Origin: a virus
Length of the DNA stretch: 64,000 nt
Reading direction: 5' to 3' (one strand)
IMG/VR virus record: IMGVR_UViG_3300035698_016830
Span: 41,937-105,936 of that record
Shown: positions 1 to 64,000 of the stretch, piece by piece
How the letters are laid out: the number at the start of each line of letters is the position of its first letter
How positions within the stretch are numbered: position 1 is the stretch's first letter
Translations under genes and position numbers: made by a program
Notes under the pieces: generated by a model
Databases searched by the model: none
Seen by the model: the letters and a program-made list of their open reading frames with translations, nothing else
Told to the model about the DNA's origin: nothing

Positions 1-1
1 T

Positions 2-718
2 TGTGAAAAAGATACTTTCTGTCAACAAGTATTAAAAAAACACTGGCCAGAAGTACCTATTGAATCAGATATTTTTAAATTAGATGGAAGTAAGTATGGA
101 AAAGTTGATCTCCTTACAGGCGGTTTCCCCTGCCAACCGTTCAGTACGGCTGGGAAGCGGAGAGGCAAGAAAGATGACCGTCACCTCTGGCCAGAAATGT
201 TTAGAGTTATTAAACAAGCAAAACCCACTTGGATTATTGGTGAAAATGTTGCTGGAATCATCAACATGGAGCTCGACCAAGTGTTTACTGATTTGGAAGT
301 TGCGGGTTACGCCACACAATCGTTTATTATTCCAGCTTGCGCCGTTAGGGCTCCACATAAAAGAGAGAGGGTTTGGGTTTGTGTCAACTTTAGAGGCAAC
401 CCAGATCATAAGCAACGGACCATTTTTAAAAACACGAACTTCATGGGGAAGGCAGGCCAAAACAACAAATTCAATTTTTGGGGCCAATTTAACAGAACAC
501 ATGAATTTAGAACACAAAAAGGAGCCAATGCTTCCTTTGAATCCACGTTTTGCAGAAATGATAATGGGGTATCCGGTAGGTTGGACAGACTTAAATCCTT
601 AGGAAATGCTATAGTTCCTCAAGTTGTTTATGAGATATTTAAGAGTATAAAACAGTTTGAGGAAAATAATCAACATAGTGGTGAACGTAAAAGGTTAATC
701 ATAAAACCATTATTTTAA
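2..718 (+). CDS. C5-type DNA cytosine methyltransferase, N-terminus outside window
   Basis: Transfers a methyl group from S-adenosylmethionine to C5 of cytosine in DNA; in phages this usually protects the genome from host restriction. The frame is already open at base 2, so the N-terminus with SAM-binding motif I is missing. Visible in order: motif IV GGFPCQPFS with the catalytic Cys (visible residue 44), motif VI GENVAG (about 81), motif VIII RERVWV, and motif X GNAIVPQVV near the end. The segment between VIII and X, which holds the target-recognition region, is only about 60 residues, suggesting a short recognition site. It lies 19 bases before the SbcD-like gene. Confidence 0.93.
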   Translation, partial: CEKDTFCQQVLKKHWPEVPIESDIFKLDGSKYGKVDLLTGGFPCQPFSTAGKRRGKKDDRHLWPEMFRVIKQAKPTWIIGENVAGIINMELDQVFTDLEVAGYATQSFIIPACAVRAPHKRERVWVCVNFRGNPDHKQRTIFKNTNFMGKAGQNNKFNFWGQFNRTHEFRTQKGANASFESTFCRNDNGVSGRLDRLKSLGNAIVPQVVYEIFKSIKQFEENNQHSGERKRLIIKPLF

Positions 719-737
719 TACTGAGGTAGAAGTAGAA

Positions 738-1748
738 ATGGTAAAAGGAAAAAGTTGCATACTAATAACAGGTGACTTACATTTAACAGATAGAAAAAAA
801 GATGAGTATAGATGGGATATATTTCCTTGGATTACAAAGCAAGTATCTAGACGACCTATTAAGGAAGTATTCATTCTTGGTGATTTGACGCATCAGAAGG
901 ATAATCATTCAGCTAATTTGGTACTCCGTTTAATAGAGAATTTGGAGAAGTTATCAGCTTTGGTTCCTATCAGGATTTTAAAAGGAAACCATGATTACGT
1001 TGAGCAATCTAAAGCTTTCTTTTCCTTCTTAGATTCATTTCCAAATATCAAATACTACACTAAACCAACCAAGTCTAAAGTAATAGGCAAGCCAGCTTAT
1101 TTTTACCCCAATGTTCCAAATATAGGGACCATTCAGCGTGATAAATTAAGAGCCCAAAAAGGTAGATATGAATATGTGTTTTTGCACCAATGCTTTTCTG
1201 GTTCACAGGCTGCTAATGGGCACGTATTAAAAGGAATTCGATATTCTAAACCGTTCTTTGAGCTGGGCAAGCAATTGATTGCTGGCGACATTCATAAGCC
1301 GCAGACTATAAAGAATTTGATTTATGTTGGCTCCCCTTATCCTGTTGCGTTCGGGGATGATTTTAAGCCACGAGTTTTGCTTTTATCAAATGATGGATTG
1401 AAGTCCATACCCAGAACAGCTCCATTAAAAAGTGTATTTGAAGTTGCTTCTGTAGAAGAATTGCAATCATTGAATTTGGTAGAAGGTGATCAAATACGTA
1501 TAGTTTATAAGACAGGTAGGGTAGATGGGGAATCTTGGTCAGAGTTCAAAAAAGATGTTGGAAGGTACTGTGATAAAATGGGAATAGATCTTAGAGGATT
1601 ACAAGTACAATCAGAAGAAGTTTCATCAGAAGATAGTTCTGTTTCTGTTTCTGGCAATGATCCAGAGGAGGTGTTAGCTGCTTATTGTGAGGAGAATAAA
1701 ATAACAGACCGTGAGAAAACAATTGGCCTTAGTTTATTGGAGGTCTAG
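738..1748 (+). CDS. SbcD/Mre11/T4 gp47-like recombination nuclease subunit
   Basis: Metallophosphoesterase subunit of a DNA end-processing nuclease; works with the SbcC/gp46-like ATPase encoded just downstream in recombination-dependent replication, repair or host DNA degradation. The 336 residues show the calcineurin-like motifs in order: GDLHL (12-16), GDLTHQ (48-53), GNHD (83-86), a His in FLHQ (150) and GDIHK (183-187). The C-terminal third is less conserved and acidic near the end (Glu/Ser-rich), as in capping domains of the family. ATG follows GAGGTAGAAGTAGAA, an acceptable ribosome site. Family assignment is firm; the exact phage role is inferred from the gene pair. Confidence 0.93.
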   Translation: MVKGKSCILITGDLHLTDRKKDEYRWDIFPWITKQVSRRPIKEVFILGDLTHQKDNHSANLVLRLIENLEKLSALVPIRILKGNHDYVEQSKAFFSFLDSFPNIKYYTKPTKSKVIGKPAYFYPNVPNIGTIQRDKLRAQKGRYEYVFLHQCFSGSQAANGHVLKGIRYSKPFFELGKQLIAGDIHKPQTIKNLIYVGSPYPVAFGDDFKPRVLLLSNDGLKSIPRTAPLKSVFEVASVEELQSLNLVEGDQIRIVYKTGRVDGESWSEFKKDVGRYCDKMGIDLRGLQVQSEEVSSEDSSVSVSGNDPEEVLAAYCEENKITDREKTIGLSLLEV

Positions 1749-1752
1749 GAAA

Positions 1753-1932
1753 ATGGAGAACAAACCAGTAAGCAAGTTACCTATTAATATTGGTGAGTTT
1801 TGTGAGAAGTGTGGTAAGTTTGTTCCTGGTTTTGAGTATAAACGATGCTGTGATGGTCATGAATGTGGTTGTATGGGGCTTCCGATAGAACCTTGTTTAT
1901 GTGCTGGTTGCTGGGCTATTTATATGTCTTAA
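1753..1932 (+). CDS. small Cys-rich zinc-binding protein
   Basis: 59 residues, function unknown. Eight Cys in four groups (CEKC, CC, CGC, CLCAGC) point to one or two structural zinc sites. I chose the ATG after CTAGGAAA, 4 bases past the stop of the nuclease gene, rather than a longer frame that would overlap it. It sits between the two subunits of the SbcCD-like pair and is surely co-transcribed with them. Confidence 0.7.
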   Translation: MENKPVSKLPINIGEFCEKCGKFVPGFEYKRCCDGHECGCMGLPIEPCLCAGCWAIYMS

Positions 1933-1946
1933 GAAGAAAGATAAAA

Positions 1947-2537
1947 ATGAAATTAGTATACCAAACAGATTTTACTGAGACTACTGGTGATTGCGTACCA
2001 GCTTGTATAGCTACAGCATTCGGCATGAAGTTAGAAAACGTACCCCATGTTCTGAAGGATCATGGTAATGATTGGCTGGAGCATTTACAGAGTTGGATGT
2101 CTGCTGATCTAGGTTATATTCTAGCTTTCTTTGCCCCTAGAGCAGCCATGCATTACATGCCACACCTTAGAAATATACCATATTTCATTTTAGGTGAGGT
2201 AGGCGAATCAATGTATCATATGTGCATGGGATTGAATGGTCAGATTATTCATGATCCTAATTCTGGTGGATCTGGTATTAAAGAGGTGAAAGATTATGCA
2301 TTTCTTCTTCCTTGTGAATTAGCAGGTGCTGCCATTGAGGCTGTTTTTGACAAAGGTAGATATCTTAACAAAAAAGTGGATGGTATCTGTACGCAGGAGG
2401 ATTGCAGGATACTGACAAACAATAGAATATACGAGCATCATTTGCATGCTCAGAGAAGACATTTTCTTTGTGAAAAGTGTTTAGAGAAATTTGGATTATT
2501 AGACGGTGAGGTAGTGGCAGAAAAATGGCCAAGGTAA
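1947..2537 (+). CDS. papain/C39-like fold protein with C-terminal zinc module
   Basis: 196 residues. The N-terminus has GDCVPACIATAFGM (about residues 12-25) followed by an ENVPHV segment, and later HMCMGLNGQIIHDPNSGG; this Cys...His...Asp order recalls a family of small phage proteins with a papain-like Cys-protease or transglutaminase fold. The C-terminal 45 residues add a CTQEDC and CEKC cluster typical of a zinc site. ATG at 1947 follows AAGAAGAAAG; upstream in-frame codons would overlap the previous gene. It overlaps the SbcC gene by 13 bases. Catalytic activity is inference. Confidence 0.6.
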   Translation: MKLVYQTDFTETTGDCVPACIATAFGMKLENVPHVLKDHGNDWLEHLQSWMSADLGYILAFFAPRAAMHYMPHLRNIPYFILGEVGESMYHMCMGLNGQIIHDPNSGGSGIKEVKDYAFLLPCELAGAAIEAVFDKGRYLNKKVDGICTQEDCRILTNNRIYEHHLHAQRRHFLCEKCLEKFGLLDGEVVAEKWPR

Positions 2538-4393
2538 TAATTGATCAGATAGAGGCTCAAGGTTTCAGAAATCTTTATAAGCCTATGGTTTTCAAGTTAC
2601 CTAAAGAGAATGGGTTTTATTTTCTAACTGGTACAAATAAAGTCAACACAGATTTAGGGGCCAATGGAACAGGTAAAAGTTCTATATGGGATACGATATG
2701 CTACACGTTCTTTGGGAAGTCGGCTAGAGGATTGAGAGGCCCAGATCTTAAAACATGGCTGAGTGAAGACCCCTTGGCTACAGGCGTTCATTTTCATATT
2801 GGTGACGCGATCTATGTAATACGTCGAACTTGGTCCCCTAATTCATTGACTTTACAAATAGGAACAGCAAAACCAGAGAAGATCCAGCAGGATGAAATTG
2901 ACCAGCTGCTAGGTTGTAATTATGATCTGTTTTTGTTTGTTGTTTTGCAGGGTCAGTTTAATACTTTCTTTATTGATTTAAAACCAACAGATAAGCTTCA
3001 GGTATGGTCTAAAATATTAGATCTCGATGAGTGGTTGATTAGGTCAAAGAAGGCAAAAAAGAAGTTTGATGAAGAGCAAGGTGTGGTTTCCAAAGCTGAA
3101 GTTAGCTTGTCTAAGGTAGAGGGAATCTTGGAGACGTTGAAGTGGTCTTTACAAAGCCAACGTAAATTGAGAGAAGAGGAAAAACAAAGCAGGCAAAAAG
3201 CTCTCAATGAAAATAACACGGCTATAGATAAGCATCAAAAGTCTTTAAAAATGATAGCAAGTAAATTAAAAACTGTTAATGAGAACCAAGCAATAGCGGG
3301 GAGGGAGCTAGATAAGCTTGAAGAGCGGGAAGAAGTTTTATACTCTAAAATAGCTATTAGAACTCAGCAAAGGAATAAAGTTTTACAAGCTATAGCGGTT
3401 CATAAGAGTACAGAAAGAAGAATATTAAAAGAAAAGGAAAAGTTTGAAACCGAGGATCTTGAATGTCCTTGGTGTCAGCAGGAAATAACTAAAAAACACA
3501 AGACGCATATGTTGAAGGAGTTTGATAAAGAGCTAGTTATTTGTAGTAAGGAGATATCTTCTTGTAGTGAGACTGAAAAAGAGATTGATAGGCGGGTGGT
3601 AAATTTAAAAAGTAAATTAGAGGTGGTCTTAGACAAAGGAAGGACGATTGGCCGGGATGTAATTTCTTTGTTGATGGTAGATAAAAGTAAGTTTCTTAAG
3701 GACAAAGAATATCACCTATATGATATTACTCAACTGGAAAAGGCAAATGAGAATCTTAAGAAAGCCTCCAATACTGTAAAAGAAATAAAGAGATTGAAGG
3801 GGCAATTGACGGAAGCAAAGGAAGCAAAGAAAGCTTGTAAGGCTTCTTTAGAAAAAGCAAACGCTATGAGCGTATCATATAAACTTTGGATTCAGGTATT
3901 CAAAGATATAAGATTGTGGCTCGTTGATAGGGCACTAACTGAGCTTGAAATGCACGTAAATAATAGTTTCATCGAATTGGGCTTAAAAGGTTGGTCAATT
4001 GAATTCACTGTTCAGCATGAGAATAAATCAGGTGGGGTAAGTAAAGGCTTGATAGCCAAAATTAAATCACCACAGCAAGATAAATTAGTTCCCTGGTTTG
4101 TTTGGTCAGGTGGCGAAACGCAGAGAATCCGTATAGCTGTAGCAGTGGGTCTGTTACGATTGATACAATCCAGAACAGCTTTTAGTTGTAATTTGGAAGT
4201 ATGGGATGAGCCCACAGAGCATATGTCAGTGGAAGGTATCGAAGATCTTTTGAACTTTTTTGAGATGAGAAAAGATGATGATGATAAACAACTATGGATG
4301 GTGGATCACAGAAGTCTTGATTTTGGTGGTTTTGATGGATCGGTGCATTTGAATAGGACGAATAGGGGAGTTGAGGTGAAGTATGAGTACTAA
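2525..4393 (+). CDS. SbcC/Rad50/T4 gp46-like ATPase
   Basis: SMC-family ATPase partner of the SbcD-like nuclease. 622 residues in the standard order: Walker A GANGTGKSS (45-53), a long charged coiled coil (about 170-310), a zinc hook CPWC (314-317), the returning coil (320-460), ABC signature WSGGETQRIR (527-536), and Walker B with WDEPTE (560-565). The coil is short compared with cellular SbcC (about 1,000 residues), matching the T4 gp46 size class. Start ATG at 2525 overlaps the end of the preceding gene, implying translational coupling. Confidence 0.95.
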   Translation: MAKVIIDQIEAQGFRNLYKPMVFKLPKENGFYFLTGTNKVNTDLGANGTGKSSIWDTICYTFFGKSARGLRGPDLKTWLSEDPLATGVHFHIGDAIYVIRRTWSPNSLTLQIGTAKPEKIQQDEIDQLLGCNYDLFLFVVLQGQFNTFFIDLKPTDKLQVWSKILDLDEWLIRSKKAKKKFDEEQGVVSKAEVSLSKVEGILETLKWSLQSQRKLREEEKQSRQKALNENNTAIDKHQKSLKMIASKLKTVNENQAIAGRELDKLEEREEVLYSKIAIRTQQRNKVLQAIAVHKSTERRILKEKEKFETEDLECPWCQQEITKKHKTHMLKEFDKELVICSKEISSCSETEKEIDRRVVNLKSKLEVVLDKGRTIGRDVISLLMVDKSKFLKDKEYHLYDITQLEKANENLKKASNTVKEIKRLKGQLTEAKEAKKACKASLEKANAMSVSYKLWIQVFKDIRLWLVDRALTELEMHVNNSFIELGLKGWSIEFTVQHENKSGGVSKGLIAKIKSPQQDKLVPWFVWSGGETQRIRIAVAVGLLRLIQSRTAFSCNLEVWDEPTEHMSVEGIEDLLNFFEMRKDDDDKQLWMVDHRSLDFGGFDGSVHLNRTNRGVEVKYEY

Positions 4394-4607
4394 GTATGAT
4401 TTTAATAAATTAGAAGAAGTAAATAAAAGGGCTAGCACAGTTGGTGTTAGTTACACAATGCATTATTGTGGGTCAGATGAAACATTTTATTTTGAAATTA
4501 TATCAGCAACCCCAACAGAGGAATGGCAGGGAAAGAACAGATCTTTTGATATTGCGATTGAACGTACATGTACATGGCTGGATACTTTGATAAAAGAAAC
4601 AATATGA
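4383..4607 (+). CDS. hypothetical protein, 74 aa
   Basis: Not recognised. Begins 8 bases inside the SbcC gene (ATG after GGGGAGTTGAGGTGA) and its stop overlaps the next start as ATGA, so it belongs to the same translationally coupled operon. The protein is acidic and mixed alpha/beta in character, without signal peptide, Cys motif or repeats. Confidence 0.65.
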   Translation: MSTKYDFNKLEEVNKRASTVGVSYTMHYCGSDETFYFEIISATPTEEWQGKNRSFDIAIERTCTWLDTLIKETI

Positions 4608-4882
4608 ATACTGATATTCGGAAAGCAGTAGAGGCCTGGATAAGAGCTGAGTATATATTTAGGGTGTCAGACCGTAACTATTCATTTGAAGCTCAAGAGT
4701 GGCTGTTAAAGGCTGAAGATGATTTAAGGATGGTAGCTACAGGGTATTCAGGTTTAAAGCAAGCAGGGGAGAAGTTAGGTTGCTCTTCGGAAACTCTACC
4801 AACACGTATAATTAAGAGTAAGAAGAGAAAGAAGATGAAACCGAAAGTAAAGAGCAGTTTTAAGCAGAAAGGACTATTTTGA
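4604..4882 (+). CDS. hypothetical protein with possible helix-turn-helix, 92 aa
   Basis: ATG overlaps the previous stop (ATGA). A segment near residues 45-65 (GLKQAGEKLGCSSETLPTRI) has the spacing of a helix-turn-helix, and the last 25 residues are very basic (KSKKRKKMKPKVK), suggesting nucleic-acid binding. This is inference; no family is recognised. Confidence 0.6.
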   Translation: MNTDIRKAVEAWIRAEYIFRVSDRNYSFEAQEWLLKAEDDLRMVATGYSGLKQAGEKLGCSSETLPTRIIKSKKRKKMKPKVKSSFKQKGLF

Positions 4883-5067
4883 AAGATAAAGACGAACATA
4901 ATTATGTAATGCTTAAGGTAGGTGATAAAATACTTGCAGGTGATTTATTTTTAAGAGGTGAGAAGTGGGTTGAGATTCTTGAGTCTCAAATAGATGATTG
5001 GGAGGCATCAACACACAGCAAATTGATTTACAGAGATACTAATCTTTTAATGAAAAGAATTATATGA
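4879..5067 (+). CDS. hypothetical protein, 62 aa
   Basis: Not recognised. Starts at a TTG that overlaps the preceding TGA stop (TTGA) and ends overlapping the next ATG, so coupling rather than its own ribosome site probably drives translation. The TTG start is the only reasonable one in the frame. Confidence 0.5.
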   Translation: MKDKDEHNYVMLKVGDKILAGDLFLRGEKWVEILESQIDDWEASTHSKLIYRDTNLLMKRII

Positions 5068-5264
5068 CTGACAGACGTGAAAATAATGTGTGTAAAGATG
5101 ACCAACACAGGGCTGGAGTATCTTTTAAAACAGTTCTTGAGAATTTAAGGAAGAATGGTGTTAAGTTGGAGGAGACTACTTGTTATGAGTATGAATCTTG
5201 GAATAATTGTGAATATGCTTTCGCTCCCTATAATACGTCTGAAGATTGTTTACAAGCGAAATGA
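5064..5264 (+). CDS. hypothetical protein, 66 aa
   Basis: Not recognised. ATG overlaps the stop of the preceding gene (ATATGA). Contains two Cys and several aromatic residues in the C-terminal half but no clear motif. Confidence 0.5.
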   Translation: MTDRRENNVCKDDQHRAGVSFKTVLENLRKNGVKLEETTCYEYESWNNCEYAFAPYNTSEDCLQAK

Positions 5265-5290
5265 GATATAGGTATAAAGGAGTATTAGGA

Positions 5291-5620
5291 ATGAAAATAG
5301 AGATAACAACGGCTAGTAAAAAGTTAACTAAATCCATAATTAATCAGATGAGAATAGCCCCTGATAATGTGATAAAAAATGGTACCGTGTTAGGGTATTT
5401 AATTAATGCGGTTAAGAATACTCACAAAAGCATATTGATTGAACATGAGAATGAGTATTATAGATTTTCGGCTGCTTGGATAAAAGGTGAACGCAGCGTA
5501 TATAGGAATTTTGCTCGTTGGTCACAGACAAAGAACTTTGATGATGCAAAGTCTTGTGATAGCTGGTGGGATTCTTACCAGATTGTGTTAAGTAAAGCAA
5601 TCACTCAGATCTACATTTGA
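5291..5620 (+). CDS. hypothetical protein, 109 aa
   Basis: Not recognised. ATG at 5291 was chosen because AAAGGAGTATTAGGA lies just before it; an upstream in-frame start would overlap the previous gene. Rich in Lys, Asn, Trp and Tyr; no membrane segment or zinc motif. Confidence 0.6.
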   Translation: MKIEITTASKKLTKSIINQMRIAPDNVIKNGTVLGYLINAVKNTHKSILIEHENEYYRFSAAWIKGERSVYRNFARWSQTKNFDDAKSCDSWWDSYQIVLSKAITQIYI

Positions 5621-5633
5621 AGGAATAGTTTAT

Positions 5634-6218
5634 ATGAAAAAGACATATATCCCATGGTGTGAAATAGAGAAAAGATTAGAAGAAATTGATAAGGAAGGAA
5701 ATAAGGTGTTCGGTGTCCCTCGCGGCGGAGCAGTAGTAGCTTGCTTACTACGAAATGCAACTAGGGTTATGTCGCATAAGGAAGCAAATATAATTTTAGA
5801 TGATATTGTAGATTCTGGTGAAACGAGGAATGAATATATCTTAAAGACATGTGGTAAACGTTTTTTCGCTGTGATTGATAAGCAGATGGTGGAAGAACAT
5901 AAAACCTTGCCTTGGGTTGTCTTTCCTTGGGAGCATGAAAATGAAGTTGAAGAATTTGATGAGGTTTTGAAAAAAACCTTAACTCGTTTTATTGAAATGA
6001 ATGAAGAGTACCTTGATCCAAGTGCGGTAGAAGGTGTCAGAGCTGCATATAAGCAGCACGCGGGGACTAGTAAGATAGTAGCTAAGGTGATGATGGCTCA
6101 GAATATACTCACGCTGGGGCCTATTGCTAGGGATATGGACAGCTCCTTGGGTGAAGCCGTTGTTCAGGGGATACAAAAAATCAGGTCTTTTACTGAAATT
6201 GAAGAAGGAGCTGAATGA
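5634..6218 (+). CDS. phosphoribosyltransferase-like protein
   Basis: The PRPP-binding loop of type I phosphoribosyltransferases is visible as IILDDIVDSGET (53-64), preceded by VFGVPRGGAVVA (25-36), which matches the family's first loop. Such enzymes salvage or activate bases and nucleotides. After about residue 105 the protein carries an extra region (to 194) seen to be helical and of unknown role, so this is a PRTase domain plus a tail. ATG is preceded by GAAGGAATAG; the stop overlaps the next start by four bases. Confidence 0.78.
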   Translation: MKKTYIPWCEIEKRLEEIDKEGNKVFGVPRGGAVVACLLRNATRVMSHKEANIILDDIVDSGETRNEYILKTCGKRFFAVIDKQMVEEHKTLPWVVFPWEHENEVEEFDEVLKKTLTRFIEMNEEYLDPSAVEGVRAAYKQHAGTSKIVAKVMMAQNILTLGPIARDMDSSLGEAVVQGIQKIRSFTEIEEGAE

Positions 6219-6577
6219 AAACTACTATAAAACAATTTGAAGTTTTCAAAGCTAAATTCATTGAGATGCAGAGGGAGCTAGGCTTGATTCAGTATTGCGT
6301 GTATTTTTTCCATGGTGCTACAGATGAAAATAAGAGTTATGCAGAAATTGAAGTAAACGAAATGGGTAAGGTCGCCTCTGTGACTATGTGTAAGGATATT
6401 AAAGATACGGATCTAGCTAAGAGGTTCAATCCAGAAAAGCATGCAGTTCATGAATGCCTTCATCTAGCCTCACATAGGCTTGCGTGGCTGGGGAGGCAGA
6501 GGTACCTTGAAAACAGTGATCTGGATGAAGAGTGGGAAGCCCTGACGCGACGGTTTGAGGCTTTTTTAGGCTGGTAA
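6215..6577 (+). CDS. HExxH metallopeptidase-like protein
   Basis: 120 residues with AVHECLHL at 77-84: the HExxH pair (His79, Glu80, His83) of zinc metallopeptidases, followed by a conserved-looking DLDEEWEALTRRFE helix that could supply a third acidic ligand. Similar small HExxH proteins of unknown substrate are frequent in phages. Overlaps the preceding gene (ATGA). Peptidase activity is inferred from the motif alone. Confidence 0.65.
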   Translation: MKTTIKQFEVFKAKFIEMQRELGLIQYCVYFFHGATDENKSYAEIEVNEMGKVASVTMCKDIKDTDLAKRFNPEKHAVHECLHLASHRLAWLGRQRYLENSDLDEEWEALTRRFEAFLGW

Positions 6578-6594
6578 AATTAAGGAGCTAAATT

Positions 6595-7203
6595 ATGTTA
6601 AATAGTGAAATGCAAAGTATTGATATTATAGCTTATGATGCGTACGTAGAAGAGATAGTGTTAGGCAAAGTTTCCAAAACGATGGACGTACCATTTCAAA
6701 ATATTATTCATGCGGCTATGGGGCTTTGCACAGAAGCTGGCGAGTTAATAGAGGCAATACAGAAATGGGACATGATAAATATTCGAGAAGAGCTAGGTGA
6801 TATATTATGGTATCTTACTTTGTTGAAATCAGCTTTAGATAGGCATAGGGTTATTGATTACTTTGCTCATGTTAAGGCAGTCGCAAGTTCTTTGTCTAGT
6901 TTTGATACCCCTTTAATTTCTGGTCTTAGGTTTGTGAAAGCTTCATCAGAATTGCTAGATACTGTGAAGAAAGGAACATTCTATGGTAAAGGACTGAATG
7001 AAGCACTTCTTTATTCGCAATTGTGTAAATGTCATGCAATTACTGTATCAATGGCTAATACGATTTGTAATTGTTCCATGGAACATATTATGGTCATGAA
7101 TACCGAGAAACTTAGAAAACGATATGAGACTAGTTTTACGCCAGATGAGGCTAACAATAGGAATTTGGGGGTAGAACGGGAAACGCTGAAAAATCAGAAT
7201 TAA
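6595..7203 (+). CDS. MazG-like nucleotide pyrophosphohydrolase
   Basis: All-alpha NTP pyrophosphatase fold: CTEAGELIEA (45-54) and REELGDILWY (64-73) form the paired EExxE/ExxD metal-binding motifs of the MazG superfamily. These enzymes hydrolyse (d)NTPs to monophosphates; in phages they are thought to tune nucleotide pools or host alarmones. The C-terminal half (100-202) repeats a helical pattern but lacks the acidic motif. RBS AAGGAGC. It is the last gene of the first operon, just before a terminator. Confidence 0.82.
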   Translation: MLNSEMQSIDIIAYDAYVEEIVLGKVSKTMDVPFQNIIHAAMGLCTEAGELIEAIQKWDMINIREELGDILWYLTLLKSALDRHRVIDYFAHVKAVASSLSSFDTPLISGLRFVKASSELLDTVKKGTFYGKGLNEALLYSQLCKCHAITVSMANTICNCSMEHIMVMNTEKLRKRYETSFTPDEANNRNLGVERETLKNQN

Positions 7204-7208
7204 TCCTC

Positions 7209-7266
7209 GCCGGAGCAGCGCACCCTCCTCTAGTCTCTCTCTCTCCTCTAGCTGCTCCGGCATTTT
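7209..7266 (+). terminator. intrinsic terminator after mazG-like gene
   Basis: Perfect 11-bp stem GCCGGAGCAGC (7209-7219) / GCTGCTCCGGC (7251-7261), pyrimidine-rich 31-base loop, then ATTTTATTG. Separates the first operon from the promoter module that follows. The stem is GC-rich against an AT-rich background. Confidence 0.85.
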
Positions 7267-7297
7267 ATTGTCATTTCATATTGGTATATTTTTAAGT

Positions 7298-7443
7298 ATA
7301 AACCCTTGTATTAGCTTAATAACGCAGGTTCTTGTATAAATTATAGATATTACATAATTTTTACAATAATTATGTTGACAATGTAGTCGATATTCATTAT
7401 TATATGTATAGTAAAGTTAATAATGTTTTTGAAAGGAAAAGAA
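7298..7443 (+). repeat. long promoter-leader module, copy 1 (partner at 12405-12557)
   Basis: About 145 bases nearly identical to 12405-12557, starting at ATAAACCCTTGTATTAGC and running through an AT-rich upstream element, the -35/-10 and the GAAAGGA leader up to the start codon. Shorter copies lie at 7640-7754 and 52930-53037, and a diverged one at 31200-31326. The copies drive unrelated small genes. Confidence 0.9.
7375..7403 (+). promoter_or_regulatory. sigma70-type promoter, module copy 1
   Basis: TTGACA (7375-7380), 17-base spacer, TATTAT (7398-7403), preceded by an A/T-rich stretch resembling an UP element. The spacer ATGTAGTCGATATTCAT is almost unchanged between copies, which a bare sigma70 site would not require. 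Confidence 0.85.
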
Positions 7444-7638
7444 ATGGGCTTTGAGAAATGGTGGATAGATCATCAAGAGATGTTTCAAATAGTGAATAAG
7501 GATAAACAGCTTGTTAAGGGCATTTACGAATCTGCTATTATGGATGCCGTAGAATTCCTTAAAGAAGAGCGTAATGTGGTATCAACAACAGGTCTTGAAA
7601 TAGCTTCAGGGCTATATTACGCTGCCTTTGGTGCGTAA
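7444..7638 (+). CDS. hypothetical protein, 64 aa, behind promoter module 1
   Basis: Not recognised. ATG at 7444 is chosen because TTTGAAAGGAAAAGAA stands directly before it, as in the other module-driven genes. N-terminus WWIDHQEMF is amphipathic; the rest looks helical. Single-gene unit between two promoter copies. Confidence 0.65.
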   Translation: MGFEKWWIDHQEMFQIVNKDKQLVKGIYESAIMDAVEFLKEERNVVSTTGLEIASGLYYAAFGA

Positions 7639-7681
7639 TTGTATAAATTATAGATATTATATAATTTTTACAATAATTAGT

Positions 7682-7710
7682 TTGACAATGTAGCCGATAT
7701 TCATTATTAT
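7682..7710 (+). promoter_or_regulatory. sigma70-type promoter, module copy 2
   Basis: TTGACA (7682-7687), 17-base spacer ATGTAGCCGATATTCAT, TATTAT (7705-7710). Upstream AT-rich element as in copy 1; leader AGTTTGAAAGGACAAG before the next ATG. Confidence 0.85.
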
Positions 7711-7754
7711 ATGTAGAGTAAATAAGTTAAAACATAGTTTGAAAGGACAAGATT

Positions 7755-7997
7755 ATGACACTAACAAAAGATCAAATTAAGAAGATTGCAGTTATTATCA
7801 ATAATGAGATTAGTACTTCATCTACTACGGATCAGGTTTTTCAATTGTTAGGGGAAACTAGGGAATCTGAAATAGGTTTCCAAATTGAGGATATCCTTGA
7901 TACCCCAGAAATGACAATAGAGGATAAGATCAAGGCAATACTTGCTGTTGGTCCTGCAAGTTACTCAGATTGGCATGGCCAAAACGCACATATTTAA
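7755..7997 (+). CDS. hypothetical protein, 80 aa, behind promoter module 2
   Basis: Not recognised. Acidic, helical protein (MTLTKDQIKK start similar to MTVTKENILK of the module-3 gene at 12555, suggesting the module and the first codons were copied together). RBS GAAAGGACAAG. Confidence 0.65.
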   Translation: MTLTKDQIKKIAVIINNEISTSSTTDQVFQLLGETRESEIGFQIEDILDTPEMTIEDKIKAILAVGPASYSDWHGQNAHI

Positions 7998-8035
7998 GAG
8001 AGGAAAAATAAGTTCAAAAGTAACACTGTCCCATC

Positions 8036-8061
8036 CTTCCTGGAATCAGCCAGGGGGTTTT
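8036..8061 (+). promoter_or_regulatory. hairpin immediately upstream of ribosome site
   Basis: CTTCCTGG (8036-8043) pairs with CCAGGGGG (8050-8057) around a 6-base loop, two G-U pairs allowed; TTTT follows and runs straight into GAAAGGATAAGAAG before the ATG at 8076. A near copy stands at 12896-12922. Either a weak terminator or a 5' leader hairpin of the next gene. Confidence 0.6.
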
Positions 8062-8075
8062 GAAAGGATAAGAAG

Positions 8076-8779
8076 ATGAGTGAAAAAAAAAACAAAACAT
8101 CACAGAGCAGATTGCACAATTCAAAGCTGGTAAGTATAAAGGTTGTGATCCTACTTGGTTTGATTGGTTCTGTAGCGAAAACAGTTTGAAGGACAAGACC
8201 AATTTGCTGTACAAAAAACTCATCAATATTGAGAAGAGCAAAAAGTTTGATTCAAACAAAACTTGTGTTTTCTTTAAAAATAATTGCCCAGTTACGGGTG
8301 AGCTGTATGATGATTTCAGGATTTGTGATAGTAGTGGTGTTATTTTTACAGTCACACCTAGAGTTGGGCATTATGGTGAAAGCCATAGGAAGGCCCAAGT
8401 TTATGGTAAATCCAATGACTTTAAAGAGCCACTTATAGAAGGAACTTGGAAAGAAGTTGTGGCCTGGTTTCTGAAAGAAGAGGAAAAACCAATCCCAGAC
8501 AAAACTCTGGCAGAAAAAGCCCATGCCGTTATCTTCATCGAGCTTTTGGGAAAAGCTGTTGTACAGGCTTGTGAAGCAGAGTTGTATTGGGAAGCAACTC
8601 AGACTATTCAGGTGGTCAATGCCACTTTTGTATCAAACCAATTGAATCAATCAGATATTGATCTTACTGCGTTGACTAATATTGCATTTGTTATGGATGA
8701 TGAGGTTACAATACTTGATCATCTTACGGAAAGATTTGATTGTCTCACAGCAAAGTCTTGTCCTGATTGTTGGAAATAG
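8076..8779 (+). CDS. hypothetical protein, start and body joined by -1 shift in A10 run
   Basis: The only start with a good ribosome site (GAAAGGATAAG) is ATG 8076, but that frame stops after 37 codons. Coding-quality sequence continues in the -1 frame from about 8100 (NITEQIAQFKAGKYKGCDPT...) to the stop at 8779, with no usable start codon and with two stops just upstream of the A run. The frames meet in ten A's (8083-8092) that contain A AAA AAC in the zero frame. So either a -1 frameshift or slippage makes one protein of about 234 residues, or one A has been lost. Function unknown; CPDC near the C-terminus. Confidence 0.6.
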
Positions 8780-8794
8780 TTTCAGCAATCTTTT

Positions 8795-8831
8795 AGTAGT
8801 CTGGATCGTGTCCAGACTACTCTTTCTTTTA
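8795..8831 (+). terminator. intrinsic terminator
   Basis: Perfect 11-bp inverted repeat AGTAGTCTGGA (8795-8805) / TCCAGACTACT (8811-8821), 5-base loop, followed by CTTTCTTTTATTTT. Confidence 0.88.
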
Positions 8832-8839
8832 TTTTAGAT

Positions 8840-8853
8840 GAATTCTGTATAAT
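8840..8853 (+). promoter_or_regulatory. putative promoter -10 with GAATTCTGTATAAT motif
   Basis: GAATTCTGTATAAT lies between a terminator and the lipoprotein gene and recurs exactly at 33257-33270 before another exported-protein gene. TATAAT is a perfect -10; no good -35 is visible. Confidence 0.5.
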
Positions 8854-8872
8854 TATTGGAGTGGAGAGTAAG

Positions 8873-9088
8873 ATGAAACGTAAAGACAAAATGACAGTGT
8901 TGGTATTGATGATTGTTCTAACAATTGGATATGGTGGTTGTGCAGTGCAGATAGGTAGAACAAATCAATACTATAATGGTAAGGGCAATCAGGAACTAGG
9001 TAAAACAGAAACGTACAAGGAACGTTTGATGTCAGGCAAAGTAAGCATTGAGGAATCAATAAAAAGGGCTAATGATAGACAAAATTAA
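8873..9088 (+). CDS. small lipoprotein
   Basis: 71 residues. Basic N-terminus (MKRKDK), hydrophobic stretch MTVLVLMIVLTIGY, then a lipobox-like YGGC at about 20-23, so it is probably lipidated and anchored after export. The mature part is polar and short. Phage lipoproteins of this kind can act in superinfection exclusion or as Rz1-like spanins; the mature part is not proline-rich, so a spanin role is not supported. ATG 8873 follows GGAGTGGAGAG. Confidence 0.65.
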   Translation: MKRKDKMTVLVLMIVLTIGYGGCAVQIGRTNQYYNGKGNQELGKTETYKERLMSGKVSIEESIKRANDRQN

Positions 9089-9100
9089 GGAGATTGAAAG

Positions 9101-11176
9101 ATGGCATTTAAAGAGATTAAGACAGCCATAAGTGAGCAGTTTGAAAAAATGTCGAAGCAGGAGTTGTTTAAGGTAGACTTGACTGGGGACTACATGTGGG
9201 AGACCTATCTAGATAGTTTTCCTCCTGGAACAAACCCAATATTCAAGGAACGCACTGAGCATGATTGTACGTGTTGCAGGCAATTCATCAAAGCTTGTGG
9301 TGGTGTGGTAACGATAGAGGGCAACAGAATGGTATCCTTGTGGGATGTTGTTGTGCCTGAGCCTTACCAAACAGTCTGTAACGCTTTATCTCAAGAGGTA
9401 AAACGGAGGTTTGTCTCAGATGTTTTCCGCTATAGGGAGGCCAATGTTGGTACAGATTTCAACAGAGTATTACTTGAAAGAGAAGTCAATGTTGGTACAG
9501 AAACTGAGAAAGAAAAATTAATATCTGTTTTCAATCGGGTATTACTTGAAAATGAGGAGGTGGCTAGATGGGAACATTTTTACTTCAAACTACCTACTAA
9601 GTTTGTAAGTACAGATCCTGGTTCTGAGTTAGCTGAATTTAGAGCCAGAAAGCAGGTACTCAAAAGAGGGCTTGAGGAGATAACTGTAGAGGCAGTTGAG
9701 ATCGTCTTGGAATTGATTGATCAGAATTCACTTTATCGCGGACAAGAATTCAGGCCCCTAGTTGAGCTTTTTCAAAAGCACAAAACTGAGTTTGATAAGA
9801 TTAAAGGATTGGAGAAGAAAGACCTTTATTTCTGGAAAACATCTATGGCTTTGGGTTCAGCTTCAGGAATTAGAAATACTGTTATTGGTACACTTCTATG
9901 TGATATCTCTGATGGTATGGAATTGGACAAAGCTGTAAAGTCTTTTGAAAGCAAAGTGGCCCCTGCAAACTATAAAAGGCCTAGTGCTTTGATCACTAAG
10001 ACTATGATTAAGAAGGCACAGGAAAAAGTAGAAGCCCTTGGTATCACAAGTGCTCTTACCAGGCGTTATGCGGTAGCTGAAGATCTCACTATCAATAATG
10101 TCTTGTTTGCCAATAGAGAAGCCAAGAAGGCTATGAATGCGTTTGATGAGTTGGCTGATGAAGTTCCTCATAAAGGTAATTTTGATAAGGTAGAGGGTAT
10201 AACAGTAGGCAGCTTCATGAAGGACGTGCTGCCCAAAGTGGATAGCGTGGAGTTGTTTGTTGAAAACAAGCACAGTAACAATCTTATGAGTCTCATAGCA
10301 CCTGTTGATCCTGAAGCAAAGCATATTTTCAAATGGGACAATAACTTCTCTTGGGCATACAATGGAGACGTTACGGATTTGATTAAAGAACGTGTTAAGG
10401 CAGCAGGGGGAAACGTTGAAGGTGTTTTGCGGTATTCTTTGTCCTGGTTTAATCATGATGATCTAGATGCCTGGTGTCAAGAGCCCGATGGCAACAAAAT
10501 TAGTTTTCATAATGCTAAACGGATACATCGATCTACTGGTGTTCTCGATGTGGATATGAATGCAGGAAGTGGGATTACTAGAAAGCCTGTTGAAAATATC
10601 ACATGGTCAAAGGAATCCCGGATGCAAGAAGGCGTTTATAAGATTTGGGTTAATCAGTATCAATCTAGGGAAAACAGTAATATTGGTTTTGATGCAGAGC
10701 TTGAATATGATGGTAAGATATATTCTTTTCATTACGCCAAGAAGCAAAGGACTAAAGAGAATGTCGTTGTAGCTGAATTCATATATTCAAAAGCTGAGGG
10801 TGTTAAAATCATAAAATCTTTGCCATCTACACAAGTATCAAAAGAAGTATGGGGCATTCCTACCCAGACATTCAGGAAAGTGTCAATGATCTTGAATTCT
10901 CCTAATCACTGGGATGATATGAAAATAGGGAACAAACACTGGTTCTTCATTCTGGATGGTTGTAAGAATGATAAGACAGCAAGAGGATTCTTTAACGAGT
11001 TTCTGAATGAGGATCTTAGGGAGCACCGTAAGGTGTTTGAAGTGCTTGGATCTAAGATGAAAACTGAAAAGTCAGATAACCAACTTAGTGGTCTTGGGTT
11101 CAGTTCGACACAAAGGAATCAGGTACTTTGTAAAGTATCTGGAAGTTTCAATCGAATGCTTAAAGTCACATTTTAA
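9101..11176 (+). CDS. large protein with YfaP/DUF2135-like beta domain
   Basis: 691 residues, the largest protein of the early block. N-terminal region has HDCTCCRQFIKACG (about 55-68), a likely metal site. Two similar segments, FNRVLLEREVNVGTE and FNRVLLENEEV, sit near 125-160. The part from about 445 (LSWFNHDDLDAWCQEPDG, then STGVLDVDMNAG and PVENITW) matches the pattern of YfaP/DUF2135 domains, which bind or recognise extracellular or stress-related ligands. The rest is not recognised. Large proteins of this build occur in other phages as hypotheticals. RBS AAGGAGATTGAAAG. Confidence 0.7.
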   Translation: MAFKEIKTAISEQFEKMSKQELFKVDLTGDYMWETYLDSFPPGTNPIFKERTEHDCTCCRQFIKACGGVVTIEGNRMVSLWDVVVPEPYQTVCNALSQEVKRRFVSDVFRYREANVGTDFNRVLLEREVNVGTETEKEKLISVFNRVLLENEEVARWEHFYFKLPTKFVSTDPGSELAEFRARKQVLKRGLEEITVEAVEIVLELIDQNSLYRGQEFRPLVELFQKHKTEFDKIKGLEKKDLYFWKTSMALGSASGIRNTVIGTLLCDISDGMELDKAVKSFESKVAPANYKRPSALITKTMIKKAQEKVEALGITSALTRRYAVAEDLTINNVLFANREAKKAMNAFDELADEVPHKGNFDKVEGITVGSFMKDVLPKVDSVELFVENKHSNNLMSLIAPVDPEAKHIFKWDNNFSWAYNGDVTDLIKERVKAAGGNVEGVLRYSLSWFNHDDLDAWCQEPDGNKISFHNAKRIHRSTGVLDVDMNAGSGITRKPVENITWSKESRMQEGVYKIWVNQYQSRENSNIGFDAELEYDGKIYSFHYAKKQRTKENVVVAEFIYSKAEGVKIIKSLPSTQVSKEVWGIPTQTFRKVSMILNSPNHWDDMKIGNKHWFFILDGCKNDKTARGFFNEFLNEDLREHRKVFEVLGSKMKTEKSDNQLSGLGFSSTQRNQVLCKVSGSFNRMLKVTF

Positions 11177-11211
11177 GGTAAGTTTTCAAAAGGATAAAGA
11201 AAGGAGTTATT

Positions 11212-11541
11212 ATGAAGCTTAAGAAATCTATTTTCAGTGATAAAGCAGGGGCTGTGTTTGTTGCATCCAATAGTTTTGATTTGGGTATTCATATATGGCC
11301 TGCTGCGCTAGGTATTAAAAAATATGAAGGTTGTGTGCAATATGCCCCAGATTTTTCGATGGGGACGGCGGTAGACTTAGTTGATGATAATCAAGCTTGT
11401 TATTTACGCGCTGCAGAGTGCGAAAAGATTTACTATGACTTCCCAGAATCAGAGGAAGCTTGGCTATTAACTCCAAGAGGTAAAGATTGGTTATGGGAGC
11501 AGGTTGATACTCAGTTAGAATTGCTGAAAGATCCAGGGTAA
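11212..11541 (+). CDS. hypothetical protein, paralog of the gene at 19179
   Basis: 109 residues. Shares with the 19179 protein the order MKLKK..FSD..GAVFVA, IWPA.LGI.K..GC, A.C..IY.DFP..EEAWL.TP, W..(I/V)D..LEL(L/I)K, so the two are duplicates separated by 8 kb. Function unknown. RBS AAAGGAGTTATT. Confidence 0.72.
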   Translation: MKLKKSIFSDKAGAVFVASNSFDLGIHIWPAALGIKKYEGCVQYAPDFSMGTAVDLVDDNQACYLRAAECEKIYYDFPESEEAWLLTPRGKDWLWEQVDTQLELLKDPG

Positions 11542-11594
11542 AAATTACATTTTAGTCAAACAGTTTTAGAAACAATTATTTAAGGAGAGTTACA

Positions 11595-11987
11595 ATGCTA
11601 TTTGAAAGAGCCAGTAAATTGAAATTGAGATTTGAGACAACAAGAGGCACAGTCAACATGGAAGATTTGTGGGATATGCCATTAGTTAATGACAGAGATT
11701 CTTTTTCTTTGGATATTTTAGCCAAGAGTTTGAATAAAAAGGTAAAGGAGGAACAAGAAGATAGTTTTGTGCTTCCTGCCACCAAGATGAGGTCTGTTTT
11801 TATTCTGTCGCTTGATATAGTTAAGCGAGTGATTGAAGTAAAGCTTGCTAATATCCAAACTCAGAATAAGAGAGCAGCTACAATAGCCAGGAAAAATCGT
11901 ATTTTGGAAATCCTGGAAAGCAAGGAAGATGACAGTTTGAAAGAAAAGACTAGGGAAGAGTTGGTTGCTTTGTTAGAAGAAGAATAG
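11595..11987 (+). CDS. hypothetical protein, 130 aa
   Basis: Not recognised. Begins MLFERASKLKLRFET; C-terminal half is a charged helix ending in KEKTREELVALLEEE. RBS AAGGAGAGTTACA. A terminator-like hairpin follows. Confidence 0.65.
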   Translation: MLFERASKLKLRFETTRGTVNMEDLWDMPLVNDRDSFSLDILAKSLNKKVKEEQEDSFVLPATKMRSVFILSLDIVKRVIEVKLANIQTQNKRAATIARKNRILEILESKEDDSLKEKTREELVALLEEE

Positions 11988-12007
11988 CGTTTCGCCGAGG
12001 GCTGTAT

Positions 12008-12058
12008 AATATGATACTGCTCCATATATAGCTGGGGGGTGGTATCATATTAATCTTT
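12008..12058 (+). terminator. AT-rich hairpin with U tail
   Basis: Perfect 10-bp stem AATATGATAC (12008-12017) / GTATCATATT (12042-12051) followed by AATCTTTT. TATAAT at 12005-12010 overlaps the 5' arm, so it could alternatively be a promoter followed by a short structured RNA. Weak GC content lowers confidence in termination. Confidence 0.5.
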
Positions 12059-12074
12059 TAGAATTATAAGTAGT

Positions 12075-12206
12075 TTGGAAGCTTTGGCTTATTCTAATGT
12101 ATCGATACCTAATGAACCAGATATGGAAAGAGTAGAACAACTTTGTATGGAACTCATTTGTAAGATGAATATTGGGAAAGGGCTTGAATCATTATTATTG
12201 AAGTAA
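12075..12206 (+). CDS. possible small protein, 43 aa, TTG start
   Basis: Frame from TTG 12075 to TAA 12206 with acidic, helical composition (EPDMERVEQLCMELICKM). No strong ribosome site; kept because it fills the gap before the next gene. Confidence 0.35.
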   Translation: MEALAYSNVSIPNEPDMERVEQLCMELICKMNIGKGLESLLLK

Positions 12207-12216
12207 GGAAAATATT

Positions 12217-12393
12217 ATGAATAAAATGACATTAGCAGTATTGCAAACTCTCCGATGGACAACAGAACACTTTGCAAGTATGGAAGAGACTTTAGGCAAG
12301 ACGCCAGAGGAATTCAGTCCGGAACTCAGAGCAGCATTAGCACAAAAACAATTATTGGAAGAAGGCTATATTCAGGTCACTGATCCTGAATAA
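12217..12393 (+). CDS. small helical protein, 58 aa
   Basis: MNKMTLAVLQTLRWTTEHF... with TAAGGAAAATATT before the ATG. Length, helices and an LRAALAQKQLLEEGYI segment resemble a truncated winged-helix module, but no family is certain. Ends just before promoter module 3. Confidence 0.55.
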   Translation: MNKMTLAVLQTLRWTTEHFASMEETLGKTPEEFSPELRAALAQKQLLEEGYIQVTDPE

Positions 12394-12404
12394 AATTTAA
12401 TCTC

Positions 12405-12557
12405 ATAAACCCTTGTATTAGCTTAATAACGCAGATTCTTACATAAATTATAGATATTATATAATTTTTACAATAATTATGTTGACAATGTAGCCGATAG
12501 TCGTTATTATATGTATAGTAAATAAGTTAATAACGAATTTGAAAGGACAAGAAAATG
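12405..12557 (+). repeat. long promoter-leader module, copy 3
   Basis: Near-identical to 7298-7443, including the upstream ATAAACCCTTGTATTAGC and the GAAAGGACAAGAAAATG leader; the first codons of the driven genes at 12555 and 7755 are also alike (MTVTK/MTLTK). Confidence 0.9.
12482..12510 (+). promoter_or_regulatory. sigma70-type promoter, module copy 3
   Basis: TTGACA (12482-12487), 17-base spacer, TATTAT (12505-12510). Spacer differs from copy 2 at only two positions. Confidence 0.85.
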
Positions 12558-12872
12558 ACAGTAACAAAAGAAAACATACTGAAAAATGTTGATAAAATCG
12601 AAGTTGAATCTGTACAAGATTTTAATCGCTCAGCTCGAAAGTATTGTATGAATCAGAATCAGCACACAAACGCGTGTAGGGGTAGGACTGATGGACCTAC
12701 ATATGCGTGCTGGTCTACTCCTGTCGAGGTTATAGCTGATTCTGATTCAGCTCCAAAAGTACGTGGATTTGGCTATTGGAAAACAACATTTAATAACGGC
12801 GCTGGTTTTTCCAGAACATTGTATACTCCGTCTACTTTTCATATCGTAGTAGGGGAAAATTGGAAAGATTAA
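12555..12872 (+). CDS. hypothetical protein, 105 aa, behind promoter module 3
   Basis: Not recognised. Central part Cys/Asn/Gly rich; FGYWKTTFNNGAGF and TPSTFHIVVGENW in the C-terminal half suggest a small beta protein. RBS TTTGAAAGGACAAG. Confidence 0.6.
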   Translation: MTVTKENILKNVDKIEVESVQDFNRSARKYCMNQNQHTNACRGRTDGPTYACWSTPVEVIADSDSAPKVRGFGYWKTTFNNGAGFSRTLYTPSTFHIVVGENWKD

Positions 12873-12895
12873 CGTAAAAGCAGCAAAACAACATT

Positions 12896-12922
12896 CCTTC
12901 CTGGAATTAGCTAGGAGGGTTT
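12896..12922 (+). promoter_or_regulatory. hairpin immediately upstream of ribosome site, copy 2
   Basis: CCTTCCTGG (12896-12904) pairs over 9 bp with CTAGGAGGG (12911-12919), loop AATTAG; TTT then GAAAGGACAGGAAG and ATG 12937. Differences from the copy at 8036 partly preserve pairing. Confidence 0.62.
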
Positions 12923-12936
12923 GAAAGGACAGGAAG

Positions 12937-13122
12937 ATGAAATGTCAACAATGCAAGGGATCTAACGCACCAGCAGGAATAATAAGAATGATAAAAGGGA
13001 AAAGGTATGTACTTTGTGACTTCCATTTCAACAGGCTGGATTATGCTTTAAGAAAGAAAGATAAGGTAAAAAGGTATGCTACTGGTGGTAAAGTAGCTAA
13101 AACTAAAATATCATTTATTTGA
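12937..13122 (+). CDS. small zinc-binding protein, 61 aa
   Basis: MKCQQCKGSNAP at the start and CDFHF at about 27-31 give a CxxC...CxxH zinc site; basic C-terminus (KKDKVKRYATGGKVAKTK). Possibly nucleic-acid binding. Repeated leader TTTGAAAGGACAGG upstream. Confidence 0.62.
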   Translation: MKCQQCKGSNAPAGIIRMIKGKRYVLCDFHFNRLDYALRKKDKVKRYATGGKVAKTKISFI

Positions 13123-13134
13123 AAGGATAAGAAA

Positions 13135-13401
13135 ATGAATGCGCCATCAAAATTGATTGAACGCATGGAAACGGAAACAGGACAACGGATTGACTCAAAT
13201 GATGGGAACAATAACGCAATGGCTGGATTATTAGGTGCTATGTCTCGCATGATCGGACAATCTTCTCATGATGAGCGTGATGATCTTGCGGCAGGGATTC
13301 TGATCCGGCATAAAATGTCACGAGAAGGTATCCGCGAGCAACAAACAAAGGATAAATCGGCAACCATGCTAATGATGGGATTTAGTCCAGATGATCTATA
13401 A
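13135..13401 (+). CDS. hypothetical protein, 88 aa
   Basis: Not recognised; Met-, Asp- and Arg-rich with an AMAGLLGAMSRMIG hydrophobic helix in the middle. RBS TTTGAAAGGATAAG, the shared leader. Confidence 0.6.
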   Translation: MNAPSKLIERMETETGQRIDSNDGNNNAMAGLLGAMSRMIGQSSHDERDDLAAGILIRHKMSREGIREQQTKDKSATMLMMGFSPDDL

Positions 13402-13434
13402 CTAAGACCCGTAAACTTGAAAAGGATAAGAACG

Positions 13435-13620
13435 ATGGAAAACCAACTGCCATTATATACGGTGCAAAAAATTGATAAAAAAGATGTGTTGTATGGTCCA
13501 ACCCACTATAGCGAAGATGGAAATACAACAAATTGTGGGCAAGGGGTTAATGAAAATTGGAGCTACTTAACAAATACTTCAGATGCAAGGTGCACCTGTA
13601 AAAAATGCTTGAAAGGATAA
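13435..13620 (+). CDS. small Cys-containing protein, 61 aa
   Basis: Function unknown; ends CTCKKCLKG, a CxCxxC cluster whose last codons and TAA stop are themselves part of the next gene's leader (CTTGAAAGGATAAGAAG). ATG 13435 taken because of AAAGGATAAG before it. Confidence 0.58.
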   Translation: MENQLPLYTVQKIDKKDVLYGPTHYSEDGNTTNCGQGVNENWSYLTNTSDARCTCKKCLKG

Positions 13621-13624
13621 GAAG

Positions 13625-14323
13625 ATGTATAACAAAAGAAATGTAATGCTGAATACAGCGAAGATGTTTCAAGGTATGTTATTTGTACTTGGAGTAGCTT
13701 GCATAGTATTTGGTGCTGTGGGCACTTGTCAGGGTCAAAATGTAAGATTAGCGGCAGAAGCATTATCTTTAATACCTACTATAAAGGTAAAGGTAAAGGG
13801 AACTATAATGCTTGATCCTGGGCACGGAGGGTCTGATCCTGGGGCGATAAGTTGTCTTGGGTACTATGAGAAGGACCTAACGCTTAAAGTGGCTAACAGG
13901 CTAGCTAGCGAGCTTAAATCAGCTGGATGGAAGGTCATAATGACTCGTGATACTGATATATTTGTATCACTTGATAGTAGAGTAGTTATGGCAAATAAAG
14001 AAAACCCAAACCTCTTCATTAGCATTCATGGAGATTCTTTTACTGAACCTGAACCTTCAGGCTGTACTATTTTTACGTCAAAAGTAGCAAGTGATAAATC
14101 AGCAACAACAGCTATGCTTCTTAGTCATGCAATGCCAGTTAAGACTAATAGAGGAGTCAAGCAGTATAATTATAGAGTACTTTACAAAACAAAATGTCCT
14201 GCTGTTCTAATTGAAATGGGTTTTTTGTCAAACACAGATGATGCTATGAGAATGAAAAGTTCGGCTTGGCAAAAGCAGTTAGCAAGAAAAATAACACAAG
14301 CTTTGGAAGTTAGTGGAATTTAG
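13625..14323 (+). CDS. N-acetylmuramoyl-L-alanine amidase (endolysin), exported
   Basis: Zinc amidase of the Amidase_3 family that cleaves the bond between muramic acid and the stem peptide. Catalytic set is complete: LDPGHGGSDPG with His67, Glu82 in YEKDL, His135 in SIHGDSF and Glu197 in LIEMGFLSN. A hydrophobic segment at about 15-33 after a basic N-terminus acts as a signal peptide or signal-anchor-release element, so the enzyme likely reaches the periplasm without passing a holin. 233-residue size is that of a single-domain lysin. Followed by a holin-like gene. Confidence 0.92.
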   Translation: MYNKRNVMLNTAKMFQGMLFVLGVACIVFGAVGTCQGQNVRLAAEALSLIPTIKVKVKGTIMLDPGHGGSDPGAISCLGYYEKDLTLKVANRLASELKSAGWKVIMTRDTDIFVSLDSRVVMANKENPNLFISIHGDSFTEPEPSGCTIFTSKVASDKSATTAMLLSHAMPVKTNRGVKQYNYRVLYKTKCPAVLIEMGFLSNTDDAMRMKSSAWQKQLARKITQALEVSGI

Positions 14324-14373
14324 AAGGGTAAAAAAAATAAATTGGTTTTTTAATTATCAGAAGGAGAATTGAA

Positions 14374-14550
14374 ATGTGTGAATATTTGGTAACTTGCGTG
14401 TGGTATCCGATGTTTGTTGTATTTGTCATTATGCCAGCAAATGGATGCTTGTTAATGTTAGGACATAAAAAGAGTATGATTCCTAGTATATTAGGTATCT
14501 TTCTTATATTATTACACATTCCGTATACGTGGACGATATTTAATAGTTAA
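14374..14550 (+). CDS. holin-like two-helix membrane protein, 58 aa
   Basis: Two hydrophobic helices (about 8-27 and 36-55) joined by a short basic turn GHKKS, the size and topology of class II holins or pinholins. AAGGAG stands 8 bases before the ATG. It follows the amidase gene directly, and an 18-base copy of the amidase 3' end reappears behind it, which suggests the gene was inserted as a cassette. Function is inferred from topology and place. Confidence 0.6.
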   Translation: MCEYLVTCVWYPMFVVFVIMPANGCLLMLGHKKSMIPSILGIFLILLHIPYTWTIFNS

Positions 14551-14569
14551 GAAGAATAACTTCAGCTGT

Positions 14570-14608
14570 GGAAGTTAGTGGAATTTAAAATATCATTTAT
14601 TTGAAAGG
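14570..14608 (+). repeat. mosaic of amidase 3' end and upstream leader
   Basis: GGAAGTTAGTGGAATTTA at 14570-14587 repeats 14305-14322 (end of amidase gene), and the adjoining AAAATATCATTTATTTGAAAGG at 14587-14608 repeats 13105-13126. The holin-like gene is bracketed by the first repeat. Confidence 0.85.
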
Positions 14609-14617
14609 GTAAGTAAG

Positions 14618-14884
14618 ATGAAGAAGTTAATTAAGATTGAAGAAGTTGGAAATGAAGGATTGGTCGGTCTCATGGGAGAGAGGATCACAATCTTTAGTTT
14701 GAATTATATTTATACAGGAATACTGATTGGTGTAAATGATGAGTTTTGTAAATTGGAGTCTGCTGCTATAGTTTATGAAACTGGTAAGTTTAATGAGCCA
14801 GATTGGAAAGATGCTCAATTACTCCCTAAGCCTGTCTACGTTATGTTGAGATGTATTGAAATGTTTACAATATTGAAAGATTGA
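14618..14884 (+). CDS. conserved phage hypothetical protein, 88 aa
   Basis: Pattern GERITIFSLNYIYTGILIGVNDEFCKLESAAIVYETG resembles a widespread small beta-barrel phage protein of unknown role, possibly Sm-like. Leader TTTGAAAGGGTAAGTAAG. No catalytic motif. Confidence 0.65.
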   Translation: MKKLIKIEEVGNEGLVGLMGERITIFSLNYIYTGILIGVNDEFCKLESAAIVYETGKFNEPDWKDAQLLPKPVYVMLRCIEMFTILKD

Positions 14885-14888
14885 TATT

Positions 14889-15053
14889 ATGAGAGGTAGG
14901 AATCAGAAATATGCAGGGTCTTGGTCTCGGTCTGGGTCTCGGTCTGGGTCTGGGTCTGGGTCTGGGTCTGGGTCTGGGTCTGGGTCTGGGTCTTGGTCTT
15001 GGTCTGGGTCTGGGTCTCGGTCTGGGATACTAGTGAAGGGGTTTATATTATGA
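14889..15053 (+). CDS. Ser-Gly/Arg/Trp repeat protein, copy A
   Basis: 54 residues: MRGRNQKYAG, then alternating Ser-X (X = Gly, Arg or Trp), then GILVKGFIL. The 6-base unit TCTNGG keeps frame whatever the copy number. Its TGA overlaps the ATG of copy B, so the two are a translationally coupled tandem duplication. The ribosome site is poor (GAAAGATTGATATT). Function unknown; Ser-Arg/Gly tracts are disordered and can bind nucleic acid. Could also be non-coding repeat DNA that happens to be open. Confidence 0.45.
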   Translation: MRGRNQKYAGSWSRSGSRSGSGSGSGSGSGSGSGSWSWSGSGSRSGILVKGFIL

Positions 15054-15275
15054 GAGGTAGGAATCAGAAATATGCAGGGTCTTGGTCTTGGTCTCGGTCT
15101 TGGTCTCGGTCTGGGTCTGGGTCTGGGTCTTGGTCTCGGTCTGGGTCTGGGTCTGGGTCTGGGTCTGGGTCTGGGTCTCGGTCTGGGTCTTGGTCTCGGT
15201 CTTGGTCTCGGTCTTGGTCTCGGTCTGGGTCTGGGTCTGGGTCTTGGTCTCGGTCTGGGTCTCGGTCTGGGATAT
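14917..15275 (+). repeat. hexanucleotide TCT(G/C/T)GG tandem repeats, two blocks
   Basis: Block A (about 14919-15026) and block B (about 15080-15271) consist only of TCTGGG, TCTCGG and TCTTGG units; the flanks (MRGRNQKYAG-coding and GILVKG-coding parts) are also duplicated. Strong strand asymmetry: almost no A on the + strand. Confidence 0.95.
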
Positions 15276-15310
15276 TAGTGAAGGGATTTATTTTCAGATC
15301 CACAAGGTGA
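15050..15310 (+). CDS. Ser-Gly/Arg/Trp repeat protein, copy B
   Basis: 86 residues with the same head MRGRNQKYAG and a longer repeat tract, ending GILVKGFIFRSTR. Compared with copy A the tract has more TCTTGG (Trp) and TCTCGG (Arg) units. ATG overlaps the TGA of copy A. Confidence 0.45.
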   Translation: MRGRNQKYAGSWSWSRSWSRSGSGSGSWSRSGSGSGSGSGSGSRSGSWSRSWSRSWSRSGSGSGSWSRSGSRSGILVKGFIFRSTR

Positions 15311-15366
15311 ATTATAAATGAAAAGGCATATAATAAATTTTATTTAGATAAAGGGAAGGGATAAAA

Positions 15367-15669
15367 ATGCTAACAAGTAAGGAAATGAAAGAGCAACAGC
15401 AAGAAAGGGAAAGGATCGGCTTAATTGATGCAAGTATTATACCTCTCATAAAAGATAAGACCAGGTTAGATTTCCTTGATGCTGTAGCCACAGAACCAGT
15501 GAATATTATTTGTAGATGGTCTGTTGAAGGGAAAGGATGGTATTTATGCGAAGCCACTAAAAGTGAGGGTTTCAAAACTGTCAGAGAGGCAATAGATGCT
15601 TTTATGGTAGCAAATGCAGAAGCAATAGATGCTTTTATAATAGCAAATGCAAATGATGTAGGAAAATAA
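15367..15669 (+). CDS. hypothetical protein with internal duplication, 100 aa
   Basis: Not recognised. The C-terminal part contains a tandem repeat EAIDAFMVANA / EAIDAFIIANA at residues 78-99, recent at DNA level. RBS AAGGGAAGGGATAAAA. Confidence 0.6.
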   Translation: MLTSKEMKEQQQERERIGLIDASIIPLIKDKTRLDFLDAVATEPVNIICRWSVEGKGWYLCEATKSEGFKTVREAIDAFMVANAEAIDAFIIANANDVGK

Positions 15670-15681
15670 GGACTAAAGATT

Positions 15682-16233
15682 ATGAAAATGATAATAGATT
15701 ATGAAGTGGAGGGCTCCTGGTTACCACCTGGAAATAGGAATAGGTGTAGGGCTTGTGGAACTTTATTAGAACCTGTACCAGAAGAAGGACATTTTAATTC
15801 ACAGTATCATATACTTAAACAAAATGATGGGTGTGAATTGTATTGCTGCCCTAAAGGATGTGGTGTAAAGGAAGTAACTAAGGAAATGAGGCATTATCTT
15901 GATAATCAAGCTTGGTTTAAAAAAGGAAGTGAATCTTATAAATGGAAATGGGATTATAAGAAAATTCTATATGCCTGGATAACTGTTAAGGGTAAGATAA
16001 GGCCTTGTTCTTTTCAGGATCACATAGCAACAAGAGATGCTGCCGGTAGACGACCTGTACATGTCGCATATCGTGATGATCAGTTGGAATTCAGTTGGGA
16101 TATGAAATTGACAAAACCACAAGTAAAAACATTAATGGATTTCTCTATAGCTTATTCAGTGTCTTTTGATAAAAGAAGTAAGGAAGAGATAGCTGTGGAA
16201 GAAATTGGATATGCTATTTTAAAGATAGGGTAG
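15682..16233 (+). CDS. zinc-ribbon hypothetical protein, 183 aa
   Basis: CRACG near residue 23 and CCPKGCG near 60 form a likely four-Cys zinc ribbon; the rest is Trp/Lys rich. No enzyme motif. RBS AAGGACTAAAG. Confidence 0.6.
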   Translation: MKMIIDYEVEGSWLPPGNRNRCRACGTLLEPVPEEGHFNSQYHILKQNDGCELYCCPKGCGVKEVTKEMRHYLDNQAWFKKGSESYKWKWDYKKILYAWITVKGKIRPCSFQDHIATRDAAGRRPVHVAYRDDQLEFSWDMKLTKPQVKTLMDFSIAYSVSFDKRSKEEIAVEEIGYAILKIG

Positions 16234-16242
16234 GAGAATAAA

Positions 16243-16443
16243 ATGAAACCACATTATTTTGATCAAGAAGTTCCGGATGATGACTATATAAACCTGAATA
16301 TGGCCAAAGGTCAAGGCTGTGTGCCAAAGGGCTGTTTATTGGGTCGCATGATAGTTGCGACTCTCGTCGATCAAGGGAAAGATCCTTGCCAGGGTTGCGA
16401 ACACCCAAGAAGCAAATGCGGTGGCAGGCCAAAGTCAGGTTAG
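16243..16443 (+). CDS. small Cys-rich protein, 66 aa
   Basis: CVPKGC (about 26-31) and CQGCEHPRSKC (about 49-59) suggest a zinc-binding fold; ends GGRPKSG. Function unknown. RBS TAGGAGAATAAA. Confidence 0.58.
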   Translation: MKPHYFDQEVPDDDYINLNMAKGQGCVPKGCLLGRMIVATLVDQGKDPCQGCEHPRSKCGGRPKSG

Positions 16444-16492
16444 CTTTCCTTGATCCTGAGTTGGGGTATATTAAGAAAATAAAATAAAATAC

Positions 16493-16522
16493 TTGTATAC
16501 ATTATTATATATATCATATAAT
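16493..16522 (+). promoter_or_regulatory. putative promoter before terminase small subunit
   Basis: TTGTAT (16493-16498), 18 bases, TATAAT (16517-16522). The 14-mer TATATATCATATAA (16508-16521) recurs exactly at 17748-17761 before the gene at 17811. The start codon is only 8 bases past the -10, so transcripts would be nearly leaderless if this is used. Confidence 0.4.
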
Positions 16523-16529
16523 AAGAGGT

Positions 16530-16937
16530 ATGGTAAGAAAAAAGTTATTTGCGTTACCGCCAAGGGCAGAAGGAAACCTACCAACTCTGCAACTAATCAA
16601 TTCATTTTGTGATTTGATAGTAAGGGGTTTATCACCTTCAGCTGCCTGCGATTACCTTACTATCAGCACAGAGCATTATTATCTATGGCTAAGGTCAGGT
16701 AGTAAGCTAATTAGGGCAGGGCAGACAGAAGAGCTAAAAGCTCAGTTTGTTTTAAGGTATCAAAAAGCTTTTGCTACATACCAATTAGATCGAGTAGACA
16801 GACTTCATGATCCAGTGAATAGAAATTGGTATAGAGAGCTTGCGATACTTGAAAGAAGAGACCGAAAAACCTATGGTAGGCAAGAGCAGCCAGGTGGTTC
16901 AGATGATAGTTATGATCCTGATGAACGCTTCTTATAG
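16530..16937 (+). CDS. terminase small subunit-like DNA-binding protein
   Basis: 135 residues with an N-terminal helix-turn-helix-like region (LINSFCDLIVRGLSPSAACDYL then TISTEHYYLWLRSG) and a helical tail ending in an acidic disordered segment, the build of phage TerS proteins that recognise pac/cos sites. Followed after an HNH gene and 6 kb by the large subunit; no better candidate exists in the window. Could be another HTH regulator. Confidence 0.6.
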   Translation: MVRKKLFALPPRAEGNLPTLQLINSFCDLIVRGLSPSAACDYLTISTEHYYLWLRSGSKLIRAGQTEELKAQFVLRYQKAFATYQLDRVDRLHDPVNRNWYRELAILERRDRKTYGRQEQPGGSDDSYDPDERFL

Positions 16938-17042
16938 GCCATTTATTCAGCTTTTTCTTGATACGCTCTTTGATAATTTATATTATGAGTTTATGAATTC
17001 GACCAAAAACAAAACACTAAGCTATGCATGGGGAACAAACTT

Positions 17043-17087
17043 TGGTCGGATTCTACCTGTGCATGGCTTTTTTAAGGAATCCGACTA
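17043..17087 (+). promoter_or_regulatory. RNA hairpin sequestering ribosome site of HNH gene
   Basis: GTCGGATTC (17045-17053) pairs perfectly with GAATCCGAC (17077-17085); a G-U and a U-A pair can extend it to the A of the ATG. The 3' arm contains the end of the AAGGA ribosome site (17074-17078). Homing endonuclease genes of T4 are silenced by this kind of structure. Confidence 0.72.
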
Positions 17088-17605
17088 TGAAAAAGACTAA
17101 ACTAACACAAGGAAAAGTTACATTAGTAGATGATGAAGATTACGAGTGGTTGAATCAGTGGAAATGGTATGCTCTTTGGTATCCAAATACTCAATCATTT
17201 TATGCTGTAAGAAAAGAAGCTAAACCTGGAGGTGGGCAGCGCCTGGTTCTAATGCATAGGCAAATTCTAGGTCTTGAGTTTGGAGACAAAAGACAAGGTG
17301 ATCATATTCACCATAACACTCTAGATAACCGTAAGAGTCAGCTTAGTACTGTAACAAATCAGCAGAATCAGTTTAATAGACTGAATACAAAAGGGTATTC
17401 TTTTAACAAGGCCAATGGGAAGTTCAAGGCTCAGATACACATTAATGGTAAACAAAAATACCTAGGACTTTATAACACAGCCAAAGAAGCTCGTATTGTA
17501 TATTTAAAAGCAAAAGAAAAATACCATGATATGTTGGAAACGAAAGAATCGTATTATAAGAAAGAACAGAAACTAGTGAAATGGAGACACAAGCCTTTAT
17601 TCTAG
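17087..17605 (+). CDS. HNH homing endonuclease with AP2-like domain
   Basis: Free-standing homing endonuclease, 172 residues. N-terminal LTQGKVTLVDDEDYEWLNQWKW is the typical lead-in of the phage HNH-AP2 family; the catalytic part shows MHRQILGLE, DHIHHNTLDNRKSQL (His-Asn-His core, about 66-82) and NQQNQFNR; the C-terminal GKFKAQIHINGKQKYLGLY is an AP2-type DNA-binding domain. It cuts DNA at an unoccupied target to spread itself. It sits right after the terminase-small-subunit gene. ATG 17087 follows AAGGA inside a hairpin. Confidence 0.9.
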   Translation: MKKTKLTQGKVTLVDDEDYEWLNQWKWYALWYPNTQSFYAVRKEAKPGGGQRLVLMHRQILGLEFGDKRQGDHIHHNTLDNRKSQLSTVTNQQNQFNRLNTKGYSFNKANGKFKAQIHINGKQKYLGLYNTAKEARIVYLKAKEKYHDMLETKESYYKKEQKLVKWRHKPLF

Positions 17606-17810
17606 TTAATAAGAGTTATTTTTAGTTATCAATGAACAGAAGAAGAAACAGTAAAGTATTAATTTAGTAATTTCATCCCATTTCTATACCATTATTCCAT
17701 ATTATTTCTTAGTATGTAAGTTATAATTTTCACTTTTACAAATACTTTATATATCATATAAAAGTTACAAATCGCATCAAATCTGTATAACCAAATATAG
17801 GAGAAGAACA
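17606..17810 (+). other. intergenic region with repeated AT motif
   Basis: About 200 bases without a gene. Very AT-rich; contains TATATATCATATAA (17748-17761), shared with 16508-16521, and TAGGAGAAG just before the next ATG. Probably the promoter and leader of the 17811 operon; no strong terminator seen after the HNH gene. Confidence 0.5.
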
Positions 17811-18104
17811 ATGAAAACCACAATAGCTTATACAGAAAGAAACAAAGTTAAAGAAGTCATTAAAACAATGAAACATAAGGCTAAATATACTGCGGTTGTT
17901 ACCCCAGAAACTAAGTCTTATTTCAATAGAGATCATGAGGAAATAGCAAGAGAGATATATGTGAAAGGAGGTTTGGAAGGAATAACTGTATTTACTATTC
18001 CAAATATTCATCCATTGCTAGAAGTGAAAGATGTAAAATATCTAAGAAAAGAAAGAAAAGTGTTATTGAATAGTATAAGTAGAAGTAGAAAGAAACTTAA
18101 TTAA
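17811..18104 (+). CDS. hypothetical protein, 97 aa
   Basis: Not recognised. Basic, Lys/Arg-rich C-terminus (RKERKVLLNSISRSRKKLN). RBS TAGGAGAAGAACA. Confidence 0.62.
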   Translation: MKTTIAYTERNKVKEVIKTMKHKAKYTAVVTPETKSYFNRDHEEIAREIYVKGGLEGITVFTIPNIHPLLEVKDVKYLRKERKVLLNSISRSRKKLN

Positions 18105-18121
18105 AGCAAAGGGCTAAGATC

Positions 18122-18277
18122 ATGGATACACCTTTGACGTATCGTATAAAATTTTGCAAGAATGCTAAAGAATGTACTATGTCATCTAAAATTTGTAGTT
18201 TTAATTGTGAACAGTACCAAGCTTTAACTGATATACGTAAAAATTCTGAAGAGCATAAAAGCAAAGCAAAGGGCTAA
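18122..18277 (+). CDS. small Cys-containing protein, 51 aa
   Basis: MDTPLTYRIKFCKNAKECTMSSKICSFNCEQY...; four Cys with CxxxxC...CxxxC spacing, likely a zinc site. Ribosome site AAAGGGCTAAGATC; the same AAAGGGCTAAG string ends the gene and serves the next one. Confidence 0.5.
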   Translation: MDTPLTYRIKFCKNAKECTMSSKICSFNCEQYQALTDIRKNSEEHKSKAKG

Positions 18278-18280
18278 GTT

Positions 18281-18592
18281 ATGGAAAATAATGAAACGGA
18301 AACAATAGTATCTTTGTTATCAGCTATTCAAGAAGCTGGTGGAAGTGTTATTGCTATTAAACCTGATATGACAGTGACAGAGTTAATCGGTTTATTTGCA
18401 AAGAATAATATAAGATTTGAATATACAAAGAAACACGCTATAAAGAAGGAAGATATTGATGATGAAGAAATAACTTCAGATGAATTCTCTGAAGCAGGTA
18501 AAGATCAGATACTTGCTATAGTTTGTAAAGACTTTAGAGAAGGTGGAGCATGCTATGTAGCTTGGAAGTCGGCGTATGATGGAAACAGTTAA
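18281..18592 (+). CDS. hypothetical acidic protein, 103 aa
   Basis: Not recognised. First 60 residues look like a compact alpha/beta unit; residues 62-75 are very acidic (KKEDIDDEEITSDE). RBS AAAGGGCTAAG. Confidence 0.58.
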   Translation: MENNETETIVSLLSAIQEAGGSVIAIKPDMTVTELIGLFAKNNIRFEYTKKHAIKKEDIDDEEITSDEFSEAGKDQILAIVCKDFREGGACYVAWKSAYDGNS

Positions 18593-18615
18593 TATTTTAT
18601 TGAAAGGGCAGAAAG

Positions 18616-18981
18616 ATGGATCTAGTGCTAAATTGTATATTAGGATTGTTACTTGGTTTCGTTGCTTTTTGGGCTCACAGGTTTAGAAAAGAAAGAGATC
18701 TACTGAAGGATGAGAATAGATTTCTTCTTTGGGAATTGGATACTGAGAATTCTTACAGGTTAGCTAAGTGGCGAACTATGGATACAGCCCCAAAGAATGG
18801 AGACGTTATTCTTGTGTATGATCCTAAACCAAGTTCTGATTATGGTCCTGGTGTTCATGAAGCTTATTATCATGAAGGTCATGGATGGTGTGCTGTCTCA
18901 GGGGTAAATACAGATCCTTATGATATTATGCCAGAGGTTTGGTTGGAAGGATATCCAGATAAACCAGAAAGAAATGATTAA
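18616..18981 (+). CDS. membrane-anchored DUF551-like protein
   Basis: N-terminal transmembrane helix (LNCILGLLLGFVAFWAH) followed by a short coiled coil and a domain starting WRTMDTAPKNGDVILVYDP, the signature of DUF551-type phage proteins of unknown function; GWCAVSG lies in the expected place. Leader ATTGAAAGGGCAGAAAG. Confidence 0.68.
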   Translation: MDLVLNCILGLLLGFVAFWAHRFRKERDLLKDENRFLLWELDTENSYRLAKWRTMDTAPKNGDVILVYDPKPSSDYGPGVHEAYYHEGHGWCAVSGVNTDPYDIMPEVWLEGYPDKPERND

Positions 18982-19204
18982 AACGTTGACTTCGCCTAGG
19001 TTAAGGTACCAAACGTCAAATGCTGCTACTTCTGCTGTTATGCAGCCTTGTGCTGATTTTCTTAAAAAGTTAACAAAGGAGCAAAGACGTATAGTATTAT
19101 ATGAGTGTTGTTTTTATTGTGATTGCGTCTTACCAGATCTTTTAAGTAAATGTTTGAAAATGGAAGGAATTGAGAAAGATGAAATTGAAGAAACAAATGT
19201 TTAG
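18974..19204 (+). CDS. hypothetical protein, 76 aa
   Basis: Not recognised. Starts within the end of the previous gene; residues 45-55 contain ECCFYCDC, a dense Cys cluster. Overlaps the next gene by 26 bases. Confidence 0.5.
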   Translation: MIKTLTSPRLRYQTSNAATSAVMQPCADFLKKLTKEQRRIVLYECCFYCDCVLPDLLSKCLKMEGIEKDEIEETNV

Positions 19205-19514
19205 TGATATTCCAGGTGCTGTATTTGTTGCAAGAGATACAGATAGCTATGATAATAATGTACTTATTTGGCCTGCGGGTTTGGGTATTGAAAAGCATTT
19301 TGGCTGCATAGAGTTTTATGGTAAGGTGAAATATAAGAAGAAGTGTGAAGCCAAGAGTTTTGCTACACTACTCACTATAGCACAATGCAAAGCCATCTAT
19401 TTTGATTTTCCTAAAAAAGAAGAAGCCTGGTTGGTTACCCCTATGGGCTCTTATTTATATGGTGATAATTACATTTGGGAAAGAATAGATCAAGATTTGG
19501 AACTGATTAAGTAA
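19179..19514 (+). CDS. hypothetical protein, paralog of the gene at 11212
   Basis: 111 residues with the shared framework MKLKK.MFSD.PGAVFVA, LIWPAGLGIEK.FGC, IYFDFPKKEEAWLVTP and C-terminal LELIK. ATG 19179 chosen over an upstream TTG because it matches the paralog's N-terminus. Confidence 0.68.
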   Translation: MKLKKQMFSDIPGAVFVARDTDSYDNNVLIWPAGLGIEKHFGCIEFYGKVKYKKKCEAKSFATLLTIAQCKAIYFDFPKKEEAWLVTPMGSYLYGDNYIWERIDQDLELIK

Positions 19515-19529
19515 GAAAGGAATCGAAAT

Positions 19530-19715
19530 ATGTTGGTCCTGAGTAGATTAATAGATGAATCAATAATGATCGGTGACGATGTGGAAATCACGATCGTCGA
19601 CGTACGTGGTGACAAGGTTCGTTTGGGTATCAATGCCCCCAAGAGCATTCCAGTTCACCGTAGAGAGATTTATGATGCTATTCAGCGGGAAAAGAATGAG
19701 GGAGTAGAGGAATGA
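19530..19715 (+). CDS. csrA: CsrA/RsmA-like RNA-binding translational regulator
   Basis: 61 residues covering the whole CsrA fold: [23 protein letters not shown] with the conserved N-terminus, then [27 protein letters not shown]. Arg44-type residues for RNA contact (VHRREIY) are present. CsrA dimers bind GGA motifs near ribosome sites and block or alter translation. RBS AGAAAGGAATCG. A phage copy could act on host genes or on the phage's many GAAAGGA leaders; that target is inference. Confidence 0.95.
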
Positions 19716-20586
19716 AGAATAAAGAAGAAGTAAAATCATTGGTTAGAAAAGAAGTAGAAGCATCACTTGATGAATATGATGCTGGTGTTCAGGAAGATAT
19801 TGAGGATTCAAAGACGTCTGATTGGTTTAAGGCACTGCTAATAGTGGTCATAACATTCTTTTTGATTATTAGTTTGATTTTTGGTGTTGCAGATTCTATT
19901 TGGTATTCTTATGAATTTTGTAATAGGATTCTTACGCAAAACATGAAACGAGTAGATTGTATAGAGAATGGGCATCAGTGGGAGTTTGTTAAGTATAATT
20001 CAGCGTATACGTTTAAATGTATACATTGTGGCAAGGAGCACATCGTTATGTCAATTCAAGGATCTGACTTTAAGACTTTATGGATGAAACAAACAGGTCA
20101 GCCAGTAGCGTCTAATCCTTTTATTATTGTCCCTGATTGTGAAATTGCTATTAGTAATGGGGGGACCGGGTCAACTTTGACTAGTGAAGCTATGTTGATT
20201 TTTATGCGCAAGAAACAGAACCTGTGGAAAGTATGCCTGCCTGGATTGACGTAAATATGGTGCAAGGTAAAATACTCCCGTATACTATGGCGTTGGGAGA
20301 TCCATTGGAGCTTGTCGGCACAGAACAAGTTGAAGGCCACATAACATACTACCAAGTACTTTCAAGACCAGTAGGTTGCTATGACATTATTGATCCTAAC
20401 GGAGCATTGAGTATTACATTTTCGCCGACATCTATTGGTGTGTACTATATTCCGATGTATAATTATGTCCGGAGTCCTTTTCCGAATGGAGGTGTGTATA
20501 GTACACTGTGTGTAAATGTTGTTGAGCGCATTGTGCCTAGCACTCGTTGGTTTCGAAAGCCGCTACCAAACATCGCAGTCAATTGA
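19712..20586 (+). CDS. membrane protein with zinc ribbon and beta domain, frame broken near 20189
   Basis: From 19712 the frame encodes an acidic N-terminus, a transmembrane helix ([19 protein letters not shown], about 46-64), a zinc ribbon (C...H / CIHCGKEH) and the start of a beta-rich part ending [14 protein letters not shown]. That frame then runs into unlike sequence and stops at 20254. The -1 frame continues sensibly as [20 protein letters not shown]... to 20586, but it has a stop at 20185 and no ribosome site. The two halves look like one gene with a one-base loss near 20189; no slippery heptamer is aligned there. Confidence 0.55.
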
Positions 20587-20707
20587 GTTTTACATACGCA
20601 ATAAACGTAACCCTATTAAGGGACGTTTAAAAGCTGTTCAGTATCAGAAGAAACTATTTCAAAGGGAACAATATTTGATTATGAAAGAGGTAAGAAATGA
20701 ATTGTGA
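20585..20707 (+). CDS. possible small basic protein, no clear start
   Basis: Open frame ending at 20707 rich in Arg/Lys/Gln (IRNKRNPIKGRLKAVQYQKK). Only non-standard starts lie near the previous stop (ATTGAG). Included because the composition resembles a coding sequence and it abuts the next gene. Confidence 0.3.
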   Translation, partial: EFYIRNKRNPIKGRLKAVQYQKKLFQREQYLIMKEVRNEL

Positions 20708-20966
20708 TACGGGTGAAGTAGTAAGGTTGGAAGATTTGTCAGAGGGAAAAAGGGAAGCTTTGACTGCTATGTTAAGCAGAGGAAAGCCTCTATCTGAGTT
20801 GCAAATGGAGGTAGTAAAGCCTTATGCCCCTATTGACGAGAAAGACGTTCCAAAGGTAAAGCATATGTCTAAAGCCCGAAGAAGAAACTGGATGAGGAAT
20901 AAGCTTTGTCTTTGTGGAAGTGGCAAGAAGTTTAAAAAATGCTGTTGGTCTAAATTTGCTGGGTAA
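20697..20966 (+). CDS. SEC-C zinc motif protein
   Basis: 89 residues; C-terminal CLCGSGKKFKKCC (about 73-85) is the SEC-C motif found in SecA and many other proteins, which binds one zinc ion. The remainder (LEDLSEGKREALTAML) is helical. Partner unknown. RBS AAAGAGGTAAGAA. Confidence 0.7.
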   Translation: MNCDTGEVVRLEDLSEGKREALTAMLSRGKPLSELQMEVVKPYAPIDEKDVPKVKHMSKARRRNWMRNKLCLCGSGKKFKKCCWSKFAG

Positions 20967-20972
20967 GATATT

Positions 20973-21302
20973 ATGAACATGGATGGAATGATGGATACAC
21001 CAATTATAGATAAGGATACATGCAAGGGCTTATTCTGGCGGGCTTCAGTTCATTCGTACTTATCTAAGTATAATAGTATAGAAGTATCAAAGTCATTGCG
21101 ATTATTGAAAAAGAGATCCTGTAAGGGTTGTGATAAATGTTATTGGATATGGGAGTATTTTCAAGAAGACATGACCCTAGCTGCTGGTGATTATTTAGAG
21201 GATATTGAGCATGGTAAGATATATACTTTCAAATGTCATAGTTCTACTGATTTCGATACTGGTGTTAGAGAGCTGGATGAAATTGAATTTGTAAGGGGTT
21301 GA
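20973..21302 (+). CDS. hypothetical protein with CxxC motifs, 109 aa
   Basis: CKGCDKCYW at about 49-57 suggests metal binding; the C-terminal half is acidic. Not recognised. Starts 6 bases after the SEC-C gene. Confidence 0.55.
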   Translation: MNMDGMMDTPIIDKDTCKGLFWRASVHSYLSKYNSIEVSKSLRLLKKRSCKGCDKCYWIWEYFQEDMTLAAGDYLEDIEHGKIYTFKCHSSTDFDTGVRELDEIEFVRG

Positions 21303-21308
21303 AGAATA

Positions 21309-21497
21309 ATGATATATAAACTAATAGGGCATTGGCACAATTGGACTTCTCCTTGGACTGGTAGAGTATTATCAGAATTCAGGGTCATCTGGAATAAGGT
21401 GATAATCGGTGAAAGGCTTCAATCACAGGCTAAAACACCAGCACACAGAATCAATAAAATAATTAATAAGTTACTATATAGCTGGAAAAAAGTTTAA
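21309..21497 (+). CDS. hypothetical basic protein, 62 aa
   Basis: Not recognised; Trp/His-rich N-terminus (LIGHWHNWTSPWTG) and Lys-rich end. Last gene before the tRNA region. RBS weak (GGGGTTGAAGAATA). Confidence 0.5.
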   Translation: MIYKLIGHWHNWTSPWTGRVLSEFRVIWNKVIIGERLQSQAKTPAHRINKIINKLLYSWKKV

Positions 21498-21779
21498 AAT
21501 TGAGTTAAACCGTATAAGTAGTCAGTGATAGAAATTCTTTTACAAATGAATAAATTGAAAACAAAGTTCTCTGAGGTTTGGCTAATAACCGATATAACCA
21601 GGTCTTAAATGTAAAATTGCTGGCAGAGCCGATAAAGCTCCTTCTCAGGAATTGCAGGATTACTGTTGGTGGGAATCCAATCAGAGGACTTCTATAATAG
21701 TGAACTTGATTGATCTTGGAATTCCTTGGTGTCAGAATAATGCTAGCTTAAATACAGTGTAGGCTTCAAGATCAGTTAC
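21498..21779 (+). other. non-coding stretch upstream of tRNA-Ile
   Basis: 280 bases with no gene. Holds GAGC(CGATAAA)GCTC (about 21627-21641) and TTGG(TGGGAAT)CCAA (about 21667-21681), which recall D- and T-arms, but no acceptor or anticodon stem could be closed around them. Possibly a decayed tRNA. Confidence 0.35.
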
Positions 21780-21852
21780 GCACCCATACCTCAATCGATA
21801 GAGGACTCCCCTTATAAGGGAGCAGTTCTTGGTTCGAGTCCAAGTGGGTGTA
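21780..21852 (+). tRNA. tRNA-Ile, anticodon UAU
   Basis: All arms close: acceptor GCACCCA/TGGGTGT (first pair G-U) with discriminator A, D-arm CCTC/GAGG, anticodon stem CTCCC/GGGAG around loop CTTATAA (anticodon TAT, reads AUA), T-arm CTTGG(TTCGAGT)CCAAG. CCA is not encoded. AUA is frequent in this AT-rich genome, so the tRNA probably supports phage translation. Confidence 0.9.
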
Positions 21853-21856
21853 TTTG

Positions 21857-21922
21857 GCTATGATGGCCAAGTCAATTGCTGTAAAGCAAGAATGTTGTAA
21901 GTCGACGCGGCATCCATCAGCT
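21857..21922 (+). ncRNA. tRNA-like structure with GUA loop, no D-arm
   Basis: Directly behind tRNA-Ile. GCT..GATGG (21857-21866) pairs with CCATCAGC (21914-21921) with a two-base bulge; inside are TTGC(TGTAAA)GCAA and ATGTTG/CGGCAT. The CTGTAAA string recalls tRNA-Tyr (anticodon GUA), but there is no D-arm and the T-loop lacks TTCGA. Either a degenerate tRNA or another structured RNA. Confidence 0.35.
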
Positions 21923-21948
21923 ATTTTTACAAAAGGAAAGGAAATAAG

Positions 21949-22248
21949 ATGAAATACATAGACAAAAAAGTAAAAGACGTGACAAAGGTTGGCTCAGTGC
22001 CATGGAAAGCCTTCCATTTTGAAAGTAATCAGGCTTTTGGTTTTTGTGAGACATCGAAGAAATGGAGAGAACTTAAAGCTGCTTATATTGAGGCTTATGG
22101 TGAGTTTGATGCATCAAAAGTGAAACAAGCAACGTATGGAAAAGAAGGCCACCATTCAGAGTTTTCTGATAATTTTGGTCAGCGAACTGAGCATCAAGGA
22201 GATTATACATTGGCTGATTTTGCAAATGACAATGGTATGATACTTTAG
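21949..22248 (+). CDS. hypothetical protein, 99 aa
   Basis: Not recognised; aromatic- and His-rich (GHHSEFSDNFGQRTEHQ). Good ribosome site AAAGGAAAGGAAATAAG. Confidence 0.62.
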   Translation: MKYIDKKVKDVTKVGSVPWKAFHFESNQAFGFCETSKKWRELKAAYIEAYGEFDASKVKQATYGKEGHHSEFSDNFGQRTEHQGDYTLADFANDNGMIL

Positions 22249-22271
22249 TAAGAAGGGAGATAAGAAATAAA

Positions 22272-22466
22272 ATGGCTAGGTATAACATAGAGCTTCAGGA
22301 TTACCTTAATGGGCAGAAGATAGGTCCGCTGAGGAAGATGGAAGTGCAGGTGAATAGGGTTCCTCGCATTGGTGAATGTACGCAGCGAGGTGATACAATC
22401 ACAGAAATCGTCAATGTTGAAGTCATTGAGGAAGTAGAGCTAAAGGAAACAACAATAAAAGCATGA
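22272..22466 (+). CDS. hypothetical protein, 64 aa
   Basis: MARYNIELQDYLNGQKIGPLRKMEVQVNRVPRIGE... looks like a small beta protein; acidic tail. Not recognised. Overlaps the next start. Confidence 0.58.
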   Translation: MARYNIELQDYLNGQKIGPLRKMEVQVNRVPRIGECTQRGDTITEIVNVEVIEEVELKETTIKA

Positions 22467-22585
22467 AGTGGTTAAGAAGAATATTTAAATGGATTAAGAT
22501 TACACCTGAGCATGAGGAGTTTTGTCCTCATTGTGGTTATTACTGTACTGGCAAAACAATACATTGTACAAAAGGATTGAAATGA
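22463..22585 (+). CDS. small zinc-finger protein, 40 aa
   Basis: MKWLRRIFKWIKITPEHEEF followed by CPHCGYYC...HC: a compact zinc knuckle behind a basic amphipathic helix. ATG and TGA each overlap the neighbouring genes (ATGA), so it is coupled in the operon. Confidence 0.55.
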   Translation: MKWLRRIFKWIKITPEHEEFCPHCGYYCTGKTIHCTKGLK

Positions 22586-22770
22586 GTAAAGGAAGTGAAT
22601 CAGATTTTAATATTTGGCGAGTGAATAAGCAGAAACAGCCTAACACCGATTTTAAGAAAGAACACCTTGGTGATTGGTCGCTAGAATTACAAAAATTTAG
22701 AATAAAGGAACCATTGAAGAAAAAGCGTTGGTGGCCTCATGGCGTAGTAAGGTTAAAGATCAAATTGTAA
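22582..22770 (+). CDS. hypothetical protein, 62 aa
   Basis: Not recognised; basic, Trp-rich. Starts in the ATGA overlap with the zinc-finger gene; AAAGGATTGAA acts as ribosome site. Confidence 0.52.
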   Translation: MSKGSESDFNIWRVNKQKQPNTDFKKEHLGDWSLELQKFRIKEPLKKKRWWPHGVVRLKIKL

Positions 22771-22771
22771 A

Positions 22772-23224
22772 ATGAGAAAATTCAAACCATTTCAAATAAG
22801 GTGGAAAGAAGCTTTAGGCAAAGCAGAATGCCCATACCTTTATAGATGGACCTTTATTTTTTTCAATTACACTGTTAGAATACATCATTGGATCAGATCA
22901 GATGATAATAGGTATTTTCATGATCATGCTTGCAATCTTATTTCAATTATACTAAAAGGAAGGTATCATAATGTAGTGCCTTTGGATGATAATAATCCAG
23001 ATGTTACTAATTGCAGGAAGATTGAAGCTAGGGCTTGGAGACCTTGGTACGCAAAAGCAACAGCGAAGCATTATTTGCAAATACCTAAAGAAGGAGCATG
23101 GACTTTACTTTTGCAAGGACGACCATATCATAAATGGGGCTTCTACGTGAATAGCCATAAATGGAGACCATTAAGATATTTTAGTAAATTTGGAGTGATA
23201 CAAGATGAAAACTACAGCGGGTAG
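22772..23224 (+). CDS. cupin-like phage protein
   Basis: 150 residues with HHWIRSDDNRYFHDHACNL (two-His cupin motif 1) and LKGRYHN, then HKWGFYV towards the end, the pattern of a cupin-fold family common in phages near sugar or tail genes. Substrate unknown. The C-terminal codons and stop overlap the tRNA-like element that begins at 23215. Confidence 0.65.
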   Translation: MRKFKPFQIRWKEALGKAECPYLYRWTFIFFNYTVRIHHWIRSDDNRYFHDHACNLISIILKGRYHNVVPLDDNNPDVTNCRKIEARAWRPWYAKATAKHYLQIPKEGAWTLLLQGRPYHKWGFYVNSHKWRPLRYFSKFGVIQDENYSG

Positions 23225-23347
23225 CTCAGCGGTAGAGCGTCCATTTAGTTCGTGTTGGTTGTGTACAGGCCATATCGAGCGAACATGTGGAAGGTCGGTA
23301 AAGAGAGTTTGTTGGTCCAATCTTTGGTTCGATTCCACCCCTGCTGA
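23215..23347 (+). ncRNA. tRNA-like element with oversized anticodon arm
   Basis: Starts as a normal tRNA: acceptor CAGCGGG (23215-23221) pairs with CCTGCTG (23340-23346), D-arm GCTC(AGCGGTA)GAGC, and near the 3' end GG(TTCGATT)CC gives a T-loop. Between them 90 bases replace the usual 35: TCCA..GTTCG..CGAAC..TGGA forms an extended arm, followed by an unpaired purine-rich part. The T-stem is imperfect. It may be a tRNA with an insertion, or a tRNA mimic. It overlaps the end of the cupin gene. Confidence 0.5.
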
Positions 23348-23383
23348 TTAGAAAAGTTCTTTATAATTATTTAGGAACAGCAT

Positions 23384-24757
23384 GTGAGTACAACTTTTGA
23401 GGCATTAGCTACAACAGTCACCAAGCCAGCTAAAGAAGTAGAAAGTAAGGCTCTGTGGCTTAAGACGAATCCCGTTCTGTCTGAGGATAGAACCCTAATT
23501 AGAGGAGGGATGTGGCATCACCAGAGAGCTTTCTGGACGCTCCCTAACTTCATTAAAGGTCTTGTTGGGGGTTATGGAAGCGGCAAGACTAATGTTGGCT
23601 CTAAGAGGGTCATAGCGTCCGCTCTAACCAACGCCCCTGCCCCTGTAGCTGTTATCAGTCCTACTTATAAGGTAGCTAGAGAAACCACTATATTGACGAT
23701 CTGCGAGCTTTTAGCAGGTAAGCAAACAATCTTTGGAAGAAGTGAATTATGGTGGAAGTTTAACAAAACTGCTCATGAATTTAAAATTCGTTTTAGAGGA
23801 CGGGAAGCTAGAATACTTATTTATTCAGGTGATAACCCTCTTGGTCTTCGTGGGCCTAACTTAGCTGCTGCGTGGATTGATGAACCGTTTATCCAAGACA
23901 GAGAAGTGTTTATGCAAATGATCGCCCGTGTTAGACATCCTGAGGCTGTTTTAAGTGAAATTTTATTGACTGGAACTCCAGAAAGTTTAAATTTCGGTTA
24001 TGAAATTTGTGAAGGTGATGAAAAAGAAAACTATGATATTGGATATATTACTGCTAGCACAAGAGCAAATAAAGTATTATTACCAGGCTATGTAGAGAGA
24101 TTGGAAGAAGCTTACACAACTAAAGCTGCTGAGGCCTATATTGATGGTGGCTTTGTAAACATGTCTGAAGGTATGGTGTTCTATGCTTTCAATCGGTTTG
24201 AGCATTGCCAAGAATTAGAGATACCAGAGGGGATACAATTGGGTTGTGGTATGGACTTCAATGTTAATCCTATGGCTATGATTGTTTTTTGGCGTGCTGG
24301 TAATCATATGCATTTCGTAAAAGAGTACCAATTACCTAATGCGGACACAGAATTTGCTTGTGAGGTACTTAGGGAAGAATGGGGAGATCGTCTTACAACT
24401 ATATATCCTGATGCTACTGGGGATGCAAGAAAAACTGCTGCTCCTGGCGGTAAGACAGATTTCTATTACATTCGTAAAGCCGGGTTTGATATTCAAGCTA
24501 AATCCACAAATCCAAAACGTAGAGATTCTTACAATGCTGTGAATGGTAAGTTTAAACCTAAGAATGGTGAATTCAGTTTATCAATAAGTAAAACAGGCTG
24601 TAAGAAGTTGAAAGGTTTCCTACTTCAGTATAGTTATGAGTTGATGAATAAGCAGGAAAAGATGAGCCATCTACTTGATGCGTTCCGATATCCTGTGACT
24701 TATTTGTTCCCAGTTGATGGCGATATGGCCAGAACAGCACGTCTTACAGGATTTTAA
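23384..24757 (+). CDS. terL: terminase large subunit (packaging ATPase-nuclease)
   Basis: Motor that translocates and cuts concatemeric DNA during head filling. 457 residues: Walker A GGYGSGKT (62-69), motif SPTYK, Walker B AAWIDEP (162-168), coupling motif LTGTPES (195-201), then the RNase H-like nuclease with GCGMDFNVNP (Asp291), YPDATGD (about 355) and LLDAFRY (about 437). GTG start with TTAGGAACAGCAT before it. The small-subunit candidate lies 6.4 kb upstream, an unusual distance. Confidence 0.96.
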   Translation: MSTTFEALATTVTKPAKEVESKALWLKTNPVLSEDRTLIRGGMWHHQRAFWTLPNFIKGLVGGYGSGKTNVGSKRVIASALTNAPAPVAVISPTYKVARETTILTICELLAGKQTIFGRSELWWKFNKTAHEFKIRFRGREARILIYSGDNPLGLRGPNLAAAWIDEPFIQDREVFMQMIARVRHPEAVLSEILLTGTPESLNFGYEICEGDEKENYDIGYITASTRANKVLLPGYVERLEEAYTTKAAEAYIDGGFVNMSEGMVFYAFNRFEHCQELEIPEGIQLGCGMDFNVNPMAMIVFWRAGNHMHFVKEYQLPNADTEFACEVLREEWGDRLTTIYPDATGDARKTAAPGGKTDFYYIRKAGFDIQAKSTNPKRRDSYNAVNGKFKPKNGEFSLSISKTGCKKLKGFLLQYSYELMNKQEKMSHLLDAFRYPVTYLFPVDGDMARTARLTGF

Positions 24758-24777
24758 TTAGAAGGAGTTAGAATAAG

Positions 24778-25050
24778 ATGAAACGTAGAAATTTTTTAAA
24801 AAGTGTGCTTGGTGGAGTTTTAGTTCCTGTAGTAGTAAAAGCATAGCCAGTACCAGTAGTAGGAGAATTGAAAGAGTATCCAAAGAACAGACCTGTTGAG
24901 GATGTTGGCCTGTTGGTAGGGGGGACTACTGGCCCCTATGTTTTGAAAGACTATAATGGTGCAGAATAAAAGTATTATATACATTTTGCTCATGAGGTAG
25001 GTGGCAAAGATTCTTTGCGTGTATCAATGGTGGTTCAAGGGAATTTATAG
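24778..25050 (+). pseudogene. exported protein gene with in-frame TAG and TAA
   Basis: AAGGAGTTAGAATAAG and ATG, then MKRRNFLKSVLGGVLVPVVVKA, a Tat-like signal as in the proteins at 28090 and 28542. A TAG stands at 24844-24846, after which the same frame stays coding-like (PVPVVGELKEYPKNRPVEDV...) to a TAA at 24967-24969 and again on to TAG 25048-25050. Either a decayed gene or a frame with stop readthrough. Confidence 0.6.
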
Positions 25051-25120
25051 TGCATAAGATAAGTAACATCATAAGGTTGGCTAAAATAAATAAAAACCTT
25101 TATACTTAACATAATTTCAC

Positions 25121-25126
25121 TATAAT
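25121..25126 (+). promoter_or_regulatory. possible -10 element before portal gene
   Basis: TATAAT in a 110-base AT-rich gap that separates the broken exported-protein gene from the portal gene; AAGGAG follows 30 bases later. No convincing -35. Confidence 0.3.
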
Positions 25127-25167
25127 AAAATAGAAAAATACCAGTTTTAGATTCAAGGAGTTTTTAT

Positions 25168-26619
25168 ATGCCAGTTACTGATACCCATCCAGACTATGAT
25201 TTATTCTACCCATTATGGCGGAAGTGCAGACTAGCTATTGAAGGTGAAGACGCTGTAAAGGGTGCAGGTACCTTTATTCTACCAAAAATGGGTGGCATGG
25301 ATACGACTGAGTATAATGCTTATAAAGAGCGTGCCATGTTCTTCACGGCTACCTATAGAACGGTTAAGGGGCTTGCTGGTACGGTGATGCGTAAGCCGCT
25401 AACGTATGAAGGCATAAAAGAAGATGATGAGATTTTGAAAAAGGCTGGGGTGAATGGCGAGTCTTTTAATAGCATTGCATATAAAGGAACTGAAGAAAAC
25501 CTAGGAGTAGGTAGGGTTGGTTTTCTAGTTGATGCTCGTGAGGGGTCACAAGAGCCTTATGTAGCCACATACAAAACAGAGGATATTACTAATTGGCGTT
25601 ATGCTGATATTGATGGGCGCAAAAAACTAATAATGGTAACTTTGAGGGAGGAGTACGAGCAATATGATGAGGATGATTACTTTAAAGTAGAAAAGAAAAC
25701 ACAATATCGAGTATTAAAACTTATGCGTCCAGGAACTTCTAAAGATGAGGATGCAGTGGAAATACCTTCTGCTATTGGTGAGACAGGATTAGTTTATGTC
25801 CAGGAAGTTTGGCGAGAATCTACGGGTGAAGATAAAGTAGCGACTTGGGAAGTAGCTTCGATAACGTATCCCACTATGGCCGGTAATAGACCTATAGATT
25901 TCATTCCCTTTGAAATAGTGGTAGCTGATCCAGCGTCTACGGAGCTTGATAAAAGTCCTGTGCTTGATCTTACCAATATTAATATGAGCCATTATAAGAC
26001 TTCTGCTGATCTTGAGCATGGGAGGCATTTTACTGCTTTGCCAACTCCTTGGACAGCGGGCTTTGAAGCACCAAAAAATGGTAAGTTGCAAATAGGTGGT
26101 TCTACTGCTTGGATATCTGATAACGCTCAAGCAAAAGCGGGCTATCTTGAGTTTTCTGGTGAGGGATTAGGGAGCCTTGAAAGGGCGCTAACTGAGAAAG
26201 AAAAATTAATGTCTGTTTTGGGGGCTCGTCTACTTGAGCAGCAAACGTTAGATAGTGAGGCAGCTGAAACAGTAAAATTAAGGCATCAAGGTGAAGGAAG
26301 TGTTTTACTATCTATCGCTCTTTCAGTGCAAGGTGGTATGAATACGATACTTAATTGGATGCTGCTTTGGAAGTCAGAGGCTAAAGAAGCTGTGGTTTCC
26401 ATTAATAAAGATTTCAATGTGGTCCATATTGATCCTACTATGGTACAGCAATTGATGTTGGCTTTACAAACTAATTCTATAAGTTGGAATACTTGGTTTT
26501 ATAATTTGAAGAAGGGTGAGGTAATACCACCTGATATAACTGCGGAAGATGAAATGAGCCTTATTGAAAGCAATCCAAATAACCTTGGTATTGGTGGAAT
26601 TGAAGAAGACGAATTATGA
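25168..26619 (+). CDS. portal protein, DUF4055 type
   Basis: Forms the dodecameric channel at one vertex through which DNA enters and leaves the head. 483 residues with the DUF4055 pattern: early YRTVKGLAGTVMRKPL, then GRVGFLVDARE, YVATYKTEDITNWR, and in the second half DLTNINMSHYKTSADLEHGRHF and LGARLLEQQTLDSEAAETVKLRHQGE. Position directly behind the terminase and before MuF agrees. RBS AAGGAG. Confidence 0.9.
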   Translation: MPVTDTHPDYDLFYPLWRKCRLAIEGEDAVKGAGTFILPKMGGMDTTEYNAYKERAMFFTATYRTVKGLAGTVMRKPLTYEGIKEDDEILKKAGVNGESFNSIAYKGTEENLGVGRVGFLVDAREGSQEPYVATYKTEDITNWRYADIDGRKKLIMVTLREEYEQYDEDDYFKVEKKTQYRVLKLMRPGTSKDEDAVEIPSAIGETGLVYVQEVWRESTGEDKVATWEVASITYPTMAGNRPIDFIPFEIVVADPASTELDKSPVLDLTNINMSHYKTSADLEHGRHFTALPTPWTAGFEAPKNGKLQIGGSTAWISDNAQAKAGYLEFSGEGLGSLERALTEKEKLMSVLGARLLEQQTLDSEAAETVKLRHQGEGSVLLSIALSVQGGMNTILNWMLLWKSEAKEAVVSINKDFNVVHIDPTMVQQLMLALQTNSISWNTWFYNLKKGEVIPPDITAEDEMSLIESNPNNLGIGGIEEDEL

Positions 26620-26798
26620 GATTAACAAAATGGTTTTTAGATTTATTTATAGGCAGAAATGATCCTGTTTATTACTGCAAAGTGTATAAAGATATGGGAT
26701 GTGCTGATGTAGATGGGTTTTTATGTGATATGAAAACTTGCATTATTCTCAAAGAATATAAAGAGATGTTGGAAGGAACTGAAGAAGAAAATGTATAG
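26616..26798 (+). CDS. small Cys-containing protein, 60 aa
   Basis: Not recognised. ATG overlaps the portal stop. Amphipathic N-terminus (LTKWFLDLFIG) and three Cys in the middle (YYCKVYKDMGCADVDGFLC). Confidence 0.52.
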   Translation: MRLTKWFLDLFIGRNDPVYYCKVYKDMGCADVDGFLCDMKTCIILKEYKEMLEGTEEENV

Positions 26799-26819
26799 TT
26801 AACTATTAAGGGCTTTATT

Positions 26820-26981
26820 ATGTTAGATGTAAAGAAACAGGCTAAATTAGAACAAGAGATAGCAGAGGGATCAGAGTTTCTACCTCGTATATGGCGTGGC
26901 TTATTTAATGGGTGTATAAAAGAAAAGTTCACAGAGCAGCAAGCTATGGAGTTGGTAAAAACTTATATCATAGCAAAGTAA
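26820..26981 (+). CDS. small helical protein, 53 aa
   Basis: MLDVKKQAKLEQEIAEGSEF... ; resembles short phage proteins seen beside portal genes, function unknown. Ribosome site AAGGGCTTTATT. Confidence 0.55.
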   Translation: MLDVKKQAKLEQEIAEGSEFLPRIWRGLFNGCIKEKFTEQQAMELVKTYIIAK

Positions 26982-26995
26982 AAGGGCTGAAAACT

Positions 26996-27436
26996 ATGAA
27001 AGCAATAATATTTGATATTGATGGAACATTGTCCTTGGTTGGTGAACGAGCTAAGTATCTTCAACAATCACCAAAGGATTGGGATGCTTTCTACGAAGCC
27101 TGTTATCAGGATGAATCTAATAAGCCTATCGTGGCTTTGTATAAGAATCTTTATTGTGTTAGAGAAATATATAAGACTAAATTTATTTTACTTACTGGAA
27201 GGCGAGAAAATACTAGGGATATGACTAACGAGTGGTTGTGGTTTCATAAAATAGGCTATGATATGCTCTTGATGCGACCTGATGGTGATTTTAGACCCGA
27301 TACAGAAGTGAAACCAGAGCTTATCAAGGGTCTTGGAATTATAGACCCTATAATTTTCGAAGATAGAAATAGCATGGTACAGAAATGGCGTAGTATGGGG
27401 CATACCTGCGTACAAGTGGCTGACGGGAATTTTTAA
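26996..27436 (+). CDS. HAD-family phosphatase (polynucleotide kinase 3'-phosphatase-like)
   Basis: 146 residues with FDIDGTLS (6-13; Asp nucleophile and acid/base), LLTGRRE (about 62-68) and IIFEDRNSM (about 120-128): HAD motifs I, II/III and IV in the arrangement of T4 PseT-type phosphatase domains, which remove 3'-phosphates from nucleic acid ends. No kinase domain. The substrate is inferred. Confidence 0.8.
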   Translation: MKAIIFDIDGTLSLVGERAKYLQQSPKDWDAFYEACYQDESNKPIVALYKNLYCVREIYKTKFILLTGRRENTRDMTNEWLWFHKIGYDMLLMRPDGDFRPDTEVKPELIKGLGIIDPIIFEDRNSMVQKWRSMGHTCVQVADGNF

Positions 27437-27451
27437 AAGAGGCTGAAGACT

Positions 27452-28093
27452 ATGGAAATAATCAAGCAATCTTGTGAATTTCTAGATATGACAAAGGACG
27501 TTCTGCGTACTATTGAAAAGGCGGGAAGAACTTGTTATAAAAGCGAGGGTATGATAACAGAAGGGTCCTCCATTGAATTTGTAAGAAAGTTGATTAAGCG
27601 TGGACATGAAGCTATGATCGAGCATGCCTACGCTTCCTATCGATTTATAACAGATCGTGGTGTTACTCATGAGATTGTTCGTCATAGATTATTTTCTTTC
27701 GCTCAGGAAAGTACGCGTTATTGCAATTATTCTGGTGGTGTAACATTTATACGCCCTTTTTGGATTGCTTGTAATTTAGGTGAGTATGGTAAAGATAATT
27801 TGACTTATTTTGGTAAAGATCCTGATCAATATTGGTTTGTAAGTATGGCCCACGCCGAAGAGTCATATATTAAGCTATTAGATCTTGCATGGACTCCTCA
27901 GCAAGCAAGATCAGTATTACCAAATGGCTTAAAAACTGAAATAGTAGTGACAGGTAATTTTCGTGAGTGGAGGCATTTCTTTAAACTGAGGACAGCTAAA
28001 ACAGCTCATCCACAAATGAGGGAAATTGCAATTGAGTGTTTTAAAGATTTTCAAACAAGGTGCCCTGTTATTGTTGAGGATATAGAGATATGA
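27452..28093 (+). CDS. thyX: flavin-dependent thymidylate synthase
   Basis: Makes dTMP from dUMP using FAD, NADPH and methylene-tetrahydrofolate. 213 residues with the ThyX signature RHRLFSFAQESTRY (77-90) and the C-terminal part SVLPNGLKTEIVVTGNFREWRHFFKLR that binds FAD and dUMP. Placed among head genes, not with the other nucleotide genes at 5-7 kb. RBS AGAGGCTGAAGACT. Confidence 0.95.
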   Translation: MEIIKQSCEFLDMTKDVLRTIEKAGRTCYKSEGMITEGSSIEFVRKLIKRGHEAMIEHAYASYRFITDRGVTHEIVRHRLFSFAQESTRYCNYSGGVTFIRPFWIACNLGEYGKDNLTYFGKDPDQYWFVSMAHAEESYIKLLDLAWTPQQARSVLPNGLKTEIVVTGNFREWRHFFKLRTAKTAHPQMREIAIECFKDFQTRCPVIVEDIEI

Positions 28094-28521
28094 AAACTAC
28101 AAGAAGAAAGTTTATGCTTGGGCTTGCTGGTTTAGGTACAGTAGTAGTTTCTGGTGAAGTATTGGGGGCTGAAAAAGAATTTATTAATGATAAGATAAAA
28201 ATCCACTGTAAAAGGATAAGGAATAATTGTCAGCACTTTATAAATTTTGAAGTTGAGGTAGAGGCTAATAATTTAGAAGTTGGGGAGTATTTCTATATTC
28301 AGCCTAACAATGATTGGAAGTCTCATTTGTTTAAAGTTATCTGTTTGGAGTACCAGGATGGTACAGAGCAAATTGAAACTTCTCAAAATCATGAAGAGGT
28401 CGAACTTTCTAAAAAGAATCGTACTACGGATTTGAATAGATTTTTTGATGTATATAGTAAGAAATATATAAGTGCTGAGATAGTAAAAGCAAAAGAAGAG
28501 TATCGTTTTTGGTCAATATAA
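28090..28521 (+). CDS. exported protein with Tat-like signal, 143 aa
   Basis: MKTTRRKFMLGLAGLGTVVVSG is a twin-Arg signal (RRKFM) with a short hydrophobic core; the mature part is beta-rich and Cys-containing, function unknown. Overlaps ThyX by four bases (ATGA). Related in its start to the proteins at 28542 and 24778. Confidence 0.6.
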   Translation: MKTTRRKFMLGLAGLGTVVVSGEVLGAEKEFINDKIKIHCKRIRNNCQHFINFEVEVEANNLEVGEYFYIQPNNDWKSHLFKVICLEYQDGTEQIETSQNHEEVELSKKNRTTDLNRFFDVYSKKYISAEIVKAKEEYRFWSI

Positions 28522-28541
28522 GATAACTAAGGTTTAAAACT

Positions 28542-28823
28542 ATGAACAGAAGAAAGTTTTTCAGAAATATATTACCAGCAATACTACTTCCATCAGCAGT
28601 TAAAGCAGTAAAGCCAGAACCAGGGAAAGCAGAACCAGCTTATAGAATTAAGTTACAGGTTGTTGGTTCCGTTGCAGAAGTGACTATTGAAGGATCTAAT
28701 TTGCAGGGGAAAGAATTAGAAGCTGTAGAATGCATGCTACGCAGAGCGAGAAGGCAGATAAGAGATAATGTCTATATGATACATAGTACGGAGATTGCAA
28801 TTGAAAAAGAGATTAAGCGGTAA
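28542..28823 (+). CDS. exported protein with Tat-like signal, 93 aa
   Basis: MNRRKFFRNILPAILLPSAVKAVKPEPGK: RRKFF signal then a Pro/Ala linker; mature part of about 65 residues with a charged helix. Not recognised. Signal part similar to the broken gene at 24778. Confidence 0.58.
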   Translation: MNRRKFFRNILPAILLPSAVKAVKPEPGKAEPAYRIKLQVVGSVAEVTIEGSNLQGKELEAVECMLRRARRQIRDNVYMIHSTEIAIEKEIKR

Positions 28824-28829
28824 ATATAG

Positions 28830-29015
28830 ATGCCAAGAAACATACATCGTGGTGAGTGCCTTGTTGAAATAAAGGCAGGCCCTAATCTTGTTCTGCTAAC
28901 TGAACTAATTACCAAACTTACAGAAGTTTGTGAAATGATACCAGAATGGCAACAATATGAAGCAGGTCCAATACTAAAAGAAATGGAAGTTATAATTCAA
29001 AAGATGTTTAGGTAA
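28830..29015 (+). CDS. hypothetical protein, 61 aa
   Basis: Not recognised; helical. Weak ribosome site (GGTAAATATAG). Sits 6 bases before the MuF gene. Confidence 0.5.
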   Translation: MPRNIHRGECLVEIKAGPNLVLLTELITKLTEVCEMIPEWQQYEAGPILKEMEVIIQKMFR

Positions 29016-29021
29016 ATACAA

Positions 29022-31175
29022 ATGCCAGTTGAAGAAATACAAGATGGTTTTATAAGTCACGGATTAAATTTAAACGCCTTCACGAATAAGGAAGCGGATG
29101 CGTTGAAGGTTGTTTTCTCAGATTTGAGTAAAGATCTTTCTGATCAAATACATGACTCAGAAATAGCTCAGATGACCTATCGAAAAAGGAAGCTAGCAAT
29201 ACTAAAGAAACAAGCTGACTTAACTGTCGATACTGCTTATAATAAAATGTATGAAAATCATTCTGATGTATTGGTAGGGGTAACTCTAAACGAGTCAGAA
29301 GAATCTAAGTTAATCATGAATGACGCTTTGGGTGTAGAGGCAATGACCACAACCATTTCTCCTGCTCAAGCTGTGAGGATAGCGAATAACACTCTTATTC
29401 AAGGTGAGGTAAATAAGAAGTGGTGGAGCAGCCAGACAGTGAAGACTAAGAATAATTATCTTAGAGAAGTTCGTATGGGTATGTTGGCTGGCGAAACAAC
29501 CGACGACATAGCCCGTAGAATCGCTGGACGGTTCACAGGGACCTATGAGACCGTTAAGCTGAAAAACGGCAAGACGCGACGTATAGGTAAGCGATCTGGG
29601 GGTGTTATGCAGACATCCTTCAGAAATGCTGAGGCTTTAGTGCGAACTTCAGTCCAAACAGTAGCAAATGAGGCTAGGTTACAAACTTTTAAAGAAAATG
29701 ATGATGTAATTAAAGGTATGGAGTTGATAGTTACGCTTGATGGAAATACTACTGAGATTTGTATATCGAGAAGTGGTGGCGCTTGGAATTTACAAACTGG
29801 TGAACCTCTTCCTGATTCAGCAGTCAATATCAGCTTCCCTGGTGCTCCTCCTTACCATTGGAGGTGCTTTATTGATCCTGATACACCTATATATACTGAT
29901 CAAGGTTGGAAAAGAATAGTTGATATAGAAGTTGGAGATTTTGTTCTAACACACAAGGATAGATTCAGAAAAGTAACAGAGCTTTTAAATACACCGAATC
30001 AGATGCCAGAAGTAATGGAAATATCTGTGGAGCTATATTATGGAGATATAACACAGCTAATTATTACTGTTGATCACCCTGTTATGACTAATCATGAATG
30101 GAAGGCATCAAAGCTTATTGAGGTTGGTGATACTCTTACTTGGTTTATTGATGCTGATAGAGTAGTAATTCAATCTGAAGTTATATCAATAAGTAAGAGA
30201 CAAATAGTAATACCAACTACGCTATATAATTTTGCAGTAGAAGAAGATGAAAGCTATATTGCAAAAGGGTTTGTTGTTCATAATTGCAGATCAGCACTTC
30301 TACCTGTTGTAAAAGCATGGGATGAATTAGGCAGCAAGGCATTGGCAAAGTTTAAAGAAGCGCCAAAGGGAATGCGGGCTTCAATGGATGGTCTTGTCCC
30401 TGCGGATCTAACTTATAGTGATTGGTTGAGAAGGAAAGAAGTAAAAGATCCTGGATTTGCTGATAAGGTACTTGGTAAAGGAAAAGCTAAGTTATGGAGA
30501 GAAGGGAAAATAACAACTCAACAATTAGTGAATGCTAGTGGGAAGCCATTTACTTTAGCGGAGTTGAAAAAGAAGACGGAAAAACAGGTATTTGTTCCAA
30601 AAGTAAAAGCAAGGAGTGAGAAAGTCTGGCTTGCTAGTTTAGATGATAGCCAAAAAACTATTATTAAGAATTACAGTAGTGGTGGCTATCGTGATTACAT
30701 AAATGCCCAACAAATGGCAGGGTCTTCCAAAACACTAACAAAGTATCAAAACTTAGCTTTGAAAAGAGCCGGTATTATGGAAGATGCTATTGAGAGTTAT
30801 CCTGTTGTAGATAAAACATTACATAGGGGATTGGCATTTGATAAAGGGGCAGCAAGTCAAGGAAATTTCAATAAGGTTTTGGCTAAATATAAGAAAGGTA
30901 GTAAGGTAGAATTTGATCAGCTTTCTTCTTTTTCTTCTGATAGAGACACAGCTTTGTATGAATACGCGCAACTTAATAGCAGTGGTGTTGATTCAGTACT
31001 TTTTAGCGTAAAAGGAAAATTATCTCATGCTGCTGAGATCAGTGATTTGGCCGTATTTGCTTCAGAAAAAGAAATTGTTTTAAATTCTAAGCAAAGATTG
31101 CTCGTTTCTAATGTAACTAAAAAGAAAATAAAGGGTCATACAGTACACGTTATTGATTTAGAGGCTGTAGAGTAA
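29022..31175 (+). CDS. MuF head protein fused to ADP-ribosyltransferase, with mini-intein
   Basis: 717-residue precursor. Residues 1-281 plus the stretch after the intein form a MuF minor head domain (FRNAEALVRTSVQTVANEARL; HWR/CRSALLPVV at the splice point). Residues 282-421 are an intein. The C-terminal 150 residues are an ADP-ribosyltransferase: LHRGL (catalytic Arg), SSFSSDRD (Ser motif) and ASEKEIVL (ExE). MuF proteins can be injected with the DNA, and MuF-toxin fusions are known, so the ART may modify a host target early in infection. Spliced product about 577 residues. Target is unknown. Confidence 0.9.
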   Translation: MPVEEIQDGFISHGLNLNAFTNKEADALKVVFSDLSKDLSDQIHDSEIAQMTYRKRKLAILKKQADLTVDTAYNKMYENHSDVLVGVTLNESEESKLIMNDALGVEAMTTTISPAQAVRIANNTLIQGEVNKKWWSSQTVKTKNNYLREVRMGMLAGETTDDIARRIAGRFTGTYETVKLKNGKTRRIGKRSGGVMQTSFRNAEALVRTSVQTVANEARLQTFKENDDVIKGMELIVTLDGNTTEICISRSGGAWNLQTGEPLPDSAVNISFPGAPPYHWRCFIDPDTPIYTDQGWKRIVDIEVGDFVLTHKDRFRKVTELLNTPNQMPEVMEISVELYYGDITQLIITVDHPVMTNHEWKASKLIEVGDTLTWFIDADRVVIQSEVISISKRQIVIPTTLYNFAVEEDESYIAKGFVVHNCRSALLPVVKAWDELGSKALAKFKEAPKGMRASMDGLVPADLTYSDWLRRKEVKDPGFADKVLGKGKAKLWREGKITTQQLVNASGKPFTLAELKKKTEKQVFVPKVKARSEKVWLASLDDSQKTIIKNYSSGGYRDYINAQQMAGSSKTLTKYQNLALKRAGIMEDAIESYPVVDKTLHRGLAFDKGAASQGNFNKVLAKYKKGSKVEFDQLSSFSSDRDTALYEYAQLNSSGVDSVLFSVKGKLSHAAEISDLAVFASEKEIVLNSKQRLLVSNVTKKKIKGHTVHVIDLEAVE
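29865..30284 (+). other. mini-intein inside MuF domain
   Basis: 140 codons in frame. Block A begins with Cys1 (CFIDPDTPIYT), block B has TVDHPVMT (TxxH), and the C-terminal blocks F/G read YNFAVEEDESYIAKGFVVHN followed by Cys+1. There is no endonuclease domain, so this is a minimal HINT intein. It interrupts HWR-CRS, the most conserved spot of MuF. Confidence 0.93.
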
Positions 31176-31250
31176 TGCGAAGTAGTTATCTACATTTTCA
31201 ATTAGGCTTACAAAAATTATGTAATATATATAATTTTTATGTTATTTCAG

Positions 31251-31279
31251 TTGACTATTATGCCGATATACTATATAAT
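31251..31279 (+). promoter_or_regulatory. sigma70-type promoter, diverged module copy 4
   Basis: TTGACT (31251-31256), 17-base spacer with the GCCGATAT core of the module, TATAAT (31274-31279), then GTTAATAACG and TTTTTGAAAGGACAAGAAG. Upstream AT element is present but diverged. Confidence 0.82.
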
Positions 31280-31326
31280 AGGGTAGTAAAGAAAGAAGTT
31301 AATAACGTTTTTGAAAGGACAAGAAG

Positions 31327-31608
31327 ATGAGAGTTTATACAGCAGAAGCATACACAGGAAGATCAATTGGTAATAGTTTCATGCATCGTCAAGGAGTGCA
31401 GATTGTTTGTACTGATTCAGTAACAGGTAAAAGAAAGTATTTTCCTGGGTCAAACAGTCCCTGTGAAAAGTTGGGATGGTTTGCTGAGCATTATAGATCC
31501 GGTATGAATAAGTATGATTCTGGCCAATTCCATGTGCTGATGCAAAAAGCTCAGTATCGAGCTGCTAAGTATAATCTTGACGTTGATATGACAGGAGAAG
31601 TTATTTAA
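31327..31608 (+). CDS. hypothetical protein, 93 aa, behind promoter module 4
   Basis: Not recognised. MRVYTAEAYTGRSIGNSF... small alpha/beta protein with two Cys. Shared leader GAAAGGACAAGAAG. First of three genes before a strong terminator. Confidence 0.62.
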   Translation: MRVYTAEAYTGRSIGNSFMHRQGVQIVCTDSVTGKRKYFPGSNSPCEKLGWFAEHYRSGMNKYDSGQFHVLMQKAQYRAAKYNLDVDMTGEVI

Positions 31609-31609
31609 T

Positions 31610-32095
31610 ATGAATACCAGATACAAATTATTGGAACCTGACATGACTTCTTATCAAGGTTTTCTATGGGAAACTGGCAAGACTTACAATTCTGGTGGAA
31701 AAGGAGCTTTGGGAGGTCCTGGTTGGTTCTACTGTCATAGTACCCCGCAAGTATCTGTACTCTTAAATCCTATTCGTGCTAACAGGAAAGGGACGCAACT
31801 ATGGTCTTGTGATGCTTCTGGTACTACTTCAGATTTAAAAGGAGTAAAGCAAGGATGGCAAAAGGTAACGCTTCTTAAGCAAATACCTAAACCTACGTTT
31901 ACAATAAAACAAATCCTTACTTTTGGGTATAAATGTTTGAGTGCTATTAAAGGAGAGTATTTAAGGGAACTTGATCAGTTGAGTAAAAGTGATGATCATG
32001 ATTATGTTCACTACAGCGTAGCCCAACTAATCATCCAAGCGGCTTACCATGAAGAATTTAATGTTGATATAAGAAATATAGCTGATAATTTATAG
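31610..32095 (+). CDS. DUF7666-like phage protein
   Basis: 161 residues. LLEPDMTSYQGFLWETGKTY followed by GGPGWFYCHSTPQVSVLLNP fits a beta-helical/pentapeptide-like phage family (YKavdaDMTCRGFQYEVGK-type); function unknown. The C-terminal half is helical. Starts one base after the preceding stop. Confidence 0.5.
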   Translation: MNTRYKLLEPDMTSYQGFLWETGKTYNSGGKGALGGPGWFYCHSTPQVSVLLNPIRANRKGTQLWSCDASGTTSDLKGVKQGWQKVTLLKQIPKPTFTIKQILTFGYKCLSAIKGEYLRELDQLSKSDDHDYVHYSVAQLIIQAAYHEEFNVDIRNIADNL

Positions 32096-32105
32096 GGGCT
32101 TTATA

Positions 32106-32291
32106 ATGAATAAAGACAACGACAAAGACAAAAAGAAGTTTTTAGCTGACTATAAGGATCGTATGACAAATTCTTCTTTATTCCACACAACTGTAGTTGA
32201 AAAGGGTAAACCAGTAGAGGGTGAGATTGATATTAGAGATGTGGAAGCGGAGGACGTGAGTATTGAAGACTTCTGGAAAGAGCATGGATAA
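32106..32291 (+). CDS. acidic hypothetical protein, 61 aa
   Basis: Very charged: MNKDNDKDKKKF start and a C-terminal run of Asp/Glu (DIRDVEAEDVSIEDFWKEHG). Not recognised. Ribosome site AGGGGCTTTATA. Terminator follows. Confidence 0.52.
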   Translation: MNKDNDKDKKKFLADYKDRMTNSSLFHTTVVEKGKPVEGEIDIRDVEAEDVSIEDFWKEHG

Positions 32292-32323
32292 GAAGTAAAA
32301 ATAAAGATTACTATAATTTTTGG

Positions 32324-32362
32324 TAGCTACAAGGACAAGATAGTGTCCTTGTAGCTATTTTT
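32324..32362 (+). terminator. strong intrinsic terminator
   Basis: Perfect 14-bp stem TAGCTACAAGGACA (32324-32337) / TGTCCTTGTAGCTA (32344-32357) with a 6-base loop and TTTTT tail. Confidence 0.95.
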
Positions 32363-32452
32363 AATTGTCAAGGAACAAGAAATAAACAAAAGAAGAAGCC
32401 AAGGGCTGTACCTTGCTTCCGAGAAGCAGTTTAGATTTAGGAGTTACAAAAG

Positions 32453-33241
32453 ATGTTAAAAAGATTAGTAAAATCTCTCGAAGAGGTAGATGAAAAGTAT
32501 CATGATTTGTATGAGGCTGATGGTGATAACGGATTTATCCTGAAAACGGATGACAAGGATTATAAAGCTCAATTAGATGAGTTCCGAAATAATAACAGGG
32601 TACTCTTTAATGACAAAGTAGCTATGGAAGAAAATCTTGCTAAGTTCAAAGATATGGACCCTGCCAAGTATGAAGAAGCTATTAAGGCTTTGGACGTATT
32701 GAATCAATATGAAGAAAAGCAACTGCTGAAGGATGGTAAATTGGAAGATGTTCTGAGTATCCGCACCAAGGCTATGCAAGCTGATTACGATACTCAAATT
32801 ACAGCTCTTCAGTCCGCCGTCAAAGACGCAATTGGACAAAAAGAGAAGTATCAGGGTCAACTAGGGTCTTTGCGTGTTGAAGCCATAGCAACAAAAGCAT
32901 TATCCACAGTGGGACGTTTGCGAGCCGCAGCTACCACAGATGCTCTAAGTCGGGCAAACGCTACCTGGAAGCTTGGAGACGATGGTAGGATTACAGCTCA
33001 TGTTGATGGCAAGGCTGCTTATGGTCTTGATGGAGAAGCTTTGACACCTGATGAATGGGCAAAGAATCTTCTTAAGTCTGCTCCTCATCTGTTTGAAAAA
33101 GGAACTGGTGGCGGCAGTGAAGGAAGTTCAAACAATAGCAACAACCATAGCCAAGATCCTAAAGTTATCAATAGGAATGATATCAAAACCTTTGGTTTGA
33201 ATCTTGAAGATATTGCCAGTGGCAAAGTAACTGCTGTGTAA
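32453..33241 (+). CDS. scaffold-like head protein
   Basis: 262 residues: acidic helical N-terminus, a central coiled coil (about 55-145), a compact stretch ALSTVGRLRAAATTDALSRANATWKLGDDGRI and a low-complexity Ser/Asn/Gly linker (GGGSEGSSNNSNNHSQ) before a short C-terminal motif. This is the build of scaffold proteins in P22-like and GP20-like systems, which guide capsid assembly and then leave. The capsid gene it should serve lies 21 kb downstream. RBS TTAGGAGTTACAAAAG. Confidence 0.78.
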   Translation: MLKRLVKSLEEVDEKYHDLYEADGDNGFILKTDDKDYKAQLDEFRNNNRVLFNDKVAMEENLAKFKDMDPAKYEEAIKALDVLNQYEEKQLLKDGKLEDVLSIRTKAMQADYDTQITALQSAVKDAIGQKEKYQGQLGSLRVEAIATKALSTVGRLRAAATTDALSRANATWKLGDDGRITAHVDGKAAYGLDGEALTPDEWAKNLLKSAPHLFEKGTGGGSEGSSNNSNNHSQDPKVINRNDIKTFGLNLEDIASGKVTAV

Positions 33242-33256
33242 AACTTTGTTTTTTAT

Positions 33257-33270
33257 GAATTCTGTATAAT
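33257..33270 (+). promoter_or_regulatory. putative promoter -10 with GAATTCTGTATAAT motif
   Basis: Exact copy of the 14-mer at 8840-8853; both stand before genes for exported proteins. Confidence 0.5.
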
Positions 33271-33313
33271 CAATTAGTATAAAATAAATTGTTTATTTTG
33301 AAAGGAAATGAAG

Positions 33314-33760
33314 ATGAAGAAACTACTTATTGTGGTTGCAGTATTGATGATGTGTATGCCAGTGTTGGCAGATGTATCGTTTGTGTTCGGGGACAGCTTC
33401 TCTGGAGTGGAGGTCGGTAAGCGACTTGGTTTTGCTGAAGTTGGGACCGTAGCTGCGGTGGATTATTTTGGTGGTGGTAATAGTCTCAGCTATATGGATA
33501 TTGACACCGGAGGGTACCTTATTGGGCCAAATCTTAAGTGCCACTTTACGCCAAAGGACTGTATCATAGATCCATTTATAGCGGCATCGTGGTTATTTCG
33601 GAATGGTAAGGTTGGAGTTCATGATGGTGAAGTGACATATGAAGCAGGCATAATGGTTAAGGTATGGAATAGCTTGTCAATAGGCGCATCATATCTCAAG
33701 TCTGATGATCTTCCTGAAGATGACTATATAATGCTTCGCGTATCTCCGTGGCAGTTCTAA
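33314..33760 (+). CDS. exported beta-rich protein
   Basis: 148 residues from ATG 33314, which keeps the usual 7-base distance to GAAAGGA (an ATG at 33308 is too close). Signal peptide MKKLLIVVAVLMMCMPVLA; mature part with alternating hydrophobic and Gly/Asp-rich strands ending SPWQF (terminal Phe, typical of outer-membrane barrels). About 125 residues would form a small eight-strand barrel. Function unknown, perhaps a surface change during infection. Confidence 0.6.
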   Translation: MKKLLIVVAVLMMCMPVLADVSFVFGDSFSGVEVGKRLGFAEVGTVAAVDYFGGGNSLSYMDIDTGGYLIGPNLKCHFTPKDCIIDPFIAASWLFRNGKVGVHDGEVTYEAGIMVKVWNSLSIGASYLKSDDLPEDDYIMLRVSPWQF

Positions 33761-33776
33761 TATTTTTTATGATGAG

Positions 33777-33812
33777 GGTCTCGCTGGATATGAACGTCCA
33801 GTGAGACCTTTT
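33777..33812 (+). terminator. terminator hairpin joined to next ribosome site
   Basis: GGTCTCGCTGGA (33777-33788) pairs over 12 bp (one G-U) with TCCAGTGAGACC (33797-33808); TTTT then reads directly into GAAAGAAGAAAG, the leader of the next gene. Confidence 0.82.
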
Positions 33813-33827
33813 GAAAGAAGAAAGATT

Positions 33828-34211
33828 ATGCGATACATATTATTGATAATGTTGTGTTTTGGTGGATTGTTATTTGGTTCTCCCGGTCAATTTTTTGTTT
33901 GCGATGGAGTTATTGCTACGCCCTGTGTTGTGATGATAGACGCTAATGACATGATTATCGTTATAGATCCAAATTGCATTACAGACGAATCAATTAAGCT
34001 GTTGTGTAGTTCAGGGCGGGTTTGTGCTGTTCGCGGCCATATCTGGGAGGAGACGCCTGTAGTTGATTATTACCCCCAGTGGTTTTATAGCATTGATACT
34101 CTGTGTAGCACTCCAACCGGTATAAATGATGGATGTAGTTCTTATTCTGGTCCTACCCGTACTTGCAAGCTGTGTGGCTTGATGCAAACTAAGGTTGAGG
34201 TCTGGAAGTAA
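33828..34211 (+). CDS. exported Cys-rich protein, 127 aa
   Basis: Signal peptide MRYILLIMLCFGGLLFGSPG, then a mature domain with seven or more Cys, ending CKLCGL. Disulfide-bonded or zinc-binding; not recognised. RBS GAAAGAAGAAAGATT. Confidence 0.58.
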   Translation: MRYILLIMLCFGGLLFGSPGQFFVCDGVIATPCVVMIDANDMIIVIDPNCITDESIKLLCSSGRVCAVRGHIWEETPVVDYYPQWFYSIDTLCSTPTGINDGCSSYSGPTRTCKLCGLMQTKVEVWK

Positions 34212-34372
34212 TGGAGTGGCCGCCAATTAGGGAGCAATTGATAAGCTTATCCGAACATAAGGATGTCAAAAATTTCATAGAAGAGCATGACAGAAGAGAA
34301 CGCAGGCGTTTCTTTGAAATGGAGATTAGATTGACGCGAATAGAAGAAATACTTAAACGGTTGCAAAAATGA
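34211..34372 (+). CDS. small charged helical protein, 53 aa
   Basis: MEWPPIREQLISLSEHKDVKNF then HDRRERRRFFEMEIRLTRIEEILKRL: coiled-coil-like. ATG shares a base with the previous stop and its TGA overlaps the next ATG. No hydrophobic helix, so not a membrane spanin. Confidence 0.55.
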   Translation: MEWPPIREQLISLSEHKDVKNFIEEHDRRERRRFFEMEIRLTRIEEILKRLQK

Positions 34373-34725
34373 AAATTCAAGCTAAAAGAGTTGTTCGAAA
34401 TGGCCGTAAGTGTTTTGAGATTGTGAAGTTTGAGGCTCGAACCGAGACTCCAGGTGGGTACACTATGGGCTACCCCCATTGCGTTATTGGTGCAGTTGGC
34501 CGGAAGCCTACTATGTTCATAGCTAATGGTGGCAAGCTATCTAATATGGGCGGGGATGCTAATACTATGGTTACCTTGAGTCCTGGTGATATATTACAAG
34601 AGGCCAAGCTTGGTTGGATACTGGCGATCGTCGCTCGTTGTGGTCGTTATTTTGCTTTGATGAGTAAAGGTGAGAAGGCTAGACTTGAAGCTGAGTGGCA
34701 TGGAGACGTGGAAATCAGTATATAG
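34369..34725 (+). CDS. hypothetical protein, 118 aa
   Basis: Not recognised; Gly- and Met-rich beta protein. ATGA overlap with the preceding small gene. Confidence 0.58.
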   Translation: MKIQAKRVVRNGRKCFEIVKFEARTETPGGYTMGYPHCVIGAVGRKPTMFIANGGKLSNMGGDANTMVTLSPGDILQEAKLGWILAIVARCGRYFALMSKGEKARLEAEWHGDVEISI

Positions 34726-34742
34726 AGTTGGAGGACGTATAA

Positions 34743-35261
34743 ATGAAAATCATAAGGGTAATTTATTATAGAGCTGAAAGAGATGGTCATATTAAAGATG
34801 ATGCCATAGCGTGGTGGACTGGATTATTTAATTGGGGTACAGGCCCTTATGCTCATACAGAAATTTGTCTTCCAGATGAAGAGTGCAATTTTGATAAAGG
34901 TTTGTGTTTTACAAGCACTATGAGAGGTGAAGCTAAGGGTTTGGTTTCCCGTAGTACTTTAGATGTAATAAAATACCCAGAACGTTGGGATTATATGGAA
35001 ATAGAGGTTGATGATAATCTTTTACGTGATGCTCTATGGATGGCTAGGATGCTGGTGAAATATAATCAGGGTTATGATAGGTTAATGATAGCCAGTTTCT
35101 TCTTTCCTGTTCGTTTTGGTAGTCCTGGTAAAATGATATGTTCTGTGTTTGTACAGATTTTCTTATTCTGGTGTGGTGTGTTTAACAAGCGATTCGATTG
35201 GTCTCCTAGAAGATTAAGTGCTAGGCTGGCAACAAAAGGGTATGAAATTAAACATTGGTAA
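34743..35261 (+). CDS. permuted NlpC/P60-like (YiiX-type) papain-fold protein
   Basis: 172 residues. YAHTEICLPD (His about 38) and later GKMICSVFVQIFLF (Cys about 137) give the His-before-Cys order of circularly permuted NlpC/P60 enzymes, together with GLVSRSTLDVIKYPERWDYMEI in between. Such enzymes cleave amide bonds in peptidoglycan or lipids; some are inert. RBS TTGGAGGACGTATAA. Confidence 0.65.
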   Translation: MKIIRVIYYRAERDGHIKDDAIAWWTGLFNWGTGPYAHTEICLPDEECNFDKGLCFTSTMRGEAKGLVSRSTLDVIKYPERWDYMEIEVDDNLLRDALWMARMLVKYNQGYDRLMIASFFFPVRFGSPGKMICSVFVQIFLFWCGVFNKRFDWSPRRLSARLATKGYEIKHW

Positions 35262-35264
35262 TGT

Positions 35265-35386
35265 TACCGGAGGAGCGTGCTATGTATTCTTGTGGTAAAG
35301 AATACAAGATACTGTGAAAGATAACTTATTTTGACGTTACTACTTTTAATGTTGCAAAAAGAAAGACAGCTCCTCCGGTAGATTTT
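35265..35386 (+). terminator. long-range terminator stem with structured 92-base loop
   Basis: TACCGGAGGAGC (35265-35276) pairs perfectly with GCTCCTCCGGTA (35369-35380), then GATTTTTATGG, which runs into the next ATG at 35388. The loop holds a second perfect hairpin TGTATTCTT/AAGAATACA (about 35282-35305). The loop is too long for a plain terminator and may be a small RNA. Confidence 0.65.
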
Positions 35387-35387
35387 T

Positions 35388-35843
35388 ATGGATGATTTTA
35401 TTACAATCAAATGTTCAATATGCGGTGAAGAGTTTAAGATAGATAGAGATCTTTATTCTTCTTTTGGCCCTAATGCTAACAGAAATGCAATAGCAAATGG
35501 TTATTCTGGAAATATAGGGCCTGCCCATTTTGATATTGAGATTGGTTCTCAAACTGATCTATGCCCACAATGCTCTTTTAATGTGGCTACATCTGCTATT
35601 TGGTTCTGGGCACAGCAAGAGGATTTATACGTTAATCTTCCAACAGATTTAGAAACAGGGCAAACAGAAGAAGGCATTCAAGCAGGGGTAGATAACATGC
35701 TTGAGTTTCAAGAGACTGTGGGTGGTATAATAGATAGGGTAGTAGGAGATTCCAATACTCAGAGAAAACAGTTAGTCAGTATAATAGCTTTAGTAACAAT
35801 ATTGTCTTTTATAATTACAATGACCAGTTTGTTAAGCCAGTAG
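35388..35843 (+). CDS. zinc-ribbon protein with C-terminal membrane anchor
   Basis: 151 residues: CSICGEEF (9-16) with CPQCSF (about 63-68) forming a zinc ribbon, an acidic middle, and a C-terminal hydrophobic tail LVSIIALVTILSFIITMTSLL. Tail-anchored topology is likely. No ribosome site is visible, because the terminator arm occupies the place; the long stem itself may control initiation. Confidence 0.55.
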   Translation: MDDFITIKCSICGEEFKIDRDLYSSFGPNANRNAIANGYSGNIGPAHFDIEIGSQTDLCPQCSFNVATSAIWFWAQQEDLYVNLPTDLETGQTEEGIQAGVDNMLEFQETVGGIIDRVVGDSNTQRKQLVSIIALVTILSFIITMTSLLSQ

Positions 35844-35851
35844 GTGGAAGA

Positions 35852-36042
35852 ATGGTAGGTTCAAAAAAAAATGCAGAATATGTAGTAATGAAAAAGTTGA
35901 GCGATACGCTGTGAATGGGAAGAATGAAATGTATTTATGTAGTATTCATAAAGGTCATCTTTTTTCAGAAATATGCGTTGATAATAAACCAGAAGCTGGA
36001 TTAAAAAGATTTTTAAAAGTCTATAATATTGTATTGCTTTAA
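35852..36042 (+). CDS. small zinc-binding protein, frame joined by -1 shift in A9 run
   Basis: ATG 35852 (after GTAGGTGGAAGA) reads MVGSKK and soon stops. The -1 frame carries a good zinc module CRICSNEKVERYAVNGKNEMYLCSIHKGH and continues to 36042, but has no start codon after its last upstream stop. The frames meet in nine A's (35863-35871), where A AAA AAT is in phase. A one-base slip gives MVGSKKKCRICS... of about 63 residues. Confidence 0.58.
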
Positions 36043-36054
36043 AAAGAGAGAATA

Positions 36055-36378
36055 ATGGAAGATACAATTATTGGTAGGGTTAAAAAAATTCTTAATGTTT
36101 TGCGTAAAAATAACATACTTGCTTTTTTGCAACCTCGTAGCCTATCAGCAGCTCTTTTTCAAGCTAAGTTAAATGAGAAATGCTATGGCAAAACAGGATG
36201 GTGCTTTGTTAAACGATCTGAATCGCTTCAATTGCCTGTCACTATTACATATGGTACAAATAAGGAGGAAGTGGATGTTACTACGGTAGGCAATAAAGTT
36301 GTTAAAGCTGCAAACCATGAATTTTGTTTCTGCCGTATAATACATAATAGAAGTAAATGTCGTATTGAGATTAGGTAA
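36055..36378 (+). CDS. hypothetical protein, 107 aa
   Basis: Not recognised; basic with a Cys-rich C-terminal third (FCFCRIIHNRSKC). RBS AAAGAGAGAATA. Confidence 0.58.
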   Translation: MEDTIIGRVKKILNVLRKNNILAFLQPRSLSAALFQAKLNEKCYGKTGWCFVKRSESLQLPVTITYGTNKEEVDVTTVGNKVVKAANHEFCFCRIIHNRSKCRIEIR

Positions 36379-36389
36379 GGACTGAATAA

Positions 36390-36920
36390 ATGCATAGAAA
36401 CAAATTAAAGAAATCTTTAGGCACGATGGAAAAGATTCATTTCTACGTTTTCACCCCACACAATGCTTTATTCAAAATAAATAGAAATGATAAAGCAGAA
36501 TGCCGGATAATTACATGCTCTAGAAAAGATGATTGTGAGGTTTACGTTAGAGGTGAGTGTATATTGAAGAAAGTCTTTGGTGGTGGTGGTTGCCAATATG
36601 GAAGACATTCTACCACTGTTGGCTTTACTAAGAAGGCAAGGGGTTACTCTGGTTGGATAAATAAGAAAAAGAAAGAGAACGAAGGAGTACCTTTTTTAGA
36701 TATTCCTACTACCAAAGTAGCTATGATAGGTGAGTATGTGTATTTACCTTATGCTCATATGGATATGAATAAAGAAATCAATTTCAAGGGTCAGCTTGTT
36801 TTGGCTACTGAGTTTAAAACACAGAAATGCATAGATTCAATTCTGTGTTTTCATCCACAAACTTTGTTTTTTAATGGAGAGATAAGGGATTACCAAGATA
36901 AGTCCATACCCCCTGTTTAA
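36390..36920 (+). CDS. hypothetical protein, 176 aa
   Basis: Not recognised. Cys, Gly and Lys rich; GGGGCQYGRHSTTVGFTKKARGYSGW in the middle. No membrane segment. RBS TAAGGACTGAATAA. Confidence 0.6.
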   Translation: MHRNKLKKSLGTMEKIHFYVFTPHNALFKINRNDKAECRIITCSRKDDCEVYVRGECILKKVFGGGGCQYGRHSTTVGFTKKARGYSGWINKKKKENEGVPFLDIPTTKVAMIGEYVYLPYAHMDMNKEINFKGQLVLATEFKTQKCIDSILCFHPQTLFFNGEIRDYQDKSIPPV

Positions 36921-36939
36921 GCTACATTTAAAAGAGTGT

Positions 36940-37227
36940 ATGCCAGATGTTTTTGATAGGTTCATAGGTGGTGAGCTAGAAAGCGTTTCTCAGGTGGGCA
37001 GAAAGGCTTATGTATCTTCTCTTAAAAATGGGGCTGTTCTTGAGAAGAAGGGCAAAGATATTACGTACACTATGGAAGATGGCTGGCTTGTTTCAACCAA
37101 TCATAGGGAGCTATTTGCTTTTGTTGAGTATGACGAAATAGAATTGAGATTAAAACCGAAAGATGGAGCTACGGTTGAAATAACAAATGATAATCAAGTT
37201 GATTCTGATACTAAATATAAAGATTAA
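36940..37227 (+). CDS. hypothetical acidic protein, 95 aa
   Basis: Not recognised; beta-type pattern, acidic C-terminus. AAAAGAGTGT before the ATG. Terminator follows 40 bases after the stop. Confidence 0.55.
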   Translation: MPDVFDRFIGGELESVSQVGRKAYVSSLKNGAVLEKKGKDITYTMEDGWLVSTNHRELFAFVEYDEIELRLKPKDGATVEITNDNQVDSDTKYKD

Positions 37228-37269
37228 ATAATATGAATATTCTGAATTTCTTTTCATCACCTCCTCCGC

Positions 37270-37332
37270 AACAGACAGGAGTTCTCACTTCCTACTACAC
37301 GCTAACAGCTCCTGTCTGTTTATTTTATTTTA
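37270..37332 (+). terminator. intrinsic terminator
   Basis: AACAGACAGGAG (37270-37281) / CTCCTGTCTGTT (37309-37320), perfect 12-bp stem, 27-base loop, then TATTTTATTTTATTTT. Confidence 0.88.
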
Positions 37333-37348
37333 TTTTAAGGATTAAGAT

Positions 37349-37711
37349 ATGGAATACCTATTAAGCTTATCGTCAGAAGCATTAGTTGAGGAGGAGCGCG
37401 TAAGGGCTGTTTACTATGAGTTGTTGGGTAAGGAGGAACATAAACATGATTGGCAAGAAGCTCCTGGTGATTGTCATTGGTATACATGCGTAAATTGTGG
37501 TATAGGTACTGCTTCACCTAATCAATGCATGCCATGCACGTTTGAGTTTGGTCCTATATTAGGTAGTGCAGCTGATATAGCTTTTACGATGCGTGGTGCT
37601 TGTAAGCCAAATGAATATTTAAAATCTTTGATTAAAGTTATGCCCCATTGTAGTATGTTATGTATGGCAACAGCGGAGCAGATGATAATTGCTACTGTTT
37701 TTAGTCTTTGA
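37349..37711 (+). CDS. Cys-rich hypothetical protein, 120 aa
   Basis: CVNCGIGTASPNQCMPC (about 47-63) is a likely zinc site; the C-terminal half is hydrophobic and Met-rich (MPHCSMLCMATAEQMIIATVF). First gene behind the terminator and just before the glycan cassette. RBS TAAGGATTAAGAT. Confidence 0.55.
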   Translation: MEYLLSLSSEALVEEERVRAVYYELLGKEEHKHDWQEAPGDCHWYTCVNCGIGTASPNQCMPCTFEFGPILGSAADIAFTMRGACKPNEYLKSLIKVMPHCSMLCMATAEQMIIATVFSL

Positions 37712-37720
37712 GGTAAATAA

Positions 37721-37807
37721 GTGAAGCAAGGAACAATTAGTATAGGATCTGGAGAGTACAAACCAACTCATAGTATGTTTTTGGAAAGATGTAATAATGA
37801 AACTTAG
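37721..37807 (+). CDS. possible short peptide, 28 aa, GTG start
   Basis: GTG after TTTGAGGTAAATAA; overlaps the start of the next gene by 11 bases. It may be a coupling leader peptide for the glycosyltransferase rather than a functional protein. Confidence 0.35.
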   Translation: MKQGTISIGSGEYKPTHSMFLERCNNET

Positions 37808-38342
37808 CATATTGGTTTGTACATTGAAGGCCCGTCATGTGATGTTTGCTAAATTAGCTGCTGACATACAAAGTCAGATAAAAGATAAAAAAGAAGTGGA
37901 ATTATTATACTTTTCTGATCGGGGAGGCTTATCAGTAGGATGGAAAAGACAAGAGTTATTAAAGCAAGCTTCAGGTGACTATATTTGTTATGTTGACGAC
38001 GATGACAAAGTATCTGATTTCTATGTAAGGGATATACTAGAAGCTATAAAACCAAGGCCTGATTGTGTAGGGCTTGAGGGTGTTCTTTGTCGTAAAGGGC
38101 AGAAAGATGCTACTTTTATACACTCTTTACAATGCACTCGTTGGCGAGAAACTAAGGGCGTTTTCTATCGAACGCCAAATCATCTAAACCCAGTAAAGAA
38201 GGGAATAGCTTTGCAAGCTGGGTTTAAAGATTTAAGGTATGGGGAGGATAGACTTTACTCAGAAGTTATTTATCCATTATTGAAAAAAGAGGTTATGGTA
38301 ACAAGTCCGCTTTATTATTATTATCCAGGAGCAAGCCAATGA
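37797..38342 (+). CDS. GT-A (family 2-like) glycosyltransferase 1
   Basis: Transfers a sugar from a nucleotide donor. 181 residues: SILVCTLKAR start, GWKRQELLKQASGDYICYVDDDD with the metal-binding Asp cluster (about 49-71), then a short acceptor region. Compact relative to usual 250-300 residues. Shares frame and motifs with the gene at 39658 (KRN.LLKAATGDYVVWIDDDD), so the two are duplicates. First enzyme of the cassette. Confidence 0.82.
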   Translation: MKLSILVCTLKARHVMFAKLAADIQSQIKDKKEVELLYFSDRGGLSVGWKRQELLKQASGDYICYVDDDDKVSDFYVRDILEAIKPRPDCVGLEGVLCRKGQKDATFIHSLQCTRWRETKGVFYRTPNHLNPVKKGIALQAGFKDLRYGEDRLYSEVIYPLLKKEVMVTSPLYYYYPGASQ

Positions 38343-39028
38343 GAATTTTGTTTAAATATGCTACAAGGCAAAGGCCTCAGTGGTGTTTAAAAACGTTAGC
38401 AACATATTATAAGATGATATCAGGGAGGCATGATTGTTCCTTTGTTATGACAATTGATGCTGATGATGCAACTATGACCAATAATGCTATGCTATCACGT
38501 TTATCTATGTTTCCAGATTTAACTTTATTTTCAAGTGACCATGAAAATAAAATTGATGCAATAAATGATGATATCCCTGAAGATGGTTGGGATGTTTTGA
38601 TTATTGTAAGTGATGATATGGTGCCTGTTGTTGAGGGGTTTGATGATATCATTGCTAAGGATATGGAGAAGTACTTTCCTGCTTATGATGGCGCTTTGCA
38701 TTATAATGATGCTTTGTATGGAAAAAATAATACTATCACATATTCGATAATGGGCGTCAACCTGTATAAAACTATAGGGTATGCTTATCATCCTGATTAC
38801 AAAAGTATTTATTGTGATAATGAATTTACCGCAGTGGTAAGGAAAATGGATAGTTATAGGTACGTTGACAGAGTGCTTGTAGAGCATCAGTGGTGTGGGT
38901 TTGATTCTCCAGATGCATTGTGTAAAATCAATGATGCAAAAGGAAGAACGGATAGTGATACCTACAGAAAGCGTATGCAGGCTGGGTATCCGAAGAACTC
39001 AATTTTTGTGAAAGGGCCAGTAGTATGA
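38339..39028 (+). CDS. glycosyltransferase-like protein 2
   Basis: 229 residues. Begins MRILFKYATRQRPQWCLKTLATYY, has SFVMTIDADDATM (about 34-46) and WDVLIIVSDDMVPV (about 80-93): a GT-A-like fold with acidic clusters, known from phage and environmental genomes. ATGA overlap with gene 1 and with gene 3. Sugar unknown. Confidence 0.68.
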   Translation: MRILFKYATRQRPQWCLKTLATYYKMISGRHDCSFVMTIDADDATMTNNAMLSRLSMFPDLTLFSSDHENKIDAINDDIPEDGWDVLIIVSDDMVPVVEGFDDIIAKDMEKYFPAYDGALHYNDALYGKNNTITYSIMGVNLYKTIGYAYHPDYKSIYCDNEFTAVVRKMDSYRYVDRVLVEHQWCGFDSPDALCKINDAKGRTDSDTYRKRMQAGYPKNSIFVKGPVV

Positions 39029-39642
39029 AGATCTTAGAAAGTGTTTTGATTAAAAGATTTAAATGCGGTTATGAATTGCGGTCAGAATTGTGGAGTATCG
39101 CTTTAGGTGAGGAACCTACGAAAATGATAGCAGCCTATACACCTAGTGGTGATTATATTGGGAATAGTAAGGTTGCCTACAGGCTCGTAGTGAAGCGTGG
39201 TATTCAACCTCAAAAGGTAAGTAAGAACCATTGCGTATGCTCAATTGGATATTCAATTAAAGACGGTAAATGGTACGGATGGAGCCACAGGGCTATTTAT
39301 GGTTTTAAAATTGGTTCAACTTGTAAGTCAGGAGATTGTCATTACAGACCGAAAAACAAGCAAGATTTTCGTGAGGATTGCCGTAGATTTTGGACAGAAC
39401 CTTCACATCAGGATGTTAAGGCTGCTTATGTTAAAGATTGGAAGGAAGGTGATGGTAAAGCAGAGTCCGGTGTTTATACAAGTTGGGTTTATGCCGATAC
39501 TGTAAAAAATGAGAAGGTACGTGTTACTGTTTCTGGTGCATTCTCAGTATACCCAGAAGAGTTTGGTAAAGGTGCATGGACCGCTAAAACAACAGCAGAT
39601 GCAAAACAGATGGCAATAGATTTTGCTGATAATGTTTCGTAG
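39025..39642 (+). CDS. conserved hypothetical protein, 205 aa
   Basis: AYTPSGDYIGNSKVAYRLVVKRGIQP and VCSIGYSIKDGKWYGWSHRAIYGFKIG define a family seen in other phages and metagenomes without known role. Embedded in the glycosyltransferase run by ATGA overlap. Confidence 0.62.
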   Translation: MKILESVLIKRFKCGYELRSELWSIALGEEPTKMIAAYTPSGDYIGNSKVAYRLVVKRGIQPQKVSKNHCVCSIGYSIKDGKWYGWSHRAIYGFKIGSTCKSGDCHYRPKNKQDFREDCRRFWTEPSHQDVKAAYVKDWKEGDGKAESGVYTSWVYADTVKNEKVRVTVSGAFSVYPEEFGKGAWTAKTTADAKQMAIDFADNVS

Positions 39643-39657
39643 AGAAGGGTCAATAGT

Positions 39658-40230
39658 ATGAAACTAAGTATAATGATAACGGCTATCTCAAATCGCATTG
39701 AATTGTTCAGTGACTTACACAAAACATTAATAAAACAAGTTACACCTGAAGTTGAAATTTTAACAGCGTGTGACTATGAATCAACGGATACTGATAGGGT
39801 ATCTCGTGGTGGAGGAGCCAAGCGGAATAATCTTTTGAAAGCTGCTACTGGTGATTACGTAGTTTGGATTGATGACGATGACCTAGTGCCGGATTATTTT
39901 GTTGCAGAGATTCTAAAAGCAATTGAAAGTAAGCCTGATTGTGTTGGATACTGGAATGAGTGCCATTTAACCGAAGGAGGCAAAACTACTATTCGATTAG
40001 CAAAGCATTCCAATTCTGTAGATGAATGGGGTGAAGAAGATAAAATCTATTTAAGATCAATCACTTTCTTAAATCCTGTAAGACGTGATATCGCAATTAA
40101 GTTTCCATTTGATGGTACTTATACTGCTGATTATGAACAATCTAAACTGATGAAGCCCTATTTACATAAAGAAGTGTTTATTGATAAAGTTATGTATATT
40201 TACTATCCAGTTGGATCTAGACAATTATGA
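39658..40230 (+). CDS. GT-A (family 2-like) glycosyltransferase 3, paralog of gene 1
   Basis: 190 residues: KLSIMITAISNR, GGGAKRNNLLKAATGDYVVWIDDDD (about 52-76), NPVRRDIAIKFPF and C-terminal YYPVGSR, each aligning with the protein at 37797. Presumably adds a second sugar or acts on another acceptor. Confidence 0.82.
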   Translation: MKLSIMITAISNRIELFSDLHKTLIKQVTPEVEILTACDYESTDTDRVSRGGGAKRNNLLKAATGDYVVWIDDDDLVPDYFVAEILKAIESKPDCVGYWNECHLTEGGKTTIRLAKHSNSVDEWGEEDKIYLRSITFLNPVRRDIAIKFPFDGTYTADYEQSKLMKPYLHKEVFIDKVMYIYYPVGSRQL

Positions 40231-40505
40231 GTAAACTATGGCGTTGGTTTGGATTATCACATGCTTCATTTCTTACGCTTCCAAGAGTGCTTATGCACGC
40301 TATGCCTGAAGAGTGGCAAGATAAAATGACTGTCTTGCTAGAAGAATATGATAATACTTTTACAAATCAGCCAGACATAGGAACGCGGGTCCAAATAACT
40401 CAAAATGGTAAATTGGTAAAAACACCAGAATGGCTCATTAATTATAGACATCCTGATAAATTAACTATTGAAGAAGTAAAGAATAAGGAGATTGATGATG
40501 TTTAA
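40227..40505 (+). CDS. hypothetical protein, 92 aa
   Basis: Not recognised. MSKLWRWFGLSHASFLTLPRVLMHAMPEEWQDKMTVLLEEYD; a short phage protein often found next to head or sugar genes. ATGA overlap with glycosyltransferase 3. Confidence 0.55.
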   Translation: MSKLWRWFGLSHASFLTLPRVLMHAMPEEWQDKMTVLLEEYDNTFTNQPDIGTRVQITQNGKLVKTPEWLINYRHPDKLTIEEVKNKEIDDV

Positions 40506-40668
40506 AGCCAATAAGGTTGTACTTGAATGTAAGGAAACTTCTGAATTCTTTTTCAGCACCCCATTGAACAGGGTGACTAAGGCTTTGTTTATTAAGCGTA
40601 TACATGCCCTACGTTCAGCTTTAAGCTTGTTTGAAACTGAGTTGAATACCTTGGCAGGGGTTAAGTGA
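40498..40668 (+). CDS. small hypothetical protein, 56 aa
   Basis: MFKANKVVLECKETSEFFFSTPL...; overlaps the preceding gene by 8 bases, ribosome site AAGGAGATTGATG. Not recognised. Confidence 0.55.
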   Translation: MFKANKVVLECKETSEFFFSTPLNRVTKALFIKRIHALRSALSLFETELNTLAGVK

Positions 40669-40726
40669 TGATAAGCATCTTGATAAATTAATGGTAAACG
40701 CAACAAAAGAATGAAAGGTATAATTA

Positions 40727-41323
40727 ATGTACAGTCAAGGTAATGAAGAGAAATGGGTATTGGATCATTTCGGCAGTCAGATAGGCTCATTTCTAGATAT
40801 TGGGGCTTATGATGGGAAGTGTATGAGCAATACCCATGAACTAGCTTTACGTGGTTGGCCTGGTGTCTGCGTAGAGCCGTCTCCCTCTGTGATTAAAGCC
40901 CTGTTGAACCTATATAGGGGTAACGCCAAGGTTCAGGTAATTAACACCGCTATAACCAAGGACAGTGGATTAATGGTTCTGCATGATGCCAATGGGGACC
41001 TAATCTCAACTTTAGATGACGCCCATAGAGATGTGTGGGCAAAGCAGGGCGTTCCCTATGCTGATGTATTAATAAAAACTACCACTATGCAAGAATTGCT
41101 CACACATTGTGGTCATGAATTCACTTTTATAAATCTTGATGTGGAAGGGATGAATTGGGAACTTTTTGTAGAGCTGCCTTTACAAAATCTTACAAAGTGC
41201 GCTGCTATGTGTATTGAGTTTGACGGTAAAACACCAGTGAAGGAAAATATGATAAAAAGAGCTGCTGAGCATGGCTATAAGATGACACAACAGAATGGTG
41301 AAAATATCTTTTTTGTGAGGTAG
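40727..41323 (+). CDS. FkbM-family methyltransferase
   Basis: SAM-dependent O-methyltransferase typical of polysaccharide and secondary-metabolite clusters. 198 residues: FLDIGAYDGKCMSNT (SAM motif I, 22-36), CVEPSPSVIKAL (acidic loop II), FTINLDVEG-type motif read here as FTFINLDVEGMNWE, and the C-terminal strand. Probably methylates a sugar or glycan end. Confidence 0.85.
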   Translation: MYSQGNEEKWVLDHFGSQIGSFLDIGAYDGKCMSNTHELALRGWPGVCVEPSPSVIKALLNLYRGNAKVQVINTAITKDSGLMVLHDANGDLISTLDDAHRDVWAKQGVPYADVLIKTTTMQELLTHCGHEFTFINLDVEGMNWELFVELPLQNLTKCAAMCIEFDGKTPVKENMIKRAAEHGYKMTQQNGENIFFVR

Positions 41324-41326
41324 AGA

Positions 41327-42034
41327 ATGAAAACAGCAATACTAAACTATATTACTCTTAATGCGTGGCACCCACACGGACAGAAACGATTAGGAGAATC
41401 ATTAAAAAGACAAGGTTTCACAGGGGACTATCTAATATACAATCCACATAGTCTTCCTTGCATCACGCATAGCGAAGTTCCTTATGCATTCAAATTCTTT
41501 GCTATACTAGATGCTATAAAAAAGGGGTATGACAGAGTCCTCTGGCTAGATGCGTCGTTCTGGGCAGTACTTAATCCAGATTTTTTGTTTGATCGTATAG
41601 GGGAGGTAGGAGTACTTGTACAGAACTCAAGTTATTTTATGGGGCAATGGTCTTCTGATGCTTCTTTAAAACACTTAGGTATTAGCAGAGAAGATGCTTG
41701 GAAAATAAAAATGTATTCTGGTGGATTCATGGGTTTCGATTTGAAGAATAGTAAGGTACTAGATTTTCTTGCTGCTGTGGATGTTCAGATACTTCAAAAA
41801 ATAGGATTTCAAGGAGCTTGGACAAATAAAAAGCAGGAAGTCTCAACAGACTCAGCAGTGCGTGGGCACAGACATGATATGGTGGTTGGTTCTATTCTTT
41901 TAGAAAGATCTGGATTTCCTATTCAGGCAGATAACACCCTGTTCTCTTATTATGGATGGTATGAGAAATACAAAAATGAGTTAGACCTTAAAAACGTAGC
42001 CTTTGTTTGTGAAGGTGGAATGAGAAAAATATGA
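41327..42034 (+). CDS. GT-A glycosyltransferase-like protein 4
   Basis: 235 residues: AFKFFAILDAIKKGYDRVLWLDASFWAV (about 54-81) has the LWLDA metal-binding strand of GT-A fold enzymes, and SGGFMGFDLKNSKVLDFL matches the acceptor-side motif of GT8-like families. Spacing of 4 bases to FkbM. Confidence 0.68.
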   Translation: MKTAILNYITLNAWHPHGQKRLGESLKRQGFTGDYLIYNPHSLPCITHSEVPYAFKFFAILDAIKKGYDRVLWLDASFWAVLNPDFLFDRIGEVGVLVQNSSYFMGQWSSDASLKHLGISREDAWKIKMYSGGFMGFDLKNSKVLDFLAAVDVQILQKIGFQGAWTNKKQEVSTDSAVRGHRHDMVVGSILLERSGFPIQADNTLFSYYGWYEKYKNELDLKNVAFVCEGGMRKI

Positions 42035-42035
42035 T

Positions 42036-42761
42036 ATGGAAAAGTTCTTAAATAGGCATAAAAATAAGTTATGCTTCGTTCTTGGCTCGGGGCCATCGCT
42101 TCGTCATGTTGATGTTGAGATCTTAAAAAAGAATCTTGTCATTGTTGTCAATAGTGCTATTTTGAAGGCACCGTTTGCTCAGTATCTTTTCGGCTATGAT
42201 TTCGGCATGACTTTGCTCACTTCTTGGTTGACTTTAAAGGATTTAAAATGTGAACTTATTTTAAATAGAACAGTTGGCCAATGGAGTGGGTATGATCATG
42301 CCACAGGTTTAGTCGCGATGAAAGATATTGAGAAAGAAAGAATAACTTATTTCGAAGTAGAGGGGAAAACAGAATGTAAATTAGAACAGAACCCAAAGAA
42401 GCTTTTGATACTCCCTTCTTCTGTTCATGGGGCAGTGCATCTCGCTTATATCATGGGGTGCTCGCCCATAGTCTTGTTAGGCTGTGATTGTCAGTATGAA
42501 GATTCTAAGAGATATTTTACTGAGTTTAAAGGTCAGCCAGTGAATGGATTTATTAGACCTGAGTTTAAAAAACTCAGACCAGAAGTAACGACTAGGGTGT
42601 CATCTGGGGATGGATATTTAGGGGCTATAATAAATATGTGGTCTAAGATAAGAAATAACAATAAGGAAATTAATATCATAAACGCCTCTGGAGGCATTTT
42701 AGGTGCGTTCCCTAGAAAATCAGTGAAGGAAATTATAAAGGCCTATGATGCAAAAGTATGA
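42036..42761 (+). CDS. DUF115/Maf-like glycosyltransferase or MptE-like protein
   Basis: 241 residues. KLCFVLGSGPSLRHVDVEILKKNLVIVVNSAI is the GSGPSL signature of the DUF115 group, which includes the Maf enzymes that attach nonulosonic acids to flagellin; HLAYIMGCSPIVLLGCDCQY gives the second motif. In this neighbourhood a role in transferring the cassette's product is attractive but is inference. Confidence 0.62.
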   Translation: MEKFLNRHKNKLCFVLGSGPSLRHVDVEILKKNLVIVVNSAILKAPFAQYLFGYDFGMTLLTSWLTLKDLKCELILNRTVGQWSGYDHATGLVAMKDIEKERITYFEVEGKTECKLEQNPKKLLILPSSVHGAVHLAYIMGCSPIVLLGCDCQYEDSKRYFTEFKGQPVNGFIRPEFKKLRPEVTTRVSSGDGYLGAIINMWSKIRNNNKEINIINASGGILGAFPRKSVKEIIKAYDAKV

Positions 42762-43653
42762 GAATGGTAATAAAAAGGTTTGTAAAAGGGTATCATGCTA
42801 TCTTTGTGGATGTAAAGATGTTATTCAAATTGCAGATAAAGTAAGGGACAGAAATGATATAGCAGTTTTGAAATGCAAGAAGTGTGGGTTGGTTTTCCTT
42901 TCTTCATTTGATCATATTACAGAAAATTTTTATAAAGAATCAAATATGCATAAGAACAAAAATTCATTTGAATTAGCATAATGGATAAATGCAACAAAAA
43001 TAGATGATGATAAGAGGATCGATAGGCTTAAACAAAATCTTAAAGGAAAATGTTTATTAGATTTTGGAACAGGAAATTGTGGTTTTCTTTTTAAAGCGAG
43101 TGTTTACGCTAAACAAACAGTAGGTATCGAAGTAGAGGCAAAAGTAAAATCAGCTCTATCAAAAAAACTTAAGAAACATAACATAGCATTATATGAAGAT
43201 ATTTCTGAAATAAGTTCAATGAAATTTGATATTATAACTTTGTTCCATGTGATTGAGCATTTGCCAAGACCTAAAGTACTCCTAGCAAAGCTTAAAAACT
43301 TGCTTACAAAAAATGGCAAGATTATTATAGAGACCCCAAATTCTGATGATGCTTTAATTAGTTTGTATAAAAATAAATCATTTATGGATTCTACATTTTG
43401 GAGTTGTCATTTATTTTTATTCAACCAAAAGACTTTAGAAGAAACGGCAAAACAATCTGGATTGCAATTAGATAGTATTACGCAAATTCAAAGGTACCCT
43501 TTAGCTAACCATTTACATTGGCTAGCTAAAAGTAAACCAAACGGACACCAAGAATGGGCTTTTCTTGATTCAAAGAAAATAAACGCTTTATATGAGAAAC
43601 AATTAAGATTATTGGGTATGTGTGATACCTTAACAGGAACTTTTTGTATTTAA
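42745..43653 (+). pseudogene. zinc-headed SAM methyltransferase with in-frame TAA
   Basis: One reading frame of about 302 codons interrupted by TAA at 42979-42981. N-terminal part: CYLCGC and CKKCG zinc ribbon, FYKESNMHKNKNSFELA; after the stop the frame goes on WINATKIDDDKRIDRLK, CLLDFGTGNCGFLFK (SAM motif I), FDIITLFHVIEHLPRPKVLL and IIIETPNSDD. This is the order of C-methyltransferase-like enzymes of sugar clusters. No ribosome site follows the stop. Broken by point mutation, or read through. Confidence 0.75.
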
Positions 43654-43671
43654 GAAGTGTGAAGGAGTCTG

Positions 43672-45088
43672 ATGGTACAGACCAAAAATGTATTATTGAT
43701 TGTCCATGACTTATACCAAGATGATTTGTGGTTCCCTTTAGGTACAGGGTATATTGCCGCGTCATTGCAAAAAGCAGGTGTTAATGTAGTTGTTTGTAGT
43801 TAAGACGTTTATCACTACACCGACCAAGAAATGATAAATAAGTATTTGAATGTAGAGTATGATTTTATTGCTTTAGGGTTTTTAGCTGCAAGATTTAAAG
43901 AAACAGTAGTTCCACTTTGTAAGTTAATTACTAAGTATAAAGGTAAAGCGAAGTTGATATTGGGTGGCCATGGTTCATCTGCTGTTCCACTATATATGCT
44001 AAAAAAAACTAAATGCTGATATTATTGTTATAAGTGAAGCTGAGCAATCCATAGTTGAGATAATGCAGGAACAAAATTTATCTACTATATGTAATATAGC
44101 TTATGTGGATAAAAATGGTAATTCACATATTAATGCTTCAAGTAAACCTAGCAACATCGATGCAATACCTTACCCGCTTTGGGATGCATTCCCAATGGAG
44201 AGTTATGCTTTAAGCACTATAGGAATAAATCAGAGTAATAATAGTAGAGGAATGCAACTAATTTCAAGTAGAGGCTGCATAAATAAATGTACTTTTTGCC
44301 ACAGAATAGGAAAGGGAGAAAGATTCAGAAAGGTATTCAATGTAGTTAGTGAAATGAAATATCTTTATGATTTTTATAATGTGACATATTTCACATTTTT
44401 AGACGAGCTATTAATAGTATCTTTGGACAGGCTTAAAGAATTTGCGCGTTGTCTTGAATTATTTGATTTACTAGGTAAAATTAAATTCAATGCTGGTGGT
44501 ATTAGATCAAATGTAGTGACTGATGAAATAGCTTCCTTATTTGAGCATATAGGTTGTCAATATATGACTATTGGTTTCGAATCGATGTCTGAAGATGTAT
44601 TAAAGAAGATGAGAAAAAATGTAACTCCTGAGGATAATATCAGATGTTTAGAAATTTTACGTAAGCATAAAATCCATGTTGGTATAAATTTTATCTGGGG
44701 TATGCCTGGTGATACGGAAAAAACATTAAGACAGAATGCAGACACTTTAAAAAAATACAATACGTATGGTGAGTTGAGGACTATAAGGCCAGTTACACCA
44801 TATCCAGGCAGTGAGTTATTTACAATAGCTGTTGAGCAAGGTATGTTATTAGGCCCTGATGATTTTTTTAATAAGTTTAATAATTCAGATTTGATATCCG
44901 TTAATTTTATAGATCTACCTATTGAGAAAATGTATGAATGTCTATTTGAGATTAACAGTGAGTTGATAATTGATCACCATGAACATATTGGTGGCAATCC
45001 TGAGGAAGATATAAAACATCTATACGATCTGTACTTCAATGATTTTACAAGTTTTCGTGGATTTCGAAAGTATGAAAGGAAAGAATAG
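43672..45088 (+). pseudogene. B12-binding radical SAM protein with in-frame TAA and frameshift
   Basis: Begins at ATG 43672 after GAAGGAGTCTG: VLLIVHDLYQDDLWFPLGTGYIAASLQ is a B12-binding domain start. TAA 43801-43803 stands where relatives have Gln (CS-stop-DVYHYTDQE). Further on, A8 at 44001-44008 shifts the frame; with seven A's it would read MLKKLNADIIVISEAEQSI. The remaining 341 codons hold the radical SAM cluster motif RGCINKCTFC and the barrel. Intact, it would rearrange or methylate a sugar or lipid by radical chemistry. Confidence 0.8.
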
Positions 45089-45090
45089 CT

Positions 45091-45828
45091 ATGAACGATT
45101 TATTTTCTGTTGAAGGTAAAAATGTTTTGATCACTGGTGGGTCTGGTGGTATAGGATCAGAGCTTGTAAATGGATTCATAAAAGCAGGTGCCCATGTAGT
45201 ATCATTCGACAAAGTTCCATCTACAACCAACTGTGAGCAGCACGTGCTTATTGACTTGTCGAATAAACAAGACATTGAGCAAGTATTCGCTGAATACATT
45301 GAGCTGCATGATAGAATAGATGTATTAATAAACTGTGCAGCTGTTACAATTCCAAATGTGAGTGTAATGTACCCACTTGAATCCTGGGATAGTACAATGA
45401 ATGTGACTCTTAATTCAGTATTCTATATGTGTAGATTGACAGGCTTACAGATGCGAAAGCAAGGCACTGGTGGTTCTATTATCAACTTCACGAGTATCAA
45501 CGCTGCCCAAGCTATGCCTCATAATCCAGCATATGCAGCTGCTAAAGCAGGTGTGAGGCATTTGACAAAATCTTTTGCTTATGACTTTGGAAAATATAAT
45601 ATCAGAGTAAATAATATTGGTCCAGGGTATACAAAAACAAAAATGAATACCAAAAGTTTGTCTGACCCAGCTGCCTACCAATTACGTGCTGATAATAGCA
45701 TGTTGGGTCGATGGGCTAATCCAATAGAAATGGTGGGACCGGCAATTTTTCTTGCGTCTGATGCATCAAGTTTTGTCACTGGCACTGATTTATGGGTTGA
45801 TGGTGGTTGGCTTTCAAAAGGAATGTGA
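45091..45828 (+). CDS. short-chain dehydrogenase/reductase (PtmA-like)
   Basis: NAD(P)-dependent oxidoreductase, 245 residues: LITGGSGGIGSELV (cofactor loop, 11-24), INCAAV, catalytic Ser in NFTSINAAQ, YAAAKAGVRHL (YxxxK) and NNIGPGYTKT. In nonulosonate clusters a homologous SDR lies beside the CMP-sugar synthetase and NeuB, as here. The precise sugar step is not known. Confidence 0.86.
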   Translation: MNDLFSVEGKNVLITGGSGGIGSELVNGFIKAGAHVVSFDKVPSTTNCEQHVLIDLSNKQDIEQVFAEYIELHDRIDVLINCAAVTIPNVSVMYPLESWDSTMNVTLNSVFYMCRLTGLQMRKQGTGGSIINFTSINAAQAMPHNPAYAAAKAGVRHLTKSFAYDFGKYNIRVNNIGPGYTKTKMNTKSLSDPAAYQLRADNSMLGRWANPIEMVGPAIFLASDASSFVTGTDLWVDGGWLSKGM

Positions 45829-45829
45829 T

Positions 45830-46507
45830 ATGAGTTTAATTTGTGCCGTAATACCTGCTAGGTGTGGTTCAAAATCTATTAAAGATAAGAACATACAATT
45901 ACTTGGTGGAAAGCCCTTATTAGTCTATAGTATTGAAACAGCTATTCATAGTATTTTTATAGGTAGGATTATAGTTTCAACTGATTCTGAAGAGTATGCA
46001 GCTATAGCTTCTAAATGGGGGGCTGAAGTGGTGGTAAGGCCTAAAGAGCTATCACAAGATAACAGTTGTGATGTTGATTGGGTGTTGCATTTGTTATCTC
46101 AATTAAAGGAAAAACCAAAGTACCTAGTTCATCTAAGGCCAACATCTCCTCTCAGGCAATCTTTTATTGTAAATAATGCTATTAGGTGTATTAATAATCA
46201 TCCAGAAGCATCGGCTCTAAGATCAGTAACACCACAAGCTCAATCTGCTTATAAGCATTTTGAAATTGATGGATCCTATTTAAAATCGGTAGGTTCTGGT
46301 TCTTTTAACCTTGATGAAGCAAATAAACCTAGACACCTGTATCCAACTACCTATGATGCCAATGGGTATGTTGATATTTTGAAAACAGCGTATGTATTAA
46401 AAAATAATAGAATTCATGGTGATAAAGTAATCCCGTTTATGGTACCAAGAATAACGGACATTGATACGCAAGAGGATTTAGATTATGCAAGATTTGAAGC
46501 AAGGTAG
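45830..46507 (+). CDS. CMP-nonulosonate synthetase (NeuA-like)
   Basis: Activates a nonulosonic acid with CTP. 225 residues: AVIPARCGSKSIKDKNI (CTP-binding P-loop-like motif, 6-22), GKPLLVYSIE, STDSEEYA, HLRPTSPLRQ and the metal-binding DIDTQEDLDYA at the end. Starts one base after the SDR stop. With NeuB it forms the core of the pathway. Confidence 0.9.
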   Translation: MSLICAVIPARCGSKSIKDKNIQLLGGKPLLVYSIETAIHSIFIGRIIVSTDSEEYAAIASKWGAEVVVRPKELSQDNSCDVDWVLHLLSQLKEKPKYLVHLRPTSPLRQSFIVNNAIRCINNHPEASALRSVTPQAQSAYKHFEIDGSYLKSVGSGSFNLDEANKPRHLYPTTYDANGYVDILKTAYVLKNNRIHGDKVIPFMVPRITDIDTQEDLDYARFEAR

Positions 46508-47765
46508 AACAAAGGTCCTACTGGTATCTTTTTATAACAAGGAAGCCTATGGAATGAGAATATTGCATTCCATGCTTGCTGATAAATATGATGCTAAAAT
46601 GCTATACGTAGAAGAAAACAATACGCAATTAATAATTGAATTGTTAAATAGTTTCAAGCCTGATGTTCTTTGCTTTAGTTTAGTTTCATCTAATTTTATG
46701 CTATACAAAAAATTGTATAAGCAAATACGAAAAATAGGTATTTTCAAAATAATTTTAGGTGGCTGGCAGCCAACTTTGAACCCTGATAAATGTTTGCCTT
46801 ATTGTGATGCTTTGTGTCGAGGTGAGGGTGAGAACGTAATTTTAAAAATAATGGAAGACTTCAAGTGTGATACATTGAAAAAAGTTTACATGGAGGGCTT
46901 AAAACCACTAGATTACCCTATTTTTAAATTTGATAACCAATATTCATTTATTCTAGAAAAAGGAAAGTTAGAACAAAAGGAACCTTATTTTGAAAACGAA
47001 CGATATGGAACTATGATAGGCAGAGGTTGTCCGTAGCGATGCACCTATTGTTCAAATAATTATATGCATGAGCTATACCCTACTTGGAATAAAACCAGAT
47101 TTAGAAATATTGATAGAGTTATAGATGAGCTGAAACTAGTAAAAGAAAAATTAAGTAAGGTACAAAGAATCAATTTTTATGATGAAGTATTTATACCTGG
47201 AAAATGGATAAATGAATTTGTGTCTAAGTATAAAAAGGAAGTTGCTTTACCGTTCTATTGTATGTTTTATCCAGGCACCTGTAATGAGGAGACAGCGGAA
47301 AAATTAGTTGAAGCTGGCCTAATTGGCGTATGGATGGGCGTACAATCTGGATCTGAACGAGAAAGAAAGAAAGTCTTTAAAAGGTATTACACTAATAGTA
47401 CTCTCCAAAACCAAATAAGAATATTTCGAAAATGTGGTATTTCTATAAAGTATGATTTCATTTTTGATAGCCCTTTTGCAACCGAAGATGATTTTATAGA
47501 GACTATTAAGTTAATAAGGGGACTTCCTAAGCCTTTTTTGATAAATATGTTCTCTTTAAAATACTTTCCCAATACTGAGATCACTGAGATGGCTTTTGAG
47601 GCAGGGCTAATACAGAAAACAAATGATGAGCTAGATGTCGATTGTCCAGATTTTATGTTAGATGTAAAAAAACAGGAAGAAATAATGAAATTAGTAAATG
47701 AATCTTCTATAAATATTTCAAAATGCAAAGAATATTTTAAAGGAACACAATGTCAAATTACTTAG
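46485..47765 (+). pseudogene. B12-binding radical SAM protein with in-frame TAG in cluster motif
   Basis: One frame of 426 codons with TAG at 47034-47036. Before it: KVLLVSFYNKEAYGMRILHSML, LCFSLVSSNF, IILGGWQPTL (B12-binding domain). The stop falls inside the iron-sulfur motif, GRGCP-stop-RCTYCSNN, where relatives have Tyr, Trp or Phe. After it the radical SAM barrel goes on (INFYDEVF, GVWMGVQSGSER, FIFDSPFATEDDF). The frame is otherwise intact, so the lesion is a single codon. Confidence 0.8.
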
Positions 47766-48415
47766 AAACAATTTACTTTCGTAATGAACAAGGTGAGTAT
47801 GATTACCCACAGCAGTTGTGTGATTACCTGGTAAAACGATACAAGCTTAGTGGTCGCCTTCTTGATGTTGGATGTGGTAAGGGTAACCATTTGGTTGCAT
47901 TTAATCGAAGATTCTTACATACTGAGGGTATTGATTCTAGGCCAATAACATCAGAAATATCAAAGTGTGATTTAGAAAAAGAGGAGTTCCCAGAACTAGA
48001 AAATGACTTTGATGTTGTATTTTCAAAATCAGTAATTGAGCATGTCAATAATGCTGATAATATTATATCTGAGATTAAGAGGGTATTGAAACCTGGTGGC
48101 AGGGTCATCCTATTGACTCCTGATTGGAATACTACGCATGAGGTTTTTTGGGACGACTACACACATGTAAAGCCATGGACAAGAAAGTCTTTGCAAGACG
48201 CTTTGATGATCCATGGCTTTACTGAAGTGAAGAGTGAGTTATTTAGACAGCTTCCTTTAGTATGGAAATACCCAAAATTAAATTATATATGTGATTTAAT
48301 TAGTTTGTTGCCACATTCGTTTAAATGGAAGGATAGGGAAGAAAAAGAGTTTAGAACTTGGGTGAGGTTTTCAAAAGAAAAAATGATATTAGCTACAGGA
48401 ACTAAACCATGCTAA
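47750..48415 (+). CDS. class I SAM-dependent methyltransferase
   Basis: 221 residues: LLDVGCGKGNHLVAF (motif I, about 37-51), FDVVFSKSVIEHVNNADNII (motif post-II), VLKPGGRVILLTPDW. Substrate presumably a sugar intermediate or finished glycan. Starts inside the end of the radical SAM gene. A 84-base gap with a short hairpin (ATAGAC/GTCTAT) follows. Confidence 0.84.
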   Translation: MSNYLETIYFRNEQGEYDYPQQLCDYLVKRYKLSGRLLDVGCGKGNHLVAFNRRFLHTEGIDSRPITSEISKCDLEKEEFPELENDFDVVFSKSVIEHVNNADNIISEIKRVLKPGGRVILLTPDWNTTHEVFWDDYTHVKPWTRKSLQDALMIHGFTEVKSELFRQLPLVWKYPKLNYICDLISLLPHSFKWKDREEKEFRTWVRFSKEKMILATGTKPC

Positions 48416-48499
48416 AGCATATTGAAATTATAGACTAGGTCTATTGCCTTAGAGCATTGTAATAGAAATTGTTGAAATACCAATGAAAGGTAAAAAGTA

Positions 48500-49321
48500 A
48501 TGATGATCGTAGCTGAAATAGGAATCAATCATAATGGTGACATCGATATTGCAAAGAAAATGATTGACGTAGCAGCGAATGCAGGATGTGATGCAGTGAA
48601 ATTTCAAAAGCGGACTATTGATCTAGTCTATACAGAAGAGGAATTAGACAAGCTTAGAGAATCACCGTGGGGCTATACAAATAGGGCGCAAAAGGAAGGC
48701 CTTGAATTTATTGAAACAGATTATTGTGCAATTAATAAGTATGTTAAAGAACTGGGAATGACCTGGTTTGCATCTCCTTGGGATATTGAATCTGTAGAAT
48801 TTCTAAACAGATTTGATAATGATTATATTAAAGTTGCCTCGGCGTCGGTTACAGATTTAAAATTACTACAAGCCATTAAAGCAACTGGTAAGAAAAGTAT
48901 TCTTTCAACTGGCATGTCTACGCAATGCGAAGTTGGTTTTGCTGTTGATGTTTTGGGCAAAAACTTGGAGTATATTCTTGCATGCACTTCAACATATCCA
49001 ACAAAACCTGAAGAAATAAATTTGAGTTTTATCCGTACTCTTAAAGATGAATTTCCAAATATTAAAGTTGGTTTTTCAAACCACAGCCCAAGTATAGCTT
49101 TTTGTAGGGCTGCTTCTGTTTTAGGTGCTGATATGATTGAGTTCCATTTAACATTGGATCGCTCAATGTATGGATCTGACCAATCAGCCAGTATTGAACC
49201 TTATGGAGCAGAACTAATTGTAAAAAATGCAAAAGTGATACAAAAAGCGCTGGGTGATGGAAAATGGACTGTATACCCTTCTGAAGAAGAAATTAAGAAG
49301 AAATTGAGGAAAACTGTATAA
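48500..49321 (+). CDS. nonulosonate synthase (NeuB-like), lacking SAF domain
   Basis: Condenses phosphoenolpyruvate with a six-carbon amino sugar to a nine-carbon nonulosonic acid. 273 residues: MIVAEIGINHNGDIDIAKKMI, AVKFQKRT, LGMTWFASPWD, DYIKVASASVTDLKLL, STGMS, CTSTYPTKPEEINL, VGFSNHSP, EFHLTLDRSMYGSDQSAS. The TIM barrel is complete, but the C-terminal antifreeze-like (SAF) domain of usual 340-residue enzymes is missing, so substrate closure may depend on another protein. RBS GAAAGGTAAAAAG. Confidence 0.9.
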   Translation: MMIVAEIGINHNGDIDIAKKMIDVAANAGCDAVKFQKRTIDLVYTEEELDKLRESPWGYTNRAQKEGLEFIETDYCAINKYVKELGMTWFASPWDIESVEFLNRFDNDYIKVASASVTDLKLLQAIKATGKKSILSTGMSTQCEVGFAVDVLGKNLEYILACTSTYPTKPEEINLSFIRTLKDEFPNIKVGFSNHSPSIAFCRAASVLGADMIEFHLTLDRSMYGSDQSASIEPYGAELIVKNAKVIQKALGDGKWTVYPSEEEIKKKLRKTV

Positions 49322-49357
49322 CCAATAGACAAGATTACTTTAAAGAAGGAATAGAAA

Positions 49358-49528
49358 ATGGCTAATGATTTTGATCCTAAGATGTTGGTGGAGCATATTG
49401 ATTCTTTTGGAAAACATCTTAATGATTTTGAAATTAAGTTTATTGCTGATTTGTTGGATCACCCACCAAGATTGTATTCCGATCCACAAATAAAAGTTAT
49501 TGAACGAATTTATGAGGAGAAATGTTAG
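49358..49528 (+). CDS. small hypothetical protein, 56 aa
   Basis: MANDFDPKMLVEHIDSFGKHLNDFEIKFIADLLDHPPRLYS... all-helical; resembles short phage proteins of unknown role. AAAGAAGGAATAGAAA before the ATG. Ends one base before the next start. Confidence 0.62.
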   Translation: MANDFDPKMLVEHIDSFGKHLNDFEIKFIADLLDHPPRLYSDPQIKVIERIYEEKC

Positions 49529-49529
49529 T

Positions 49530-49931
49530 ATGATACGTCATATAGGAATAGTAACTACAGATGTAAAAGAGTCAATGGAGTTCTATGCTATATTCGGTTT
49601 CAAGCTCCAAGCTACAAAGCATGAGAATACATCTTTTATTGATAGAATATCACGTTTGAAGGATAGTGGACTCTTGACACTTAGGCTTGTTAATGATGAT
49701 GGTGAGATGATTGAGCTGCTAGATTATGGTAAAGATACTCAAGGAAGGCATTCTTCTTTGTTTGAAATCGGTCTTGCCCACCTATCATTTACAATTTCAA
49801 GTTTTGCTGACTATGATGAGTGCGACCTTGTGCTTGTTACTCCTCCTACCATTGATCCAGAAGGGAAAGCTAAAGTGGCTTTCTGCGTATCACCTGAAGG
49901 TACTTTTATTGAACTAGTGGAGATGATCTGA
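49530..49931 (+). CDS. VOC/glyoxalase superfamily protein
   Basis: 133 residues with paired beta-alpha-beta units: RHIGIVTTDVKESMEFYAIFGF, DDGEMIELLDYG, GLAHLSFTI and SPEGTFIELVEMI; His4, Glu56, His74 and Glu130 are in place for metal binding. VOC enzymes catalyse isomerisation, epimerisation or ring cleavage. Nested in the nonulosonate cassette, an epimerase role is possible. Confidence 0.78.
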   Translation: MIRHIGIVTTDVKESMEFYAIFGFKLQATKHENTSFIDRISRLKDSGLLTLRLVNDDGEMIELLDYGKDTQGRHSSLFEIGLAHLSFTISSFADYDECDLVLVTPPTIDPEGKAKVAFCVSPEGTFIELVEMI

Positions 49932-50290
49932 TGAGTAGAGAAATGAAATTTAGGGCTTGGCACAAAGAAGCTTGTGTTATGCTCTATCAAAAAGAAACGA
50001 ATCTTGGTTCCTGGTTTGATCACGAAGCTTATCCTCAAGGGGCCTTTATTTATGAGCAAGTTACAGGACAAACAGATAAGAATGATGTTGAGCCCTATGA
50101 AAATGATATTGTGGAATGCATTAAAACAGACAGGTACGAAGCTTGTTTTTGTGTGATAGAATATCAAGCTGAGTTTGGAAAATATGTTGGCGTTCGTTGC
50201 GGGTATGCTCAAGATATAGGAATGAAATGGTTATCAAGTTTTGGAGAAAAAGTTGGGAATGTACATGAAAATGAGGAGCTAGTAAAATGA
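49931..50290 (+). CDS. YopX-domain phage protein
   Basis: 119 residues: MSREMKFRAWHKEACVML, YEQVTGQTDKNDVEPYENDIVEC and VIEYQAEFGKY with GNVHENEEL at the end fit the YopX domain found in many phages, role unknown. Overlaps neighbours on both sides. An unrelated insertion in the sugar cassette. Confidence 0.88.
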   Translation: MSREMKFRAWHKEACVMLYQKETNLGSWFDHEAYPQGAFIYEQVTGQTDKNDVEPYENDIVECIKTDRYEACFCVIEYQAEFGKYVGVRCGYAQDIGMKWLSSFGEKVGNVHENEELVK

Positions 50291-50742
50291 AACTTTTAGT
50301 GTATGATTTTGATGGCGTAATGACAGATAACAAAGTTCTTGTGACAGAAAATGGAATGGAGATCGTAATTTGTAATAGGAGTGATGGACTTGGGGTAAGA
50401 ATGATAAGAGAACTAGGGATAGAGCAACTTATTTTAAGTACTGAAACTAATCGAGTAGTCAAAGCTAGGGCTGATAAATTAAAATTAGACTCCATTTATG
50501 GTAGTACTAATAAATTGGAATCTTTAAAAGCTCATTGTGACTCACGAGATATAGAGTTAAAAGATGTCGCTTTTGTAGGAAATGATATAAACGACTTGGG
50601 GGTCATGAAAGCTTGTGGTGAATCCTGGTGTCCTCGTGATTCTCATCCAGTTATTTTAGATGCTGCTGATATGATCCTAACATCTTGCGGTGGTGCTGGG
50701 GTAGTCCGCGAATTAGCAGAAATATTAAAAGGAAGCTATTGA
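50287..50742 (+). CDS. KdsC-like HAD phosphatase
   Basis: 151 residues with the KdsC/C0-cap-less HAD pattern: YDFDGVMTDNKV (5-16), NRSDGLGVRMIRELGIEQLILSTE, KADKLKL-like part and VAFVGNDINDLGVMK (about 97-111). Relatives dephosphorylate KDO-8-P or nonulosonate-9-P and assemble as tetramers. With NeuB and NeuA it completes the phosphate-sugar version of the pathway. Confidence 0.86.
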   Translation: MKLLVYDFDGVMTDNKVLVTENGMEIVICNRSDGLGVRMIRELGIEQLILSTETNRVVKARADKLKLDSIYGSTNKLESLKAHCDSRDIELKDVAFVGNDINDLGVMKACGESWCPRDSHPVILDAADMILTSCGGAGVVRELAEILKGSY

Positions 50743-50790
50743 AAGTTGTATAACTAAGAAACGAATTACTTTTAAAGAAGGAACGCAGCA

Positions 50791-50970
50791 ATGAGTAAAG
50801 AACCTAATGATCAAGAACGGGCAGGCTTTTTATGGCCTTGTGATGAAGGCTCTGTAGAAGAAGCTGGATATGAAGTTATAAATGCAAACACTGAAGATTA
50901 TAGAAAACAGTGGTGGGAGATTCTTTTACAAAGAATGGAAAGAAGAATATATAAAGGAATGCAACAATGA
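50791..50970 (+). CDS. small hypothetical protein, 59 aa
   Basis: MSKEPNDQERAGFLWPCDEGSVEEAGYEVINANTEDYRKQWWEILLQRMERR...; acidic head and helical, basic tail. AAAGAAGGAACGCAGCA before ATG; ATGA overlap with the next gene. Confidence 0.58.
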   Translation: MSKEPNDQERAGFLWPCDEGSVEEAGYEVINANTEDYRKQWWEILLQRMERRIYKGMQQ

Positions 50971-51614
50971 AACAAGGGCTAACAAAAAGGCGCATACCCA
51001 ATAAATCACAAACCAAAATCATCATTCTAATGCCAGCACCATTAGACAATAAAATTGATGCTGGCGCTGCAATATGGTGTTCACACCAATTGTCTAAGTA
51101 TAATTGTGTTTGGGAAGTCATCCCAGCACGGCAGGCAGAGGATGCTAGGAACTTCGGAATACAAAAATACATAGGGGATCAGACCTTCACACATTTCTTT
51201 TTCTTGGATGCGGACACCATACCACCTATGAACTGCCTTGACTTGCTGTTAAGGCGTGATAAGGCCTTTGTGGCTGGCGTTACCCCTATTTACGACTGGA
51301 ACACTAAGAAGAAGATGTGGAACGTGTCTATGAGCGATTCTGAGACCAAGAAGGCAATGCTCAGCCGTGATCCTGATGAGCTACCTGGAGTTATGTTCCA
51401 AGCTAAAGGTGTTGGTGGAACCACAATTCTTGTAAAACGACAATTGATCTTAAAAATGGAAAGACCTTATTTTGCTACTCGTAGAGATGCAGATGGCAAC
51501 TTGACGATGAGTGAAGATTTGTACTTTACAAATGAAGTTCAAGCTTATGGATATAAATTGTGGATTGATCCAAAGGTAAAGTGTGTTCACAGACAAACCA
51601 ATGCGTTGGAATAG
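50967..51614 (+). CDS. GT-A glycosyltransferase-like protein 5
   Basis: 215 residues: IIILMPAPLDNKIDAGAAIW, ARNFGIQKYIGDQTFTHFFFLDADTIPP with DAD (about 75-79), VGGTTILVKRQLILKM and YFTNEVQAYGYKLWIDPKVKCVH. This is a family common in phages and environmental viruses. Last enzyme of the cassette. Confidence 0.8.
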   Translation: MKQGLTKRRIPNKSQTKIIILMPAPLDNKIDAGAAIWCSHQLSKYNCVWEVIPARQAEDARNFGIQKYIGDQTFTHFFFLDADTIPPMNCLDLLLRRDKAFVAGVTPIYDWNTKKKMWNVSMSDSETKKAMLSRDPDELPGVMFQAKGVGGTTILVKRQLILKMERPYFATRRDADGNLTMSEDLYFTNEVQAYGYKLWIDPKVKCVHRQTNALE

Positions 51615-51625
51615 AAAGGAATAAG

Positions 51626-51823
51626 ATGATTGACTCAAAATTTAAGTCAGGTTTATGTTCTTTAATAAATAAGTTCTCTGTTGAGAATGAATGTGATGTA
51701 CCAGATTTTATCTTAACAGATATGATTTGTGATATGATAAATTCTGTTGGTAAACACACAAAGCGAGCTTTAGATTGGCATGGTTGTGATTCTGTTACTC
51801 ACCCAGCAAAGGTAGGAGATTAA
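51626..51823 (+). CDS. hypothetical protein, 65 aa
   Basis: Not recognised; acidic with three Cys. GAAAGGAATAAG before ATG 51626. Confidence 0.55.
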   Translation: MIDSKFKSGLCSLINKFSVENECDVPDFILTDMICDMINSVGKHTKRALDWHGCDSVTHPAKVGD

Positions 51824-51824
51824 T

Positions 51825-52007
51825 ATGGCTGAACCTAAATCATTCAGACAGGTTAAATCATGTGCAGAATATTGCAATTATTACAACTTACAAGATCAGT
51901 GTGGTCTTATCATGCCCTGGTGTAGTTTACATAAGTTTGAAATAGATGCCGATGACCCAAATAACGTTGTCTGTGATGATTATTGTGAAGAGGATGAAGA
52001 ATTATGA
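51825..52007 (+). CDS. small Cys-rich acidic protein, 60 aa
   Basis: Six Cys (CAEYC, CGL, CSL, CDDYC) and an acidic tail EEDEEL. Likely metal binding. Stop overlaps the exonuclease start (ATGA). Confidence 0.55.
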   Translation: MAEPKSFRQVKSCAEYCNYYNLQDQCGLIMPWCSLHKFEIDADDPNNVVCDDYCEEDEEL

Positions 52008-52930
52008 AAAAGAGATTTAGATTAAAAGGTAGTGTAACACCAAAGACAAAAACAAAGAAGAGAACAAGACTGCAACTGAACAAACCTAAGCTGATGATTG
52101 TCGATGGACACAGCCAGTTATACAGGGCTTTTTATTCGAAGACCCCTGACATGAGTATGGGTGGCATTCCTACAAAAGTGATTTTTATGTTTCTGCGTAT
52201 GCTGTTCGCAACTATAAAAGATATGAAACCTACCCATTTGGTAGTTACTTTTGATGGTCCAACAGCAAAGCTATGGCGGACAGATATATATCCAGATTAT
52301 AAGGGTACCCGTGATCATACAGGGGAGGAGTTTGAAGACTTTTTTAAGCAAGTAGCTGCCGTAAAAGAAATACTGACTGCTCTAGGAATAACTCAGATTA
52401 CAGGAGTGAAAGAAGAAGCGGATGATCTGATCGCTTCAATTGCTAAAAGAGCTGAATTGGAAACTGATCTTGATACTGTTATTATTTCCAGAGACAAGGA
52501 TATTGAACAAATAGTTTCAAAACGTGCTATCATGTTTGACCCACAAAATGAAACTTATCGTACAGTTAAATCCATTACAGAGGCCAGGGGTTTTGGCCCT
52601 GGATATGTGGCTCGTTATCTTGCTATTGCTGGTGATACTACGGATAACATTCCTGGTGTGAAGGGAATAGGGGAAGTGGGGGCAACAAAATTACTACTGA
52701 AGTACAATTCTATTGGTGGTATCTATCAGCATTTAAAAGATATGTCTGTGTTCCAGAGAGGCAAATTTGAGGAAGCGAGGGATAAATTACCTTTGTACAT
52801 GCGACTCGTAACTCTTAATAATGCCGTTCAATTGCCGTTTTCCATAGAAGATTTGGTTTTTAAAGGGCCTGATTATGATACTGCCAAACCCCTATTGAAA
52901 CGATATGGATTTCGTAAACTTTCATCATAA
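52004..52930 (+). CDS. 5'-3' exonuclease, FEN/PolI-N type
   Basis: Structure-specific 5' nuclease that removes RNA primers and flaps. 308 residues: MIVDGHSQLYRAF (31-43), VTFDGP (81-86), YKGTR, EEADDLIA (137-144), VIISRDKDIEQ (159-169) and the helix-hairpin-helix GDTTDNIPGVKGIG (about 213-226). All metal-binding acidic residues appear present. No polymerase part. The basic N-terminal 25 residues are an extension. Confidence 0.93.
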   Translation: MKKRFRLKGSVTPKTKTKKRTRLQLNKPKLMIVDGHSQLYRAFYSKTPDMSMGGIPTKVIFMFLRMLFATIKDMKPTHLVVTFDGPTAKLWRTDIYPDYKGTRDHTGEEFEDFFKQVAAVKEILTALGITQITGVKEEADDLIASIAKRAELETDLDTVIISRDKDIEQIVSKRAIMFDPQNETYRTVKSITEARGFGPGYVARYLAIAGDTTDNIPGVKGIGEVGATKLLLKYNSIGGIYQHLKDMSVFQRGKFEEARDKLPLYMRLVTLNNAVQLPFSIEDLVFKGPDYDTAKPLLKRYGFRKLSS

Positions 52931-52973
52931 TTACATAAATTATAGATATTACATAATTTTTACAATAATTATG

Positions 52974-53002
52974 TTGACAATGTAGCCGATATTCATTATT
53001 AT
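52974..53002 (+). promoter_or_regulatory. sigma70-type promoter, module copy 5
   Basis: TTGACA (52974-52979), spacer ATGTAGCCGATATTCAT, TATTAT (52997-53002), AT-rich upstream element, leader TTTGAAAGGACAAGAAA before ATG 53038. Nearly identical to copies 1-3 although 40 kb away. Confidence 0.87.
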
Positions 53003-53037
53003 ATGTATAGTTAATAAGCATTTGAAAGGACAAGAAA

Positions 53038-53415
53038 ATGATTGAACATGAATGTAGAGAAGTTGTTGGAGAACTGGTTAATTATCTGAATCAAGAGTTA
53101 CTAAATGGGTGGTTCAAAACTTGGCAGTTATCATTTTATACGCAGGCCTATGCAGGCCCTCAGGTTAAACCAGGGGAACAAAGAGAAAGTTACGACGTTG
53201 AAATGGTCAAAGGGTTGGGTCCGTTGATAGACACTATACGTGACATAGCGTACCCACTTTATTTCCCTAACAACACGAAAAAGATGATGGCATTGATATC
53301 AGTAGCGTATTCAGCATTTATGTTGAAACGTGACGATATATCCCGTTTCATAAAATTGGTAAGACTGACCCTCTCGATTGAGAACGAAGTAAGGGATTTG
53401 GATTACGCAAAGTAA
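53038..53415 (+). CDS. hypothetical protein, 125 aa, behind promoter module 5
   Basis: Not recognised; mostly helical, with Trp/Tyr-rich centre (WQLSFYTQAYAGPQVKPGEQ). Shared leader GAAAGGACAAG. Confidence 0.62.
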   Translation: MIEHECREVVGELVNYLNQELLNGWFKTWQLSFYTQAYAGPQVKPGEQRESYDVEMVKGLGPLIDTIRDIAYPLYFPNNTKKMMALISVAYSAFMLKRDDISRFIKLVRLTLSIENEVRDLDYAK

Positions 53416-53455
53416 TCACCTACAATATCTCAAAAGCTTTTGAAAGGGCAGAAAG

Positions 53456-53650
53456 ATGAAAATAGAAGTTGATATTAAAACCAGGGGCACTATATGCTGT
53501 GACATAAAATGTCCTATGCTTCTCACTTCTCGCTTTGGTACTTTGTACCATTGCCGTCTATTCAGCGAGGAGATACCGGACCAACATGGACTTGCAAATG
53601 ATATGAGAGGTATCTACAGACACAAGAAATGCCTTAACAATAAGGTGTAA
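53456..53650 (+). CDS. small Cys-rich protein, 64 aa
   Basis: CCDIKCPML near the N-terminus and two later Cys suggest a metal site; beta-like. Leader TTTGAAAGGGCAGAAAG. Not recognised. Confidence 0.55.
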   Translation: MKIEVDIKTRGTICCDIKCPMLLTSRFGTLYHCRLFSEEIPDQHGLANDMRGIYRHKKCLNNKV

Positions 53651-53664
53651 AACTCTAAAAATTG

Positions 53665-53670
53665 TATAAT
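53665..53670 (+). promoter_or_regulatory. putative promoter -10 of capsid leader RNA
   Basis: TTGTATAAT in an A-rich context 15 bases after the last small gene; would start RNA near 53677, just before the leader peptide. TATAAT perfect, -35 not convincing. Confidence 0.4.
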
Positions 53671-53702
53671 TGAATAAAAGAAGAACTGATATTCAAAAAG
53701 AA

Positions 53703-53790
53703 AGGTCTAAGGTGATTAAGATGGACAGACGCAAACGCCAAAGCCGGCAATAAGTAAGCGCTCTTATAGCACCTACTTATTATTAGACCT
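53703..53790 (+). ncRNA. structured leader RNA with basic decapeptide
   Basis: Outer stem AGGTCTAA (53703-53710) / TTAGACCT (53783-53790) and inner stem AATAAGTA (53749-53756) / TACTTATT (53774-53781). Between the 5' arms lies an 11-codon frame at 53721-53753 with AAGGTGATTAAG before its ATG, coding MDRRKRQSRQ; its TAA is in the inner stem. A terminator follows 20 bases later, so the unit looks like an attenuator or a short RNA. Confidence 0.5.
53721..53753 (+). CDS. leader peptide MDRRKRQSRQ
   Basis: Ten residues, six of them Arg or Lys. Ribosomes on this frame would open or block the hairpin described at 53703-53790. Only the RBS and context support it. Confidence 0.35.
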   Translation: MDRRKRQSRQ

Positions 53791-53811
53791 AGGAATAAGA
53801 AGAATTCACTT

Positions 53812-53841
53812 AGCCTCCCTGCAACAGGGAGGCTTTTTCTT
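53812..53841 (+). terminator. intrinsic terminator upstream of capsid operon
   Basis: AGCCTCCCTG (53812-53821) / CAGGGAGGCT (53825-53834), 3-base loop, TTTTCTTG tail. GC-rich, canonical. Confidence 0.93.
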
Positions 53842-53941
53842 GTAATAAAATAAAAGAATTATCTTGATTTTCTTTGGATTAATCTATTAAATAAATAATG
53901 AAGATACTTCTGACTGAGTCAGATAGTAGAATCGGCCCTGA

Positions 53942-53996
53942 GGGTCTTAACTTTGGTTTAGTGATCAGTGTTTGTTAAGGCCCCTAAAATGAGGGG
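53942..53996 (+). promoter_or_regulatory. alternative hairpins in major-capsid 5' leader
   Basis: GGGTCTTAAC (53942-53951) pairs with GTTAAGGCCC (53974-53983; one G-U). CCCCT (53981-53985) can instead pair with AGGGG (53992-53996); the two share CCC, so they exclude each other. Upstream CTGAC(TGA)GTCAG adds a third stem. The 200-base untranslated leader of the capsid gene is otherwise without genes. Confidence 0.6.
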
Positions 53997-54031
53997 TAGA
54001 TTTTAATAACTCAGTTTTAGGAGTATGTATT

Positions 54032-56224
54032 ATGAGTAGGTACCCCCTCGTAGGGTCGAACACCCTCACCGAAGTCGTTCCCCAGCTTTTGGCGCAAGGC
54101 CTTTTGGCTTTACGCGAGAATGCAGTTATGCCGCGTCTGGTCAATCGTGGTTATGATGCACTGGCTGGGCAAAAAGGTTCAACAATTGACATTCCAATTC
54201 CTTCTGCCATTGCGGCACAGGCCGTTTCTCCAGCTACTACTGCGGCAACCACCGGGACGATGACCCCCACTAGTGTTAGCTTGGAAATGGATCAGTGGTA
54301 TGAGGCCCCGTTAGGTAAAAAGGCGGCTTAAAGGAGTGATCCTTTTCGAATAATCGGATGAATTTAAACTGGAAATAAAAATGATACTGACAAAAGCAGA
54401 AAAACTAAGTACTGATTATCAGAATCATTTCCAGCAGGGAAAGCTAAGCCTTTTACAAAATAGCGTAAAAGATATGCCAATCCTGAGCCAAGTCCTGTTT
54501 GCTAACAGGAACGGTCAAGAGACTAGCAAAGTAAATAGTAACTATGAATTGGGAGCATTCCCGATGGACTTGAAATTGTCAGACAAAGAATTGAATTATG
54601 CTTTATTTGGTTTGATTTATGGTGATGGTCATTATCGTGATGGCTGGATTAACATAACTCATTCTAAACAAAAGTTTTATGTGAATTGGTTGGTTAAGTT
54701 TTGTAAACTCAATAATTTGAGATATACAGTACGATATGATGTAAAGTCTAAAGGTACTTTTGGTTCCTATATTCGAGACAAAATTTATATTAAAGTAAAG
54801 GATAGACGTCACTTTGATAAATTTGGTCGTATCTATAACTCAAAAACTGGAAAACGTGAAGTTTCTGGGTATGTCTTAAATAGGTTGAGCACATTATCTT
54901 TACTTTTTTGGTATTTAGATGATGGTAGTTTGTGTGTTAGAACCAAGGAAAATAAAACCAATCGTTTTATCCATTTAGCAACACATGCTTTTTCTTATGA
55001 TGATAATGTTAAGATTCAGAGTATGTTTAAGAAACGCTTTGATATTGACACTTTAATCCATAAAGAAAAAGGGCTTACTGGTAAAACATTGTATCGCATT
55101 TATATTAATGCTACGAACACTAGAAAATTCTTTGAAGTTATTTCAAGTTGGTTACAGTTTGTACCCATTGAGTTTAATTACAAATTCAATATGAAATATG
55201 TACCAAATAGATTAAAAGCATCTGTTTGGTACTCTGAAAGGTACAACGGTTTACTGAAATTAGCGTCCGACATCTCAAATAGAGATGGTGATATAGTCCA
55301 CGCCTTATAGAAATATAGGGACTACGTGTTTTTCTTACAGATAAAGAGTTGGAAGAAGTCATGGATGGGACTATTCCAATGCAAGCTAGCGAAGCTGTAA
55401 AGGCTCTTGCTAACAACGTTGACAACTACATCCTGGCCCTCTATAAGGGTGTATACGGATGGCAAGGTACCGCTGGTACTACGCCCTTTGGCTCTTCAAC
55501 TACTGCTGATGCGACTGGCTTGCGAAAAGTGCTCAATAACCAATTGGCTCCGTTGACTGATCGACGAGTTGTATTTGATCCTGATGCTGAAGGTGCTGCT
55601 TTGGATCTGCGAGCATTCCAAGATGGTTCTTATAGTGGATCTTATGATGCGCTTACAAATGGCAATTTGAATCGGAAGCTTGGCTTTGATTGGTTCATGA
55701 ATCAGAATGTCACAGAGCACACAGCAGGCACAGCAGCTGTTACAGGCGTAACTGTCACTTGTACTGATGCAAATATTGTGGGTGATACTGAAGTTACGAT
55801 GGTGGTTGCATCTTCTTCAGCTACTTTAACAGCAGGCGATATTGTCACCTTTGCTGGACACTCACAAACTTATGCTGTATCCACAGCAGTTACTTTAGAT
55901 GTTACTGGCGTTGCTGTTACAATTACTCCTGGTCTGACTACGGCTGTTGATGGCTCTAGTACGGCTGTAGCTGTAACTGTTAAACAGGACCATGTTGTCA
56001 ATCTTGGTTTCCATCGTGATGCCATCGCATTCGCTAATAGACCTCTTAGTGCCAACAAGGCAGATCAGCTTGGGTCTATCATTCAGAGTGGTGTTGATCC
56101 TATTTCTGGTCTTGTGCTCAGACTTGAGGTTAGTCGAGAACACAAACAAACCAGATATAGTTATGACATCCTCTATGGTGCCGAACTGGTCAGGGCTGCG
56201 TTAGCCGCACGTCTTGCTGGATAA
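54032..56224 (+). CDS. major capsid protein, P22 gp5-like, split by group I intron
   Basis: Join of exon 1 (54032-54311) and exon 2 (55329-56224), 391 residues. The junction restores EAPFFLTDKELEEVMDG. N-terminal NTLTEVVPQLLAQGLLALRENAVMPRLVNRGY and GSTIDIPIPSA, and C-terminal GFHRDAIAFANRPL and LVRAALAARL, match the P22 coat family. Residues about 230-315 hold a Thr/Val/Ala-rich insertion, equal to the position of the P22 insertion domain. Followed by a terminator, so the capsid mRNA can be made alone in large amount. RBS TAGGAGTATGTATT. Confidence 0.9.
54312..55328 (+). other. group I intron in the major capsid gene
   Basis: 1,017 bases. Exon 1 ends in U and the intron ends in G, as required. 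P1: exon CCGU pairs with intron GCGG (about 54323-54326) with U-G at the splice site. P7: GACTA (54521-54525) with TAGTC inside GATATAGTCC (55290-55299), the phage group I core signature; a final GAAATATAGGGAC lies near the 3' end. Splicing gives an uninterrupted 392-codon frame. Confidence 0.9.
54564..55310 (+). CDS. LAGLIDADG homing endonuclease in intron
   Basis: 248 residues from ATG 54564 (GGGAGCATTCCCG before it); the frame is open back to 54381, but that part overlaps the intron core. First LAGLIDADG helix LNYALFGLIYGDGHY, second LSLLFWYLDDGSLC, the acidic residues of both (Asp in GDG, DD) present. Cuts intron-less alleles so that the intron spreads. The 3' end of the frame overlaps the P7 strand. 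Confidence 0.9.
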   Translation: MDLKLSDKELNYALFGLIYGDGHYRDGWINITHSKQKFYVNWLVKFCKLNNLRYTVRYDVKSKGTFGSYIRDKIYIKVKDRRHFDKFGRIYNSKTGKREVSGYVLNRLSTLSLLFWYLDDGSLCVRTKENKTNRFIHLATHAFSYDDNVKIQSMFKKRFDIDTLIHKEKGLTGKTLYRIYINATNTRKFFEVISSWLQFVPIEFNYKFNMKYVPNRLKASVWYSERYNGLLKLASDISNRDGDIVHAL

Positions 56225-56243
56225 TAAGTTCTTTCCTTCTTCG

Positions 56244-56290
56244 CTACTGGGGAGCTATAGCCCGGCTCCTCAGTAGTTTTGTTTTTTTTT
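56244..56290 (+). terminator. intrinsic terminator after major capsid gene
   Basis: CTACTGGGGAGC (56244-56255) / GCTCCTCAGTAG (56265-56276; one G-U), 9-base loop, then TTTTGTTTTTTTTT. Confidence 0.95.
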
Positions 56291-56319
56291 TAATTAAATT
56301 AGGTGTAGGAGATAAGATA

Positions 56320-56571
56320 ATGATTAAAGCCATACCAACTATCAGAGTAAAATTACTTGAAAATAGCAAAATCATGATAATCAATGAAACAGATTTTAAT
56401 CCTGTTTATCATGAAATAGTAGCAGGTGACCCAGAAATTCCTTCCGCTATTGATACCTATAGGAAGAATAAAAAAGAAGGTGCGTCAAGTAGAAAGAAGC
56501 TTCTAGTAGATACTACTAAGAAGAATAAGGTTAAAAAAGTAGCAGTAAGGCGAAGAGCCAAGCTTGCTTAA
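56320..56571 (+). CDS. small basic head-region protein, 83 aa
   Basis: N-terminal half is a short beta segment (TIRVKLLENSKIMIINETDF), the C-terminal half is a Lys/Arg-rich tail ending RRRAKLA. Place and build resemble small proteins downstream of capsid genes; the tail could touch DNA. RBS TAGGAGATAAGATA. Confidence 0.6.
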   Translation: MIKAIPTIRVKLLENSKIMIINETDFNPVYHEIVAGDPEIPSAIDTYRKNKKEGASSRKKLLVDTTKKNKVKKVAVRRRAKLA

Positions 56572-56593
56572 TTTATATTAAAGGATATTTTCG

Positions 56594-56731
56594 ATGGCAA
56601 TTACATGGACACCAATAACGACACCACTGAATGTTGCGGCATATTCGGAATCTGCAAGCGCAAGCGCCTCACCTTCAGGGGTATCATCAGGTAGTTTTGC
56701 GATCTTTGGAGGTGATATAATCAATGGATAA
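56594..56731 (+). CDS. small Ser/Ala-rich protein, 45 aa
   Basis: MAITWTPITTPLNVAAYSES then ASASASPSGVSSGS. Low complexity and short; AAAGGATATTTTCG before the ATG. Similar short proteins precede tail connector genes in other phages. Overlaps the next gene by 8 bases. Confidence 0.55.
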   Translation: MAITWTPITTPLNVAAYSESASASASPSGVSSGSFAIFGGDIING

Positions 56732-57128
56732 AGTATCCGTCATAATTCCTGGAAGGTGCGAACAGTACTTCCAACAAACAATAGATAGTGTGTTGGCATC
56801 TGCCACAGGCGATGTTGAAGTTATTGCCATTGTAGATGGCTATGAACCTGATCCTCCTTTAATAGCAAAAGATAGTAGAGTAAAACTTATAAAGCTTGAA
56901 AAATCTATTGGACAAAGGGCTGCCTATAATTTAGGTGTCAGAGAATCAACAGGTAAGTATGTGATAGAGGATTTAAGAAGTGGTAGTTATTTAAAAAGAT
57001 TGAAAAGACCTAAAGATGTACCACGAACAACGGATGTGCTTAAAAAATACGTGGATGATATCCATCAGAAAGCTGAGATTCGTTGCATGTCACATTACTA
57101 TGATATCTGTTTCTTGGAGAAATTATAA
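56724..57128 (+). CDS. truncated glycosyltransferase-2 fused to unrelated C-terminus
   Basis: Residues 1-76 are a perfect GT2 beginning (VSVIIPGRCEQYFQQTIDSV, IGQRAAYNLGVRESTGKYV) but stop exactly before the expected DxD metal motif. From residue 77 a different, basic segment follows (IEDLRSGSYLKRLKRPKDVPRTTDVLKKYVDD) ending in the structural block. A GT without DxD is unlikely to be active, so this is a deletion fusion or a repurposed fold. Confidence 0.65.
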   Translation: MDKVSVIIPGRCEQYFQQTIDSVLASATGDVEVIAIVDGYEPDPPLIAKDSRVKLIKLEKSIGQRAAYNLGVRESTGKYVIEDLRSGSYLKRLKRPKDVPRTTDVLKKYVDDIHQKAEIRCMSHYYDICFLEKL

Positions 57129-57685
57129 TGGGTTGTCAAAGTAGCGTCATATTAGGTAAAAATTTAACTTTTTCGGTTATGACACATGACCCAGATGATG
57201 GAACGTTGATCGATGCAGATGCTGTGCCCTCATATCTTGTCTATGAAGATGATAGTGATGTAGAGTTAGCTATATCTGGAAATATGGCAAAGCACGATAC
57301 AAAAACTGGCTTCTACTTAAAGAAGATTGCCTGCACTACAGCAAATGGTTTTGAAATAAATAAAACATATACAATCCATATTACTGCTGATGTTGCTGGT
57401 GATACTGGTGGTATAACATTTGCCTTCCGTGTTGCTTCTGCTGCTGTTGGGTCGGGACCAGTAGAATGGACGTACACTGCTACTGATTCAACTACCGCAT
57501 TGCCAATTGCTAATGCTACGGTATACGCAGGCACATCAACTTTATTAGCAAATGTAACGTATCAAGCGACAACAAATGATTTTGGTATTGCTACCTTTTA
57601 TCTAACAGCAGGAACTTGGTATTTTTGGCCTATTAAATCAGGTATAAATTTCGGTACGCTACCGGATTCGGAGGCAGTTGTGTAA
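57128..57685 (+). CDS. structural protein with Ig-like domain
   Basis: 185 residues. First half is a beta sandwich (NLTFSVMTHDPDDGTLIDADAV); second half resembles carboxypeptidase-regulatory/Ig-like domains (NATVYAGTSTLLANVTYQAT, DFGIATFYLTAGTWYF). Such proteins decorate heads or tails. ATG overlaps previous stop. Confidence 0.65.
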   Translation: MGCQSSVILGKNLTFSVMTHDPDDGTLIDADAVPSYLVYEDDSDVELAISGNMAKHDTKTGFYLKKIACTTANGFEINKTYTIHITADVAGDTGGITFAFRVASAAVGSGPVEWTYTATDSTTALPIANATVYAGTSTLLANVTYQATTNDFGIATFYLTAGTWYFWPIKSGINFGTLPDSEAVV

Positions 57686-58209
57686 TGGCTTTTATAGTTG
57701 AAGATGGCACAGGAAAAACAACGGCAACTAGTTACCTATCGGTAGCTGATGCAGATACCTATATTAATGTTTATACAACTAGAACTACCTGGACCACCAC
57801 TACAGATGACGAGAAAGAAACAGCTCTAATGCGAGCTACTCAGTATCTAGATAATAAATATGGTGGCAGGTATAAAGGCACAAGAGCAAGTGAAGACCAG
57901 GCTTTAATGTGGCCTAGAGGCTATGCTTATGATCTATCAGGCTATCTTTTAGCTTCTGATGAATTGAATTCTTATCTTACTAATGCAACTGCTGAAATGG
58001 CAGATAGAATTCAAGATGGTGATGATCCCATAGCAGACCAAGAAGATGCAGCTAAAATACAATCATCAGAAATTAAAGTTGGCCCCATTGAGGAGAAAAC
58101 TTCTTATGTTGGTGGTGGTATGACTTTAGGTAAAGTTTACCCTAATGTGGAGGCTATTTTGAAACCTATTTTAGAATCAAATACTGTTATAAAATTGGAA
58201 AGAGCATGA
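57685..58209 (+). CDS. head-tail adaptor (DnaT-like domain)
   Basis: 174 residues with TATSYLSVADADTYINVYTTRTTW, EKETALMRATQYLDNKYGGRYKGTRASEDQALMWPR: the so-called DnaT-like phage domain, found in the ring that joins portal and tail. Order and overlaps with the next gene fit a connector. Confidence 0.78.
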   Translation: MAFIVEDGTGKTTATSYLSVADADTYINVYTTRTTWTTTTDDEKETALMRATQYLDNKYGGRYKGTRASEDQALMWPRGYAYDLSGYLLASDELNSYLTNATAEMADRIQDGDDPIADQEDAAKIQSSEIKVGPIEEKTSYVGGGMTLGKVYPNVEAILKPILESNTVIKLERA

Positions 58210-58481
58210 AAAATACAGTACAAATGCAGGGACCTTGTGGTATGACAGTTGTCCTCATAGAACAAAAAGCTTCTTATGAAGCTCGTGGGTTTATTGCAAT
58301 TACTGATATGAAAATATCAGCAGAACCAGAATCTGAATTAAAAAGTGAAACTATACACAAACCTATGGTAGCTGAAATGCATGTTTTTAAGGGTAATAAT
58401 ACAGTAAAACCAGAACCAAAAATAAGAAAGAAAACTAGGAAATCTCGTAAACCATTAATCAATACTAAACAAACGTTCTAA
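58206..58481 (+). CDS. hypothetical connector-region protein, 91 aa
   Basis: Not recognised. N-terminal beta unit (GPCGMTVVLIEQKASYEARGFI), basic C-terminal tail. One-base overlaps on both sides place it in the head-tail operon. Confidence 0.58.
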   Translation: MKNTVQMQGPCGMTVVLIEQKASYEARGFIAITDMKISAEPESELKSETIHKPMVAEMHVFKGNNTVKPEPKIRKKTRKSRKPLINTKQTF

Positions 58482-58891
58482 TGGCCATAACACCACAAAA
58501 AATTAATACTATTATCACTAAATATGGTATAGCAGGCACTTGTAAGACCTATGCTACGAGCACATATGACTATGCTACTGGTGAAGTGACTAATGGGGCT
58601 GAAACTGATAATAAAATAAAGATGTTGGCTCCATATGCTCCGTTTTCTGATGGTGACAAAGAATTTATGATTTTTGTAAAAAGTAATGCAGATTTCAAGA
58701 AAGCGGAGGCGGTGACTCTATTCGCTTCTTATGGACTTACTTTTGCGCCAACACTAAAAATGGAATTAACAGAAACACGAAATAGCAAGACGTGGCGAAT
58801 AATGGGTTTTATGCCTTTGGAATATAAAGGGACCATAGTGGCTTATGCAGCAGCTTTACAGAAGCTAGAAGGGGCAAAGGATAGCGTCTAA
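58481..58891 (+). CDS. head closure-like protein, 136 aa
   Basis: Small beta-barrel-like protein (TYATSTYDYATGEVTNGAETDNKIKML, WRIMGFMPLEYKGTIVAYAAALQKLE) in the position of head-closure or stopper proteins. The fold call comes from pattern and gene order. Confidence 0.6.
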   Translation: MAITPQKINTIITKYGIAGTCKTYATSTYDYATGEVTNGAETDNKIKMLAPYAPFSDGDKEFMIFVKSNADFKKAEAVTLFASYGLTFAPTLKMELTETRNSKTWRIMGFMPLEYKGTIVAYAAALQKLEGAKDSV

Positions 58892-59328
58892 TGGGTATTA
58901 CAGGATCACCAGTATCAGTAGCAGAAGCATACGCAGGACTTCCTGGCGTGCATAGTGCCATCAGGACTATTTGTTATAATGCGTTGACAACTTTAGATGT
59001 GCCTATGAAATTTGATAATGATCCAACTAGATTACCCACTTCTGGATTACGTTGTCGAGTTCATATTGATACTCAAGATAATAGTCATATTGCTTTAGGT
59101 GTGGAGCAATATAGATTTCAAGGTGATTTGATTCTTAATCTTTTTGCTGATGTTGAAAAAGGTGATCTTGAAGCTCTTCAAGCTGCTGGTTCTTTGGTAA
59201 GGACTTTTCAAACAGCTAGCACAACTACAATAGTATTTTTAAGCCCAGAATTAAACGTGCTTGGTATCGTAGATGCCAATTATCAAATAAACATAACAGT
59301 ACCTTATAAATCGGAACAATATAGTTAA
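58891..59328 (+). CDS. tail terminator-like protein, 145 aa
   Basis: Begins with a helix (GVHSAIRTICYNALTTLDVPMKFDN) followed by beta strands and IDTQDNSHIALGVEQYRFQGDLIL, the layout of gpU/DUF4128-type tail terminators. It stands just before the tail tube gene, as expected. Confidence 0.62.
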   Translation: MGITGSPVSVAEAYAGLPGVHSAIRTICYNALTTLDVPMKFDNDPTRLPTSGLRCRVHIDTQDNSHIALGVEQYRFQGDLILNLFADVEKGDLEALQAAGSLVRTFQTASTTTIVFLSPELNVLGIVDANYQINITVPYKSEQYS

Positions 59329-59339
59329 GGAGTTTACAA

Positions 59340-60491
59340 ATGTCAGACAGTAATAGGACTCAATTATCGTATGTCGCAGAAAGTAGTTTCGGCGAGAAAG
59401 TTGCTGGATCGGCTTTGCAAATTCTACGTTATAGTCGCTGCGATCTGAAATTAAATGTTGATCAAGAAGAATCAGATGAGATTGTAACCAATAGACAGCT
59501 CGCTGATATTCAGCCAACTCGTCATGGTGTTACTAATGGGTTTGACTTTAACCTTAGTTACAGCTCTTATGATGATTTATTTGCGGCTGCTATGGGATCT
59601 GCTGGGTGGTCAAGTGGAGTAACAGTTGGCCCATTATCAACTATCAGTGTCTCTGATTCTGATAATTCATTTAATGATTCAGCGAGTGGGTTTGGATCTC
59701 TTGTAGCCAATCAATGGGTTAAGGCTAGCGGATTTACTACCACAGGCAACAATGGTTATTTCAAGATATCATCTGTTACTCCGGGCAAAATAGTAGTGAC
59801 AGATGGGACTTTGGTAAATGAAAGTGCCCCTGCTGCCGGTATTATTCAGATGGGACCACAGATCACAGATGGAACTACGGAGATTACATATAACTTTGAA
59901 GAATACTTTTCTGACCTTTCAAGTGAATTCACCTTGTATAAAGGGTGCGGTATCGCAGGTTTCAATGTGGCTCTACCAGCTGAAGGTAGGGTAACAGGAA
60001 GGTTCAACGTAATAGGGGCGACAGAGGAGCCATTAACCTCGTCCTCCGGTAGTGGCTATACAGCAGCCACATCAACTAGAATCTTCTACGATACTCATCT
60101 TAATAAGTTAAATGAAAATGCTACAGCGATGACAGTCCATACTTGGAGTATTGAGTATTCACAAGTTTTGAATACGCAAATCAATGCTGGGTCTATTGTT
60201 CCTGATGGGATTACGCAGGGATCAATTTCTTGTAAAGGAAGGCTAGAAACTTATTTTGCTAACTCTACCCTTTACAATAAATTCGTAAATAATACAGCAT
60301 CTAGTGTAGCTGTAGTATTTGAAGATGTTGCTGGTAATGCGATGGTATTTGAAATACCTGATGTTATTTTTACTGATGGTGGACGAACAATTGAAGGCAA
60401 AGATGGTGATATCATGGCAGATCTTGAGTGGTCAGCTAGAAGTGATACCACAGAAAGTATAATGTGTAGGATTGCTAGGTTTGAAGCATAA
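59340..60491 (+). CDS. tail tube protein
   Basis: 383 residues: YVAESSFGEKVAGSALQILRY, QEESDEIVTNRQLADIQPTRHG, GFDFNLSYSSYDDLFAAAMGSAGW, SIEYSQVLNTQINAGSIVPDG; a widespread phage tail tube family. An inserted Ser/Asp-rich portion (about 95-165) may be a surface domain. Stacks into the tube around the tape measure. RBS AAGGAGTTTACAA. Confidence 0.85.
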   Translation: MSDSNRTQLSYVAESSFGEKVAGSALQILRYSRCDLKLNVDQEESDEIVTNRQLADIQPTRHGVTNGFDFNLSYSSYDDLFAAAMGSAGWSSGVTVGPLSTISVSDSDNSFNDSASGFGSLVANQWVKASGFTTTGNNGYFKISSVTPGKIVVTDGTLVNESAPAAGIIQMGPQITDGTTEITYNFEEYFSDLSSEFTLYKGCGIAGFNVALPAEGRVTGRFNVIGATEEPLTSSSGSGYTAATSTRIFYDTHLNKLNENATAMTVHTWSIEYSQVLNTQINAGSIVPDGITQGSISCKGRLETYFANSTLYNKFVNNTASSVAVVFEDVAGNAMVFEIPDVIFTDGGRTIEGKDGDIMADLEWSARSDTTESIMCRIARFEA

Positions 60492-60934
60492 TGATTCAAT
60501 CAATAGAGCATACCGTTCATAGGTTTAACAGAGAAGTCCAAGTAGCTTCCAAGGGCCTTATAGAAAGAGACTTGGTTAAATTTCACAAGAAATTATCCTT
60601 TGAAGCCTTGCGTGGTATTGCTCAACTTACACCTGTTCGTACTGGCCGAGCTAGAGCGAATTGGCAGACTACTAACAGGGAACCAGCGGCAAGTGAGGTG
60701 CCTTGGTCCTCTGAAGTTGAATTATCTGAAGGTATTGATGAAAAAACAATTCTTAGCCAAGTAATGGCTGAAGGTATTACTGCAATAGAAAAGATAGTAC
60801 CATTTACAGTACTTTGGATAACAAATAATTTAGATTATATACTCCCGTTAGAGTATGGGTCTTCTGAACAAAATAGCCGTGAAGGCATGGTACGGAAGAC
60901 TTTAAATAGATTGAGTAATTTTCATGAGAGGTAA
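60491..60934 (+). CDS. tail-completion/neck protein (HK97 gp10-like)
   Basis: LTPVRTGRARANWQTT (about 53-68) is the strong mark of this family, which finishes the neck or tail end. 147 residues; ATGA-type overlap with the tube gene. Confidence 0.76.
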   Translation: MIQSIEHTVHRFNREVQVASKGLIERDLVKFHKKLSFEALRGIAQLTPVRTGRARANWQTTNREPAASEVPWSSEVELSEGIDEKTILSQVMAEGITAIEKIVPFTVLWITNNLDYILPLEYGSSEQNSREGMVRKTLNRLSNFHER

Positions 60935-60939
60935 GATCA

Positions 60940-61344
60940 ATGGCAAAGTTAACGTCAATTCAGACAGACAAAAAGAAGAGTATTGAAGGTATTTGGCAAC
61001 TTTATGACATGGGCATCGAATGCCTTATAGCAAAGAAGCCAAATCATAATTATGAGGAGAAGCTTCGAAAGCTTTCTAAGCCTTATACACAACTGGCTCG
61101 TCGCGGTCAGATGCCAATCGAATTGGATAAAGAAATCACTCTTAAAGCAATATGTGGTACTGTTCTTTTAGGTTGGAAAAATATTGAAGATGATGATGGT
61201 AAAGTTATCAAATTCACAGAGAAAAAGGCAATTGAAATTTTAAGTAATCCAGAGTATGAAGATTTTTACAACTGGATTTTAATCAACGCCCATAGTACAG
61301 CTCTTTATAGAATTGAAGACGAGGAAGAAGCAGGAAAAAACTAA
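60940..61344 (+). CDS. tail assembly chaperone, gpG-like product
   Basis: 134 residues. GWKNIEDDDGKVIKFTEKKAIEILSNPEYEDFYNWIL is a hallmark of this phage chaperone family, which coats the tape measure protein before tube polymerisation. It ends EEAGKN with GGA AAA AAC TAA, a slippery site touching the stop codon, so part of the ribosomes make the longer gpGT-like product. Confidence 0.87.
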   Translation: MAKLTSIQTDKKKSIEGIWQLYDMGIECLIAKKPNHNYEEKLRKLSKPYTQLARRGQMPIELDKEITLKAICGTVLLGWKNIEDDDGKVIKFTEKKAIEILSNPEYEDFYNWILINAHSTALYRIEDEEEAGKN

Positions 61345-61685
61345 GTGATCATCTCACATGGTATTTAATGTGGGGTGACAAGGAAAGAACACTTAGAAAA
61401 GCTCAAGATCGTGGTGAATCAGTACCAGCTCTTGAAAATAAACCTGAACTTTTTCCTGATTTATATAACGTTTGGAACGCTTTTTGGTCACTAAATAGAA
61501 CTAGACTTTGTTTGTTTGCTCCTCAAGCGTTACAGGTTGTGGAAATAACATCATATTTAGAAAAAGTGCTACATATAAAAGATATAGAGTTTTTCCAATC
61601 GTGTTTTATGCATATTACTACTTTAGATAACACTTGGTTAACTGAACAAGGAAATAAAGATGCCGACTCTTCCAGTAGCAATTGA
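60940..61685 (+). CDS. tail assembly chaperone, gpGT-like frameshift product
   Basis: A -1 shift at 61335-61341 joins the 134-residue chaperone to the next frame: ...EAGKKLSDHLTWYLMWGDKERTLRKAQ..., giving about 248 residues. The extension (WNAFWSLNRTRLCLF, Asp/Ser end) is the usual T part. ATG 61368 lies inside it, but has no clear ribosome site. Order chaperone, extension, tape measure is the conserved one of long-tailed phages. Confidence 0.88.
61335..61341 (+). promoter_or_regulatory. programmed -1 frameshift site A AAA AAC
   Basis: Heptamer in phase (GGA AAA AAC TAA), next codon is the stop; downstream -1 frame is open for 344 bases. Both tRNAs re-pair with AAA AAA after slipping. Confidence 0.92.
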
Positions 61686-64000
61686 TGCAAGAAAAGCCGC
61701 TGTGGGTGCTGCTGTATTTAATACGGCTTCCAGTAGCATCACAGCAAATGCAAGTAAGATGGGGGTGGCACTCGCTGCTTTTGGGGCATCTTTATTTGTA
61801 TTTTCTAAACTATCACGAGCGGTTGGGGGAGCGGTAAGAGACTTTGCTAAATTTCAACAAGGTATGGCTCAAGTATCCACCATGCTTACAAAGCAAACTA
61901 TGCATCTTCTCCCTAAGATGTCGGAGGCTGTGCGAGAGTTATCTGTTCAGTATGGGGAGTCTACGACTACTCTTAGTAAAGGTTTATATGATATTTTGTC
62001 TGCCAGTATTGATGCCTCTAAGGCTTTAGATGTTCTTGAAGTTTCTGCAATGGCTGCTAAAGGTGGTATGACCTCTACTGGTACGGCAGCAGATGCCCTT
62101 ACGACAATTCTTAATTCTTATGGAATGGAAGCTGATCAAGCATTAAAAGTAAGTGATATTTTGTTTGCGACAGTAGCAGGTGGTAAAACTACCTTCGATG
62201 AGTTAGCTCAGAGCGTTGGTATGGTATCAGCTTTATCTGCAACAGCCGGTCTTAGTTTTGAAGAAGTTGGGGCTTCTCTTGCTACTATGACCAGAGCTGG
62301 TTTATCGACAAGCATGGCTGTCACAGCTCTTAAAGCTGTTGTAACTAATTTCTTGTCACCACAAAAACAGTCTATCGAAGTTGCTAAAAAATTCGGTGTT
62401 GTTTTGAATGCTAATACTCTCAAAACGGAGGGGCTGGCGGGAGTGTTAGTTAAGCTCAAGGATGCCAGGGCAGAAGATGTTTCAGCGATATTTGGTAACA
62501 TACGGGCATTGACTGGGATGGCTACTCTTTTGCAGCAAGTTGAAGGGTATCAAAATGATTTGAATAATACTACTAACGCATCTGGTAGGTCACAAGCAGC
62601 ATTTGATAAAAACACTAGTACTTTATCACAGACAATGGAGGAGTACAAAGCAAGCCTTAAAGATGTGAGAGTAGAGTTAGGAAGTATTTTAGCCCCTGCT
62701 GCTGCTGCTGCTATTGCTTTAGGGCATGATATGAATAAAGGATTGACTGAAACTTTAAAAACAACGCAAAGTGGCTTCCCAGGGATGAAAAGTCTTGTAG
62801 CTTCATTAGAAGAAATACGTCAATTGAATGCAGCTAAACAATTTGAACAACATGCTAAGGCAATGGAAGATGCTGGGTTTGCAAGTAGCAGCATGGTTGA
62901 CTATTATAGAAAACAGGCAGCTGAAAGCAGAGTACTTGCTGAGGCTTCTAGAGAAATGATATTAGAATTGAACGTTGTGGAAACAACTTTTGAAGGTACA
63001 AGCAAAGCAGCAAATAAATCCACAAAGGAACTTGATAATATAGTCGGAGGAGCTATAAGGTTAATGGAGGGTTTAGAGCCCCTTACAGATAAAACTAAAG
63101 ATTTTAATGATGAATTACAAAGGTTAAAAGATATAGAAGCTTTACAAGTTTCTGATCCATACGATAGTATAGCAGCACAAAAAGAATTAGATAATGAAAG
63201 ACTTGCTATTGAGCGTCTATTGAAGAGTATAAAGAATTTAAAATTACAACAAAGCCTTGTAGGTAAAACTCCAGAACAGCAGGGCCTTATTAGGCGACAA
63301 GCAGCTTTAGGATCTATGGTTGGTGATGTGGAGCAAGATACACCTGAAATAAGGGCTTTAGCTTCTGAGTATCAATCTTTATCTATTGATCTTGCAGAAA
63401 CTAGTGCTGAATACAGAAAAATGTTAGAGGCAAAAAGAGAGGCTACAAAAGAAACTAAGAAAGAAGCTAAACAACTTTCAACAAGAGACTCAACATTATC
63501 TAGTTTAAAACAACAAATTCAATCAATAAGAAATGAAAGTCAGTTTTTAGACGAGCGATCAGATAAAAGAGAAAGAGCTATTGCTCTTACAAATTTTCAT
63601 AAACAAGCCGTTGAAGGTTTGACAGATTCTAAAAATAAAGGAATAGATGCAGATATTCAAGCTTTAGAAGCAGCGGAAGAGCTTACAGAGGCTTATGGAA
63701 AAGAATTAGATGTCATGAGAAGGCAGGAGAAGGCCTATAGTGCAGGCGTAGAAGCAGGTAACCTTTTTGGTAATTCTTTGGTGTCTATTGGTGAGCATGC
63801 TAGGAATACAGAAGAAGCTTTAGATGCCTTAAACGATATGTTGATTGAGGTAATTAGGGTAGCTATCAAGTATGTTTTCGTTCAGAAAATGGGTGAGTCT
63901 ATAGGTGGTATGGTATCTGGAATGTTTGGGCCTAAAACAAAGGCTACTCCAGGTGCAGATGCTCTTCCAGCAAACTCCAATTTGTCATTTGGTGGTCAGA
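61660..64000 (+). CDS. tail tape measure protein, C-terminus outside window
   Basis: Sets tail length and crosses the cell envelope at infection. 780 codons are visible, no stop. N-terminal helices and a hydrophobic part (MGVALAAFGASLFVFSK), then the TP901-type core: FAKFQQGMAQVSTML, SVQYGESTTTLSKGLYDIL-like, SMAVTALKAVVTNFLSP, and long coiled-coil (about 490-690). Overlaps the gpGT frame by 26 bases; AAGGAAATAAAG before the ATG. Confidence 0.92.
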   Translation, partial: MPTLPVAIDARKAAVGAAVFNTASSSITANASKMGVALAAFGASLFVFSKLSRAVGGAVRDFAKFQQGMAQVSTMLTKQTMHLLPKMSEAVRELSVQYGESTTTLSKGLYDILSASIDASKALDVLEVSAMAAKGGMTSTGTAADALTTILNSYGMEADQALKVSDILFATVAGGKTTFDELAQSVGMVSALSATAGLSFEEVGASLATMTRAGLSTSMAVTALKAVVTNFLSPQKQSIEVAKKFGVVLNANTLKTEGLAGVLVKLKDARAEDVSAIFGNIRALTGMATLLQQVEGYQNDLNNTTNASGRSQAAFDKNTSTLSQTMEEYKASLKDVRVELGSILAPAAAAAIALGHDMNKGLTETLKTTQSGFPGMKSLVASLEEIRQLNAAKQFEQHAKAMEDAGFASSSMVDYYRKQAAESRVLAEASREMILELNVVETTFEGTSKAANKSTKELDNIVGGAIRLMEGLEPLTDKTKDFNDELQRLKDIEALQVSDPYDSIAAQKELDNERLAIERLLKSIKNLKLQQSLVGKTPEQQGLIRRQAALGSMVGDVEQDTPEIRALASEYQSLSIDLAETSAEYRKMLEAKREATKETKKEAKQLSTRDSTLSSLKQQIQSIRNESQFLDERSDKRERAIALTNFHKQAVEGLTDSKNKGIDADIQALEAAEELTEAYGKELDVMRRQEKAYSAGVEAGNLFGNSLVSIGEHARNTEEALDALNDMLIEVIRVAIKYVFVQKMGESIGGMVSGMFGPKTKATPGADALPANSNLSFGGQ

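Follow-up and report, generated by a model that had tools for sequence, protein, structure and literature searches.

Probable recent pseudogenisation of three genes in a phage-borne nonulosonate-type glycan cassette

A methyltransferase gene (MT) and two genes for B12-binding radical SAM proteins, all belonging to a phage-borne, nonulosonate-type surface-glycan cassette, have probably become pseudogenes in the recent past. The window analyzed here comprises 64,000 nucleotides, corresponding to bases 41937-105936 of the virus record IMGVR_UViG_3300035698_016830 (record length 105,936 bases), and all positions refer to this window. The three reading frames are broken at codons that are sense codons in the orthologues, and the orthologues are generally intact. 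Five in-frame TAR codons had been predicted from the sequence, at 42979, 43801 and 47034 in the cassette and at 24844 and 24967 in a fourth, smaller frame, each within well-formed flanks and, in the three cassette genes, at a sense position of the relatives. The codons and their coding flanks were confirmed, with Pfam matches across or beside the cassette stops, a coding score for the fourth frame, and sense codons in relatives at the three cassette stops and at TAG 24844. Decay, read errors and stop readthrough had been offered as explanations, and decay turned out to be the best supported of these.

The cassette begins with a glycosyltransferase gene (start at 39658) and a gene for an FkbM-type methyltransferase (start at 40727). 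On the plus strand, an intact gene for an MptE-like or sialyltransferase-like protein (42036-42761) is followed by the broken MT (42748-43653), which comprises a Methyltransf_23 domain and an N-terminal, Zn-ribbon-like CxxC part, and by the broken radical SAM 1 (43672-45088). Two intact genes, assigned by Pfam, separate these from the broken radical SAM 2 (46485-47765), namely a short-chain dehydrogenase (SDR; 45091-45828, 64% identical to contig L189) and a CMP-sugar cytidylyltransferase (45830-46507, 65% to L189). A second methyltransferase (47750-48415; Pfam, 62% to L189) and the nonulosonate synthase NeuB (48500-49321; Pfam NeuB 8.1e-66, 73% to contig L161) complete the set, again on the plus strand and intact. 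The three broken genes were assigned by both Pfam and their orthologues.

Related gene sets were found in bacteria as well as in other viral contigs. The locus L085 of the Ca. Omnitrophica MAG AM5_bin-0158 holds MT, radical SAM 1 and 2, the cytidylyltransferase, NeuB and the second methyltransferase within 17 kb; these are the same six genes and all are intact, but the locus is larger and differently ordered than the phage cassette. On L161, L189/L190, L168 and other IMG/VR contigs, NeuB, the cytidylyltransferase and SDR, MT or radical SAM 1 occur together. Here, the copies are uninterrupted, identity to the phage cassette does not exceed 73%, and the gene sets vary. Profile searches matched radical SAM 1 on 29 IMG/VR contigs and MT on 9, in most cases alongside part of the cassette; near-duplicates (e.g., L189/L190 and L191/L192) were counted and the figures represent records and not independent phages. 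With single-sequence patterns, no relative of radical SAM 2 or of SDR was found in IMG/VR. The phage records contained no DNA relative of the region, and a protein search of these records gave no match for radical SAM 2 and only Streptomyces phage SF3, at 24% identity, for radical SAM 1.

The MT frame contains an in-frame TAA at 42979-42981 (plus strand). Read through this codon, it yields a Methyltransf_23 protein (Pfam 3.6e-19), and relatives carry D, L, S, R, I, Q, V or A at the stop site. All nine copies on the IMG/VR contigs found by profile are uninterrupted. The identity to L189 was 63% before and 61% after the stop, and 65 of the 77 invariant residues are retained. In other phages and in Omnitrophota, MT adjoins radical SAM 1.

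Radical SAM 1 bears two independent lesions on the plus strand. An in-frame TAA occupies 43801-43803, a sense codon in relatives, and the frame is lost at a run of eight adenines (A8; 44001-44008), where the homology to L085 and L161 changes frame and then resumes in a different one as far as 45088. The original prediction had considered each lesion minimal and had missed this frame break, so that the description does not hold for radical SAM 1. Translated through, the gene gives a match to B12-binding and Radical_SAM Pfam domains (8.8e-20). The supposed Gln-like character of the stop site was borne out in most relatives (Q in 29 and K in 4, with overlapping loci of one genome counted repeatedly), while the nearest relative has S. 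The identity to L161 was 70% before the stop, over 37 residues only, and 57-58% thereafter, and 77 of 101 invariant residues are kept, a share similar to that of the intact L085 copy. All 25 complete, uninserted copies on the 29 IMG/VR contigs are uninterrupted; three copies cut by the contig end (L186-L188) and one split by an intein (L185) were excluded from this count. Some Omnitrophota matches had been flagged as having internal stops and were checked by tblastn with the second part of radical SAM 1, where the sole stop among the alignments lies at the extreme C-terminus (L122). True internal stops occur in single distant homologues (L109 and L157), as expected of ordinary pseudogenes.

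In radical SAM 2, the plus-strand TAG at 47034-47036 falls within the iron-sulphur motif GRGCPxRCTYC, between the first and the second Cys of CxxxCxxC. The translated-through protein matches Radical_SAM (Pfam 1.9e-20), all 26 invariant residues are kept, and the identity to L085 is 55% before and 54% after the stop. The 33 relatives' matches, again with overlapping loci of one genome counted repeatedly, show a sense residue at this site: F (15), Y (11), N (4), H (2) or M (1). Homologues of this gene are mostly open frames.

With regards to their age, the lesions look recent, because the two sides of the stops show similar identity to the relatives and because the divergence of MT from L189 resembles that of its intact neighbours (61% versus 62-65%). 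At no more than about 60% identity, the nearest relatives are too distant for dN/dS. Exact patterns around two of the stops found no sibling contig. Conserved residues are largely kept in the broken genes, which is also compatible with sequencing error or with retained function.

The lesions are concentrated in MT, radical SAM 1, radical SAM 2 and the fourth frame, while the cassette neighbours are free of them; the lesion-bearing genes were chosen for their lesions, and no formal P value is claimed for this clustering. For comparison, the phage DNA was aligned to the ORFs of terminase-carrying relatives. Over the 17.3 kb that aligned, no interrupted sense-strand gene and no frame change was found; stops within sense-strand alignments occurred only at gene ends, and the remaining stops fell in antisense matches. 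Compositional scans elsewhere, which are of low sensitivity, revealed ordinary gene boundaries only. Since the codon-usage scans overlooked at least two known stops, our argument rests on homology and not on codon usage.

This distribution bears directly on sequencing or assembly error, which we consider unlikely but the most serious alternative to decay. A locally poor stretch of this uncultivated contig could have produced both the false stops and a wrong homopolymer length; one lesion does lie at a homopolymer, and the read-through proteins are well conserved. However, a random substitution has only about a 5.7% chance of producing a stop, and three stops in 3.6 kb would therefore imply a local error rate of about 1.5%. 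A uniform error rate does not account for lesions that cluster in few genes, and a local one would have to spare the intact cassette genes between the broken ones as well as the 17.3 kb of comparable, lesion-free phage DNA.

The genomic context suggests how recent decay could have affected several genes of one cassette. MT and radical SAM 1 lie next to each other both in Omnitrophota and in other phages, which suggests that MT and the two B12-type radical SAM enzymes probably formed one modification branch. If this branch was no longer useful to the phage, selection on it would have been relaxed, and the loss of one member would have freed the remaining members from selection. Nonsense mutations could then arise independently within the branch, together with one frame break, while the sugar-activating part, consisting of NeuB, the cytidylyltransferase, SDR, the sialyltransferase-like protein and the second methyltransferase, would be kept. 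Judging from the sequence, the truncated MT and radical SAM 2 products should be inactive, since the MT stop lies ahead of the SAM-binding motif and that of radical SAM 2 interrupts the iron-sulphur motif. Overall, the cassette of this phage seems to be in the process of losing one branch. The case resembles decaying accessory phage genes in general, with independent stop and frame lesions, intact genes in relatives and unaffected neighbours. It differs from these in nothing essential, although it is unusual that lesions affect three genes of a single cassette and that each is otherwise well conserved.

Readthrough of the stops or TAR recoding, perhaps by a phage suppressor tRNA, had been proposed with insertion of Gln, Tyr or Trp, and it is now very improbable. 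In its favour, the five stops are without exception TAR, Gln occupies the radical SAM 1 site in most relatives, and TAG 47034 and TAG 24844 are directly followed by a 3' C, a weak termination context. As a count, the absence of TGA is correct; as a signal it fails, because TAR codons make up 74% of the one-step nonsense opportunities in the broken genes and five of five is a chance expectation (P = 0.22). TAA and TAG are also the normal terminators of this phage, ending 84 and 30 of 149 largely non-overlapping ORFs in the 106-kb record (TGA: 35), with no sign of depletion. At none of the three cassette sites do the relatives carry a stop, whereas programmed readthrough would be expected to conserve its position. 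Relatives' residues differ between the sites, so that one inserted residue fits poorly; Gln, for example, is absent from all 33 matches at the radical SAM 2 site. Furthermore, readthrough would leave the frame break in radical SAM 1 unrepaired.

A suppressor anticodon was not found either. The tRNAs called with confidence were Ile-TAT, Leu-TAA and Tyr-GTA, and neither these nor the tRNA-like element at 23215-23347 provide UUA or CUA. This element, which had been singled out as a possible aid to readthrough, does score as a tRNA (30.4 bits), and its acceptor, D and T arms are good. However, 62 nt are inserted within or close to the anticodon arm, and ARAGORN reads the element as Lys-TTT or Leu-TAG depending on the settings, neither of which is a suppressor. 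It represents either a tRNA in the course of loss or a tRNA with an atypical insertion. A second proposed element at 21857 was called by neither ARAGORN nor Rfam, and its fold was not clearly better than that of shuffled sequences (z = -1.33). Phages using genetic code 15 (TAG = Gln), e.g., crAss-like phages, likewise carry in-frame TAR codons in recognizable genes (PMC9523058, PMC10607447), and recoding there extends across many genes, with TAG reported within 41 ORFs of phAss-1. Unlike in such phages, only four frames are concerned here, TAR is a normal terminator and no suppressor tRNA was found. Readthrough or recoding thus remained unsupported, having failed each test run, and this removes one candidate for stop-codon recoding.

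Phase variation, in which slippage at the A8 run would toggle radical SAM 1 on and off, is just as improbable. Surface-glycan genes are often phase variable via homopolymers, and the frame of radical SAM 1 is indeed lost at such a run. However, slippage could restore neither the TAA upstream of the run nor the nonsense codons in two other genes, and the relatives' frames are uninterrupted across the region. Least probable of all is a dosage control by the stops, in which the host or the 23215-23347 element would partially suppress TAR and so yield a little full-length MT and radical SAM 2.

The fourth frame, a small signal-peptide-like phage ORF on the plus strand (24778-25050) interrupted by TAG 24844 and TAA 24967, probably is or was a genuine gene. 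Among 3340 control windows of 90 codons taken from the reverse strand, none combined at most two stops with a codon score at least as high. Residues 1-29 match a phage ORF in L198, the one relative available for the TAG 24844 site, which has Ser there. The closest relative of the phage terminase, L005 (72% identical), contained no match to the frame. This is probably a small phage gene in decay and unrelated to the cassette.

As a by-product of this work, a phage cassette family comprising NeuB, a CMP-sugar synthase, B12-radical SAM proteins and methyltransferases emerged on many uncultivated viral contigs. The cassette at 39658-49321 recurs, with a changing set of genes, on some 30 IMG/VR contigs as well as in Omnitrophota, and this family is more interesting than the stops, which are themselves ordinary. 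On L185 (3563-6768), two intein halves interrupt a phage homologue of radical SAM 1 at CxxxCxxC, with Cys1 at 4181 and a C-terminal half that starts at 5887 and ends in VHN|C. Between the halves lie a DNA methyltransferase-like ORF with a DPPY motif and a Phage_endo_I-like ORF, and the arrangement resembles a naturally split intein accompanied by a homing endonuclease. Directly ahead of the glycan cassette in the window, the gene at 39025-39642 strongly matches the Pfam family of the type I Thoeris inhibitor Tad6 (PF25188, 7.3e-52) and is likely an anti-defence gene.

Follow-up and report, generated by a model that had tools for sequence, protein, structure and literature searches.

Phage-encoded glycosylation of virion proteins is established in mycobacteriophages, according to the passages of PMC12619734 and PMC10568470 that cite Freeman et al. 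(2023). Gram-positive serine-rich repeat glycoproteins, as described in the abstracts of PMC7948813 and PMC6973325, are encoded together with dedicated modifying enzymes and exported via the accessory Sec system. Among the matching open-licence papers listed, no title or abstract beginning mentions a GalNAc-transferase-like enzyme together with a serine-repeat protein in a phage, a negative that is a weak sign of novelty for a phage system of this kind. Glycosylation of the Gram-positive proteins is initiated by GtfA/GtfB, which are of the GT-B type. Polypeptide N-acetylgalactosaminyltransferases, which we take to be CAZy family GT27, usually carry a C-terminal ricin-type lectin domain in animals.

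We analyzed a 64,000-nt stretch of a virus record (hereafter the window) in which a shortened glycosyltransferase sequence lies among head genes. Its intact relatives resemble the GalNAc-transferases and, in nearly all close loci, lie next to serine-rich repeat genes.

Architecture and setting of the fusion ORF

The fusion ORF (56724..57128, + strand) starts with ATG, encodes 134 amino acids plus a stop codon and has no internal stop, in line with the undamaged frame described in the first-pass annotation. Its codons 1-78 (56724..56957, +) form a glycosyltransferase (GT) remnant with 83% identity to residues 1-82 of the GT encoded on viral contig L002. Pfam Glycos_transf_2 (PF00535) matches residues 5-81 above the cut-off (E 6.3e-10), and the match covers profile positions 1-83 of 168 and thus ends half way. 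In an alignment, the fusion protein tracks eight intact relatives up to GKYV and diverges at their MKIDAH, the position of the DxD/DxH motif. The half-profile match and the alignment agree with the earlier statement that the GT2 part ends just before DxD. The nucleotide-sugar-binding N-terminal half of the GT2/GT-A fold is therefore present, as indicated by PF00535 and Foldseek, and the metal motif and the acceptor-side half are absent: in the alignment the sequence departs at the motif, and a profile search did not find the remainder in the record.

The 54-56 amino acids that follow the GT part had been described as a different basic domain. They are instead the C-terminus of the methyltransferase (MT) gene that follows the GT gene in L002: the last 56 codons and the stop (56958..57128, +), from YVIEDL onward, have 88% identity to MT residues 297-356. 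The SAM-binding region (ILELGV) and IIDDxSH, which both precede these residues in the MT, are absent from the tail. The fusion product should be non-catalytic, as the DxH motif, the remainder of the GT domain and the SAM-binding part are all missing from it. A search of the fusion ORF against PHROGs gave no match, and matches to NCBIfam were far under the cut-off, both for this ORF and for the intact enzyme of locus L007.

Structure prediction had been proposed as a check. An AlphaFold model of the fusion protein had a mean pLDDT of 67.7; over blocks of ten residues, the values were 73-90 for the GT part, whereas the tail reached 33-53 and its predicted fold is unreliable. Foldseek matched the model to GT-A enzymes, with a best E of 6.4e-05 and a TM of about 0.5.

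The reported capsid and connector setting was confirmed. On the left lies the coat protein gene, of which the C-terminal part spans 55349..56224 (+; Pfam P22_CoatProtein, E 3.8e-22). On the right is first an Ig-like ORF (MGCQSS..., 57128..57685, +); in L002-L007 and L009, blastp finds its relatives after the cassette. Next to it is a head-tail adaptor gene (57685..58209, +; phrog_477, E 8.7e-42). A 45-aa serine-rich repeat ORF (56594..56731, +) precedes the fusion ORF; its translation aligns with the C-terminus of its serine-rich counterpart in L002 and retains SESASASASPS and the C-terminal ...FGGDIING. The fusion ORF starts inside this relic with an 8-nt overlap that includes the stop codon, and its own stop overlaps the start of the Ig-like ORF by 1 nt (TAATG).

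Several other features of the window were recorded. The coat protein gene is split within 54032-56224 into an N-terminal part (54032-54331) and a C-terminal part (55349-56224), with a LAGLIDADG ORF (54381-55310; PF03161, E 3.1e-17) between them. The related coat proteins of L018-L020 are encoded by a single uninterrupted ORF of 374-383 aa, and the interruption resembles an intron harboring a homing endonuclease; Rfam at gathering threshold gave no intron in the coat gene. A head-morphogenesis-type protein (Phage_Mu_F) is encoded at 29022-31175, with an intein-like segment at about residues 290-421 and all three Pfam matches under their cut-offs. A sugar-acid gene group at 44063-50742 encodes a radical SAM protein, an SDR, a cytidylyltransferase (PseF-like, under cut-off), a NeuB-family synthase (PF03102, E 8e-66) and a KdsC-type phosphatase, which suggests phage-encoded nonulosonic acid synthesis.

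Parent genes and origin of the join

The parent arrangement is defined by one close relative, L002, a 4504-bp viral contig that is itself a fragment and that was the one relative found when viral contigs were scanned with the fusion protein. It carries a serine-rich repeat ORF truncated by the contig end, the GT gene (495 aa, 329-1816), the MT gene directly after it (356 aa, 1816-2886), a cysteine-containing 68-aa ORF (2888-3094) and an Ig-like ORF. The order in the window is serine-rich relic, fusion ORF and Ig-like ORF. The 68-aa ORF, which has relatives in L003, L004 and L005 (48-63%), is absent at that place, possibly through a second small loss. Both genes are thus complete in L002, at the equivalent place and in matching order, and the fusion ORF consists of their two outer ends, in accordance with the deletion remnant that the first-pass annotation had offered as one of two explanations.

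With the sequences in register, 2153 bp are missing on the scale of L002. This length is 2 mod 3, which fits the fusion of GT and MT genes that lie in two different frames. Agreement of the window with the GT gene runs to about codon 78, agreement with the MT gene takes over at about codon 79, and the junction zone AAG TAT GTG ATA (56955..56966, +) partially fits both partners when compared in register with the GT genes of L002 and L004-L006 and the MT gene of L002. Around the join, the L002 MT gene has the sequence TATGTGAT; the corresponding stretches of the GT relatives are TATGTAAT in L004 and TATGTTAT in L006. Comparison of these sequences makes a short direct repeat in the ancestor likely; the stretch shared by both genes is about 5-8 nt in the compared sequences. 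Deletion at short direct repeats is an established kind of event.

We therefore regard the fusion ORF as the scar of an in-frame deletion that joined the GT start to the MT end, with a probability of about 85%. From the gene identities, gene order and junction we infer the intact ancestral state, the mechanism of loss and the coupling. Between the coat and connector genes, the ancestor would have had a serine-rich repeat gene, an overlapping gene for a GalNAc-transferase-like GT and a gene for a sugar O-methyltransferase-like protein. A short direct repeat of the TATGT type would have allowed recombination or slippage, with the loss of some 2.15 kb and a link between GT codon ~78 and the MT gene at 56 codons before its end. 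The frame would probably still be open since the deletion is recent, and the in-frame join perhaps preserves the chain of overlapping stops and starts that runs from the serine-rich ORF to the gene at 57128. Shrinkage of the neighboring serine-rich ORF, likewise to a remnant, supports a deletion.

Searches of the whole 105,936-bp source record at E 10 did not turn up the missing GT and MT parts, and a search at E 1 gave no further member of the GT profile; the record, which is linear, may be incomplete, and this bears on the absence. An intron, a displaced gene part or another programmed gap was considered and rejected: besides the missing parts not being found in the record, Rfam at gathering threshold gave only one tRNA in the window, and shuffled sequences fold as well as the DNA at the junction (z 0.50).

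The first-pass annotation had also suggested examining conservation in relatives. A degenerate join pattern, scanned over viral contigs, matched just two unrelated proteins and gave no second contig with the same fusion. Peptide-pattern scans overlook relatives, and their negatives are weak because the corresponding scan with the Ig-like protein was empty and yet blastp finds its relatives in several loci. A scan of viral contigs for the MT gave L002 and one relative with 33% identity, L015. When 50,697 phage records were searched with the fusion ORF by tblastn, 22 records were matched, all below 60% identity and nearly all in the GT half only; the same kind of search with the intact enzyme of L007 gave no match at E 1e-10.

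Sequence conservation enters into two alternative explanations. Upstream of the join, the eight intact relatives share 23 invariant residues, all of which the fusion ORF keeps, and dN/dS relative to L002 is 0.08 over the 78 codons of the GT half (dS 1.45) and 0.02 over the 56 codons of the MT half (dS 2.43), dS values that are near saturation. The low ratios may reflect either the history before the deletion or present constraint. Strong conservation of both halves, without decay, would also be expected if the ORF were an assembly or library chimera, with the real phage having both full genes and the contig skipping them at the shared stretch. We consider this improbable: a shared stretch of about 5-8 nt is little for an assembler to span, the reading frame is kept across the join and the serine-rich ORF next door is independently reduced, even though the sequence is a contig from a metagenome, the two parts meet at a short stretch fitting both genes and the viral contigs scanned gave no second example of the fusion.

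Selection on a working small protein, such as a structural adaptor or a dominant-negative partner, is still less probable in our judgement. The open frame, in which no stop or frameshift has accumulated, the retained invariant residues, the low dN/dS in both halves and the GT half with its pLDDT of about 73-90 and GT-A matches are compatible with it, but this conservation may wholly predate a recent deletion, and the tail is poorly predicted. Furthermore, the viral-contig scans found no relative with the fusion, and relatives have full-length enzymes at the same place. These last two results also led us to reject the other explanation in the first-pass annotation, a structural adaptor made from half a GT fold, since a full-length GT2 gene is found in this place in L002 and also in 13 further distinct close loci among those listed, which is the observation that the annotation itself had named as speaking against its finding. 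An in-frame deletion scar remains our preferred explanation for the fusion ORF.

The intact cassette

The intact GT enzymes are common. At least 97 loci carry a GT-family ORF (one contributing scan supplied 80 of its 85 confirmed loci); judged by the first 300 residues of the ORF, at least 81 of these are distinct. At 800 bits or more there are 14 distinct loci among the matches listed, referred to below as the close loci. Six relatives on genome contigs (L098-L103, 29-33% identity) all come from Saccharimonadales/Saccharibacteria, Microgenomates, Woesebacteria, Zambryskibacteria or Yanofskybacteria bins; presumably these belong to the candidate phyla radiation, a possible hint at the hosts.

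A profile of eight intact relatives had polypeptide GalNAc-transferases as its best solved-structure match (6s22, E 1.3e-12, positions 5-219). The alignment pairs IDAH with LDAH, SWGNVGIEVSLRTWLCGG with WGGENIEMSFRVWQCGG and AHYFR with GHVFR (relatives and GalNAc-transferase, respectively), and the metal-motif, WG..CGG and HxFR regions are all aligned. The GalNAc-transferase motif set, consisting of DxH, WG..xE.S.R.W.CGG and a distal HxFR, is present in the intact relatives, and D83, H85, W184, G185, E190, S192, R194, W196, C198, G199, G200, H212, F214 and R215 are invariant in 14 of 14 among those listed. Pfam scans of the L002, L003 and L007 enzymes gave no lectin family. A firm GT27 label is weakened by the structural comparison, since the L007 enzyme gave a model of modest quality (mean pLDDT 64.8) and Foldseek ranked chondroitin and heparosan synthases 1-13, with GalNAc-transferases from rank 14 onward, all at low TM-scores.

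Residues of about 280-493 form a second GT domain, which is the best predicted part of the L007 model. It has no solved relative by sequence and no Pfam family passing, with three families each weakly matching 1 of 14 members. Against PHROGs, the L007 enzyme matched methyltransferase families only. The second domain also occurs without the GT2 half, in proteins of ~400 aa on other viral contigs (L010:1-585, L011-L014).

The L002 MT resembles macrolide-sugar O-methyltransferases in sequence, with matches to demethylmacrocin O-methyltransferase 8ia9 (E 1.4e-14) and to 3ssm (E 4.3e-14), which we take to be MycE. These matches include LEIGV/LELGV, IIDDxSH and VYVIEDL, and the window tail begins at the VYVIEDL point, of which it carries YVIEDL onward only. 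In the L003 and L007 enzymes, by contrast, the GT C-terminus itself carries a fused Methyltransf_24 domain.

Serine-rich ORFs were defined by at least 21 serines in some 60-aa stretch, a cut-off that was chosen after the first examples had been seen. By this definition, a serine-rich ORF of the SESASES type directly adjoins the enzyme gene in 13 of the 14 close loci, against 3.0 expected for random placement within the same loci. In the remaining locus, L029, one 207-aa ORF separates the two genes, and this case is one of only two serine-rich ORFs among the 134 genes that do not adjoin the enzyme gene. The serine-rich ORF lies upstream in most loci and directly downstream in L008 and L032. With ORFs as called, the overlap is 8 nt including the stop codon in 9 of 14; it is larger in L023 and L030, where start calls are uncertain. 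Among 67 more distant distinct loci listed, 20 have a serine-rich ORF no more than 600 nt away on the same strand, and 40 have one anywhere in the fetched stretch.

The control set was small. None of the 117 ORFs of at least 60 aa near three coat-protein relatives that have no enzyme (L018-L020) was serine-rich, and in the window the only one among 193 ORFs was a hexamer-repeat ORF at 14921. This ORF (14921-15310) contains about 58 copies of a GGGTCT-type hexamer at 14916-15271, which encode W-V and then S-R/S-G dipeptide repeats. One arbitrary DNA pattern for the serine repeat was not found in the record. A head-domain scan of nine serine-rich proteins gave a clear domain (LamG) in L030 only; the L029 protein has a T4 gp5 trimerisation match in which no stretch passes alone.

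Tentatively, and with somewhat less than even confidence, we propose that tailed phages carry a mucin-like virion glycosylation module, in which a GalNAc-transferase-like enzyme decorates the stalk of a serine-repeat protein whose gene overlaps or directly touches its own and methyltransferases cap the sugar, and which is gained and lost, with substrate and enzymes decaying jointly in the window. In the intact cassette, the enzyme would add a sugar to serines of the neighboring repeat protein and the methyltransferase would cap it, giving a sugar-coated stalk. Activity and acceptor are deduced from gene identities and adjacency, as is the location of the stalk, which is probably on the virion because connector-type genes are nearby (genes for head closure in L005 and L023 and for a head-tail adaptor in L031). 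In the window phage the enzymes are gone and very little of the serine repeat survives; both the probable substrate, of which 45 aa are left, and the enzymes look decayed.

A somewhat less probable explanation is that the intact enzyme acts on another target, such as the coat protein, the host envelope or DNA, and that the two genes adjoin only because accessory genes share an insertion site. The place does accept other genes, for example an epimerase-like ORF in L006 (named by eye), the coat-protein relatives L018-L020 without a cassette indicate that modules are exchanged, and Foldseek places polysaccharide synthases above GalNAc-transferases. On the other hand, the profile search ranks protein Ser/Thr GalNAc-transferases best, adjacency far exceeds the random expectation among the close loci, and the downstream position in L008 and L032 shows that the pairing survives rearrangement.

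Relation to known glycosylation systems

By itself, the window feature is an ordinary deletion scar, but it points to a recurrent phage cassette that is plausibly a new form of virion glycosylation. If this is true, mucin-like glycoproteins could be made outside eukaryotes by a compact system open to testing, and the window phage, as a natural case of loss, would allow one to ask what purpose a virion sugar coat serves.

With polypeptide GalNAc-transferases, the intact relatives share the metal-motif, WG..CGG and HxFR regions, but only ~200 positions are aligned and WGGEN reads WGNVG. They differ further by an added second domain and by the absence of a lectin domain in the scanned enzymes, and structure comparison gives no preference for GalNAc-transferases as their kin. 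The fusion ORF itself has none of the aligned motifs. For macrolide-sugar O-methyltransferases (8ia9, 3ssm), the likeness is one of sequence motifs in the L002 MT, of which the window tail has just the part from YVIEDL onward.

In the mycobacteriophage system, going by the same cited passages, the C-termini of capsid and tail-tube subunits are glycosylated, whereas the probable acceptor here is a separate serine-repeat protein. With the Gram-positive system, the phage loci share a long serine-rich repeat protein beside a GT, in 13 of 14 distinct close loci among those listed. Unlike the Gram-positive system, the phage enzyme is GT-A-like and sited in the phage structural region.
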